A stretch of 35,729 bases of DNA, taken from positions 1 through 35,729 of the forward strand of contig JAUNSH010000029.1 in NCBI GenBank assembly GCA_030539285.1, given 5' to 3'. This document shows positions 1 through 35,729 of this stretch, piece by piece. Source of the DNA: Eubacteriales bacterium. GTDB taxonomy: Bacteria; Bacillota; Clostridia; Oscillospirales; Oscillospiraceae. A program made the position numbers and the translations under genes. Each line of letters starts with the position of its first letter. The stretch's first letter is position 1. A model generated the notes under the pieces. That model made no database searches and had not been told where the DNA came from. It was given only the letters and a program-made list of their open reading frames with translations.

Positions 1-397
1 CCCCGTCAGTGCTGTGCATCGGCTCCGGCGGCTCCATGATCATGGCCTGCGAGTGTTCCCACCTGTTTTCCACCGTCACCGGGAAATTCACAGCGGTTTC
101 CGATGCCCATATGCAGATCTCTTCCGTAGTCACCGTGGATTCCAGTGGTACTGTCCTGCGGCTCCAATGAAAGTCCCTTCCAGTTCGGCTCTGTTTCAGC
201 GAAGGTGGCCCAGTTGGTGGTTATAGATGTTTTCTTTCAGGAATATTGCCTGCGCAATCAGGAGAGCTGTAACGAGTGCGTCCAGTACATTGCTTCTGCA
301 TTGTCTGCCCTGCACATCTGATGTTATTTTCCAACATCACATCCGTTATGTTGTCTTTCAGAATGTGGGGCAGGTTTTCACCTCTGGTATAGTATCC
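1..397 (-). pseudogene. Degenerate coding remnant at left edge
   Basis: No intact gene is visible here, but two minus-strand stretches read like protein. One is a partial frame running off the left edge (roughly 175 down to 1) containing the segment NFPVTVENRWEHSQAM. The other is a hydrophobic, Leu/Ala-rich stretch containing NVLDALVTALLIAQAIF near 300-230. They lie in different frames and are interrupted by stops, so this looks like decayed accessory-element DNA. The plus-strand ORFs over the same bases have Arg/Ser/Cys-rich compositions typical of antisense reading. I do not recognise a family. Confidence 0.3.
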
Positions 398-637
398 CTA
401 TGCATCAAACGAAATCACCGTTTCCTTTGGCAGCTTCTCGTTCAGACAATTCAGAAGATAAGAGGTCGCGTACTTGGCAAAGGGCTGTGAGATCGTCAAA
501 TCCCAATCCGCAAGATGAATGATCTGCGCTGTCTTTTTCTCAAAATCAAACTGAATCTCGCCCCATTCGCCGTCGCAGTCCGCCTGATACAGGTAGGTTG
601 TGATATGACCCCCAAATGCTAGATTTTTGTCTAACAT
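398..637 (-). CDS. Small hypothetical protein of the mobile-element region
   Basis: This is a 79-residue minus-strand ORF with balanced composition: an acidic, aromatic first half (GEWGEIQFDFEKK) followed by a helical segment (WDLTISQPFAKYATSYLL). That composition favours real coding over the plus-strand shadow. I do not recognise the family. It resembles small accessory proteins found beside clostridial serine recombinases, but that is inference. The first residues come from inside the inverted repeat at 601-652, so the original start may have been replaced by the repeat. No convincing ribosome-binding site precedes the ATG. It may be a truncated remnant. Confidence 0.4.
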   Translation of the reverse strand: MLDKNLAFGGHITTYLYQADCDGEWGEIQFDFEKKTAQIIHLADWDLTISQPFAKYATSYLLNCLNEKLPKETVISFDA

Positions 638-652
638 TTGGGGGTCATATCA
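601..652. repeat. Abutted inverted repeats resembling insertion-sequence ends
   Basis: The 18-bp arms at 601-618 and 635-652 are perfect reverse complements around a 16-nt centre that itself pairs partly (620-623 with 630-633). The outer ends are TG and CA, and each arm has the pattern TGATATGACCCCCAAATG followed by YTAGA. From memory this is the style of IS3-family (IS150-group) terminal repeats, which start TG and carry a CCCC-AAA-TTAGAC core. The 52 bp could therefore be the two ends of one element with its interior lost. The flanking 3-4 bases do not match, so no target duplication is visible. A bidirectional hairpin is the alternative. Confidence 0.45.
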
Positions 653-982
653 ATCTGGATGCACTGGAAATTGCATCCGAACGGATTCGGGCTTTTCTTT
701 CTGCCATCCTCGCCAGAGGAAAGGAACAACAGGAACACACCCAGCCTGCCCATGGCAGGAAACAGAATATTGAAATTCGACGGAGGACTTTGCCTATTGC
801 AGAAATACTATGAAGATGCAAAATACAATGCGGCGTTTGACCGCTGTGTGGATGTGATGACCCGGCTGATTGAGAAATACGGTCATCAGGTTTTGGAGAA
901 ATTGGATCAGGAGGCTTCACAAGCAGCGGGACATTCAAAGGATGACGCGCAGGCGAAGCCACTGAAAGGGGAAGCTGCGTAA
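638..982 (+). CDS. Small hypothetical protein, possibly frameshifted at its N-terminus
   Basis: This 114-residue ORF is convincing as protein only from about residue 43 onward. That part reads FDGGLCLLQKYYEDAKYN and then a helical stretch ending near residue 95, with a polar tail. The first 40 residues are Pro/Arg/Asn-rich and look like a wrong frame. The frame beginning at 616 gives a more natural helical sequence (LDALEIASERIRAFLSAILA) over 650-715, so a frameshift between about 715 and 765 is likely. It sits directly upstream of the HTH gene and recombinase, and is probably an accessory gene of the same element. Family not recognised. Confidence 0.4.
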   Translation: MGVISIWMHWKLHPNGFGLFFLPSSPEERNNRNTPSLPMAGNRILKFDGGLCLLQKYYEDAKYNAAFDRCVDVMTRLIEKYGHQVLEKLDQEASQAAGHSKDDAQAKPLKGEAA

Positions 983-994
983 AAAAGTGGATTT

Positions 995-1043
995 ACACGT
1001 TGCGTATTTGCTTTCACTGTGCTATAATAAGTACGCAACGTGT
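995..1043 (+). promoter_or_regulatory. Promoter inside a perfect 12-bp inverted repeat
   Basis: A sigma-A type promoter is readable: TTGCGT at 1000-1005, a 17-bp spacer, and TATAAT at 1023-1028. The 12-mer ACACGTTGCGTA at 995-1006 covers the -35 box, and its exact reverse complement lies at 1032-1043 over the start-point region. Two half-sites bracketing the promoter are a classic repressor arrangement. The HTH protein encoded just downstream is the obvious candidate for binding it. Confidence 0.75.
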
Positions 1044-1068
1044 ATTCCTGCTATATGGAGAAAAGCAA

Positions 1069-1299
1069 ATGGATTGTAAAAACAGAATGATTAAATTGCG
1101 GGAGAGTACAGGACTGAACCGAAAGGACTTTTGCAAGCTGGTTCACATCCCATACCGGACGATGACGGAGTGGGAATTGGGCAATCGCCACGCACCGGAT
1201 TATGTTCTTTTCCTTTTGGAGTACTACATCCGCAAGGAGGGCCTTGCAGTAAAAGAGATGATCGAAGGAGGTAGGATCGTTGAAGAAGAAACAACATAA
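1069..1299 (+). CDS. Small helix-turn-helix regulator
   Basis: This 76-residue protein consists of little more than one XRE/Cro-like HTH. A first helix (MIKLRESTGL) is followed by NRKDFCKLVHIPYRTMTEWE, with the recognition helix in the second half, and a short C-terminal helix follows. The ATG at 1069 is chosen because GGAG stands 8 bases upstream at 1057-1060 and the promoter at 1000-1028 lies before it; the longer reading from 1000 would start inside the -35 box. The gene overlaps the recombinase start by 20 bases, so the two are probably translationally coupled. Likely role: autoregulation of itself and the recombinase through the flanking inverted repeat (inference). Confidence 0.75.
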   Translation: MDCKNRMIKLRESTGLNRKDFCKLVHIPYRTMTEWELGNRHAPDYVLFLLEYYIRKEGLAVKEMIEGGRIVEEETT

Positions 1300-2955
1300 A
1301 TGCTACCTCTATACGAGAGTGTCCACCTCCATGCAGGTGGATGGCTACAGCCTGGACGCTCAGCGTGACAAGTTGAGGAAGTATGCGGCGTACGAGGATA
1401 TGGTCATTGCCGGGGAGTATTCTGACGAGGGCTTTTCCGGAAAGAATATCCAGGGCAGGCCGGAATTTCAGAGGATGCTGCAGGATATTCAGGATGGAAA
1501 AGACGGGGTTTCCTATGTACTGGTCTTTAAGCTCTCCCGTTTTGGACGAAATGCGGCAGACGTTCTGAACTCGCTGCAGCTGATGCAGGATTTTGGTGTC
1601 AATCTGATCTGTGTGGAAGATGGCATCGACAGCTCCAAGGATGCCGGAAAGCTGATGATCTCGGTGCTCTCCGCTGTCGCAGAAATTGAGCGGGAGAACA
1701 TTCGCTCACAGACAATGACGGGACGGGAGCAGAAAGCCCGAGAAGGAAAATGGAACGGCGGTTTTGCTCCATACGGCTACAAGCTGGAAAACGGGAATCT
1801 TGTCATTGCGGAAGATGAAGGTGAAGTCATCCGCATTATCTATGATCGTTACATCCACACCAATGAAGGCGTTGCCGGGGTTGCCAAGTATTTGAACCGC
1901 AACGGCTTTGTAAAGAAATTGCGGCAGAACAATACCATCCCTGGCTTCTCAAGAAATTTCGTGCAGGATGTGCTGGACAATCCGGTTTACATGGGAAAGA
2001 TTGCCTACGGCAGACGGAAAACCGAAAAGAAGCAGGGAACGCGCAATGAGATGCATGCGGTCGAACAGTCTGAGTTTCCGGTTTATGACGGACAGCACGA
2101 GGCCATCATTTCCGAAGAAGATTGGTATCTGGCGCAGGAAAAGCGAAAGCGCAATTCCTTCAAGCGGGAGAAGATCAACGATCCAGACCATGCCCATATC
2201 CTGTCCGGCATTCTGAGCTGCCCATGCTGCGGCAAAGGCATGTACGGCAACATCGCCAAGGCCCATGGCAGAGACAAGAAAACACGGTATTACTATTATT
2301 GCAAGAATACCATTACTGCTTCCGGTCTCATGAGTGCAGCTTCCGACTGAACATAGATCAGGCAGAGCTAAACAATGCAGTTGCCAAAATCATCTCCGCC
2401 ATGGTCAAAAAGCCCCGGTTTGCGGAAGCTATACAGGCAAAGATAGGAACGGTTGTGGATACTGCGGCGCTGGAACAGCAGGTGGAAGTATTGCAGGGGC
2501 GACTGAAGCAGACCCTCGGCACGAAAACGCGGCTGGAGCGACAGATGGACACGCTGGATATAAACGATGTCCACTATGACAAAAAAATCTCAGATTTGCA
2601 GCGCCGTTATGACGAACAGTATGATATAATAGTGGAAATCGAATCTCAGATCGATGAGCTGCAAAGTCAGATTCGTAGTATCCGGCAGGAGAAAATCTCC
2701 GGTGACAATATCTATCGGCTGCTCTTGGCCTTCGACGCAGTTTACAACTCCGCTACCGAAGCCGAGCGGAAGGAGCTTATGAAGGCCTTCATCGAAAGAA
2801 TTGACCTGTACCCGGAAAAGAGGAAGGACGGCTGTTGGATCAGGAGTATTGTATTCAATTTCCCGATGCCTGTTGAAGGTGGGGAAGTAAAAGAATTGTC
2901 CTTGGAATCTGAAACTACCGTCGAATCTGTCGTATTGATGACGAAACAGCCCTGA
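1280..2955 (+). pseudogene. Large serine recombinase, disrupted by a frameshift
   Basis: The first frame (1280-2350) encodes a resolvase/invertase catalytic domain with the YTRVST motif (catalytic Ser15). It continues with a recombinase domain (residues about 150-280) and a zinc ribbon beginning CPCCGKGM. At about 2326-2330 the frame breaks: after the codons for TASG the first frame runs to a stop at 2350. The second frame resumes with HECSFRLN and continues to 2955 with a long coiled coil and a C-terminal domain. Removing two bases, or adding one, would restore a protein of about 555 residues, normal for the family. The start is TTG at 1280 behind a strong AAGGAGG (1265-1271). The break should inactivate DNA binding, so the element is probably immobile unless this is a sequencing error. 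Confidence 0.85.
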
Positions 2956-2998
2956 TCTGCGGCATAGAAATCCAAATTAAAGGAGCGAATCACTCTTC

Positions 2999-4888
2999 AT
3001 GAATTTAAAATCTCTCCGCGTTTTCGGCAGCCGAAAACGAGTTGGGGCAGTCCTCGCGCTGCTCTCGCTGCTGGTCATGGGCGCGTTGGGCAGCTGTCTC
3101 ATGGGCGTGGGACTGGCCGTCCTCTTTCTCGCCGCGGGCTTTCTGACCCTGCCGGACAGGAAGTGGCTGGTCGCCGTCCTGCGGTTCGTGTGGCTGGCAG
3201 GCTTCATCCTCCTGTCCTGCTGTTATCCCTCCTGGATGGCGGAATATCATTTTTTTCGGATTTCCGCCAACCGGATCTTTCTGAATATTGTCTGCGCCTG
3301 CGTCGTTTACGGCTTTTTCCTGCTTCTCTTTGGCCGAATCCGCCCCGCGGCGGCCGCTGCCGCCGGCGCGCTGCTGCTGCTTAGCGTGGCGAACACCTTT
3401 GTCTATCAGTTCCGGGGCAGCGAACTGCAATGGGCGGATTTTATGTCCATCCGAACCGCCATGAACGTGGCAGCCGGATACTCCTTCCACCTCCCCCTGG
3501 GTGTCGCCGGATGCGTGCTGCTCTGGGTGTGGACGCAGTTTGCCGGCGGGCTTCTGCCGAAGGAATCCGCCCATCCTCTCATAGCCCGTACATGCGGCAC
3601 CGCGGCAGTCCTTGTCTGTGCCTTTCTGTTCAGCTGGAAGGGCACTGGTACGCTCCCGGAATTCTGGAAAAAGGACGGGACCCTGTTTAACGGTTATCTG
3701 CTGAATTTCTCTCTGGGGCTTCGGGACAGCATGATCGAAAAGCCGCAGGACTATCCCGATCTGATCGCGCGGCTGGAAGAACAGTACCCGGAGCAGGCGG
3801 CGTCCCTGCCGGAGGAGTTGCCGAATATCGTGGTGATCATGGACGAGTCCCTGGCGGACATGCGCATTCTGGGCGACTTGAAAACCAATCAGCCGGTTAC
3901 CCCTTTCCTCGACTCCCTGTCAGACAATACGGTTCGCGGCTACGCCCTCAGCTCGGTGTTCGGCGGATCTACTGCCAGCTCGGAGTTTGAGTTTTTGACC
4001 GGTTGTTCCATGGCGTTCCTGCCGAAGGGTTCCATTGCTTACCAGCAATATCTGCATCAAACCGTCTATTCGCTGCCATGGCTGCTGCAAAGCTACGGCT
4101 ACGAGACCTTTGCCACCCACCCCTATTTTGAAACCGGCTGGAACCGGCAGACCGCCTACGAGCTGCTGGGCTTCGAGCAGGCAACCTTTCTGGGTGCCTA
4201 TCCCGAAGAGGATCTGGTGCGGGAATACATCAGTGACCGCGAGATGTTCCAATATGTGCTGGACCAGCTGGAACAGCAGGGCGACGCGCCGCTGTTTCTA
4301 TTCGGCATCACGATGCAGAACCATGGCAGCTATGGTGATGCAAATTATCAAAATACGATCTCCCTTCAGGGGGAGTCCTTTTTCTTCGCGGAGCAGTATC
4401 TGTCTCTGATCCATGAGACCGACGAGGCTCTGGAGCAGCTGCTGTCTCAGCTGGAAAATTATCCCCGAAAGACCATTGTGCTCATTTTCGGCGACCACTT
4501 CCCGGCGCTGGAGGACGGATTTTTCCGCTCTCTCCACGGCAGCTTTGACACCCTGTCCGACCAGATGCTGCAATATCAGGTTCCCTTCTATCTCTGGGCC
4601 AATTACGATATCCCTGAGCAGACCGTGGGACTCACCAGCCTGAATTATCTGGCTGTACACCTGCTGGAAACCGCCGGGCTTCCCCTTTCCCCCTATTATC
4701 AGTTCCTGTCTGACGTCCAGGAGGCCATTCCTGCCATCAACGCCAACGGCTTCTACAGCCCGGATGGGCAGGTCCTGACGAAGGATCAGGCCAATGATGG
4801 TCAGGCCCAGTGGCTGCGTATGTACGAAGCCGCGCAGTACAATAATCTCTTCGGCAAAAAAGATCGCAGCTCCGTCCTGTTCCCCTGA
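2999..4888 (+). CDS. LtaS-family membrane sulfatase/phosphoglycerol transferase
   Basis: The 629-residue protein has about five N-terminal transmembrane helices (residues 12-230) followed by an extracellular alkaline-phosphatase-superfamily domain. Catalytic features of the lipoteichoic-acid-synthase family are visible. They are the metal-binding Glu283 in VIMDES, the nucleophile Thr325 in FGGSTASSEFEFLTG, and the metal-binding pair Asp499-His500 in GDHFP. The family transfers glycerol phosphate from phosphatidylglycerol to envelope polymers; the exact acceptor cannot be read here. The ATG at 2999 has AAAGGAG about 12 bases upstream. It lies 43 bases after the broken recombinase and is followed by a hairpin, so it is probably transcribed alone. 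No clear promoter is seen, and the mobile element may have displaced the original one. Confidence 0.85.
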   Translation: MNLKSLRVFGSRKRVGAVLALLSLLVMGALGSCLMGVGLAVLFLAAGFLTLPDRKWLVAVLRFVWLAGFILLSCCYPSWMAEYHFFRISANRIFLNIVCACVVYGFFLLLFGRIRPAAAAAAGALLLLSVANTFVYQFRGSELQWADFMSIRTAMNVAAGYSFHLPLGVAGCVLLWVWTQFAGGLLPKESAHPLIARTCGTAAVLVCAFLFSWKGTGTLPEFWKKDGTLFNGYLLNFSLGLRDSMIEKPQDYPDLIARLEEQYPEQAASLPEELPNIVVIMDESLADMRILGDLKTNQPVTPFLDSLSDNTVRGYALSSVFGGSTASSEFEFLTGCSMAFLPKGSIAYQQYLHQTVYSLPWLLQSYGYETFATHPYFETGWNRQTAYELLGFEQATFLGAYPEEDLVREYISDREMFQYVLDQLEQQGDAPLFLFGITMQNHGSYGDANYQNTISLQGESFFFAEQYLSLIHETDEALEQLLSQLENYPRKTIVLIFGDHFPALEDGFFRSLHGSFDTLSDQMLQYQVPFYLWANYDIPEQTVGLTSLNYLAVHLLETAGLPLSPYYQFLSDVQEAIPAINANGFYSPDGQVLTKDQANDGQAQWLRMYEAAQYNNLFGKKDRSSVLFP

Positions 4889-4975
4889 CGGCGCGTCCGC
4901 CCGAACGTGGTAACCCCGCTCCGTAAGGGCCAGGACGACGTGATTTTGAAGGGGCGGCTGTAAAAACCATATCCA

Positions 4976-5015
4976 TCCGCCGGTCATACTTTGGCCGGCG
5001 GACATTCATTTTTGG
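4976..5015 (+). terminator. Probable terminator after the LtaS-family gene
   Basis: TCCGCCGG at 4976-4983 pairs with CCGGCGGA at 4995-5002, followed by CATTCATTTTT. The stem is GC-rich, with a moderate U-tract six bases later. The stretch from 4889 to 4975 holds nothing else I can identify. Confidence 0.55.
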
Positions 5016-5044
5016 AAAAAGTGTAAAGATTTTCAAGAAATTAT

Positions 5045-5073
5045 TTGCAATTTTTTGACGTATATGTTATACT
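5045..5073 (+). promoter_or_regulatory. Promoter of ppdK
   Basis: TTGCAA at 5045-5050, a 17-bp spacer and TATACT at 5068-5073 fit a housekeeping promoter. A leader of about 80 bases separates it from the ppdK start. I see no obvious riboswitch fold in that leader. Confidence 0.6.
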
Positions 5074-5158
5074 ATCCCAGTCAAATACAGACAGTCGAAA
5101 AATATAACCGAACAGGCGATTTTGGCACGTCTGAACATAGGAAAGGGGTATTAAACGA

Positions 5159-7792
5159 ATGTCTCACAAGTATGTTTATCTGTTCACCGAGGGCAACGGC
5201 AAAATGCGGGAGCTTCTGGGCGGAAAGGGAGCCAATCTGGCTGAAATGACCAACATCGGTCTGCCTGTCCCCCAGGGCTTTACTATTTCTACCGAAGCCT
5301 GCACCAAGTATTACGAGGATGGCCGTCAGATCAACCCTGAAATCCAGGCGGAGATCATGCAGTACGTGGACAAGCTGGAACAAATCACCGGCAAGAAGTT
5401 CGGCGACCTTGAGAATCCTCTGCTGGTCTCCGTCCGCTCCGGCGCCCGGGCCTCCATGCCCGGCATGATGGACACCATCCTGAACCTGGGTCTGAACGAG
5501 GATGTTGTCGGCGTTATGGCAGCGAAGTCCGGCAACCCCCGCTGGGCCTGGGACTGCTACCGCCGCTTCATCCAGATGTACTCCGACGTGGTTATGGAAG
5601 TGGGCAAGAAATATTTCGAGGCCCTCATCGACCAGATGAAGGAGCGCAAGGGCGTTAAGCAGGATGTGGAGCTGGACGCGGACGACCTGAAGGAGCTGGC
5701 TTTCCAGTTCAAGGCCGAGTATAAGGCCAAGCTGGGTGTGGATTTCCCCACCGACCCCAAGGAGCAGCTGATGGGCGCCATCAAGGCTGTGTTCCGCTCC
5801 TGGGACAACCCCCGCGCCAACGTTTACCGTCGCGAAAACGACATTCCCTATTCCTGGGGCACCGCCGTCAACGTCCAGTCCATGGCCTTCGGCAACATGG
5901 GCGACGACTGCGGCACCGGCGTTGCCTTCACCCGGAACCCCGCCACCGGCGAGAAGAAGCTGTTCGGCGAGTTCCTGACCAACGCCCAGGGCGAGGACGT
6001 GGTGGCCGGTGTCCGGACCCCCATGCCCATCTCCGAGATGGCGGAGAAGTTCCCCGAGGCCTTCGCCCAGTTCACCGACGTGTGCCGGATTTTGGAAAAC
6101 CACTACCACGATATGCAGGACATGGAGTTCACCGTGGAGAACGGTAAGCTCTATATGCTGCAGACCCGTAACGGCAAGCGTACCGCTCCCGCTGCTCTGA
6201 AGATCGCCTGCGACCTAGTGGACGAGGGACAGATCTCGGAGAAGCAGGCTGTTGCCATGATCGAGCCGAGAACTCTCGACACCCTGCTGCATCCCCAGTT
6301 CGATGCCGCTGCCCTGAAGAAGGCCCAGCCCGTGGGCCGGGCTCTGGCCGCTTCCCCCGGTGCCGCCTGTGGTAAGATCGTCTTCACCGCCGAGGATGCC
6401 AAGGCTTGGGCCGACCGGGGCGAGAAGGTAGTCCTGGTTCGTCTGGAGACTTCTCCCGAGGATATCGAGGGCATGATGTCCGCCCAGGGCATCCTGACCG
6501 TCCGCGGCGGCATGACCTCCCACGCCGCTGTCGTTGCCCGTGGTATGGGCCGCTGCTGCGTCTCCGGCTGCACCGAGATCAAGATGGACGAGGAGAACAA
6601 GACCTTCGTTCTGGCCGGTAAGACCTACCGTGAGGGCGACTGGCTGAGCCTGGACGGCTCCACCGGCTGCATCTACGACGGCCAGATCCCCACCGTGGAT
6701 GCCGAGATCGCCGGTGAGTTCGGCCGCATCATGGCTTGGGCTGACCAGTACCGCACCCTGAAGGTTCGCACCAACGCCGATACCCCCCGTGACGCCATCA
6801 AGGCCCGCTCTCTGGGCGCCGAAGGCATCGGCCTGTGCCGTACCGAGCACATGTTCTTCGAGGAAGGCCGTATCGCCTCCTTCCGGGAGATGATCTGCTC
6901 CGACACCGTGGAGGAGCGGGAGGCCGCCCTGGCCAAGATCGAGCCGATGCAGCAGGCTGACTTCGAGGCCCTGTACGAAGCCATGGAGTCCTACCCTGTG
7001 ACCATCCGGTTCCTGGATCCCCCTCTGCACGAGTTCGTGCCCACCACCGAGGAGGAGATCGCCGCCCTGGCTGAGACCCAGCACAAGTCCGTGCAGGACA
7101 TCAAGGACATCATCGCCTCCCTGCATGAGTTCAACCCCATGATGGGCCACCGTGGCTGCCGTCTGGCCGTCACCTATCCCGAGATCGCCGCCATGCAGAC
7201 CCGTGCCGTCATCAAGGCCGCGCTGGCTGTGAAGGGCCGTCACCCCGACTGGAACCTGGTTCCCGAAATCATGATTCCCCTGACCGGCGATGTGAAGGAG
7301 CTGAAGTTCGTCAAGGACGTGGTGGTGAAGGCTGCTGACGCGGAGATCGCTGCCGCCGGTGTGGAGCTCAAGTACGAGGTCGGCACCATGATCGAGATTC
7401 CCCGTGCCTGCCTGACCGCCGATGAGATGGCCAAGGAAGCCGAGTTCTTCTGCTTCGGCACCAACGACCTGACCCAGATGACCTACGGCTTCAGCCGTGA
7501 CGACGCGGGCAAGTTCCTGGATGCCTACTATGAGCACAAGATCTTCGAGAACGATCCCTTCGCCAAGCTGGATCAAACCGGCGTGGGCATGCTGATGGAG
7601 ATGGCGGTCTCCAAGGGCAAGGCGGTTCGTCCCAGCCTGCACTGCGGCATCTGCGGCGAGCACGGCGGCGACCCCATGTCTGTGGAGTTCTGCCACAAGA
7701 TCGGTCTGGACTACGTCTCCTGCTCTCCCTTCCGGGTGCCCATTGCCCGTCTCGCCGCCGCCCAGGCCGCGATCAAGGATGGCAGGAACTAA
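5159..7792 (+). CDS. ppdK: Pyruvate, phosphate dikinase
   Basis: The 877-residue protein has the full length of the clostridial enzyme, which interconverts pyruvate + ATP + Pi with PEP + AMP + PPi in the cytoplasm. Order of domains: N-terminal ATP-grasp (about 1-340), a swivelling phosphohistidine domain with GGMTSHAAVVARG, and a C-terminal PEP/pyruvate barrel. The phosphorylated histidine falls at residue 455, the same number as in the well-studied Clostridium symbiosum enzyme. The C-terminal CGICGEHGG holds the catalytic Cys at 832. The start ATG at 5159 follows GAAAGGGG. Codon use is strongly biased to C-ending codons, suggesting high expression. No PPDK regulatory kinase gene is adjacent. 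The gene is monocistronic, between its own promoter and the hairpin at 7866. Confidence 0.97.
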   Translation: MSHKYVYLFTEGNGKMRELLGGKGANLAEMTNIGLPVPQGFTISTEACTKYYEDGRQINPEIQAEIMQYVDKLEQITGKKFGDLENPLLVSVRSGARASMPGMMDTILNLGLNEDVVGVMAAKSGNPRWAWDCYRRFIQMYSDVVMEVGKKYFEALIDQMKERKGVKQDVELDADDLKELAFQFKAEYKAKLGVDFPTDPKEQLMGAIKAVFRSWDNPRANVYRRENDIPYSWGTAVNVQSMAFGNMGDDCGTGVAFTRNPATGEKKLFGEFLTNAQGEDVVAGVRTPMPISEMAEKFPEAFAQFTDVCRILENHYHDMQDMEFTVENGKLYMLQTRNGKRTAPAALKIACDLVDEGQISEKQAVAMIEPRTLDTLLHPQFDAAALKKAQPVGRALAASPGAACGKIVFTAEDAKAWADRGEKVVLVRLETSPEDIEGMMSAQGILTVRGGMTSHAAVVARGMGRCCVSGCTEIKMDEENKTFVLAGKTYREGDWLSLDGSTGCIYDGQIPTVDAEIAGEFGRIMAWADQYRTLKVRTNADTPRDAIKARSLGAEGIGLCRTEHMFFEEGRIASFREMICSDTVEEREAALAKIEPMQQADFEALYEAMESYPVTIRFLDPPLHEFVPTTEEEIAALAETQHKSVQDIKDIIASLHEFNPMMGHRGCRLAVTYPEIAAMQTRAVIKAALAVKGRHPDWNLVPEIMIPLTGDVKELKFVKDVVVKAADAEIAAAGVELKYEVGTMIEIPRACLTADEMAKEAEFFCFGTNDLTQMTYGFSRDDAGKFLDAYYEHKIFENDPFAKLDQTGVGMLMEMAVSKGKAVRPSLHCGICGEHGGDPMSVEFCHKIGLDYVSCSPFRVPIARLAAAQAAIKDGRN

Positions 7793-7865
7793 GGGTTTGC
7801 TTCGGCCTGTAAGGACGTGAACACGTACCTGTGCGCGTTTGAAAAACTTTTATATCTGAATAACG

Positions 7866-7893
7866 ACACCCCGGTTCATCGGAACCGGGGTGT
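7866..7893. terminator. Hairpin terminator between ppdK and the regulator gene
   Basis: ACACCCCGGTTC (7866-7877) and its exact complement (7882-7893) form a 12-bp stem with loop ATCG. It lies between convergent genes and probably serves both. The U-tracts on either side are poor, so efficiency is uncertain. Confidence 0.65.
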
Positions 7894-7987
7894 TATGTTA
7901 TACACGATGATTTTGCGTATCGCGGCAATGCAAAAGGAACTTGTCCTGGTTGTGAGCATCTCATTTTGCACGGATACGCAGCTCTGG

Positions 7988-8374
7988 TTACAGTTGGGAG
8001 GATTCCGGAGAGGCCTTTTGCGCGTGGCGGCAGATGGCCTGAAAGGATTTGTCACTGATGACGTGCTCGATGCGGCAGGCATCTTGCGCGGCGGTCTCTT
8101 CATCCACGCCCAGATGGATCAGCATATCCCGGATGACAGTGTGCCGCTCATAGATTTTCGCGGCAATTTGATTTCCCGTCTCTGTCAGGTGCAGATACCC
8201 GTCCTCGTCGACGGTTAAATAGCCGCCCTGCTTTAAAAGTCCCATGCCCCGGCTGACACTGGGCTTGGAATAATTCATATACTCCGCCACATCAATGGAG
8301 CGGACATAGGGGCTTTTCTGGGACAGAATATAGATGGTTTCCAGATACATTTCCCCGGATTCCTGCAATGCCAT
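7988..8374 (-). CDS. DtxR/MntR-family iron-dependent repressor
   Basis: This 128-residue protein has an N-terminal winged helix (VRSIDVAEYMNYSKPSVSRG) and a metal-binding dimerisation domain; no SH3-like third domain is present. Aligning it by eye with DtxR and MntR puts Met9, Cys100, Glu103 and His104 at the primary-site positions. That is the Met-Cys-Glu-His set of DtxR/IdeR (iron) rather than the Asp/Glu set of MntR (manganese). The ATG at 8374 is chosen over the upstream extension because AGAGG precedes it and the upstream residues lack family similarity. The gene is divergent from the feo operon, whose promoter and leader carry matching palindromes, so it very likely represses feo when iron is plentiful (inference from context). 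Confidence 0.88.
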   Translation of the reverse strand: MALQESGEMYLETIYILSQKSPYVRSIDVAEYMNYSKPSVSRGMGLLKQGGYLTVDEDGYLHLTETGNQIAAKIYERHTVIRDMLIHLGVDEETAAQDACRIEHVISDKSFQAICRHAQKASPESSQL

Positions 8375-8405
8375 AACAAAACACCTCTTGCAAATTGGTA
8401 CCGTA

Positions 8406-8434
8406 AGCATATCATAATTTGGAAGAGATTTCAA
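8406..8434 (-). promoter_or_regulatory. Promoter of the DtxR-type regulator
   Basis: Read on the minus strand: TTGAAA (8434-8429), a 17-bp spacer and TATGCT (8411-8406), about 32 bases before the ATG. No copy of the GTTAGC palindrome overlaps it, so the regulator may not repress itself directly. Confidence 0.45.
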
Positions 8435-8460
8435 GAATGGCAATTTTTGAGAAAAAGGGC

Positions 8461-8489
8461 TTGACAAATGGATATAGTGGGTGTACTAT
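8461..8489 (+). promoter_or_regulatory. Promoter of the feo operon
   Basis: TTGACA at 8461-8466, a 17-bp spacer and TACTAT at 8484-8489. The predicted start point falls at the left edge of the first palindromic box at 8497. Confidence 0.75.
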
Positions 8490-8496
8490 ACAGAAG

Positions 8497-8512
8497 GTTA
8501 GCGGTTGCTAAC
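8497..8512. promoter_or_regulatory. DtxR-type operator, copy 1
   Basis: GTTAGC-GGTT-GCTAAC is a perfect 6+4+6 palindrome placed at the expected transcription start of feoA. Its arms resemble the core of the DtxR/IdeR box (GTTAG...CTAAC). Confidence 0.75.
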
Positions 8513-8530
8513 GTATCTTTTAGAATATAT

Positions 8531-8546
8531 GTTAGCACCTGCTAAT
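8531..8546. promoter_or_regulatory. DtxR-type operator, copy 2
   Basis: GTTAGC-ACCT-GCTAAT is the same palindrome with one mismatch. It is centred 34 bp downstream of copy 1 (about three helical turns), within the feoA leader. The spacing suits two repressor dimers on one DNA face. Confidence 0.7.
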
Positions 8547-8573
8547 CAAATAGATGCAAAGAAGGTGTTCTAT

Positions 8574-8783
8574 ATGCCGCTGACAGTCGCGGATACCGGC
8601 GAAGACTATGTCATCAAACGCATCGGCGGGAAGCCCGAGGTCAAACAGCATCTTAACAATTTGGGGTTTGTGGTCGGCTCGGTGGTGTCCGTCATCAATA
8701 CCATCGGCGGAAACGTCATCGTGAAGGTGAAGGAATCCCGGGTGGCCATCAGCATGGAAATGGCGCAGAAAATTATGGTGTAA
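8574..8783 (+). CDS. feoA: FeoA-like ferrous iron transport accessory protein (first)
   Basis: A 69-residue SH3-like FeoA protein: an N-terminal stretch ending YVIKRIGG, a middle LNNLGFVVGSVVSVINTIGGNVIV, and a final strand ending MAQKIMV. FeoA proteins act in the cytoplasm on the FeoB G-domain. The ATG at 8574 (behind AAGGTG) is preferred over the in-frame TTG at 8505. The latter would lie at the transcription start and inside operator copy 1. It is the first gene of a feoA-feoA-feoB-Cys-rich operon, 15 bases before the second feoA. Two different FeoA paralogues in tandem are common in Clostridia; their division of labour is not known to me. Confidence 0.88.
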   Translation: MPLTVADTGEDYVIKRIGGKPEVKQHLNNLGFVVGSVVSVINTIGGNVIVKVKESRVAISMEMAQKIMV

Positions 8784-8798
8784 AGAGGAGGAAAAGGT

Positions 8799-9020
8799 AT
8801 GAAAACACTGAGACAGGCAAAGGTCGGCGACACCGTCACCGTGGTGAAGCTCCACGGCGAGGGTGCTGTCAAGCGTCGGATCATGGATATGGGCATTACC
8901 AAGGGCGTTACCGTCCATGTGCGCAAGGTTGCTCCCTTGGGCGACCCGGTGGAGGTCAATGTCCGGGGCTATGAGCTGTCCCTGCGGAAAGCCGACGCGG
9001 ACATGATCGAAGTGGAATAA
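8799..9020 (+). CDS. feoA: FeoA-like ferrous iron transport accessory protein (second)
   Basis: A 73-residue FeoA domain with the canonical pattern VGDTVTVVKLHGEGAVKRR, MDMGITKG, and a C-terminal segment with PVEVNVRGYELSLRKADAD. It is closer to the textbook FeoA consensus than the first copy. The start has a good AGAGGAGG site. It is followed by a 52-base gap holding operator copy 3 before feoB. It presumably assists FeoB at the cytoplasmic membrane. Confidence 0.92.
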   Translation: MKTLRQAKVGDTVTVVKLHGEGAVKRRIMDMGITKGVTVHVRKVAPLGDPVEVNVRGYELSLRKADADMIEVE

Positions 9021-9043
9021 ATTGCGATTTTATTTGAATTAGG

Positions 9044-9059
9044 GTTAGCTTTTGCTAAC
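9044..9059. promoter_or_regulatory. DtxR-type operator, copy 3
   Basis: GTTAGC-TTTT-GCTAAC is a perfect copy of the palindrome in the gap between the second feoA and feoB, ending 13 bases before the feoB ATG. It may act as a transcription roadblock or control an internal feoB promoter. AT-rich sequence precedes it, but I see no strong -35/-10 pair. Confidence 0.7.
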
Positions 9060-9072
9060 AGAAGGAGGAACT

Positions 9073-11454
9073 ATGGATATTCGTATTGCCCTTGCGGGCA
9101 ACCCCAACAGCGGCAAAACCACATTGTTCAACGGCCTGACCGGTTCTAACCAGTTCGTCGGCAACTGGCCCGGCGTTACGGTGGAGAAGAAGGAAGGACG
9201 GCTTAAAAAGCACGCCGACGTGACCATCACGGACCTTCCCGGCATCTACTCCCTGTCCCCTTATACGCTGGAGGAAGTGGTGGCCCGGAATTACCTCATC
9301 GACGAGCGGCCCAACGCCATTCTGAACATCATCGACGGCACCAATCTGGAACGGAACCTGTACCTGACCACCCAGCTCACCGAACTGGGCATCCCTGTTG
9401 TAGTCGCCATCAACATGATGGATGTTGTCCGCAAGAACGGAGACAAGATCAACATTTCCGAGCTGTCCAACGCACTGGGCTGTAAGGTGGTGGAGATCTC
9501 TGCCCTGAAGGGCGAGGGCATTATGGAAGCCGCCGAGGCCGCCATTGACGCGGCGAAAAACGGCAAGACCGTGCCCATGCACAGCTTCTCCGGCCCGGTG
9601 GAGCACGCCATCGCCCACATCGAGGAAGCGGCAGTACATACCATGCCGGAGGAACAGCAGCGCTGGTACGCCATCAAGATCTTCGAGCGGGACGACAAGG
9701 TGCTCTCTAAGCTGAACCTGAAGTCTGAAACCATGTCCCACATCGAGTCCGACATTCAGGCTGCGGAGAAGGAACTGGACGATGATGCCGAGTCCATCAT
9801 CACCGGCGAGCGGTATGTGTACATCGGTCAGGTCATCAAGCGCTGCTACAAGAAGCACTCTGCCGGAAAGCTGACTACCTCTGACAAGATCGATAAGATC
9901 GTCACCAACCGCTGGCTGGGCCTGCCCATTTTTGCGGTGGTCATGTTCCTGGTGTACTACATCTCCATGGTGACGGTAGGCTCCGCAGCTACCGACTGGG
10001 CCAACGACGGCCTGTTCGGTGACGGCTGGCATCTGCTGGGCATCGGCTCCTCCGCTTACAACGAAGCGGCTGAGGAATACGGGGAAGCTGCCCTGATCGT
10101 AGACGGTTTTGATGCCTACGTAGAAGAAAACGGCTCCGCTCCCACCGGCGACTTCATTTACGAGGTAGAGGATGAGGAAACGTTGGAGATCGCGGAAGAA
10201 GTCGCCTCTTTGGAAGATTATGAAGCAGCCCTTGCTGTTGTGGAAGGCTACGGCGAGGAGCCTGACCCGGCAGACTACGGCGTGTGGGTGCCCGGCATTC
10301 CTGTGCTGGTGGAGAGCCTGCTGGAAACCGCCAACGCCGCCGACTGGCTCAGCGGCCTGATTCTGGACGGCATCGTGGCAGGTGTGGGCGCTGTTCTGGG
10401 CTTTGTGCCCCAGATGCTGGTGCTGTTCCTGATGCTGGCCTTCCTGGAAGCCTGCGGCTATATGGCTCGTATCGCTTTCGTCCTTGACCGGGTGTTCCGC
10501 AAGTTCGGCCTGTCCGGCAAGTCTTTCATCCCCATGCTCATCGGCACCGGCTGCGGTATTCCCGGCATCATGGCCTCCCGTACCATTGAAAACGAGCGGG
10601 ACCGCCGGATGACCATTATGACCACTACATTCATTCCCTGCGGCGCCAAGGTGCCTTTCATCGCCATGATCGCGGGCGCTATCTTCGGCGGCAGCGCATG
10701 GGTGGCAACCTCCGCCTACTTCGTGGGCATGGCCGCCATCATCCTTTCCGGCATCATGCTGAAAAAGACCAGAATGTTCTCCGGAGACCCGGCTCCCTTC
10801 GTCATGGAGCTGCCCGCCTACCATCTGCCCACCGTAAGCAATGTGCTCAGAAGCATGTGGGAGCGTGGCTGGAGCTTCATCAAAAAGGCCGGCACCATCA
10901 TCCTGCTGTCCACTATTTTCATCTGGTTCGCTACCTATTTTGGCTTCGTGGATGGAACCTTCCGGATGCTCAGCGAAGAGGAGATCGACTGCTCCATTCT
11001 GGCTGCTATCGGCAGCGTGTTGGCTTGGGTATTTAGGCCCTTGGGCTGGGGCACCTGGCAGGCGGCGGTGGCTTCCATCACCGGTCTGGTTGCCAAGGAG
11101 AACATCGTGGGTACTATGGGTATTCTGTATCCCGCGGGCTGGCCGGAAATCGCGGCTAACTTCACCAAGGTCACCGGCTATTCCTTCCTGGTATTTAATC
11201 TGCTGTGCGCCCCCTGCTTCGCCGCCATCGGCGCCATCAAGCGGGAGATGAACAGCGCCAAGTGGACCTGGTTCGCCATTGGCTACCAGTGCGGCTTTGC
11301 CTACGCCATCGCCCTGATGGTCACCCAGTTCGGTGGTCTCTTCACCGGAAACGTCAATATTCCGGGCCTGATCGTGGCTGTGGCAGCGCTGGTCTATATG
11401 CTGTACCTGCTGTTCAAGCCCTATAAGGAAGCTACCAAGCTGTCCAAAGTCTAA
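9073..11454 (+). CDS. feoB: Ferrous iron transporter FeoB
   Basis: This 793-residue membrane transporter starts with a GTPase domain: G1 GNPNSGKT at residues 9-16, G3 DLPG, G4 NMMD. A helical spacer leads into about eight membrane helices with the duplicated gate motifs (GFVPQMLVLFLMLAFLEACGYMAR; TGCGIPGIMASRTI; FIPCGAKVPF). It imports Fe(II) across the cytoplasmic membrane. The ATG at 9073 follows GAAGGAGG; an upstream TTG in frame at 9052 lies within operator copy 3. An unusual acidic insertion of roughly 75 residues (about 326-401) lies between the first membrane helix and the next conserved block. It is rich in Glu, Ala and Tyr and presumably sits outside the cell. Confidence 0.97.
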   Translation: MDIRIALAGNPNSGKTTLFNGLTGSNQFVGNWPGVTVEKKEGRLKKHADVTITDLPGIYSLSPYTLEEVVARNYLIDERPNAILNIIDGTNLERNLYLTTQLTELGIPVVVAINMMDVVRKNGDKINISELSNALGCKVVEISALKGEGIMEAAEAAIDAAKNGKTVPMHSFSGPVEHAIAHIEEAAVHTMPEEQQRWYAIKIFERDDKVLSKLNLKSETMSHIESDIQAAEKELDDDAESIITGERYVYIGQVIKRCYKKHSAGKLTTSDKIDKIVTNRWLGLPIFAVVMFLVYYISMVTVGSAATDWANDGLFGDGWHLLGIGSSAYNEAAEEYGEAALIVDGFDAYVEENGSAPTGDFIYEVEDEETLEIAEEVASLEDYEAALAVVEGYGEEPDPADYGVWVPGIPVLVESLLETANAADWLSGLILDGIVAGVGAVLGFVPQMLVLFLMLAFLEACGYMARIAFVLDRVFRKFGLSGKSFIPMLIGTGCGIPGIMASRTIENERDRRMTIMTTTFIPCGAKVPFIAMIAGAIFGGSAWVATSAYFVGMAAIILSGIMLKKTRMFSGDPAPFVMELPAYHLPTVSNVLRSMWERGWSFIKKAGTIILLSTIFIWFATYFGFVDGTFRMLSEEEIDCSILAAIGSVLAWVFRPLGWGTWQAAVASITGLVAKENIVGTMGILYPAGWPEIAANFTKVTGYSFLVFNLLCAPCFAAIGAIKREMNSAKWTWFAIGYQCGFAYAIALMVTQFGGLFTGNVNIPGLIVAVAALVYMLYLLFKPYKEATKLSKV

Positions 11455-11476
11455 ATTCCCAAAGGAGTGATTTGTC

Positions 11477-11668
11477 ATGCTGAACTGGATCAGCGCGAAC
11501 ATTGGAACCATTGTGATTAGTCTAATTCTGCTGGCAATCGTCGGCTTGATCATCCGCAGCCTGCTCCGCCAGAAGCAGCAGGGCAAGTCCTCCTGCGGCT
11601 GCAACTGCGCGCATTGCGCCATGCACGGCAGCTGCCATTCCCACGCTCCCTCCCAAGGGAAGCAATAG
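11477..11668 (+). CDS. FeoB-associated Cys-rich membrane protein
   Basis: A 63-residue protein: one N-terminal membrane helix (residues 8-28), a basic patch (RSLLRQKQQGK), and a Cys/His cluster with pattern CGCNCAHCAMHGSCHSH. This matches the small FeoB-associated Cys-rich family seen downstream of feoB in Firmicutes. It may hand over or sense iron at the inner face of the membrane, but its function is unproven. It is the last gene of the operon, 22 bases after feoB, and ends just before a strong terminator. Confidence 0.92.
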   Translation: MLNWISANIGTIVISLILLAIVGLIIRSLLRQKQQGKSSCGCNCAHCAMHGSCHSHAPSQGKQ

Positions 11669-11682
11669 ACAATTACAATTGG

Positions 11683-11718
11683 AAAGCCCTGAGAAATCGG
11701 AATTTCTCAGGGCTTTTT
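11683..11718 (+). terminator. Terminator of the feo operon
   Basis: AAAGCCCTGAGAAAT (11683-11697) pairs with 11702-11716 in a 15-bp stem, loop CGGA, ending in TTTTT. It is flanked by the convergent aminopeptidase gene. Confidence 0.9.
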
Positions 11719-11785
11719 GTGTGTTCCTTTAAAGGACGCGGCGCGGGATCATGATGTTTTTGCCGAGAAAACCAATGAAACAGCC

Positions 11786-13102
11786 CTATTTCCGGATGCC
11801 CACAGCTCCGAAGCCCACTTCCTCAAAGTGGCTGCTGTAGAACTCCTCCATCAGCCGGATCAGGGAAATGGTATCCTGAACGCCGGCGGTCTCGTAGCTG
11901 GAGTGCATGGCAAGTTGAGGAAGACCGATGTCCACGCAGTTCATGGAAACCTGGGCCATGGCAAGATTGCCCAGGGTGCTGCCGCCTACCTTGTCGGAAC
12001 GGTTTGCGAAATATTGCAGGGGTACCCCGGCGCGCTCTGCCAACTCCCGGGCCACGGCGATGCTCATGCCGTCGCTGGTGTATTTCTGACCGGCGTGGGA
12101 CTTGATAACCACGCCCTCATTCATATAGGTGCAGTTATTGACATCCGTGTGCTCAGGGTGGTTGGGGTGGACGGCGTGGGCATTGTCGGCGCTGAACATA
12201 AAGCTGGAAGCCACCGCCCGGTGGAAATCCTCGTCGCTGCCGCCGCTACTCAGGGCAACGCGGTGCAGCACGTCGTACAGGAAGGTGGAAGCGGCACCCT
12301 GCTTGGTGCCGGAGCCGACCTCCTCGTTGTCGAAGCAGGCGGCAACGTTGATGGAGCTGTCGCTGCGGCCCTTCAGGAAGCCTTTCAGGATAGCAAAGGC
12401 GCACTGCTGGTCGTCCAGCCGCCCGGAGGACAGAAATTCCTGGTTGCAGCCCCAGACCGTGGCCTTTTCCCGGAGGTACAGGTAGAGGTCGCTGCCCAGG
12501 ATCTGTTCCGGTTCGACCTTCAGTTCTTCGGCAATCAGCCTTTTCAGGGCCCCCTCTTCCGTTGCGCCGCCGAACAGAGGCAGCATATCCACCTGCTTAT
12601 TGAAGGATGCGTGGTCATTGACCTCCCGGTTCATGTGGATTGCCACGCTGGGGATCAGCAGCAGATCCCGGTCCAGCGCCACAAGCCGGGAAGTGATGGT
12701 GTCCTTTTCCTTCACCAGAACCCGGCCCGCCACGGACAGGGGCCGGTCCATCCAGGTGGCGCAGATCATGCCGCCGTAGCCCTCCGTGTTCAGCTTGGTG
12801 TACTTCTGGCCGACATGAATTTCGGCGTTTTCCTTAATTTTGAAGCAGGGGGAATCCGTGTGGGCCGCCGCCACGTTGAAGCTGTAGCTTTCCAGACGGG
12901 TGCCCATGCGGAAGGCAATGATGCTGGAACCGTTGCGGCAGACAAAGTATCCCTTTCCCGGCTCCAAAGTCCATGCCCTGCTTTCCAGCAGCTCCGTAAA
13001 TCCATCGTTCAGCAGAATGTCACGGATGGAAGAAGTGGTATGGAACGCGGTGGGGTTACCGTCGATAAAAGACAGCATTTCGCTGATTTCTTTCTGGATC
13101 AT
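11786..13102 (-). CDS. M18-family metalloaminopeptidase
   Basis: A 438-residue protein of normal M18 length. The metal-site motifs are all visible: AAAHTDSP near the N-terminus, RLDDQ, FDNEEVG, SADNAHAVHPN and, near the C-terminus, AMHSSYE. M18 enzymes are cytoplasmic dodecameric peptidases releasing N-terminal residues, often acidic ones; substrate preference cannot be read from sequence. The ATG at 13102 is preceded by TAGGAGG. A 474-residue antisense ORF covers the gene but has no family features. It is monocistronic, convergent with the feo operon. Confidence 0.93.
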   Translation of the reverse strand: MIQKEISEMLSFIDGNPTAFHTTSSIRDILLNDGFTELLESRAWTLEPGKGYFVCRNGSSIIAFRMGTRLESYSFNVAAAHTDSPCFKIKENAEIHVGQKYTKLNTEGYGGMICATWMDRPLSVAGRVLVKEKDTITSRLVALDRDLLLIPSVAIHMNREVNDHASFNKQVDMLPLFGGATEEGALKRLIAEELKVEPEQILGSDLYLYLREKATVWGCNQEFLSSGRLDDQQCAFAILKGFLKGRSDSSINVAACFDNEEVGSGTKQGAASTFLYDVLHRVALSSGGSDEDFHRAVASSFMFSADNAHAVHPNHPEHTDVNNCTYMNEGVVIKSHAGQKYTSDGMSIAVARELAERAGVPLQYFANRSDKVGGSTLGNLAMAQVSMNCVDIGLPQLAMHSSYETAGVQDTISLIRLMEEFYSSHFEEVGFGAVGIRK

Positions 13103-13166
13103 TTTAAAAACCTCCTAAAGGATAAAAGAATCAGAAAATAGACAGATCAATACCATTAATAGTGCC

Positions 13167-13195
13167 AGTATAGCATATCTGCCGGCTGCTGACAA
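13167..13195 (-). promoter_or_regulatory. Promoter of the M18 aminopeptidase gene
   Basis: On the minus strand, TTGTCA (13195-13190), a 17-bp spacer and TATACT (13172-13167). The leader is about 60 bases. Confidence 0.6.
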
Positions 13196-13279
13196 TCGAC
13201 AAAGTACCTAATTTGGGCCGGACAGGCCGGCTCTGCGTTTCGGCATCCCGGCACTTCTTTGAGAAATCAAACAGGAAAA

Positions 13280-13338
13280 CTATCGACGATAGCCCCCTTT
13301 CATGGTATAATACGATAAAATATCTTTAAAAGGGGGCT
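13280..13338 (+). promoter_or_regulatory. Promoter and palindromes upstream of the GTPase-nuclease gene
   Basis: TATAAT lies at 13306-13311. A weak -35 (TCGACG, 13283-13288) at 17-bp spacing sits inside the 13-bp palindrome CTATCG-A-CGATAG (13280-13292). A second inverted repeat pairs AGCCCCCTTT (13291-13300) with AAAGGGGGCT (13329-13338); the right arm contains the ribosome-binding site. The left arms lie upstream of the start point, so these are candidate operator sites rather than RNA hairpins. A weak -35 with an overlapping palindrome suggests regulated expression. Confidence 0.5.
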
Positions 13339-13344
13339 GTCATC

Positions 13345-15882
13345 ATGCCCGAGCAGAAGGAAAAGACAACCTGTGGTATTGGTGTGTTGGCCCATGTGGA
13401 CGCGGGAAAGACTACGCTCAGCGAAGCGCTGCTGTATACGGCAGGGGCACGGCGGGTGCTGGGGCGGGTGGATCATCAGGACGCGTTTTTGGATACCCAT
13501 GCGCTGGAACGGGCCCGGGGCATCACCATTTTTTCCAAGCAGGCCCTGCTGGAAACGGCCCACCGCCGCCTGACGCTGGTGGACACCCCGGGCCACGTGG
13601 ACTTTGCCCCGGAGGCCGAGCGGACCATGCCGGTTCTGGACTGCGCGGTGCTGGTCATCAGCGGCACCGACGGGGTGCAGGCCCACACGCTGACCTTGTG
13701 GCGGCTGCTGGAACGGTATCACGTGCCCACATTCCTGTTCATCAACAAAATGGATCTTCCCACGGTGGAAAAAGGGAAGCTTCTGGACACTCTGCACCGG
13801 GAGCTTTCCCCCGCCTGCGTGGATTTTGGGGAGGATTTTGGCGTCATCGCGGAAAACGCCGCAATGTGTGACGAGGCCCTGCTGGAAACCTATCTGGAAA
13901 CCGGAACGGTGACAGTGGGGAACCTCCGGGGCCTGATCGAACAGCGAAAGCTGTTTCCCTGCTGCTTTGGCTCCGCGCTGAAACTGGACGGCGTGGAGAA
14001 ATTGCGGGAGATCCTTGACGTTTACGCTCCGGAAAAGGAATACCGGCAGGATTTCGGGGCGAAAGTCTACAAAATTTCCCGGGACCCGCAGGGAAACCGC
14101 CTGACCTGGATGAAGCTCACCGGCGGCGAATTGAAGGTCCGCGCACCCCTTACCTACAAAAATGCCAAGGGTGAAAACGTGGAGGAAAAGGTCTTGCAAC
14201 TGCGCTCCTATTCCGGCGATAAATTCACCGCCCCGGAGACTGCCGAAGCGGGAGAACTGGTAGCGGTGACGGGGCTGACCCAGACCTGGGCAGGCCAATC
14301 TCTGGGTGCGGAACCGGAGGGAAGGAAAAGCACATTGGAGCCGGTGATGACCTACCGGGTGCGGCTCCCGGCTGGAGCGGACCCGGCGGTGGTGCTGCCC
14401 AAGCTGCGGCTGCTGGAGGAGGAAGAGCCACAGCTCAGGCTCCTGTGGGAAAACGGCCAGATCCATGTGCAGATCATGGGCCGGGTGCAGCTGGAGATCT
14501 TTCAAGCTCTGGTGAAGCAGCGGTTCGGCCTGGATGTGGAGCTGGATGACCGGCGGATATTTTATAAGGAGACCATTGAAAATACCGTGGAGGGCGTGGG
14601 CCATTTTGAGCCATTGCGCCACTACGCGGAGGTGCACCTGCTGCTGGAACCCCTGCCCCGGGGCAGCGGGCTGGTATTTGGCACCATGTGCCCCACGGAT
14701 GTGCTGGACGGGAATTACCAGAAGCTGATCCTGACCCACCTGTGCGAAAAGGTCCACCGGGGCGTCCTCACCGGCGCGCCCATTACGGACATGAAGATCA
14801 CCCTGCTGGTGGGCAAGGCCCACTTAAAGCACACCGAGGGCGGCGACTTTCGGCAGGCCACCTACCGGGCGGTGCGGCAGGGCCTGATGCAGGCGAAGTC
14901 TGTCCTGCTGGAGCCCTGGTACGACTTTATTCTCACGGTGCCCACCGAGCAGATCGGCCGGGGCATCACGGACATCCGGGCCATGGGCGGCGAGTTTGAG
15001 GCCCCGGAAACCTCCGGCACCCTGTCCACCCTCCGGGGGCTGGTGCCCGCCGCCGAGGTGAAGGACTACGCGGAAGTTCTGGCGGCCTATACCCAAGGGC
15101 TGGGCCGTTTGCAATTGACTCTCCACGGCTACGCCCCCTGTCACAACGCGGAAGCGGTAATCGCCGGGACGGCCTACGACCCGGAGGCGGATCTGGACAA
15201 CACCCCGGATTCCGTTTTCTGCGCCCACGGGGCGGGGTTCAACGTCAAGTGGGATCAGGTCAAGGACTATATGCACTTGGAGAGCGGCCTGAAAGAGGAA
15301 AAATCCCCCTCCCTGCTGACCCGGAACCTGCACATTGAGGACAAAGAGCTGGAAGCCATCATGGAGCGGGAGTTCGGGGCCATCCGCCGCCCCCAGTACG
15401 GCGTCAAGGCGGAGAACCGCCCGGCCACGGAGGAGATCACCATTGCCCCGCCGAAGAATAAATACCTGATCGTGGACGGCTACAACATTATTTTCGCATG
15501 GGAGGAACTGTCCGAGCTGGCCCGTTCCGATCTGGACGCCGCCCGGAGAAGGCTCTGCGACATTATGAGCAGCTACGCGGGCTATACCAAGTGCCGGACC
15601 GTGGTGGTATTTGACGGCTACAAACAGAAAGGAAATCCCGGCGAAAAGAGCCAATTCCACAACATTCAGGTGGTCTATACCAAGGAGGGCGAGACGGCGG
15701 ACGCCTACATCGAGGCCCTTGTCTATGAAACCGGCGGCAGCTACGCGGTGCGGGTGGCGACATCGGACGCACTGGTGCAGCTGTCCAGCTTCCACAGCGG
15801 CGCCCTCCGGGTCTCCGCCAGAGAGCTGAAGATCGAGGTGGAAGCGGCCCAAAAGGAAATGCGGGAGCACTTCAGAAAATGA
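13345..15882 (+). CDS. EF-G/TetM-like GTPase fused to a C-terminal NYN (YacP/Rae1-type) ribonuclease domain
   Basis: 845 residues. The N-terminal GTPase has AHVDAGKTT (16-24), RARGITI, DTPGHVDF and NKMD. EF-G-type domains II-V follow to about residue 640. The C-terminal 150 residues are an NYN/PIN-like nuclease with IVDGYNIIFAW (Asp711), VVFDGY (Asp757), ETADAYIE (Asp786, Glu790) and VATSDALVQ (Asp808), so every acidic active-site position looks intact. Rae1/YacP of Bacillus subtilis is known to cut mRNA in the ribosomal A site. TetM-like proteins displace tetracycline with a domain IV tip containing Ser-Pro-Val. Here the aligned tip reads HLKHTEGGDF, so tetracycline protection is doubtful. 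Inference: a ribosome-dependent GTPase that delivers a nuclease to stalled ribosomes. Databases are likely to label it TetM/TetW-family. It stands alone, with its own promoter. Confidence 0.9.
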   Translation: MPEQKEKTTCGIGVLAHVDAGKTTLSEALLYTAGARRVLGRVDHQDAFLDTHALERARGITIFSKQALLETAHRRLTLVDTPGHVDFAPEAERTMPVLDCAVLVISGTDGVQAHTLTLWRLLERYHVPTFLFINKMDLPTVEKGKLLDTLHRELSPACVDFGEDFGVIAENAAMCDEALLETYLETGTVTVGNLRGLIEQRKLFPCCFGSALKLDGVEKLREILDVYAPEKEYRQDFGAKVYKISRDPQGNRLTWMKLTGGELKVRAPLTYKNAKGENVEEKVLQLRSYSGDKFTAPETAEAGELVAVTGLTQTWAGQSLGAEPEGRKSTLEPVMTYRVRLPAGADPAVVLPKLRLLEEEEPQLRLLWENGQIHVQIMGRVQLEIFQALVKQRFGLDVELDDRRIFYKETIENTVEGVGHFEPLRHYAEVHLLLEPLPRGSGLVFGTMCPTDVLDGNYQKLILTHLCEKVHRGVLTGAPITDMKITLLVGKAHLKHTEGGDFRQATYRAVRQGLMQAKSVLLEPWYDFILTVPTEQIGRGITDIRAMGGEFEAPETSGTLSTLRGLVPAAEVKDYAEVLAAYTQGLGRLQLTLHGYAPCHNAEAVIAGTAYDPEADLDNTPDSVFCAHGAGFNVKWDQVKDYMHLESGLKEEKSPSLLTRNLHIEDKELEAIMEREFGAIRRPQYGVKAENRPATEEITIAPPKNKYLIVDGYNIIFAWEELSELARSDLDAARRRLCDIMSSYAGYTKCRTVVVFDGYKQKGNPGEKSQFHNIQVVYTKEGETADAYIEALVYETGGSYAVRVATSDALVQLSSFHSGALRVSARELKIEVEAAQKEMREHFRK

Positions 15883-15944
15883 GTGGACGATTCCAACGCG
15901 CTTGAAAAAGATATCATTTTCAACTGCTAATTGTACAATATCAA

Positions 15945-15974
15945 TTGACAATTCGCTTGATGGTTCGCTATAAT
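15945..15974 (+). promoter_or_regulatory. Promoter of the PsiE-like gene
   Basis: TTGACA at 15945-15950, an 18-bp spacer and TATAAT at 15969-15974. The perfect palindrome ATTGTACAAT at 15930-15939 lies just upstream and may be a regulator site. No clear terminator for the preceding gene is seen in 15883-15944. Confidence 0.7.
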
Positions 15975-16007
15975 AGAAGGCGAAATCCCCCATAAGGAGG
16001 CTTATCT

Positions 16008-16472
16008 ATGAGCGAAAAAATTCCCCATTCCGACAATCCGAAGATCCAGGCGAAAATTGACAAGGCTGTGCACCGGGACAGTGTCATGGATCACACCCTG
16101 CGCTGGGTGCTGCACTACATCGAGCGGTTCATTGCCGTCATTACCATCCTTGCCCTGTTGGGCGCACTGGGATTGGAGCTGTACCATATGGTCATGTCCG
16201 GCGCGGGCTATTTTGCAGATGTGGAGACCATGCTGCACCACATTCTGACCATTGTGGTGGGCCTGGAATTTGTGCGAATGCTCATTGACACCACCCCCGC
16301 CAACATTCTGGAGGTGCTCACCGTGGCTATCACCCGCCATGTGGTGCTTTCCCATGACGACCCCTGGAGCAATGTGGCCTGCATTGCCTGCATTGCGGGA
16401 CTCTTTGCCATCCGCCGCTTCCTGATCCGCCGCAGCGAGCTGAAAGAAGAAATGGTGGAAGAAGATATATAA
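16008..16472 (+). CDS. PsiE-like membrane protein
   Basis: A 154-residue protein with four predicted membrane helices (about 38-60, 70-95, 100-118, 125-142). The conserved stretch LEFVRMLIDTTPANILEVLT followed by AITRHVVLSHD matches the phosphate-starvation-inducible E (PsiE) family from memory. Function is unknown for the family; the name comes from phosphate-regulated expression in Escherichia coli, and no Pho box is evident here. AAGGAGG precedes the ATG. It is probably co-transcribed with the EamA gene 27 bases downstream. Confidence 0.75.
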   Translation: MSEKIPHSDNPKIQAKIDKAVHRDSVMDHTLRWVLHYIERFIAVITILALLGALGLELYHMVMSGAGYFADVETMLHHILTIVVGLEFVRMLIDTTPANILEVLTVAITRHVVLSHDDPWSNVACIACIAGLFAIRRFLIRRSELKEEMVEEDI

Positions 16473-16499
16473 GGAATCTCAGAAGGGAGATGTGTTTTC

Positions 16500-16913
16500 T
16501 TGTGGTTTATTCTGGCCCTTGGCTCCGCGGTATTCGCGGCGCTGACCTCGATTCTTGCCAAGGTGGGTATTGACGGGGTCAATTCCAATCTGGCTACCGC
16601 CATCCGCACCGCCGTGGTGCTGGTGATGGCCTGGGGCATGGTGTTTTTGACAGACGCCCAGGGCGGCATCGGGAGCATCAGCCGGAAAAGCTGGGTGTTT
16701 CTGATCCTGTCGGGCCTTGCCACAGGCGCCAGCTGGCTGTGCTACTACCGGGCGCTGCAAATTGGGCAGGCGTCCAAGGTGGTGCCGGTGGACAAGCTCA
16801 GTGTGGTCATCACGCTGGTGCTGGCATTCGTGTTCCTCCACGAAAAATTTACCTGGAAGTCCATCGCCGGAGCGGCGCTGATTACTGCGGGAACCTTGCT
16901 GATGGTTTTGTAA
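16500..16913 (+). CDS. Single-domain EamA-family transporter
   Basis: A 137-residue hydrophobic protein with about five membrane helices: a first helix ALGSAVFAALTSILAKVG, a middle GLATGASWLCYYRALQIG, and an end LITAGTLLMVL. It is one EamA unit, half the size of the usual 10-helix drug/metabolite transporters, and matches the known single-domain subgroup that must dimerise. Substrate unknown. The start is TTG at 16500, with AGAAGGGAG about 10 bases upstream; no ATG fits the family N-terminus. It ends at the inverted repeat 16918-17017. Confidence 0.82.
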   Translation: MWFILALGSAVFAALTSILAKVGIDGVNSNLATAIRTAVVLVMAWGMVFLTDAQGGIGSISRKSWVFLILSGLATGASWLCYYRALQIGQASKVVPVDKLSVVITLVLAFVFLHEKFTWKSIAGAALITAGTLLMVL

Positions 16914-16917
16914 AGGA

Positions 16918-17017
16918 TGTCATCCTGAGGAAGCGAAGCGAGTCGAAGGATCTACCGGGTGAACTCGGCGCGAAGATCCCTCGACTCGCTTCGCTCGCTC
17001 GGGATGACACGCTTTTT
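16918..17017 (+). repeat. Imperfect inverted repeat, terminator-like, dispersed-repeat type
   Basis: The 36-base arms 16918-16953 and 16974-17009 are complementary at about 32 positions, with outer ends TGTCATCC and GGATGACA. The inner part carries the GAAGCGAAGCGAGTCGA motif known to me from intergenic repeats in many bacterial genomes. A CTTTTT run follows at 17012-17016, so it likely also terminates the EamA transcript. It is unrelated in sequence to the GTAGGG family elsewhere in the window. Confidence 0.7.
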
Positions 17018-17066
17018 CCCAAAAATATCCCCGGGAGAAATCCAGAGATTCCTACCGGGGAATTTT

Positions 17067-17480
17067 TTACGTTTTCCGAATGAATTTTTCGTGACAGCGG
17101 GGGCAGGTGATGGAGATTTTTCCCTTGCCCCGGGGTACCCGCACCATCTGACGGCACTTGGGGCAGTCAAAATAGCGGTTGTTCCGGTCCTTCACACGGC
17201 CGACGATCTGCAAAAACTTCCGGTTTTCCAGATAGCGCTTGTAGGTGTTCCGGGACAGGGTACGAAAAATGGCCCAGATCATCAGGCCATAGCTCAGCAC
17301 CACCAGCAGCAGATTCACCGGCGCGTACTTGACAAATACCGACAGCAGACTCACCGCCAGACCCACGCTCAGGATCGCCATATTCAGTTTATCCGTGCCA
17401 TAGCGCCCCGCCATAAAATTACGCAGCGCCGCGGAAAGCCGCGCGGAGAACTGCCGAAGCCAGCTGCCAATGCCATTCAT
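17067..17480 (-). CDS. Membrane protein with C-terminal zinc ribbon
   Basis: 137 residues. A basic amphipathic N-terminus is followed by two membrane helices (about 35-52 and 55-72) and a cytoplasmic tail. The tail ends in a zinc ribbon with two CxxC knuckles (FDCPKCRQMVRVP and ITCPRCHEKF). The family is common next to housekeeping genes in Clostridia, but I know of no function. The ATG at 17480 is chosen because AGGTGATC lies at the right distance; the GTG three codons earlier overlaps that site. It is transcribed alone, divergent from the GH25 gene. Confidence 0.75.
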   Translation of the reverse strand: MNGIGSWLRQFSARLSAALRNFMAGRYGTDKLNMAILSVGLAVSLLSVFVKYAPVNLLLVVLSYGLMIWAIFRTLSRNTYKRYLENRKFLQIVGRVKDRNNRYFDCPKCRQMVRVPRGKGKISITCPRCHEKFIRKT

Positions 17481-17517
17481 AAAGATCACCTAACCAAGAA
17501 ATTTGCGTTTGTCTAAT

Positions 17518-17545
17518 ATTATATTGCAAAACAGACAGATTGCAA
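17518..17545 (-). promoter_or_regulatory. Promoter of the zinc-ribbon membrane protein gene
   Basis: On the minus strand, TTGCAA (17545-17540), a 16-bp spacer and TATAAT (17523-17518). Confidence 0.6.
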
Positions 17546-17592
17546 CAAGGCAGGGGGAAAGTTTACGGATTGTTTAAGAATTATTTAAGGGC

Positions 17593-17621
17593 TTGGCGAA
17601 CGGGAGAAACTATGGTATACT
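17593..17621 (+). promoter_or_regulatory. Promoter of the GH25 gene
   Basis: TTGGCG at 17593-17598, a 17-bp spacer and TATACT at 17616-17621, about 40 bases before the start codon. Confidence 0.6.
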
Positions 17622-17660
17622 GTGTCGAAAGGAATCGAATTTTGAAAGGGGGCGGTGCCC

Positions 17661-18653
17661 GTGAATTTGCTGAAGCTGCCGGAAAAAGATAAGGAAGATT
17701 TTGATTTTGAGGATGACGATCTCTACCCGGAGGAGGAAGCGGTGATCGGTGACCTGCGTGCCCGCTCCCGAAAACCGCGTCCGGAGATCATTATGGGCAT
17801 CGCAGCGGTGATCGCGGCGGTGATATTCGGCGTGGTGCTGGTCATGAGCTTTCCGTACATGTTCCGGGACGAGGACCCGGAGACGGCAAAGGTACAGCAC
17901 ATCCGTCAGACAGAGCCGAAGGAGGAAGTGATCCTGGAGCCGACCATCTTCGAGACGGAGCCGGAAAACCCCACCATCCCCCCGGACCCCAACCCCTATA
18001 ACCGCTATGATTTCCAGTATAACCGCCACAATTATCTGCTGCTGCAAAATGTGGACAGCAGCCCCGGCATCGACGTGTCCGCCCATCAGGGGGATATCGA
18101 CTGGGCGGCTGTAAAGAATTCCGGCATCGAGTTCGCCATCATCCGGCTGGGCTACCGGGGCTACGGCAGCGGCAAGCTGGTGGAGGACGACTACGCCAGG
18201 AAAAATTTGAAGGAAGCGAAAGAAGCGGGCCTGAAGATCGGCGCTTACTTCTTCTCCCAGGCCCTGGACATCAAGGAAGTAGACGAGGAGATCCAGTTCA
18301 TCCTGAACATGCTGGCGGATGCAACACTGGACATGCCCATCGTGCTGGACTGGGAGATCCCCGCCGAGGATGCCCGGACGAAAAACATGGACGCCCGGAC
18401 GCTGACGGATATTCAGCTCCACTTCTGCGGACAGATGAAAAAAATGGGCTTCCAGCCCATGATCTATTTCAACTGGCACCAATCGGAGAACCTGTACTAC
18501 CTCAGCGAGCTGGAGGACTACCCCTTCTGGCTGGCCCTGTATCAGGACCGCATGACCTACCCCTGGAAGGTGGAGATGTGGCAGTGGACCAGCAGCGGAA
18601 AAGTTCCCGGAATCAACGGAAACGTGGATATCAACGTCTATATGCCCTATTAA
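17661..18653 (+). CDS. Membrane-anchored GH25 muramidase (lysozyme-like)
   Basis: 330 residues. An acidic cytoplasmic N-terminus is followed by one membrane helix (about 42-65) and a Pro/Glu-rich linker (PTIPPDPNP). An extracellular GH25 domain occupies about residues 125-330. The GH25 acidic residues are present in GIDVSAHQGDIDW and VLDWEIP, and the C-terminal MWQWTSSGKVPGINGNVDIN is typical. GH25 enzymes cut the MurNAc-GlcNAc bond of peptidoglycan. Start: GTG at 17661, preferred over GTG at 17655 because the AAGGGGG site is then properly spaced. The non-cleaved anchor suggests wall remodelling rather than phage lysis. No phage genes are nearby. Confidence 0.92.
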   Translation: MNLLKLPEKDKEDFDFEDDDLYPEEEAVIGDLRARSRKPRPEIIMGIAAVIAAVIFGVVLVMSFPYMFRDEDPETAKVQHIRQTEPKEEVILEPTIFETEPENPTIPPDPNPYNRYDFQYNRHNYLLLQNVDSSPGIDVSAHQGDIDWAAVKNSGIEFAIIRLGYRGYGSGKLVEDDYARKNLKEAKEAGLKIGAYFFSQALDIKEVDEEIQFILNMLADATLDMPIVLDWEIPAEDARTKNMDARTLTDIQLHFCGQMKKMGFQPMIYFNWHQSENLYYLSELEDYPFWLALYQDRMTYPWKVEMWQWTSSGKVPGINGNVDINVYMPY

Positions 18654-18659
18654 ATATGT

Positions 18660-18690
18660 GCGCCGCCCGAAAAACCCGGGCGGCGCTTTT
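18660..18690 (+). terminator. Terminator of the GH25 gene
   Basis: GCGCCGCCCG (18660-18669) pairs perfectly with 18677-18686 and is followed by TTTT. Confidence 0.85.
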
Positions 18691-18694
18691 ATGC

Positions 18695-18849
18695 GTAGGG
18701 GAGGGTCACTGGCCGCCCGCAAGGCTCCCCTTTCAGGGGAGCTGTCAGCGCAGGCTGACTGAGGGGTGCACCCCACCGCCCCGGCTCACGCCGGGCCACC
18801 TCCCCTATCAGGGGAGGCAAAAGCGGGCGGGTCAATGACCCGCCCCTAC
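18695..18849. repeat. Long member of the GTAGGG...CCCTAC repeat family
   Basis: A 155-bp segment with ends GTAGGGG and CCCCTAC. Near the right end GCGGGCGGGTCAATGACCCGC forms the characteristic palindromic GGGTCA/TGACCC hairpin. The interior carries a second motif (GGCTCCCCTTTCAGGGGAGC, then CTGACTGAGGGGT), which I recognise as a frequent intergenic repeat in Clostridia genomes. It separates the GH25 terminator from the end of the MBL-fold gene and holds no ORF I would call. Confidence 0.65.
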
Positions 18850-18853
18850 GGCG

Positions 18854-19888
18854 TTAACCCAGACAGCTTCCGCAGGGAGAGTAACCCGCGTCGATGGCCT
18901 CCTGATAGGCGGAAAATTCTACGGAATTTTTTTCGGCTGGCAGGTTTTTGCAGTCGGGGGCGTGGAATTTTTTGGAGTTTTTGTTGCCGATGAAGGTCTG
19001 CGATGCCGCTTCCGCGTTTTCGGGGACAGCGGACTGGTTGGCCCAGGTGAAGGTGACTTCCTTCCCGTCGGAAACGGCCTGAATGGCACCAAGTTCGTCG
19101 GTGCGCAGGATGGTCACCCCTGCCTGCTGTAACCGGGACATGGGTTCCGCGTGGGGGTGGCCGTAGGAATTGTCCTTCCCCACGCTGATGACGCCGTAGA
19201 CGGGACTGACTTCATTCAGGAAACGGTAGCCGGTGGAGGTGTTGGAGCCGTGGTGGCCCACCTTCAGAACGTCAGAGTACCAGTCGAAGGAATTCCCCCA
19301 GTAGTCCAGCATATCGTTCTCTGCTTCCGTCTCCATGTCGCCGGTGAACAGGAACGTGGTTTCCCCGTAGTTCACTTGCAGGACGATGGAGGTGTTGTTG
19401 GTCTCGGCGTAGGACTTCACCGGCCCTAACACCGTGATCTCCGCCTGCCCCAGCGAAAATTGGTCGCCGGGGGCGGGGATGGTGATCTCCAGGCCCTGCT
19501 GGTCGGTGTAGTAGACAAATTTATCAAAAATGTTGGAGGAATAGGTCTTCGTGGGGGCGTAGACAGCCTTGGCGGGGTACACCGCCAGCACGGCGGGCAG
19601 GCCGCCTACGTGATCCTCATGGGCGTGGGTGCAGACCACCGCTTCCAGTTCCTCCACACCCTGCTGTTCCAGGAACGATACCACCAGCTGGCTGTCGTCC
19701 CGGTTGCCGCCGTCAATGAGCATAAATTCTCCGTCGCACTCTAAAAGGGCGCAGTCCGCCTGGCCCACGTCGATGAACTGAACGGTCAGGCCATCCCCGG
19801 AGACCGTGGGTTCCGCTGGCAGAAGCTCCGCGCAGCCGCACAGGAGCGCAGATAGGGCCAGAAGCAGGGAGAGCAGTTTTTTCTTCAT
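18854..19888 (-). CDS. MBL-fold hydrolase lipoprotein (ComEC C-terminal-like) with Cys-rich tail
   Basis: 344 residues with an N-terminal lipoprotein signal (lipobox LCGC, Cys19). A metallo-beta-lactamase fold resembles the C-terminal domain of the competence protein ComEC: FIDVGQADCALLE, LIDGGN, THAHEDHVGG (metal ligands), FTGDME, KVGHHGS. The last 45 residues form a small module with HAPDCKNLP and PCGSCLG, like the Ada-type Cys/His segment often attached to these hydrolases and to secreted nucleases. Likely an extracellular phosphodiesterase/nuclease-like enzyme; the substrate is unproven. It is the last gene of the minus-strand operon, one base after the SDR stop. Only a weak ribosome site is seen, suggesting coupling. 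Confidence 0.85.
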   Translation of the reverse strand: MKKKLLSLLLALSALLCGCAELLPAEPTVSGDGLTVQFIDVGQADCALLECDGEFMLIDGGNRDDSQLVVSFLEQQGVEELEAVVCTHAHEDHVGGLPAVLAVYPAKAVYAPTKTYSSNIFDKFVYYTDQQGLEITIPAPGDQFSLGQAEITVLGPVKSYAETNNTSIVLQVNYGETTFLFTGDMETEAENDMLDYWGNSFDWYSDVLKVGHHGSNTSTGYRFLNEVSPVYGVISVGKDNSYGHPHAEPMSRLQQAGVTILRTDELGAIQAVSDGKEVTFTWANQSAVPENAEAASQTFIGNKNSKKFHAPDCKNLPAEKNSVEFSAYQEAIDAGYSPCGSCLG

Positions 19889-19889
19889 A

Positions 19890-20687
19890 TTATCTTACCA
19901 GATCCTTGTTGTTTTTTGCTTTTTTCTGCTGATTCAGCCAGATATCCATGACAAAGCGGTGGGGCACCAGCTTGACGAGGAATACCTGCAATTTTACGGG
20001 AAAACCGTGGATGGAGCAGTCCTTTTTGGTGTGGTACAGGTCGTGCAGGCCGGTTTTCACCACGTCGGCGGCTTCATACAGCCGGTCAAAATACTGCACC
20101 TCACCATCGGAGTTGCTCTGGAAGGCGTGGCGGAAGAACTCGGTCTTCACCCAGCCGGGGTTCATGGCCATGACCCGGATGCCTTTTTCTTTCAGTTCCC
20201 GGTTCATGGCCCGGCTGTAGCTGAGGACGAAGGCCTTGGTGGCGCCGTAGGTGGTGATGTAGGGCACGGGCTGGAAGGCCGACAGGCTGTCCAGCTCCAG
20301 AATGTGGCTGCCGGGGGCCATGTAGGGGATGCACAGCCGGGTCATCACCAGCAGGGCCTTGCAGTTCAGATCGATCATACGGCAGTCGTCCTCGATGGTG
20401 GTCTTGTGGTAGGCGCCGAATTTGCCGAAGCCCGCGGCGTTGACAAGAAGCCGGATGTCCGGCTGTTCCGCTTCCAGCATGGCGCGGACTGTTTCAAAGC
20501 TTTCATTTTCCAATAGATCCAGTACGACGGGGCGCACAGGGACGGACACTTCCGCTTTCAGTTCTTCCAGCGCCTCCCGCCGCCGGGCAATGGCCCAAAT
20601 CTCGTCCACCTGCACGTAAGCGGATAACTGCCGGACAAATTCCCGGCCCATACCGGAGCTGGCTCCGGTGACAATGGCGATTTTCAT
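19890..20687 (-). CDS. Short-chain dehydrogenase/reductase
   Basis: 265 residues with the classical SDR pattern: TGASSGMG nucleotide motif at 8-15, NAAG, a catalytic Ser in LELDSLSAF, and YGATK with Tyr and Lys. NADP preference is suggested by the Arg run IARRREAL after strand 2. The C-terminal 40 residues are basic and amphipathic (VKLVPHRFVMDIW), hinting at membrane association as in acyl-lipid SDRs. The ATG at 20687 overlaps the preceding tRNA nucleotidyltransferase stop by 4 bases (ATGA) with AAAGGAGG in front, so the longer upstream frame is rejected. Substrate unknown. Confidence 0.88.
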   Translation of the reverse strand: MKIAIVTGASSGMGREFVRQLSAYVQVDEIWAIARRREALEELKAEVSVPVRPVVLDLLENESFETVRAMLEAEQPDIRLLVNAAGFGKFGAYHKTTIEDDCRMIDLNCKALLVMTRLCIPYMAPGSHILELDSLSAFQPVPYITTYGATKAFVLSYSRAMNRELKEKGIRVMAMNPGWVKTEFFRHAFQSNSDGEVQYFDRLYEAADVVKTGLHDLYHTKKDCSIHGFPVKLQVFLVKLVPHRFVMDIWLNQQKKAKNNKDLVR

Positions 20688-22009
20688 AGTTCCTCCTTTT
20701 GCTCTGCGGCCCAGGCCAGCAGGGCGTTTTTTTCGTTGGGAAGCTGTTCCTCCAGCACCTGTTCCAGAAGCCGGTTCAGGCACACGCCGATCTCTTTTCC
20801 CCGAAAGCCCAGAGCCATCAGGTCGTTTCCCCTGACCGCCAGATCTTTTAGGCTCAGGCAGGCGTCTTCCGCTTTCAGATCCGCCAGCATCTGCCGAACC
20901 TCACTAAAAATTGCGTGCCCGTTGTCCTCCCCGGTGCCCTTGCTGCCCATGTCCGCTTCCTGTAAAGAGAGCATGGCTTCCACCATGGGAAAACCGAATT
21001 TCGACACCTGGCGGCGCAGGAATTTCCTGTCCGGCTGAAGCCGGGTCATGTGCCTGCCGATCAGGGTCACGGCCTCCTCCCGCAGGGCGGTGGGAGCTTT
21101 CAGCCGGCGCAAAATAGTGTCGGCGATGGCGGCGCTGTCCCGGGCGTGGCCGTAGAAATGGCCCCGGCCCGTGGCATCTAGAGTGAAGGTAGTGACCTTT
21201 CCCGTGTCGTGGAGCAGGGCGGCCCAGCGAAGGGGCAGCTTTGGTGGGACGCCCTCTACCACATGGGCGGTGTGGGTAATCAGGTCGTAAGCGTGGTGGG
21301 GGCTGTGCTGGTCAAAGCCGATCATTGGCCTTAGCTCGGGAATGACCGCCGCCAGAATGGGGGCAAAGCGGGTAATGTCCTCCGCCTTGGCGGCAAGAAG
21401 GAGTTTACATAATTCTTCAAATACCCGCTCCCGCGCCAGATTCTCCATCAGCCCCACCTGAGAAAGCATAGCCGCCATGGTGTTTTCCTCCGGGGTCAAT
21501 GCAAACCGGGCGGCGAACCGCACCCCCCGCAGGATCCGCAGGGAATCCTCGGCAAATCGGGCTTCCGGGTCGCCTACGGAGCACAGAATGTGTTTTTTCA
21601 GATCCTCCCGACCGCCGAAGGGGTCGGCAAAGCCCCGCTTGGGCGAGTAGGCCATGGCGTTGACAGTGAAATCCCGGCGGGCCAGGTCACCCTCGATATC
21701 GGGAACGAACTTGACCCAGTCCGGGTGCCGGTTGTCCCGGTAGCCCCCCTCGGTGCGAAAGGTGGTGATCTCCACCGGGCCGCCCTCTGTGAGGACGGTA
21801 ACGGTGCCGTGCTTCTCCCCCGCCAGCACCAACCGGAAATCCCGGAAGACTTCCTCGGTCTGCTCCGGCAGGGCGCTGGTGCACAGGTCGTAGTCATGAG
21901 GGCTAAGCCCCAGACAGGCATCCCTTACGCAGCCCCCTACGGCATAAGCGGCAAACCCGGCATTTTCCAACAAATTGATACAGTTTTTGATATTTTCAGG
22001 TAAATACAT
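20684..22009 (-). CDS. cca: CCA tRNA nucleotidyltransferase with HD domain
   Basis: 441 residues. An N-terminal class II nucleotidyltransferase head has AVGGCVRDACLG and the catalytic DYDLCTSA. Then come RRDFTVNAMAY and the RNA-binding/neck segment EDSLRILRGVRFAARF, followed by an HD domain with LLHDTGKV. These enzymes add or repair the 3' CCA of tRNAs. The HD extension places it in the multifunctional group seen in many Firmicutes. A pure poly(A) polymerase or an A-adding-only enzyme cannot be excluded by eye. It sits 4 bases after the membrane protein gene and overlaps the SDR, in a four-gene operon. Confidence 0.93.
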   Translation of the reverse strand: MYLPENIKNCINLLENAGFAAYAVGGCVRDACLGLSPHDYDLCTSALPEQTEEVFRDFRLVLAGEKHGTVTVLTEGGPVEITTFRTEGGYRDNRHPDWVKFVPDIEGDLARRDFTVNAMAYSPKRGFADPFGGREDLKKHILCSVGDPEARFAEDSLRILRGVRFAARFALTPEENTMAAMLSQVGLMENLARERVFEELCKLLLAAKAEDITRFAPILAAVIPELRPMIGFDQHSPHHAYDLITHTAHVVEGVPPKLPLRWAALLHDTGKVTTFTLDATGRGHFYGHARDSAAIADTILRRLKAPTALREEAVTLIGRHMTRLQPDRKFLRRQVSKFGFPMVEAMLSLQEADMGSKGTGEDNGHAIFSEVRQMLADLKAEDACLSLKDLAVRGNDLMALGFRGKEIGVCLNRLLEQVLEEQLPNEKNALLAWAAEQKEEL

Positions 22010-22013
22010 GGAT

Positions 22014-22730
22014 TTACTCCGTTTTCTTGGGGTTCTTCACGGCGGGCGCATACAGGCTGGTCACCGCCCAGATGGCACAGGACAGCCAGAGCGGCTGGGT
22101 TTTTTCCGGGCCCAGGATGGCAGCAAGGCACAGAAACCCGGCGCTCAGGGCGCTGAAGACTTTCCGTCTTGGTTTGCCCAGTGCCACGGACTCCGCCGCG
22201 ATGTAGTAGGTGAACAGAGCCATGAACATGGTGGCAAGCAGCGCGAACAGGTAGCTTTGCATCTGGGGCTGACCGCTCCAGCCCTGGTAGTTGTCCACCA
22301 TGTGCACCAGCCAGAACAGGCAGGGCACCAGCGGAAGGAGAAAACTGGTATTTTTCTTTCGCCAGGTGCACCAAGCTGACCAAATCAGGCACAAAGCAGA
22401 AGCGATCCCGAGAATTCTCCACAGGTTTCCCAGCATTCCGGGCATTTCGCCGGGATAGCGCAGGGCCGTCCAGCCAAGGCCCAGTCCTCCGATGAGCTGC
22501 CCGACAGCGGCACCGGCGGGATTGGGGGTCAGATCCATCGGCTTTCTCGCTGCCGCGGCAAACAGCAGGAGGGACAACGCCGTCAGCGCATAGACGCCCC
22601 ATTCCAGCGCAGTGCCGGTTTTCAGCAGCCCGGTTTCGTCCGCATACATGGCATACAGGAGCCGGCGCAGGTAATAGCATACCAATCCCAGCGAAAGTGC
22701 GCCCGAGGGCAGATAGTTACGAAGCTTCAC
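22014..22730 (-). CDS. Polytopic membrane protein of unknown function
   Basis: About 238 residues with six or seven predicted membrane helices, including YALTALSLLLFAAAA, LWRILGIASALCLIWSAW, FLLPLVPCLFWLVHMV and LFALLATMFMALFTYYIA. I do not recognise a family. The GTG at 22730 is preferred over the ATG at 22763: GGGAGG stands 8 bases before the GTG, whereas the ATG overlaps a TATAAT box (minus strand, 22767-22762) that is the likely -10 of the operon. No matching -35 is obvious. It is the first gene of the cca operon. Confidence 0.7.
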   Translation of the reverse strand: MKLRNYLPSGALSLGLVCYYLRRLLYAMYADETGLLKTGTALEWGVYALTALSLLLFAAAARKPMDLTPNPAGAAVGQLIGGLGLGWTALRYPGEMPGMLGNLWRILGIASALCLIWSAWCTWRKKNTSFLLPLVPCLFWLVHMVDNYQGWSGQPQMQSYLFALLATMFMALFTYYIAAESVALGKPRRKVFSALSAGFLCLAAILGPEKTQPLWLSCAIWAVTSLYAPAVKNPKKTE

Positions 22731-22827
22731 GTCCCATTCCTCCCATTTTCTTGATAGCTGCATTATAGCAGTTGATTATCCCAATTTCCAGTCCCTTGTC
22801 AAAAAACTCTTTGGTCAGTATTCTGCC

Positions 22828-22856
22828 TTGTTTTGTTGAGAAAATCGGAGTATAAT
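22828..22856 (+). promoter_or_regulatory. Promoter of the acyltransferase gene
   Basis: TTGTTT at 22828-22833, a 17-bp spacer and TATAAT at 22851-22856, 30 bases before the ATG. Confidence 0.65.
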
Positions 22857-22886
22857 ACCTGCAATGAAGAAAAAAGGAGAAAATTT

Positions 22887-23705
22887 ATGCTGCTGAAAAC
22901 CATAACGGGACTGTCCATACTGGTTTCCTGCGTGCTGCTGGCCTGTATGGGCTTAAGCGTTTGGATGCTGCCGCTTCTGTTTATCGGGATTTACGCGGCG
23001 CTGTTTGTGCTGGCAGTCGCCTTTTTGTGGGTGATCTGCGCGTTGGTTGACTTTGACAAGCCTCAGGAGGAAGACAGCAAATTCTACCGGGCCGTGATGC
23101 ACGTCTACATCGAGGCCCTGATCCAGCTGGTTCGGGTTCGTCTGCACACGAAGGGCCTGGAGAACACCCCCAAGGAGGGCCGATTCCTGCTGGTGTGCAA
23201 CCACCTGTTTGTCGCCGACCCCGGCATCGTGCTCCACTGCTTCCGCAAAAGCCAACTGGCCTTCCTCACCAAGAAGGAGAATTACAAGCTTCCCTTCATC
23301 GGGGCCTTTATGCACAAGATCCTCTGCCAGCCCATCGACCGGGAAAATGACCGGCAGGCTCTGAAATCCATCATCAAGTGCATCCAGCTCATCAAGGAGG
23401 ACAAGGTCTCCGTCTGCGCTTTTCCCGAGGGCTACACCAGTAAGGACGGCAAGCTGCACCCCTTCCGCCCTGGCGTGTTCAAGATCGCGCAGAAGACAAA
23501 CGTTCCCATTGTGGTGTGCACTATCCAGAATACCCGGCAGATTTTCAAAAATCTCAAGCACTTTGGTCACACGGACGTGGAGCTGCATTTGGTGGAGGTC
23601 ATCCAGCCGGGAAGCTACGCGGGCATGAACACTGTGGCCCTGAGCGACATGGTATACGAAAAAATGATCGCCGATTTGGGCGAGGAGTATCGTTACTGTG
23701 AATAA
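22887..23705 (+). CDS. PlsC-family 1-acyl-glycerol-3-phosphate acyltransferase
   Basis: 272 residues with two N-terminal membrane helices (about 5-25 and 30-55) and a PlsC acyltransferase domain. The HX4D catalytic motif reads NHLFVADPG. The glycerol-phosphate-binding region is FPEGYTSKDGKLHPFRPGVF, and NVPIVVCTIQNTRQIF follows. It probably makes phosphatidic acid at the membrane. The ATG at 22887 follows AAAGGAGA; the longer ORF upstream starts inside the promoter. The active-site residue after His is Leu-Phe-Val-Ala-Asp, within family variation. It is monocistronic. Confidence 0.87.
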   Translation: MLLKTITGLSILVSCVLLACMGLSVWMLPLLFIGIYAALFVLAVAFLWVICALVDFDKPQEEDSKFYRAVMHVYIEALIQLVRVRLHTKGLENTPKEGRFLLVCNHLFVADPGIVLHCFRKSQLAFLTKKENYKLPFIGAFMHKILCQPIDRENDRQALKSIIKCIQLIKEDKVSVCAFPEGYTSKDGKLHPFRPGVFKIAQKTNVPIVVCTIQNTRQIFKNLKHFGHTDVELHLVEVIQPGSYAGMNTVALSDMVYEKMIADLGEEYRYCE

Positions 23706-23709
23706 ATCT

Positions 23710-23793
23710 GTAGGGGCGGGTCATCGACCCGCCCGTCGGCGACAGCCGATTGCGGCCGCTTTGCGGACGAGAGGGTCAATGACCCTCCCCTAC
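23710..23793. repeat. 84-bp member of the GTAGGG...CCCTAC repeat family
   Basis: Ends GTAGGGG (23710) and CCCCTAC (23793). Each end folds on itself: GCGGGTCATCGACCCGC on the left and GAGGGTCAATGACCCTC on the right. It lies between the acyltransferase stop and the glyS promoter. Confidence 0.75.
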
Positions 23794-23818
23794 GGCTGCT
23801 AAAATCCGCCTTTCCCTC

Positions 23819-23847
23819 TTGATTTACAGGGGAAATCCCTGTATAAT
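23819..23847 (+). promoter_or_regulatory. Promoter of the glycyl-tRNA synthetase gene
   Basis: TTGATT at 23819-23824, a 17-bp spacer and TATAAT at 23842-23847. The leader is only about 40 bases, too short for a T-box. Confidence 0.7.
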
Positions 23848-23892
23848 AAATGTTCAGTACCAAGAATACCCAAAAAATTTGGAGGAAATACC

Positions 23893-25320
23893 ATGAAAAA
23901 CAGCGAAAAAACACTGGACATGATCGTGAACCTCTGCAAGAACCGGGGCTACGTCTACGCCGGCTCCGAGATCTACGGCGGTCTGGCCAACTCCTGGGAC
24001 TACGGCCCCCTGGGCGTGGAGTTCAAGAACAATGTGAAGAAAGCATGGCTGAAGAAATTCGTGCAGGAGTCTGACTACAACGTGGGTCTGGATGCCGCCA
24101 TTCTGATGAACCCTACCACCTGGGTCACCACCGGCCATGTCGGCTCCTTCTCTGACCCCCTGGTTGACTGCAAGGGCTGCGGCTCCCGGGAGCGGGCGGA
24201 CAAGCTCATCGAGGCTTCCCCCTCCGGCAAGGGCGTCAACGTGGATGCCATGAGCTTTGACGAGATGGACGCCTTCATCGCTGAACACGAGGACGTGGTC
24301 TGCCCCCAGTGCGGCAAGCACCACTTCACTTCCATCCGCAAGTTTAATCTCATGTTCAAGACCCAGATCGGTGTCACCGAGGACACCGCTTCCACCTGCT
24401 ATCTGCGGCCCGAGACCGCTCAGGGCATCTTCGTGAACTTCGCCAACATCCAGCGTACTACCCGGAAAAAGCTGCCCTTCGGCGTGTGCCAGGTGGGCAA
24501 GGCTTTCCGGAACGAGATCACCCCGGGCAACTTCACCTTCCGTACCCGGGAATTCGAGCAGATGGAGTGCGAGTTCTTCTGCCAGCCCGGCACGGACCTG
24601 GAGTGGTTTGCCTACTGGAAGGACTTCTGCAAGAACTGGCTGACTTCTCTGGGCATCAAGGAAGATTCTCTGCGGCTGCGGGATCATGAGCCTGCGGAGC
24701 TGGCCTTCTACTCCCGGGCTACCACCGACATCGAGTACCAGTTCCCCTTCGGCTCCGGCTGGGGCGAGCTGTGGGGCATTGCCGACCGCACCAACTACGA
24801 CCTGGGCCGCCATCAGGAGGCCAGCGGCAAGAGCCTTGAATACTTCGATCAGGAGAAGGGCGAGCACTATATCCCCTACGTCATTGAGCCGTCTCTGGGC
24901 TGCGACCGTGTGGCCCTGGCCTTCCTGTGTGAAGCCTACGACGAGGAGCAGGTGGGTGTTGACAAGAAGGGTAACCCCGATATCCGCACCGTGCTGCATC
25001 TGCATCCCTACCTCGCCCCCTTCAAGGCAGCTGTCCTGCCCCTGAGCAAGAAGCTCAGTCCCAAGGCCGAGGAAGTTTACAAGATGCTCAAGAAGGACTT
25101 CATGGTGGACTTCGACGACGCCGGCTCCATCGGCAAGCGCTACCGCCGGGAGGACGAGATCGGCACGCCTCTGTGCATCACCGTGGACTTCCAGACCGTG
25201 GGCGACGAGAACACCCCTGCCGACAACTGCGTCACCGTCCGTGACCGTGACACCATGGAGCAGGTGCGTATTCCCATCAGCGAGCTGAAGGATTATATCG
25301 CCAAGAAGTGTGAGTTCTAA
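23893..25320 (+). CDS. glyS: Glycyl-tRNA synthetase (homodimeric class II type)
   Basis: 475 residues. Charges tRNA-Gly in the cytoplasm. Class II motifs: the N-terminal [20 protein letters not shown], motif 2 [20 protein letters not shown], and motif 3 [14 protein letters not shown]-terminal anticodon-binding domain (about 370-470) follows. A zinc-site insertion with [14 protein letters not shown] and [10 protein letters not shown] lies near residues 90-145. This is the alpha-2 enzyme rather than the alpha/beta GlyQ/GlyS pair. The ATG follows TTTGGAGG. Codon bias is strong, as expected for a highly expressed gene. Confidence 0.97.
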
Positions 25321-25333
25321 TGAAAATCAAAGG

Positions 25334-25356
25334 GGGAGGGTCAAATGACCCTCTCC
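25334..25356 (+). terminator. GAGGGTCA hairpin after glyS
   Basis: GAGGGTCA (25336-25343) pairs with TGACCCTC (25346-25353); CCGTTT follows. It may end the glyS transcript. It also resembles one half of the dispersed GTAGGG repeat family, so it may be a repeat fragment. Confidence 0.45.
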
Positions 25357-25365
25357 GTTTGCGTT

Positions 25366-25502
25366 GTAGGGCGGAGTCATGACTCCGCCGACCACGTAAA
25401 TACATTTCGGGAACTTTCTATCTGTTTGATTTCCGCTTTGGCAGATCCCATCAGTGCCCATGTCATCGAAACCGGATCGGCGGTGTCATGACCCCGCCCT
25501 AC
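25366..25502. repeat. 137-bp inverted-repeat element, copy 1 (MITE-like)
   Basis: Begins GTAGGGCGGAGTCATGACTC and ends with CATGACCCCGCCCTAC; the terminal inverted repeats are about 28 bp with few mismatches, extending into CCGACC / GGATCGG. The left end contains a perfect 20-bp palindrome (25370-25389). The unique interior shows no ORF. Total length is identical to the copy at 30796. Confidence 0.85.
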
Positions 25503-25525
25503 GAATCCATTTTTTCAGATAAAAC

Positions 25526-25552
25526 GCCCCCTGCACGTTTGGTGCAGGGGGC
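25526..25552 (-). terminator. Terminator of the secreted beta-helix protein gene
   Basis: An 11-bp stem, 25526-25536 with 25542-25552, loop GTTTG. Read on the minus strand it is followed by GTTTTATC, giving a U-rich tail. Confidence 0.75.
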
Positions 25553-25565
25553 ACTGCGTTATGTA

Positions 25566-27719
25566 TCAATCTTCCTCAAGGGTCCTATTGTACTTGTCGT
25601 ACAGCTTGAGCGCGTCGTTTTCCAGCTTGACCACGATCCGCTCGCCGGTTTCCAGGGCGTCGGTCAGATCCACGGTCAGGGAGCTGCTCTTGCCCAGCGT
25701 GACGGTCAGATCACCCTCCACCAGCTGGATCTCCACGGGGCTGCCGCAGGCTTTCAGCTCTGCGATATCCAGTTCAATGCAGGTCTCAGCGCCACTGGTG
25801 ATCAGCAGGGTGTCCCTGTTCAGCGTGACCTCGATGGTGTCGGTGAAGCCGTTTTTCCCGGCCTTCTCGATATCCAGCACCAGCGTCACGTCCTCATCCA
25901 CCTGAATTTCCACCGTGTCGATGTCCTGATCCTGCAACTGCTTGACGGAGGGGAGGGTCACCTCACGGATGGGGGCAGACGCGCTTTCGGCATTCCTTTC
26001 GGTGATGTAGGCGGTGTCACCCTTGACAGTGAAGCCGACTTCGCCGGTATCCGCGGCGACTACGGGGGACTCTGTAGCCTGGGCGGGTTCTGCATCCTGA
26101 GGGGATTCTGTAGCCTGAGGAGTCTCCGCGGCAGTTATCTCGGGGATCTCCTTCCACTGGGCATAGGCCACGACGCCCTTACGGTAGGCCTCCGCCAGCG
26201 TAATGGCGCTGCCTTTGGCATCGGTATAGCCAAGGAAGCGGCAGCTGTCCCGGGTGGGAGTATCGTCCACGCCCACCACCTCGTACAGGAAGTGGCTGCC
26301 GTCGTTGTGGCAGATCAGCGCGTGGTTCCGGGAAATGTAACGACTCAGGTCATCGGGATCGGAGAACCGGCCGCCGTTGACGTTGATGCTGCCCACGGCG
26401 GTGCTGCCGGTAGCGTAAATGTTTTCGACGCTGCTTACGCTGTCAAACAGACCGCTGTTGATGACGACGCTGTTGACCACACCATTGTCCGCAACGGCCA
26501 GCGCCGCGCCGGATGCGGAGTCTTTGGCGGCTTCGCCGGTGCCTGCCAGATAGCTGCCCGTGATGGATGCGTTGGCGTTTTCAATTTCCACGCCGGTGCC
26601 GCCCATCACGTCGGAATCCTTGATGTTCAGGGTACTTCTTGTGACAGTATCACCGGTATATTGGATGCCCCAGCGGCTGTTGGAGCCGTCGATGGTGCTG
26701 CCGCTGACGTTAACGGTGTTCCCGGAAGCCGTCACTTTCAGGCCGGCGATATCGGAAACGGTCGTTCCATCCGCGTTGGATCGCAGGGAAATGGTTTCCA
26801 GGGAGAGTGTTTTGCTGGTGCTGCCAACCTCCACACCGGTGCCGCCGCTGATAATACTGCCGTTCTGAATGGCCACATTGCTGCCGGTGACGTTTATGGC
26901 AGTGCTGATACCGGTGTTGATGTATTCGTGCCCGTTCAGGTCAACGGTCACATCATTGGAGATGACGGCGGGGGCATCCGTCTCATAGTCCCGCAGCAGC
27001 TCTACGGTCTTGCCGGCATTGTTCCGCGCGGCTTCTGTCAGCGTGGCATAGGTGCTGCCGTCGGCACCCTCAAAGGCATCGCTGGTGATCTGGAACACGC
27101 CGGAAGAGCCGCACCACAGGGAGATGACCTTCTGGGCATGACCGTCTTCATCTGTTTCCCCGGTGTCAGCTTCGACTTCGGTCACGGTGAAATACTTCCT
27201 GCCGGCGTCTTCCGTACCATTGGCCGCGTCATAGTAGTATACCACCTCGTCCTCCGGATCCCCGGCCTTGCCGTCGGCCGCCGCGTCGGACATTTTTCTG
27301 TATGCCACACGGGTGGGGGTGTTGGTCATGCCGTTGACGGTCATTTCCACCCTGTACTGGGGAGCGGGAGTGTCTCCTTCCATGGCTGCCGCGTCGGTGC
27401 CGGACACGGTCCCGCCGGAAATCTCCCGGCCATCCCCATCCTCCAAGGCAGCGTTATTTATGGAGATCTCATATTCGATCTGCGTGATCCCGCCGTTGTT
27501 TTTTTCTACCTCCGTGATCTTCGCTTCCACGCTGCAGGCGCTTCCCGCGTCCTCGTCCACAGGGGGTTCCACAGCAACGCTCTGGCTGGGGACAGACGCG
27601 TCGGAGGGTATAACCACGTCCGCCATTCCCTCCGCGCGTACCTGCCCAGGCAGGCACAGCATTACCATGCCCAGCACCAGAACCAGCGCCAGCAGCCGTG
27701 ATACACGTTTCCGCATCAT
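25566..27719 (-). CDS. Large secreted protein with beta-helix-like repeats
   Basis: 717 residues. An N-terminal signal peptide (RLLALVLVLGMVMLCLPG, cleavage after QVRA) is followed by a region with a fibronectin-like feel (residues 40-200). A right-handed beta-helix-like section (about 230-420) is rich in repeated hydrophobic/Asn/Gly strands: VTVDLNGHEY, NVAIQNGSIISGGTGVEVGS, NTVNVSGSTIDGS. Then come a Thr/Glu/Pro-rich linker (about 495-530) and a C-terminal domain of Val/Asp-rich strands. No LPXTG, SLH or other anchor is visible, so it may be released or bound non-covalently. The double ATG at 27719/27716 follows AAAAGGAGC. Possible adhesin or glycan-binding protein; no catalytic motif recognised. 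A 737-residue antisense ORF is rejected. Confidence 0.75.
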   Translation of the reverse strand: MMRKRVSRLLALVLVLGMVMLCLPGQVRAEGMADVVIPSDASVPSQSVAVEPPVDEDAGSACSVEAKITEVEKNNGGITQIEYEISINNAALEDGDGREISGGTVSGTDAAAMEGDTPAPQYRVEMTVNGMTNTPTRVAYRKMSDAAADGKAGDPEDEVVYYYDAANGTEDAGRKYFTVTEVEADTGETDEDGHAQKVISLWCGSSGVFQITSDAFEGADGSTYATLTEAARNNAGKTVELLRDYETDAPAVISNDVTVDLNGHEYINTGISTAINVTGSNVAIQNGSIISGGTGVEVGSTSKTLSLETISLRSNADGTTVSDIAGLKVTASGNTVNVSGSTIDGSNSRWGIQYTGDTVTRSTLNIKDSDVMGGTGVEIENANASITGSYLAGTGEAAKDSASGAALAVADNGVVNSVVINSGLFDSVSSVENIYATGSTAVGSINVNGGRFSDPDDLSRYISRNHALICHNDGSHFLYEVVGVDDTPTRDSCRFLGYTDAKGSAITLAEAYRKGVVAYAQWKEIPEITAAETPQATESPQDAEPAQATESPVVAADTGEVGFTVKGDTAYITERNAESASAPIREVTLPSVKQLQDQDIDTVEIQVDEDVTLVLDIEKAGKNGFTDTIEVTLNRDTLLITSGAETCIELDIAELKACGSPVEIQLVEGDLTVTLGKSSSLTVDLTDALETGERIVVKLENDALKLYDKYNRTLEED

Positions 27720-27830
27720 ATTTGTACGCTCCTTTTCATACTGTTTCCTGATAACGCATTTCCTTCTGATGATTCGGCGGACACCGCCTGACCGCGTCAC
27801 CGCATCCATGTTTTTTAGGGTATCTGCCCA

Positions 27831-27902
27831 CCTTGCCGCACGGAAAACACGGCAAGGGTTTTCTTCCTGCTTTCAGTATATTTCACGATCGAAAAAAGTC
27901 AA
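27831..27902 (-). promoter_or_regulatory. Promoter and structured leader of the secreted-protein gene
   Basis: On the minus strand, TTGACT (27902-27897), a 16-bp spacer and TATACT (27880-27875). The start point is about 150 bases before the ATG, an unusually long leader for this window. An 8-bp stem (27831-27838 with 27850-27857) lies within it. I could not match it to a known riboswitch class. Confidence 0.5.
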
Positions 27903-27955
27903 TAGGGACCTTTGGCCCTGAAAGGCGAAATCACGGAAGCATTCCGGCCGGGACA

Positions 27956-27985
27956 GGCATAATCGCGCCCTGCGTACCATAGACT
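27956..27985 (+). promoter_or_regulatory. Possible sporulation (sigma-E-like) promoter of yabP
   Basis: GGCATAAT (27956-27963) and CATAGACT (27978-27985) loosely resemble the -35 and -10 of mother-cell sigma-E promoters, with 14 bp between them. yabP is a sporulation gene, which is the main reason for the suggestion. No sigma-A promoter is evident. Confidence 0.3.
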
Positions 27986-28008
27986 GGAAGGGCAAAGGAG
28001 GCTTCGCA

Positions 28009-28269
28009 ATGGATGACGCGCATCTGCCCCACAAGCTCCAGCTCAGTGAGCGGAAAACCTTGACCATGACCGGGGTGACGGAGGTGGTCAGCTTCGACGA
28101 GACAGCCGTGGTTTTGCAGACCTCCCTGGGGCTGCTGATCGTTCAGGGCCAGCAGCTTTCCTTAAAAAATCTGTCGCTGGAGGGCGGGCAGGTGGCAGTG
28201 GAAGGGAGCATCAGCGCCCTTTCCTACGAGGAGCCCCGGCAGGGCGGCTGGCGGAGATTGTTCCGTTGA
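28009..28269 (+). CDS. yabP: Sporulation protein YabP
   Basis: An 86-residue YabP-family protein: HKLQLSERKTLTMTGVTEVV, then FDETAVVLQTSLGLLIVQG and LSLEGGQVAVEGSISALSY. YabP is a small spore-formation protein with a fold shared with YqfC. In Bacillus subtilis it lies with yabQ in an operon needed for cortex formation. AAAGGAGG precedes the ATG. The stop codon overlaps the yabQ start (TTGA). The yabO/hslR gene usually found upstream is absent. Confidence 0.93.
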   Translation: MDDAHLPHKLQLSERKTLTMTGVTEVVSFDETAVVLQTSLGLLIVQGQQLSLKNLSLEGGQVAVEGSISALSYEEPRQGGWRRLFR

Positions 28270-28910
28270 CCCCGGCAGCGGCGGCCTACCGCATGGCCTG
28301 CGCTCTGGCCCTGGGGGCGGCGCTGGGGCTGTTTTACGGTTTCCTGCGCCCCCTGCGCCCCCGGCATACCCTGCTTTCCGACGGCATTTTTCTGCTGGTC
28401 ACGACCTGGGTGTGGGTTTACCTGTGCTTCGGCATCTGCGCCGGGGACATCCGGGCAGGCTGCGCTTTCGCGCTGGCAGCAGGGGGCATCGTGTGGGAAT
28501 GCACCGCCGGACCCCTCCTGCGGCCCGTTTTTATACAATTCTGGAAGGTTTTGGAAAAGCTATGGGGGCTGATGCTGCTGCCAATGAAAAAATTTTTCGC
28601 TTTTTCAAAATTTTTATTTGCATCTGCGGGAAAATGGGTTACAATAGAAGGAAAGCATCTGAAACCCAGCGGGCACAGGCCCAGAGGAAAAGCCAATGAA
28701 AGAATTCAAAACCGGAAAGTTCAAAGTCAGGCTGCGCACCGCCCCGGTGAAGCTGAAAGCCGCCCTCGTGGTGCTGATCGTACTGTCCATGGCGGCGCTG
28801 GTGGCCCTGCGGTGGGTGCACAACGGCATTCAGGCCGAGACCCAGCGCAAGACGGAGCAGGCAGCCGCCATGGAAGGCGAAAACGCCGATCTTCAGGAAA
28901 AGATCGATAA
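28266..28910 (+). CDS. yabQ: Spore cortex biosynthesis protein YabQ
   Basis: The ORF gives 214 residues. Membrane helices (about 10-28, 38-58, 62-82) with GLFYGFLRPLRPR and FLLVTTWVWVYL are typical of YabQ, and are followed by a basic tail with LLPMKKFFAFSKFLF. The start is TTG at 28266, overlapping the yabP stop. The frame continues 215 bases into divIC, and those last ~70 residues (Arg/Gly/His-rich) look like an out-of-frame reading of divIC. A one-base shift at the A/T-rich run 28586-28620 would instead end the protein at 28699, with the neat ATGA overlap to divIC. The true C-terminus is therefore uncertain. Confidence 0.85.
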   Translation: MTPAAAAYRMACALALGAALGLFYGFLRPLRPRHTLLSDGIFLLVTTWVWVYLCFGICAGDIRAGCAFALAAGGIVWECTAGPLLRPVFIQFWKVLEKLWGLMLLPMKKFFAFSKFLFASAGKWVTIEGKHLKPSGHRPRGKANERIQNRKVQSQAAHRPGEAESRPRGADRTVHGGAGGPAVGAQRHSGRDPAQDGAGSRHGRRKRRSSGKDR

Positions 28911-28998
28911 CATCGGCTCCGTGCAGAGCATCCGCCAGATCGCCCAGGACGAGCTGGGCCTGGCCGACCCGGATACCGTCCTTATCCAACCGGAATAA
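28696..28998 (+). CDS. divIC: DivIC/FtsB-family septum formation initiator
   Basis: 100 residues. A basic N-terminus, one membrane helix (about 21-41, AALVVLIVLSMAALVALRWV), then an extracellular coiled coil (about 45-75), ending in the family signature IRQIAQDELGLADPDTVLI. DivIC works with FtsL and DivIB at the division septum. The position after yabP-yabQ matches the Bacillus subtilis order, supporting divIC over other FtsB-like proteins. There is no strong ribosome site, only GAGGAAAAG, so it may depend on coupling to yabQ. Confidence 0.92.
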   Translation: MKEFKTGKFKVRLRTAPVKLKAALVVLIVLSMAALVALRWVHNGIQAETQRKTEQAAAMEGENADLQEKIDNIGSVQSIRQIAQDELGLADPDTVLIQPE

Positions 28999-29040
28999 CA
29001 CACGCCGCAGGCGGGGGCATGACATAAGCCCTACGCAGTT
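28999..29040. repeat. Degenerate repeat fragment between divIC and yabR
   Basis: The 42 bases contain GGCGGGGGCATGACATAAG followed by CCCTAC, which looks like a decayed half of the GTAGGG repeat family. Low confidence. Confidence 0.3.
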
Positions 29041-29096
29041 TTTACCGTATCATTCAGGCATTTATGCCATCACATATTGGAGGAAGCAGAGCATAT

Positions 29097-29579
29097 ATGG
29101 AGTTAACCGTAGGAGCAGTCGTAGAGGGCAAAGTCAAGTCCATTACCAATTTCGGTGCGTTCATCTCCCTGCCGGATAATAAGACCGGCATGGTACATAT
29201 TTCCGAGGTGGCCAACGCCTACGTCAGCGACATCCGCCAGCATTTGACGGAGGGGCAGGACGTGAAGGTCATGGTGATCGGCATGGAGGGCGGTAAGATC
29301 AACCTGTCCATCAAACGTCTGGAGCCGAAACCCCAGCGGGATGGCAATAGGTCCGCCTACCGGGGCGGCAACGGCGGCCAGCGCCGGGAGGGCGCGCCCC
29401 AGAACTGGGAGCGTCCCCAGCAGCAGCGTACCCCCATGCAGCCCGCTGCCCCCAAGACCGCTGACCAGCTGTTTGAGGAGAAGCTGAAGGCGTTCATGAC
29501 CGAGTCCGACAGCAAGCTCTCCGGCATCAAGCAGTACGCTGACCACCGGGGCAGCAGCCGTCCCAGACGGCGGGGCTGA
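29097..29579 (+). CDS. yabR: S1-domain RNA-binding protein, YabR-like
   Basis: 160 residues. A single S1 domain (residues 1-72: VGAVVEGKVKSITNFGAFIS, GMVHISEVA, VKVMVIGMEGGKINLSIKRL), then a disordered Arg/Gly/Gln-rich region (80-125) and a short helical end. S1 proteins of this kind bind RNA or ribosomes; the GSP13/YabR group is poorly characterised. The ATG at 29097 follows TTGGAGG. Placement directly after divIC mirrors Bacillus subtilis. Its stop shares one base with the next start (TGATG). Confidence 0.9.
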   Translation: MELTVGAVVEGKVKSITNFGAFISLPDNKTGMVHISEVANAYVSDIRQHLTEGQDVKVMVIGMEGGKINLSIKRLEPKPQRDGNRSAYRGGNGGQRREGAPQNWERPQQQRTPMQPAAPKTADQLFEEKLKAFMTESDSKLSGIKQYADHRGSSRPRRRG

Positions 29580-30277
29580 TGGCGACGGTCGTCGTCACTG
29601 GCGGCTCCCGGGGCATCGGCGCGGCCATTGTGGCCCGGTATGCCGCCCGGGGAGACAGGGTGTATTTCCTGTACGAAAAAAATCACGAAGCGGCAAAAGC
29701 CGTGGCGGAGAAGACCGGCGCGGCTGCCATCTGCTGCGATGTTGCCGACGGCGAAGCCGTGAAGGCGGCCTTTTTAAAAATCCCGGAGGTTGACATTCTG
29801 GTGTGCAATGCTGGAGTCTGTTGGTATGGGCTTTTGACGGATATGCCGGAAGATCAGTGGGACCGAATTTTTGACGTGAATGTCAAGGGCATCTATAACT
29901 GTGTCAAAGCCGCCATGCCTGCCCTGCTGCGCAAGCACAGCGGCAGCATCGTCACCATGTCCAGTATGTGGGGGCAGGTGGGGGCGTCCTGCGAGGCGGC
30001 CTATTCCGCAACGAAAGGCGCGGTCATTGCCCTGACCAAGGCCCTTGCCAAGGAGCTTGGCCCCAGCGGCATCCGGGTCAACTGCGTGGCTCCCGGGGTG
30101 ATCCTGACAGATATGTGCGCGGATGTGGCCCCGGAAGTGCTGGAGGAGCTGGCCCAGGAGGCCTCGCTGGAGCGCAACGGCACCCCGGAGGACGTAGCGA
30201 AGGCGGTAGAAGCGCTGGCGGACGCGGAATTTGTCACCGGACAGGTGCTGGGCGTCAGCGGCGGACTTGTTATGTAA
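29579..30277 (+). CDS. FabG-like short-chain dehydrogenase
   Basis: 232 residues with TGGSRGIG at 8-15, NAG in ILVCNAGVCWYG, catalytic Ser in VTMSSM, YSATKGAV (Tyr/Lys), and the C-terminal FVTGQVLGVSGGLVM typical of 3-oxoacyl-ACP reductases. No other fatty-acid synthesis gene is near, so the substrate is uncertain. Translationally coupled to yabR through TGATG. Probably read with rpiB downstream (18-base gap). Confidence 0.88.
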   Translation: MATVVVTGGSRGIGAAIVARYAARGDRVYFLYEKNHEAAKAVAEKTGAAAICCDVADGEAVKAAFLKIPEVDILVCNAGVCWYGLLTDMPEDQWDRIFDVNVKGIYNCVKAAMPALLRKHSGSIVTMSSMWGQVGASCEAAYSATKGAVIALTKALAKELGPSGIRVNCVAPGVILTDMCADVAPEVLEELAQEASLERNGTPEDVAKAVEALADAEFVTGQVLGVSGGLVM

Positions 30278-30295
30278 ACTTAGGAGGGTTTTTCC

Positions 30296-30736
30296 ATGAA
30301 AATTTCCATTGGCTGTGACCACGGCGCGCTGGCGCTGAAGAATAAAATGGTGGCCCATCTGGAAGCGAAGGGCTATGAGGTCAAGGACTGCGGCACCTAC
30401 ACCGCCGACAGCTGCGACTACCCCGACTTTGCCGCCGCCGCGGCCAGGGCTGTCGCCAGCGGCGAGTGCGAAAAGGGCATCGTCCTGTGCACCACCGGCA
30501 TCGGCGTATCCATTGCCGCCAATAAGATCGACGGCATCCGCTGTGCCCTGCTCAGCGATCTCATGTCCGCCCGGCTGACCCGGGAGCATAACGACACCAA
30601 CATGATGGCCTTGGGCGCAGGCGTGGTGGGCGAAATGCTGGCGCTGGAAATTCTGGATACCTGGCTGGACACCGAATTCAGCCACAACGAGCGGCATCAG
30701 CGCCGCATCGACAAGGTCATGGCGCTGGAAAAGTAA
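30296..30736 (+). CDS. rpiB: Ribose-5-phosphate isomerase B (RpiB/LacAB family)
   Basis: 146 residues, full length. Motifs: IGCDHGALALKN, DYPDFAAAAA, IVLCTTGIGVSIAANKI with the catalytic Cys, and REHNDTNMMALGAGVVG. Interconverts ribulose 5-phosphate and ribose 5-phosphate in the pentose phosphate pathway. LacA/LacB subunits share this fold, but the lone gene and the CTTGIG motif favour RpiB. TAGGAGG precedes the ATG. It is the last gene before a strong terminator. Confidence 0.93.
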   Translation: MKISIGCDHGALALKNKMVAHLEAKGYEVKDCGTYTADSCDYPDFAAAAARAVASGECEKGIVLCTTGIGVSIAANKIDGIRCALLSDLMSARLTREHNDTNMMALGAGVVGEMLALEILDTWLDTEFSHNERHQRRIDKVMALEK

Positions 30737-30749
30737 AGAGTGGATTTGA

Positions 30750-30790
30750 AAGGCCATTGCGGCGAAAACCGCAATGGCCTTTTCTTTTTC
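30750..30790 (+). terminator. Terminator after rpiB
   Basis: AAGGCCATTGCGG (30750-30762) pairs with 30769-30781; TTTCTTTTTC follows. Confidence 0.92.
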
Positions 30791-30795
30791 ACATC

Positions 30796-30932
30796 GTAGG
30801 GCGGGGTCATGACCCCGCCGACCACGTTACATATTTGCTGCGACTTCGTCCAACGGTATATCGGGCGATTTCCATTCATTTTGCGTGACATATAGACGAG
30901 AACGGGTCGGCGGAGTCATGACTCCGCCCTAC
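30796..30932. repeat. 137-bp inverted-repeat element, copy 2 (MITE-like)
   Basis: Begins GTAGGGCGGGGTCATGACCC and ends with CATGACTCCGCCCTAC. The terminal inverted repeats are about 28 bp, reaching CCGACC and GGTCGG inside. The interior differs from the copy at 25366 except for CGACCACGT next to the left end, but the length is the same. No ORF inside. Confidence 0.87.
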
Positions 30933-30981
30933 AAATTGCGATGTTAAGAAATTCGCAAGAAATTCTTAAGAACCGCGAATA

Positions 30982-31010
30982 TTGACAACATACTGTATAC
31001 ACGTTATACT
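30982..31010 (+). promoter_or_regulatory. Promoter of the GntR-ABC operon
   Basis: TTGACA at 30982-30987, a 17-bp spacer and TATACT at 31005-31010: near-consensus sigma-A. Confidence 0.85.
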
Positions 31011-31037
31011 AACTGTACTAGAACAGCTAGTACAGTT
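31011..31037. promoter_or_regulatory. Operator of the YtrA-type regulator
   Basis: AACTGTACTA (31011-31020) and its exact complement (31028-31037), 7 bases apart, directly abut the -10 box and cover the start point. It is a strong candidate autorepression site for the GntR protein that follows. Confidence 0.8.
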
Positions 31038-31050
31038 AAGGAGGGATGAT

Positions 31051-31413
31051 ATGGTACACCTGGATTATCGGGATGCCCGGCCCATCTATACCCAGATCAT
31101 CGACGGATTTAAGGAGCAGATATCTACCGGCGTTTTACAGTCGGGGGAGAAGCTGCCCAGCGTGCGGGAATTGGCGGCGGAGCTGGCCATCAACCCCAAC
31201 ACCATCCAGCGGGCCTACCGGGCGCTGGAAGTGGAGGGCTGGATCGCCACGGTGCCCGGCAAGGGCTGCTTTGTGTGCAGCTGCGAGGATACCCGGGAGC
31301 GGGAGCGGCAGCACTGGTATCACGCCTTTGACGATGCCACCACCGCCCTCATCGCCCTGGGCGTTACCCGGCAGAATCTGATCGATCGGATAGGAGGAGA
31401 TCAAGATGCTTGA
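31051..31413 (+). CDS. GntR-family regulator, YtrA subfamily
   Basis: 120 residues: a GntR winged helix (PIYTQIIDGFKEQISTGVLQ, then KLPSVRELAAELAINPNTIQ and YRALEVEGWIATVPGKGCFV) and only a short C-terminal helical part, no ligand-binding domain. This is the YtrA pattern, where the regulator controls an ABC transporter gene next to it. The ATG at 31051 follows GGAGGG. The gene overlaps the ABC ATPase by 8 bases. In studied members the operon is induced by cell-wall or membrane stress; the inducer here is unknown. Confidence 0.92.
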   Translation: MVHLDYRDARPIYTQIIDGFKEQISTGVLQSGEKLPSVRELAAELAINPNTIQRAYRALEVEGWIATVPGKGCFVCSCEDTRERERQHWYHAFDDATTALIALGVTRQNLIDRIGGDQDA

Positions 31414-32287
31414 AATGCAGAACGTAACGAAAACCTTTGGGGATTTTAAAGCCCTGAATAACCTGAGCCTGACGGTGCCCAAGGGCGCGGTCTACGGCCT
31501 GGTCGGCCCTAACGGCGCGGGCAAGTCCACCGCCATCCGGCACTTAACTGGCATTTATCGTCAGGACAGCGGCACTGTCACCATGGACGGCCAGCCCATT
31601 TACGAAAACCCGGATGTGAAGTCCGCCATCGGCTACATCCCCGACGACATTTTTTACTACCCCTCCGCCACGCTGGAGGATATGCGCCGCTTCTACCGGG
31701 GCATCTACCCCCAGTTTGACGATGCCCTGTTCGACCGGCTCTACGACGTGTTCCGCCTGCCGAAAAAGGGCCAGATTCGTCGCTTTAGTAAGGGTATGCA
31801 GAAGCAGGCGGCCTTCCACTTAGCCCTGTGCACCCGGCCCAAGGTGCTGATTCTGGACGAGCCGGTAGACGGCCTGGACCCTGTCATGCGGCGGCAGGTC
31901 ATGAGCCTGATTTTGTCGGATGTTGCCGAGTACGGCACCACGGTGCTGATCTCCTCCCACAACCTGCGGGAATTGGAGGATGTCTGCGACCACGTGGGCA
32001 TCATGGATCACGGCGAAATGCTTCTCGAAAAGAGCCTTGCCGATATGCAGGGCGCCACCCACAAGCTGCAAATCGTGGGCGGCGTGCCCGAAGGGCTGGA
32101 AATTCTCCACGAGAGCACCTCCGGGCGGCTGAAAACCCTGATTGTCCGGGGCGCGGCATGGGAGATCAGCACGAAAGCCGCCGCTGCCAAGCCCGCCTAC
32201 TTTGACGTATTGCCCCTGTCTTTGGAAGAAATCTATATTTATGAATTGGGAGGTGCCGATTATGCAGTCAAAGAAATCCTGCTTTAA
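31406..32287 (+). CDS. ABC transporter ATP-binding protein (YtrB-like)
   Basis: 293 residues. Walker A GPNGAGKS, signature FSKGMQKQ (unusual in place of LSGGQ but typical of the YtrB group), Walker B VLILDEP followed by the D-loop PVDGLDP, and the switch His in ISSHNL. The last ~80 residues form an accessory domain. It energises the permease encoded next, whose ATG lies 26 bases inside this gene. TAGGAGGAG precedes the start. Confidence 0.93.
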   Translation: MLEMQNVTKTFGDFKALNNLSLTVPKGAVYGLVGPNGAGKSTAIRHLTGIYRQDSGTVTMDGQPIYENPDVKSAIGYIPDDIFYYPSATLEDMRRFYRGIYPQFDDALFDRLYDVFRLPKKGQIRRFSKGMQKQAAFHLALCTRPKVLILDEPVDGLDPVMRRQVMSLILSDVAEYGTTVLISSHNLRELEDVCDHVGIMDHGEMLLEKSLADMQGATHKLQIVGGVPEGLEILHESTSGRLKTLIVRGAAWEISTKAAAAKPAYFDVLPLSLEEIYIYELGGADYAVKEILL

Positions 32288-34151
32288 TCGTGCCGCGTTC
32301 ACGAAAAACCTCACCCGGTTTGCCCCTGTCTTGGCGCTGTACACCCTGCTGCTGCTTCTGCTTATGTTGGTAATGTGGAAGCAGGCTGGAGACATCTACC
32401 CGGAATACTATTTCCTCTATCAGACCGACGAGATTTTCGGCTGGACTTCCTTCATCAATCTGGCCTACGCCTGCCTGATGGCTCAGCTCCTCTTCGGCGA
32501 CCTGTATAACACCCGGATGTGCAATGCACTGCACGCCCTGCCCCTGCGGCGGGAGACCTGGTTCCTGACCAATGTGGCCTCCGGCCTTGTGTACTCCCTG
32601 ATTCCCACCGCCATTGCGTCTGCCGTTCTGCTGCCCATGCTGACGAGCACCATCTTCGCGGGTGCGTGGAAGATTGCCCTGTGGTATTTCCTCATTGCCA
32701 ACGTAGAATATGTCTGCTTCTTTGGCATTGCGGTGTTCTGCGCCATGGTGGTCGGCTCCCGGTTTACCATGGTGGCAGGCTACGGCCTGATTAACTTCGG
32801 CTCCGCCATCCTCTACTGGCTGGTAAACACCGTCTATACCCCCATGCTCTACGGTATGGTTACCCCCAGCGCTCTGGCCGAAAAGCTGACGCCCATAGAG
32901 TATATGCTGAATATCAATGTGGACGTGCAGGATTCCACCAGACGCGCCCTCTTTGACGAGGTGGGCCGATTGGTTACCGGCGCACAGGGCAGCTACACCA
33001 TCACGGGCCTTGACTGTCTCGGAACGCTGGCCATTGTGGGCGTTGTCTTCGCTCTGGCGGGCCTGATTGTGTACCACTTCCGCAATCTGGAATGCGCCGA
33101 TGACGCGGTGTGCAGCCGGAAGCTGGTGCCCCTGTTCCAGATACTCAGCGCCCTGTTCGTTGCCGTGGCAGCGGAATACGCGGCCAGCGAGATCATGGGC
33201 TACGGCACCAGCGTGGACTGGCTTAAATTCCTGTTCCTGTTCAGCGGCCTGATCGTGGGCTGGTTCGCCGGCAAGATGCTGGTGGAGCGGTCTGCCCGGG
33301 TGTTCCGGCCCCAAAACTGGGTGGGTCTTGGCATTCTGGCGGCGGTGCTGGCGGTGTCCATAGGATTGACCAAGCTGGACGTGCTGAATTTGGAGGAGCG
33401 GATGCCGGACATCGGGGACATCGCCAAGGTGGAACTGAACGGCTACAAGATGGAAGACCGCTCCGACATTGAGACGGTGCTGAAACTCCACAATCTGGCC
33501 CTTGGCGACCGGGTGGAAGCCTTTGGCGCCTATGCGTTGGAAGAAAACGGCGAATATGTGCGGACGGAGGATTCCTCCTACCGCTACTGGCGGGAGGGCG
33601 ACCCCCTGCCCAAGCAGAGGATGGCAACCAGCTGCAACCTGACCTACACCCTGAAAGACGGCAGAACCGTCGAGCGCAGATACAACGTCTGGGTGGACAG
33701 CGCCGCCGGTGAGATTCCCAAAGCCCTTCTCAGCCGCTGGGACGCGGTGAATTCCGACACCGTGGAAATCAACGGCAAGGATGTGGAGGTGCTGCCGCTG
33801 GTGCTGGACGCCATTGAGAATCTGTACAGCTCTACTAATAGTAAAACACCGGAGAATCTTAAGAACCGGGCCGCTGCCGAGAGTCTGCTGCGGGCCATTC
33901 AGGCGGACTGCGAAGCGGGCACCATGGTTCAGGATGATGCCTACCACGACGGTGTGTTCGTTATTCCCTTGATCGATGGGGAACCCTCTGAAACCAGAGA
34001 CCTGTATGTTCATCTGTCCAGCAAAAACTACGGCTGGAGCGTGAGCGTGTACACCGACTGCGAGAACACCGTCCGCTGGATGCGGGACAACGGCTTGATT
34101 TCTGAGGATACTACCATCCAGCCTCATGGCAGCAGCCCCCGGTATTATTAA
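32262..34151 (+). CDS. ABC transporter permease with large C-terminal soluble domain
   Basis: 629 residues. About nine membrane helices (first VLALYTLLLLLLMLVMW, last VGLGILAAVLAVSIGL near residue 365) are followed by roughly 260 non-membrane residues, probably outside. These contain ELNGYKMEDRSDIETVL, a beta-rich middle (NLTYTLKDGRTVERRYNVWV) and a C-terminal segment. The layout agrees with clostridial permeases that carry a DUF6449-type tail, as I remember them. The ATG at 32262 follows GGGAGG; the longer reading frame upstream overlaps the ATPase out of frame. What it moves is unknown; YtrA-linked systems are tied to envelope stress. Confidence 0.85.
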   Translation: MQSKKSCFNRAAFTKNLTRFAPVLALYTLLLLLLMLVMWKQAGDIYPEYYFLYQTDEIFGWTSFINLAYACLMAQLLFGDLYNTRMCNALHALPLRRETWFLTNVASGLVYSLIPTAIASAVLLPMLTSTIFAGAWKIALWYFLIANVEYVCFFGIAVFCAMVVGSRFTMVAGYGLINFGSAILYWLVNTVYTPMLYGMVTPSALAEKLTPIEYMLNINVDVQDSTRRALFDEVGRLVTGAQGSYTITGLDCLGTLAIVGVVFALAGLIVYHFRNLECADDAVCSRKLVPLFQILSALFVAVAAEYAASEIMGYGTSVDWLKFLFLFSGLIVGWFAGKMLVERSARVFRPQNWVGLGILAAVLAVSIGLTKLDVLNLEERMPDIGDIAKVELNGYKMEDRSDIETVLKLHNLALGDRVEAFGAYALEENGEYVRTEDSSYRYWREGDPLPKQRMATSCNLTYTLKDGRTVERRYNVWVDSAAGEIPKALLSRWDAVNSDTVEINGKDVEVLPLVLDAIENLYSSTNSKTPENLKNRAAAESLLRAIQADCEAGTMVQDDAYHDGVFVIPLIDGEPSETRDLYVHLSSKNYGWSVSVYTDCENTVRWMRDNGLISEDTTIQPHGSSPRYY

Positions 34152-34155
34152 ATAT

Positions 34156-34185
34156 GTAGGGCGGGGGTATGCCCCCCGCCCTGTG
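34156..34185. repeat. Short GTAGGG palindrome inside the ABC operon
   Basis: GTAGGGCGGGGGTATGCC followed by CCCCGCCCTG makes a near-perfect hairpin of about 28 bases in the 49-base gap between permease and lipoprotein. It may stabilise or partly terminate the mRNA. Confidence 0.65.
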
Positions 34186-34200
34186 AAAAGAGAAACGCTT

Positions 34201-34980
34201 ATGAGAAAGAGATTGACAGCCGCAATCGCGGCAATGACTGTATTCCTTCTGTGCGCCTGCGCCCAGCAGGAAACCACGAACCCCATCGCGACCGCGACCC
34301 CTACCGTCCAGACCGCCACCCCCGCCGAAACCGCCGCTCTCGTGGAGGATGTGGCCCGGAAAGTCTTTCAGGCGGCGCTGAAAACCATCCACGATGACCT
34401 GGTCTGGCCCGATCTGGACGCGGAAACCGGAAAAATTGAGATTTTTGAACCAAACACCATTGAGGACGAACAATTTGCCGTCATGGATGTGGACGCAGAT
34501 GGAGAAGAGGAACTGCTGGTTTCCGTCTCCAATACCTACATGGCGGGAATGCGGCTGGCGGTTTACGGTTACGATGCCGCCAGCGGGGGCCTTCGCCTGG
34601 AAACTGACGGCTTCCCCGCCGTGACCTTCTACCCCGGCATGATGAAGATGCTGTCCTCCCACAATCAGGGCCACGCGGGGGACGTGCTCTGGCCCTATGG
34701 CATTCTGACCTATGACCCGGAGACGGATACCTACCGCTCCTCCTGCTTCGTGGACGCTTGGGACAGGAATCTTTCCGAAACGGATTTCGAGGGAAATCCC
34801 TATCCCGAGGACATCGACACGGACAACGTGGGCCATGTGTACCTGATCTCCGATGAAACCGATACCCAAACCCTGAATCAGGCGGATTTTGAAAAGTGGG
34901 AGTCTGAAATGTTTGCCGGGAAGGAAGAAATCACGGTTCCTTGGCAGAAATTGACGGTGGAAAATATCAGTTCCACGTAA
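34201..34980 (+). CDS. Lipoprotein with a DVDADGEEE segment, end of the ABC operon
   Basis: 259 residues. A lipoprotein signal (AAIAAMTVFLLCACAQQ, lipobox LCAC, acylated Cys20), a Thr/Pro/Ala linker (to about 45), then a globular domain. The segment FAVMDVDADGEEELLVSV resembles the calcium-binding Asp loops of FG-GAP/VCBS-type repeats found in secreted clostridial proteins. No family name recognised. The ATG at 34201 is preferred because it begins the signal peptide; only a weak AAAAGAGA ribosome site precedes it. It may be the extracytoplasmic partner of the transporter (inference from position). Confidence 0.75.
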   Translation: MRKRLTAAIAAMTVFLLCACAQQETTNPIATATPTVQTATPAETAALVEDVARKVFQAALKTIHDDLVWPDLDAETGKIEIFEPNTIEDEQFAVMDVDADGEEELLVSVSNTYMAGMRLAVYGYDAASGGLRLETDGFPAVTFYPGMMKMLSSHNQGHAGDVLWPYGILTYDPETDTYRSSCFVDAWDRNLSETDFEGNPYPEDIDTDNVGHVYLISDETDTQTLNQADFEKWESEMFAGKEEITVPWQKLTVENISST

Positions 34981-34982
34981 TC

Positions 34983-35010
34983 GTAGGGCGGGGTCATGAC
35001 CCCGCCCTAC
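34983..35010. repeat. 28-bp perfect palindrome of the GTAGGG family
   Basis: GTAGGGCGGGGTCA followed by its exact complement TGACCCCGCCCTAC. It is a single-ended unit equal to one terminal repeat of the 137-bp elements, closed with its own CCCTAC. It sits between convergent genes. Confidence 0.85.
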
Positions 35011-35026
35011 GGATAAACAGCAAGAA

Positions 35027-35054
35027 CCCCCGGTTTCCGTTGGGAAACCGGGGG
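35027..35054. terminator. Terminator between the lipoprotein gene and rpoD
   Basis: A 12-bp perfect stem (35027-35038 with 35043-35054), loop GTTG. On the minus strand, which ends the sigma factor gene, GGTTCTTG follows; on the plus strand, CTTTCC follows. Confidence 0.75.
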
Positions 35055-35063
35055 CTTTCCATA

Positions 35064-35729
35064 TCAGCAGTAGAAATCGCGGATCTTCTTGGCGCGGCTG
35101 GGGTGGCGCAGCTTGCGGATGGCCTTGTTCTCGATCTGGCGAATTCTCTCACGGGTCACGCCGAAGATCTGGCCCACTTCCTCAAGGGTGTGGGTACGGC
35201 CGTCGTACATACCGAACCGCATCCGCAGCACGTCCGCTTCCCGCTCCGTCAGGGTGTCCAGAATTTCCTTCAATGCCTCGGCAAGCAGAGCGTTGGAGGT
35301 AGCGTCGGCGGGGCCGGGGGTGCGCTCGTCCTCCACAAAGGAGCCGATGGAGGTATCCTCTTCATCGCCCACGGGGGTATCCAGGGACAGGGTGTCGGCG
35401 GCGGTGCGGTTGGCCTCGATGATCTTTTCCACGGGGAGATTCAGCTCCTTGGCGATCTCCTCCACGGTAGGCTCCCGGCCCAGCTCCTGCACCAGCTTCC
35501 GGTTGCAGCGGGTGGCCTTGTTGATGACCTCTACCATATGCACCGGAACACGGATGGTCCGTGCCTGGTCGGCGATGGCCCGGGTGATGGCCTGCCGGAT
35601 CCACCAGGTGGCATATGTAGAGAATTTGTTTCCCTTTGTCCAGTCAAATTTGTCCACGGCACGAATGAGACCCGTGTTGCCCTCCTGGATCAGATCCAGA
35701 ATGTGCAGGCCCCGGCCGGAATACTTCTT
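35064..35729 (-). CDS. rpoD: Primary sigma factor RpoD (SigA), C-terminal part; 5' end outside the window
   Basis: The frame is open from the right edge (35729) to its stop at 35064, giving 221 residues of the C-terminal portion. Region 2 is seen from [20 protein letters not shown] onward, with [20 protein letters not shown] (-10 recognition). Region 3 ([17 protein letters not shown]) and region 4 follow, the latter with the -35-recognition [23 protein letters not shown]. It ends in the usual [11 protein letters not shown]-type tail. A GTG at 35657 could be mistaken for a start but lies in the middle of region 2, so the gene is truncated by the window edge only. It directs housekeeping transcription. 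Confidence 0.96.

Follow-up and report, generated by a model that had tools for sequence, protein, structure and literature searches.

Does a gene that databases name for tetracycline resistance encode a nuclease that is carried to the ribosome by a GTPase of its own? The question is raised by a reading frame of 845 aa with an ATG start at 13345-15882 on the + strand of the window, by which we mean the whole stretch of 35,729 nucleotides analyzed here from an Eubacteriales bacterium. Judged by sequence comparisons, the product probably acts as a built-in nuclease against messages on stuck ribosomes, and not as the tetracycline-resistance protein of the database names. The reading that best accounts for the distribution of the gene is that the fusion would be a lineage-specific replacement of Rae1 in many gut Clostridia.

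A GTPase and a nuclease in one reading frame

The sequence-only reading had described the frame as a full translational GTPase of the EF-G/TetM type joined to a NYN nuclease of the Rae1/YacP type and had proposed a Pfam domain search as a check. That search recovered NYN_YacP together with EF-G-type domains, and with an alignment to EF-G chains of the PDB it bears out both the identification of the two parts and their union in one frame. The protein matched GTP_EFTU (5e-48, aa 11-229), EFG_IV (2e-18, aa 405-518), EFG_C (1e-16, aa 520-602) and NYN_YacP (6.5e-47, aa 708-843). EFG_III scored 20.1 bits where its curated cut-off is 27, and domain II of the fusion protein had no Pfam match; because the alignment to EF-G chains spans residues 235-596, a five-domain GTPase is a fair reading despite these gaps. 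Motifs G1 to G5 are present and the domains, including the second and third as qualified above, follow the order of EF-G, as in a translational GTPase of that type. Among the 45 fused and 25 unfused rows of the joint alignment, at most one departs at any of the core residues of the G motifs (HVD-GKTT, RGIT, DTPGH and NK-D). At the level of sequence, it is confirmed that 13345-15882 fuses a YacP/Rae1 NYN nuclease to an EF-G-like translational GTPase. The parts of the gene are as follows.

13345..15882, + strand: fusion gene, 845 aa
13375..14031, + strand: G domain (GTP_EFTU, aa 11-229), from Pfam and the joint alignment
14047..14547, + strand: domains II-III (aa 235-401), II placed by the EF-G alignment only and III by a Pfam match below cut-off
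14557..14898, + strand: domain IV (aa 405-518), with the loop GVGHFEPLRHYAEV (417-430) and the tip AHLKHTEGGDFR (492-503); Lys495 stands at the TetM Pro509 column
14902..15150, + strand: domain V (EFG_C, aa 520-602), from Pfam
15151..15285, + strand: C-terminal extension (aa 603-647, ending ...SVFCAHGAGFNVKWDQVKDYMHLE); unfused relatives stop near the matching point
15286..15465, + strand: linker (aa 648-707), variable in length, with one conserved short stretch around DKELEAIMEREFG (E668, I672)
15466..15879, + strand: NYN_YacP/Rae1-type nuclease domain (aa 708-845), with D711, D757, D786, E790 and D808

Within the linker, E668 is conserved in at least 95% and I672 in at least 90%. A chance frame or an assembly join was ruled out, as comparable frames, with this size and these domains, are met again in the genus, the order, the class and the wider phylum.

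The nuclease domain

The C-terminal 138 residues of the protein can be aligned to residues 4-141 of YacP/Rae1 from B. subtilis (PDB 5mq9, 5mq8), the 181-residue chain of 5mq9 matching at E 2e-25, and the domain scored 160 bits against the NYN_YacP family (PF05991), whose curated cut-off is 24.6. The claim that five acidic residues (Asp711, Asp757, Asp786, Glu790 and Asp808) are intact held in the alignment of fused and stand-alone forms: D711, D757, D786 and D808 were identical in 40 of 40 fused rows, the window included, and in 31 of 31 stand-alone rows, and E790 was present in 38 of the fused rows (Q in two) and in all 31 stand-alone ones. By analogy with individual residues of Rae1, they would be catalytic in the fusion.

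The nuclease domain of the window is without the last 26-30 residues that all 31 stand-alone rows carry. Beyond the point at which the window's protein ends, the C-terminal tail is no longer than 10 residues in 18 of the 40 fused NYN domains and 15-39 residues long in the other 22. Shortening of the tail in many fused forms would fit with the GTPase having assumed a docking role, although the other 22 rows count against this. In passages of PMC6613710, the B. subtilis Rae1 substitution R166P, a missense change in the tail region, is among the suppressors classed as loss of function. The same passages report that an efp mutant, which is without EF-P, is suppressed by loss of rlmB (yacO) or rae1, and not additively.

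The GTPase and its unfused relatives

A profile made from the GTPase part of 24 of the 40 fused rows (A1) matched 163 of the 393 genomes of the class at E 1e-150; the fused rows were a hand-chosen, uneven sample, many of them from the window's genus and order. Unfused GTPases of roughly 640-700 aa carry the same two domain IV loops and stop near the start of the linker. The window protein was 39-49% identical to the unfused rows and 26-34% identical to five rows of ribosomal protection proteins (RPP), a set that includes one member (L150) placed there by score although its tip differs. A tree of 45 fused, 25 unfused and five RPP rows (75 in all) was made by a quick search with SH-aLRT as the support measure and with a long-branch warning on the RPP outgroup. 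Its fused rows formed one clade (SH-aLRT 98), the unfused rows formed another beside it (81), and the RPP rows were separate (100). Three broken or partial fusions (L111-L113) were left out of the trees and the joint alignment, one of the 40 fusion loci (L077), whose frame was recognized in the neighborhood survey, was absent from A1, from A2 (40 fused sequences) and from the trees, and six loci (L134, L139, L155, L156, L157 and L159) had no P-loop frame by the pattern used.

The domain IV tip is HLKHTEGGDF, as the first reading gave it, and the alignment shows it to be conserved. Lys495, which aligns with residue 509 of a TetM-like row (L153), was invariant in all 45 fused and all 25 unfused rows, while the same column, that of TetM Pro509, holds Pro in four of the five RPP rows. 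His496, Thr497, Gly499, Gly500 and Asp501 were likewise invariant in fused and unfused groups alike.

Distribution of the fusion and of stand-alone rae1

Among 99 genomes of the genus and order (the window's own included), 54 had a NYN_YacP match and none of the 54 had it in a frame of stand-alone size; five of these matches lay in frames of 271-740 aa and the rest in frames no shorter than 836 aa. The class sample comprised 393 genomes, of which the window's own is 84% complete and the others 90% or more. A NYN_YacP match was found in 250 of them, and the 256 matches fell into frames of 150-250 aa (116), frames of at least 840 aa (126) and frames elsewhere (14). We classed as fused any genome with a NYN or GTPase frame of at least 780 aa, as stand-alone a NYN frame of 158-230 aa, and as unfused a GTPase frame of 600-735 aa. 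Two genomes (G160, G284) were counted as fused by the GTPase frame alone, and weak second NYN matches below the cut-off in G216, G268 and G302 (profile positions 3-49) were excluded from the Rae1 counts.

By these rules 130 genomes carried the fusion and 113 a stand-alone NYN gene, and one (G378) carried both. The fusion stood alone in 129 genomes, stand-alone NYN was found without a GTPase match (E 1e-150) in 90 and with an unfused GTPase in 22, and neither match was found in 137. An unfused GTPase without an intact stand-alone NYN was present in seven, among them G329, a broken fusion that the length rule counted as unfused; this leaves six without a NYN match. Seven genomes were unclassified (G250, G266, G142, G389, G279, G380 and G355). 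The separate yacP gene that the sequence-only reading expected to be missing where the fusion occurs was thus missing from all but one of the 130 fused genomes. The exclusion was marked (Fisher 8e-23, with unclear genomes counted as having neither form and kinship ignored). Each of five families (f43, f44, f48, f49 and f68) includes fused genomes and stand-alone genomes but no genome that carries both forms; G378 belongs to a further family, f72. Unfused GTPase and stand-alone NYN tended to occur together (odds ratio 5.6, p 2e-4), a result confounded by kinship since 15 of the 22 genomes belong to one family (f59).

Fusions extend beyond the class within the phylum, for example in G854, G696 and G845 among the matches listed. 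Among named genomes, 80 of 596 loci with a relative of domains IV-V were considered, and most are by title Oscillospiraceae, Lachnospiraceae or other Clostridia. The closest among the matches listed was Candidatus Faecousia faecavium, 84% identical with domains IV-V as the query.

The rlmB locus

The names mrnC and sigH and the gene order at the rlmB locus were read off translated sequences by family features; rlmB was assigned by TIGR00186 in seven fused genomes and in G285, and by eye in the two stand-alone loci, L162 and L277. In the latter, from G378 and G149 respectively, the order is mrnC-rlmB-rae1-sigH. In four of the seven fused genomes (G393, G216, G332 and G385) rlmB was followed by sigH with no rae1 between them, and in the other three (G261, G230 and the window's own) the locus was rearranged and likewise without rae1. 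Unlike a typical Rae1 gene, the nuclease of the window's genome does not stand alone beside rlmB and sigH, and no rae1 adjoins rlmB there. At 84% completeness, the missing rae1 of this one genome says little when taken alone, and its relatives carry the argument. Close contrasts come from pairs within one genus: G149 and G216 (genus g64), in which mrnC-rlmB-rae1-sigH at L277 stands against mrnC-rlmB-sigH at L192 of the fused genome, and G378 and G332.

Some observations count against the preferred reading of the fusion as a form of Rae1. The empty rae1 slot was seen in only four of seven fused genomes, G378 keeps both forms, and the NYN tree, weakly resolved, requires three label changes where a single fusion needs one. 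As the NYN domain is too short to resolve a tree, the case for one fusion event relies on the GTPase tree.

Upstream region and gene neighborhood

Upstream of the fusion gene lies one promoter-like sequence.

13283..13311, + strand: sigma-70-type promoter-like TCGACG-17-TATAAT, with the -10 box 33 nt ahead of the start codon

The pattern was picked after the sequence had been viewed, so that its chance expectation of zero is no test. By eye, a TATAAT-like box was seen in six of seven upstream rows from the genus and TCGAC in four of seven; alignment of the upstream region was poor except in the promoter-like stretch. The window had no Rfam match and no tRNA or tmRNA.

An operon partner was not found: across 41 fusion loci, no gene recurred at a fixed distance and in a fixed orientation beyond the genus. 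Response regulators, transporters and recombinases recur at scattered positions around these loci. The unfused GTPase genes had no recurrent neighbor within about 1.5 kb on either side, and the larger clusters beside them appeared, by eye, to be other frames of the gene itself. Recombinase-family genes lay within 13 kb of the fusion in five of the 41 loci, the window among them. Two of 1373 matching plasmid records cover at least 80% of the fusion protein; these fused copies, from Monoglobus pectinilyticus and Agathobacter rectalis, sit on large plasmids whose typing in each case was non-mobilizable. The two plasmid copies and the five loci with recombinase-family genes suggest that some horizontal movement is possible.

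Proposed mode of action

TetM- and EF-G-type GTPases bind the ribosomal A site. Rae1 is an endonuclease able to attack mRNA in the same site (PMC12320835). Because both use this site, the fusion most likely brings its nuclease to ribosomes paused with an open A site. On present comparisons we lean toward the view that the fusion is a form of Rae1 with a dedicated EF-G-like GTPase, of a family apart from the TetM type, as its module for ribosome docking and timing. Ribosome binding, cleavage in the A site, timing by GTP and specificity for stalled ribosomes are properties that we infer for the fusion, and the GTP-driven delivery suggested by the sequence-only reading has the same standing. In its GTP form the protein would use the loops of its domain IV to recognize a ribosome stalled with the A site free, and GTP hydrolysis would withdraw domain IV. 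The NYN domain, on a tether of about 60 aa, would then enter the vacated A site and cut the mRNA, and the truncated message would be left for tmRNA rescue and decay. Alternatively, the cut might be made at mRNA entry rather than in the A site. Sequential action is proposed because domain IV and the NYN domain cannot fill the A site together, and this competition for one site, a difficulty that the sequence-only reading did not raise, counts against a docking and timing role.

More tentatively, and with the balance somewhat against it, GTPases of the KHTxGGDFR-tip subfamily, not set apart before, might sense stalled ribosomes and, on GTP hydrolysis, hand the A site to their own endonuclease, which would make the fusion a single-polypeptide equivalent of no-go decay in bacteria. 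The unfused GTPase would act with stand-alone Rae1 in lineages that have both, so that the fusion would reveal a hitherto unknown GTPase partner of Rae1.

The chain could instead hold two independent activities, an accessory EF-G-like factor (such as a stress translocase or an A-site clearing factor) and an ordinary Rae1 nuclease, fused only for co-expression or for proximity to the ribosome and with no delivery timed by GTP. We regard this as unlikely. The main argument for such looser coupling is that an unfused GTPase is found without a NYN match in six genomes and so can work alone; taken with the 90 genomes in which stand-alone NYN has no GTPase match, this means that neither part strictly needs the other. 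A long and variable linker and the competition between domain IV and the NYN domain for the A site point in the same direction. Set against these are a single fused clade present in 130 of 393 genomes, of which only one has the stand-alone gene as well, the short motif conserved in the linker, and the Rae1 tail, lost in 18 of the 40 fused forms.

The tetracycline-resistance label

RefSeq names relatives of the fusion either 'TetM/TetW/TetO/TetS family tetracycline resistance ribosomal protection protein' or 'translation factor GTPase family protein'. The first of these names was suspected of being misleading from the tip alone, and the suspicion is supported. Among NCBIfam models tet_protect ranked first, yet with 373.7 bits of the 775 required, and on tet_protect_M_W the window protein reached 233.7 and the listed fused rows 234-330 of 1100. 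The label is probably wrong, given Lys495 at the Pro509 column and domain IV loops common to fused and unfused proteins. TetM Pro509 is located in the tetracycline site, according to the part of PMC8161019 consulted.

Protection of the ribosome against tetracycline or another drug, with the nuclease adding to resistance as suggested in Atkinson 2015, accordingly seems to us improbable. It draws on the TetM-like order of domains, the 26-34% identity to the RPP rows, the database products and the top rank of tet_protect, as well as on the two plasmid copies and the nearby recombinase-family genes. The scores far below cut-off and the Lys that replaces Pro509 in 70 of 70 rows oppose it, as do the want of a neighbor at a constant place outside the genus and the 33 nt between -10 box and start codon, which leave little room for a leader peptide. 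An additional gene above the TetM/W model cut-off was present in only three of the 80 fused genomes searched (of 130). An enzyme of rRNA or tRNA maturation or of ribosome assembly, its GTPase an assembly factor and its NYN domain a trimmer of precursor RNA, would agree with an early NYN-domain prediction cited in Atkinson 2015 (PMC4342817) and with rlmB, the usual rae1 neighbor, being an rRNA methylase gene (PMC6613710), but is hardly probable, as the studied homologue Rae1 attacks A-site mRNA (PMC12320835, PMC6613710) and an EF-G shape with five domains would point to binding at the factor site of the 70S ribosome.

If the fusion does cut messages on stuck ribosomes, a widespread gene of gut Clostridia that is often labelled tetracycline resistance would be a ribosome-surveillance enzyme. 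Resistome annotation would be corrected, Rae1 would gain a testable mechanism of recruitment, and the result would point to an unstudied subfamily of translational GTPases.

Comparison with known systems

Tet proteins of ten clostridial species are reported to have acquired a YacP-like NYN domain, and a resistance mechanism through RNase activity was suggested for them (Atkinson 2015, PMC4342817). These very probably have the same architecture as the fusion. In the passages of PMC4342817 consulted they are placed in the Tet subfamily, and the tip, the unfused sister and the replacement of Rae1 are not set apart as they are here. The architecture itself is therefore already reported; the statement of the sequence-only reading that it knew of no experimental study agrees with our search of open-licence PMC, in which none of a GTPase-NYN fusion was found. 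A role in replacing Rae1 and a separate GTPase family with an unfused sister, as proposed from our comparisons, appear to be unreported in the same literature.

The fusion shares with TetM and TetO an EF-G-like GTPase of five domains and of similar size. It differs from them in belonging to a separate clade, in its additional nuclease and in the Lys at the Pro509 column, its tip being KHTxGGDFR where RPP rows L152 and L153 have SPVSTPADFR. The protein LSL_RS10690 of L. salivarius pMP118, annotated as a Tet protein and standing outside the tree, matches fusion residues 13-646 at 48%. No study of it was found in the open-licence PMC literature searched, and the passages of resistance papers that give an intermediate tetracycline reading for one L. 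salivarius strain tie it to no gene. The unfused KHTxGGDFR GTPases (L119, L130), which form the sister clade, share the loops and the C-terminal extension of the fusion; unlike it, they end at the start of the linker and have no NYN domain.

The nuclease domain resembles B. subtilis Rae1/YacP in aligning over residues 4-141 and in keeping the acidic residues. Rae1, however, is a separate protein that ends in a C-terminal tail, whereas the NYN domain of the fusion is the tail-less C-terminus of an 845-aa GTPase. In the stand-alone genomes examined rae1 lies beside rlmB and sigH, while the fusion gene lies on a different contig from rlmB.

Genomes carrying the separate or both forms

Among the 393 genomes of the class survey, only one (G378, loci L162 and L163) carries the fusion together with an intact rlmB-rae1-sigH locus, and this genome is a possible intermediate. 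Genome G303 encodes a stand-alone NYN protein as well as an unfused GTPase, a relative of the fusion's GTPase part that lacks the NYN domain.

Locus L276 (G303), 4789-5307: stand-alone NYN protein, 173 aa

In the NYN tree, which is weakly resolved, this protein clusters among the fused NYN domains, and rlmB was not seen adjoining its gene in L276 as judged by eye. The G303 protein is possibly a product of fission or a relative of the donor of the fusion.

An unfused GTPase relative was also found on a megaplasmid.

Locus L280 (Ligilactobacillus salivarius UCC118, pMP118), 4511-6902: unfused GTPase relative, annotated as Tet protein

An annotated rpsN (S14) gene lies near it. The S14 pattern gave 0 matches across the loci searched, even in L280 with its annotated rpsN, and is uninformative for the other loci.

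Other genes of the window

1280-2347, + strand: serine recombinase-like frame (sequence read by eye)
7988-11454: DtxR-like regulator gene and iron-uptake genes FeoA and FeoB, mutually adjoining
16008-16472, + strand: PsiE-like membrane protein (PF06146, weak match)

In the locus comparison, the frame at 1280-2347 clustered with recombinase-like frames from four other loci. The PsiE-like gene lies downstream of the fusion on the same strand, and it holds this position in five loci of the genus, the window included.
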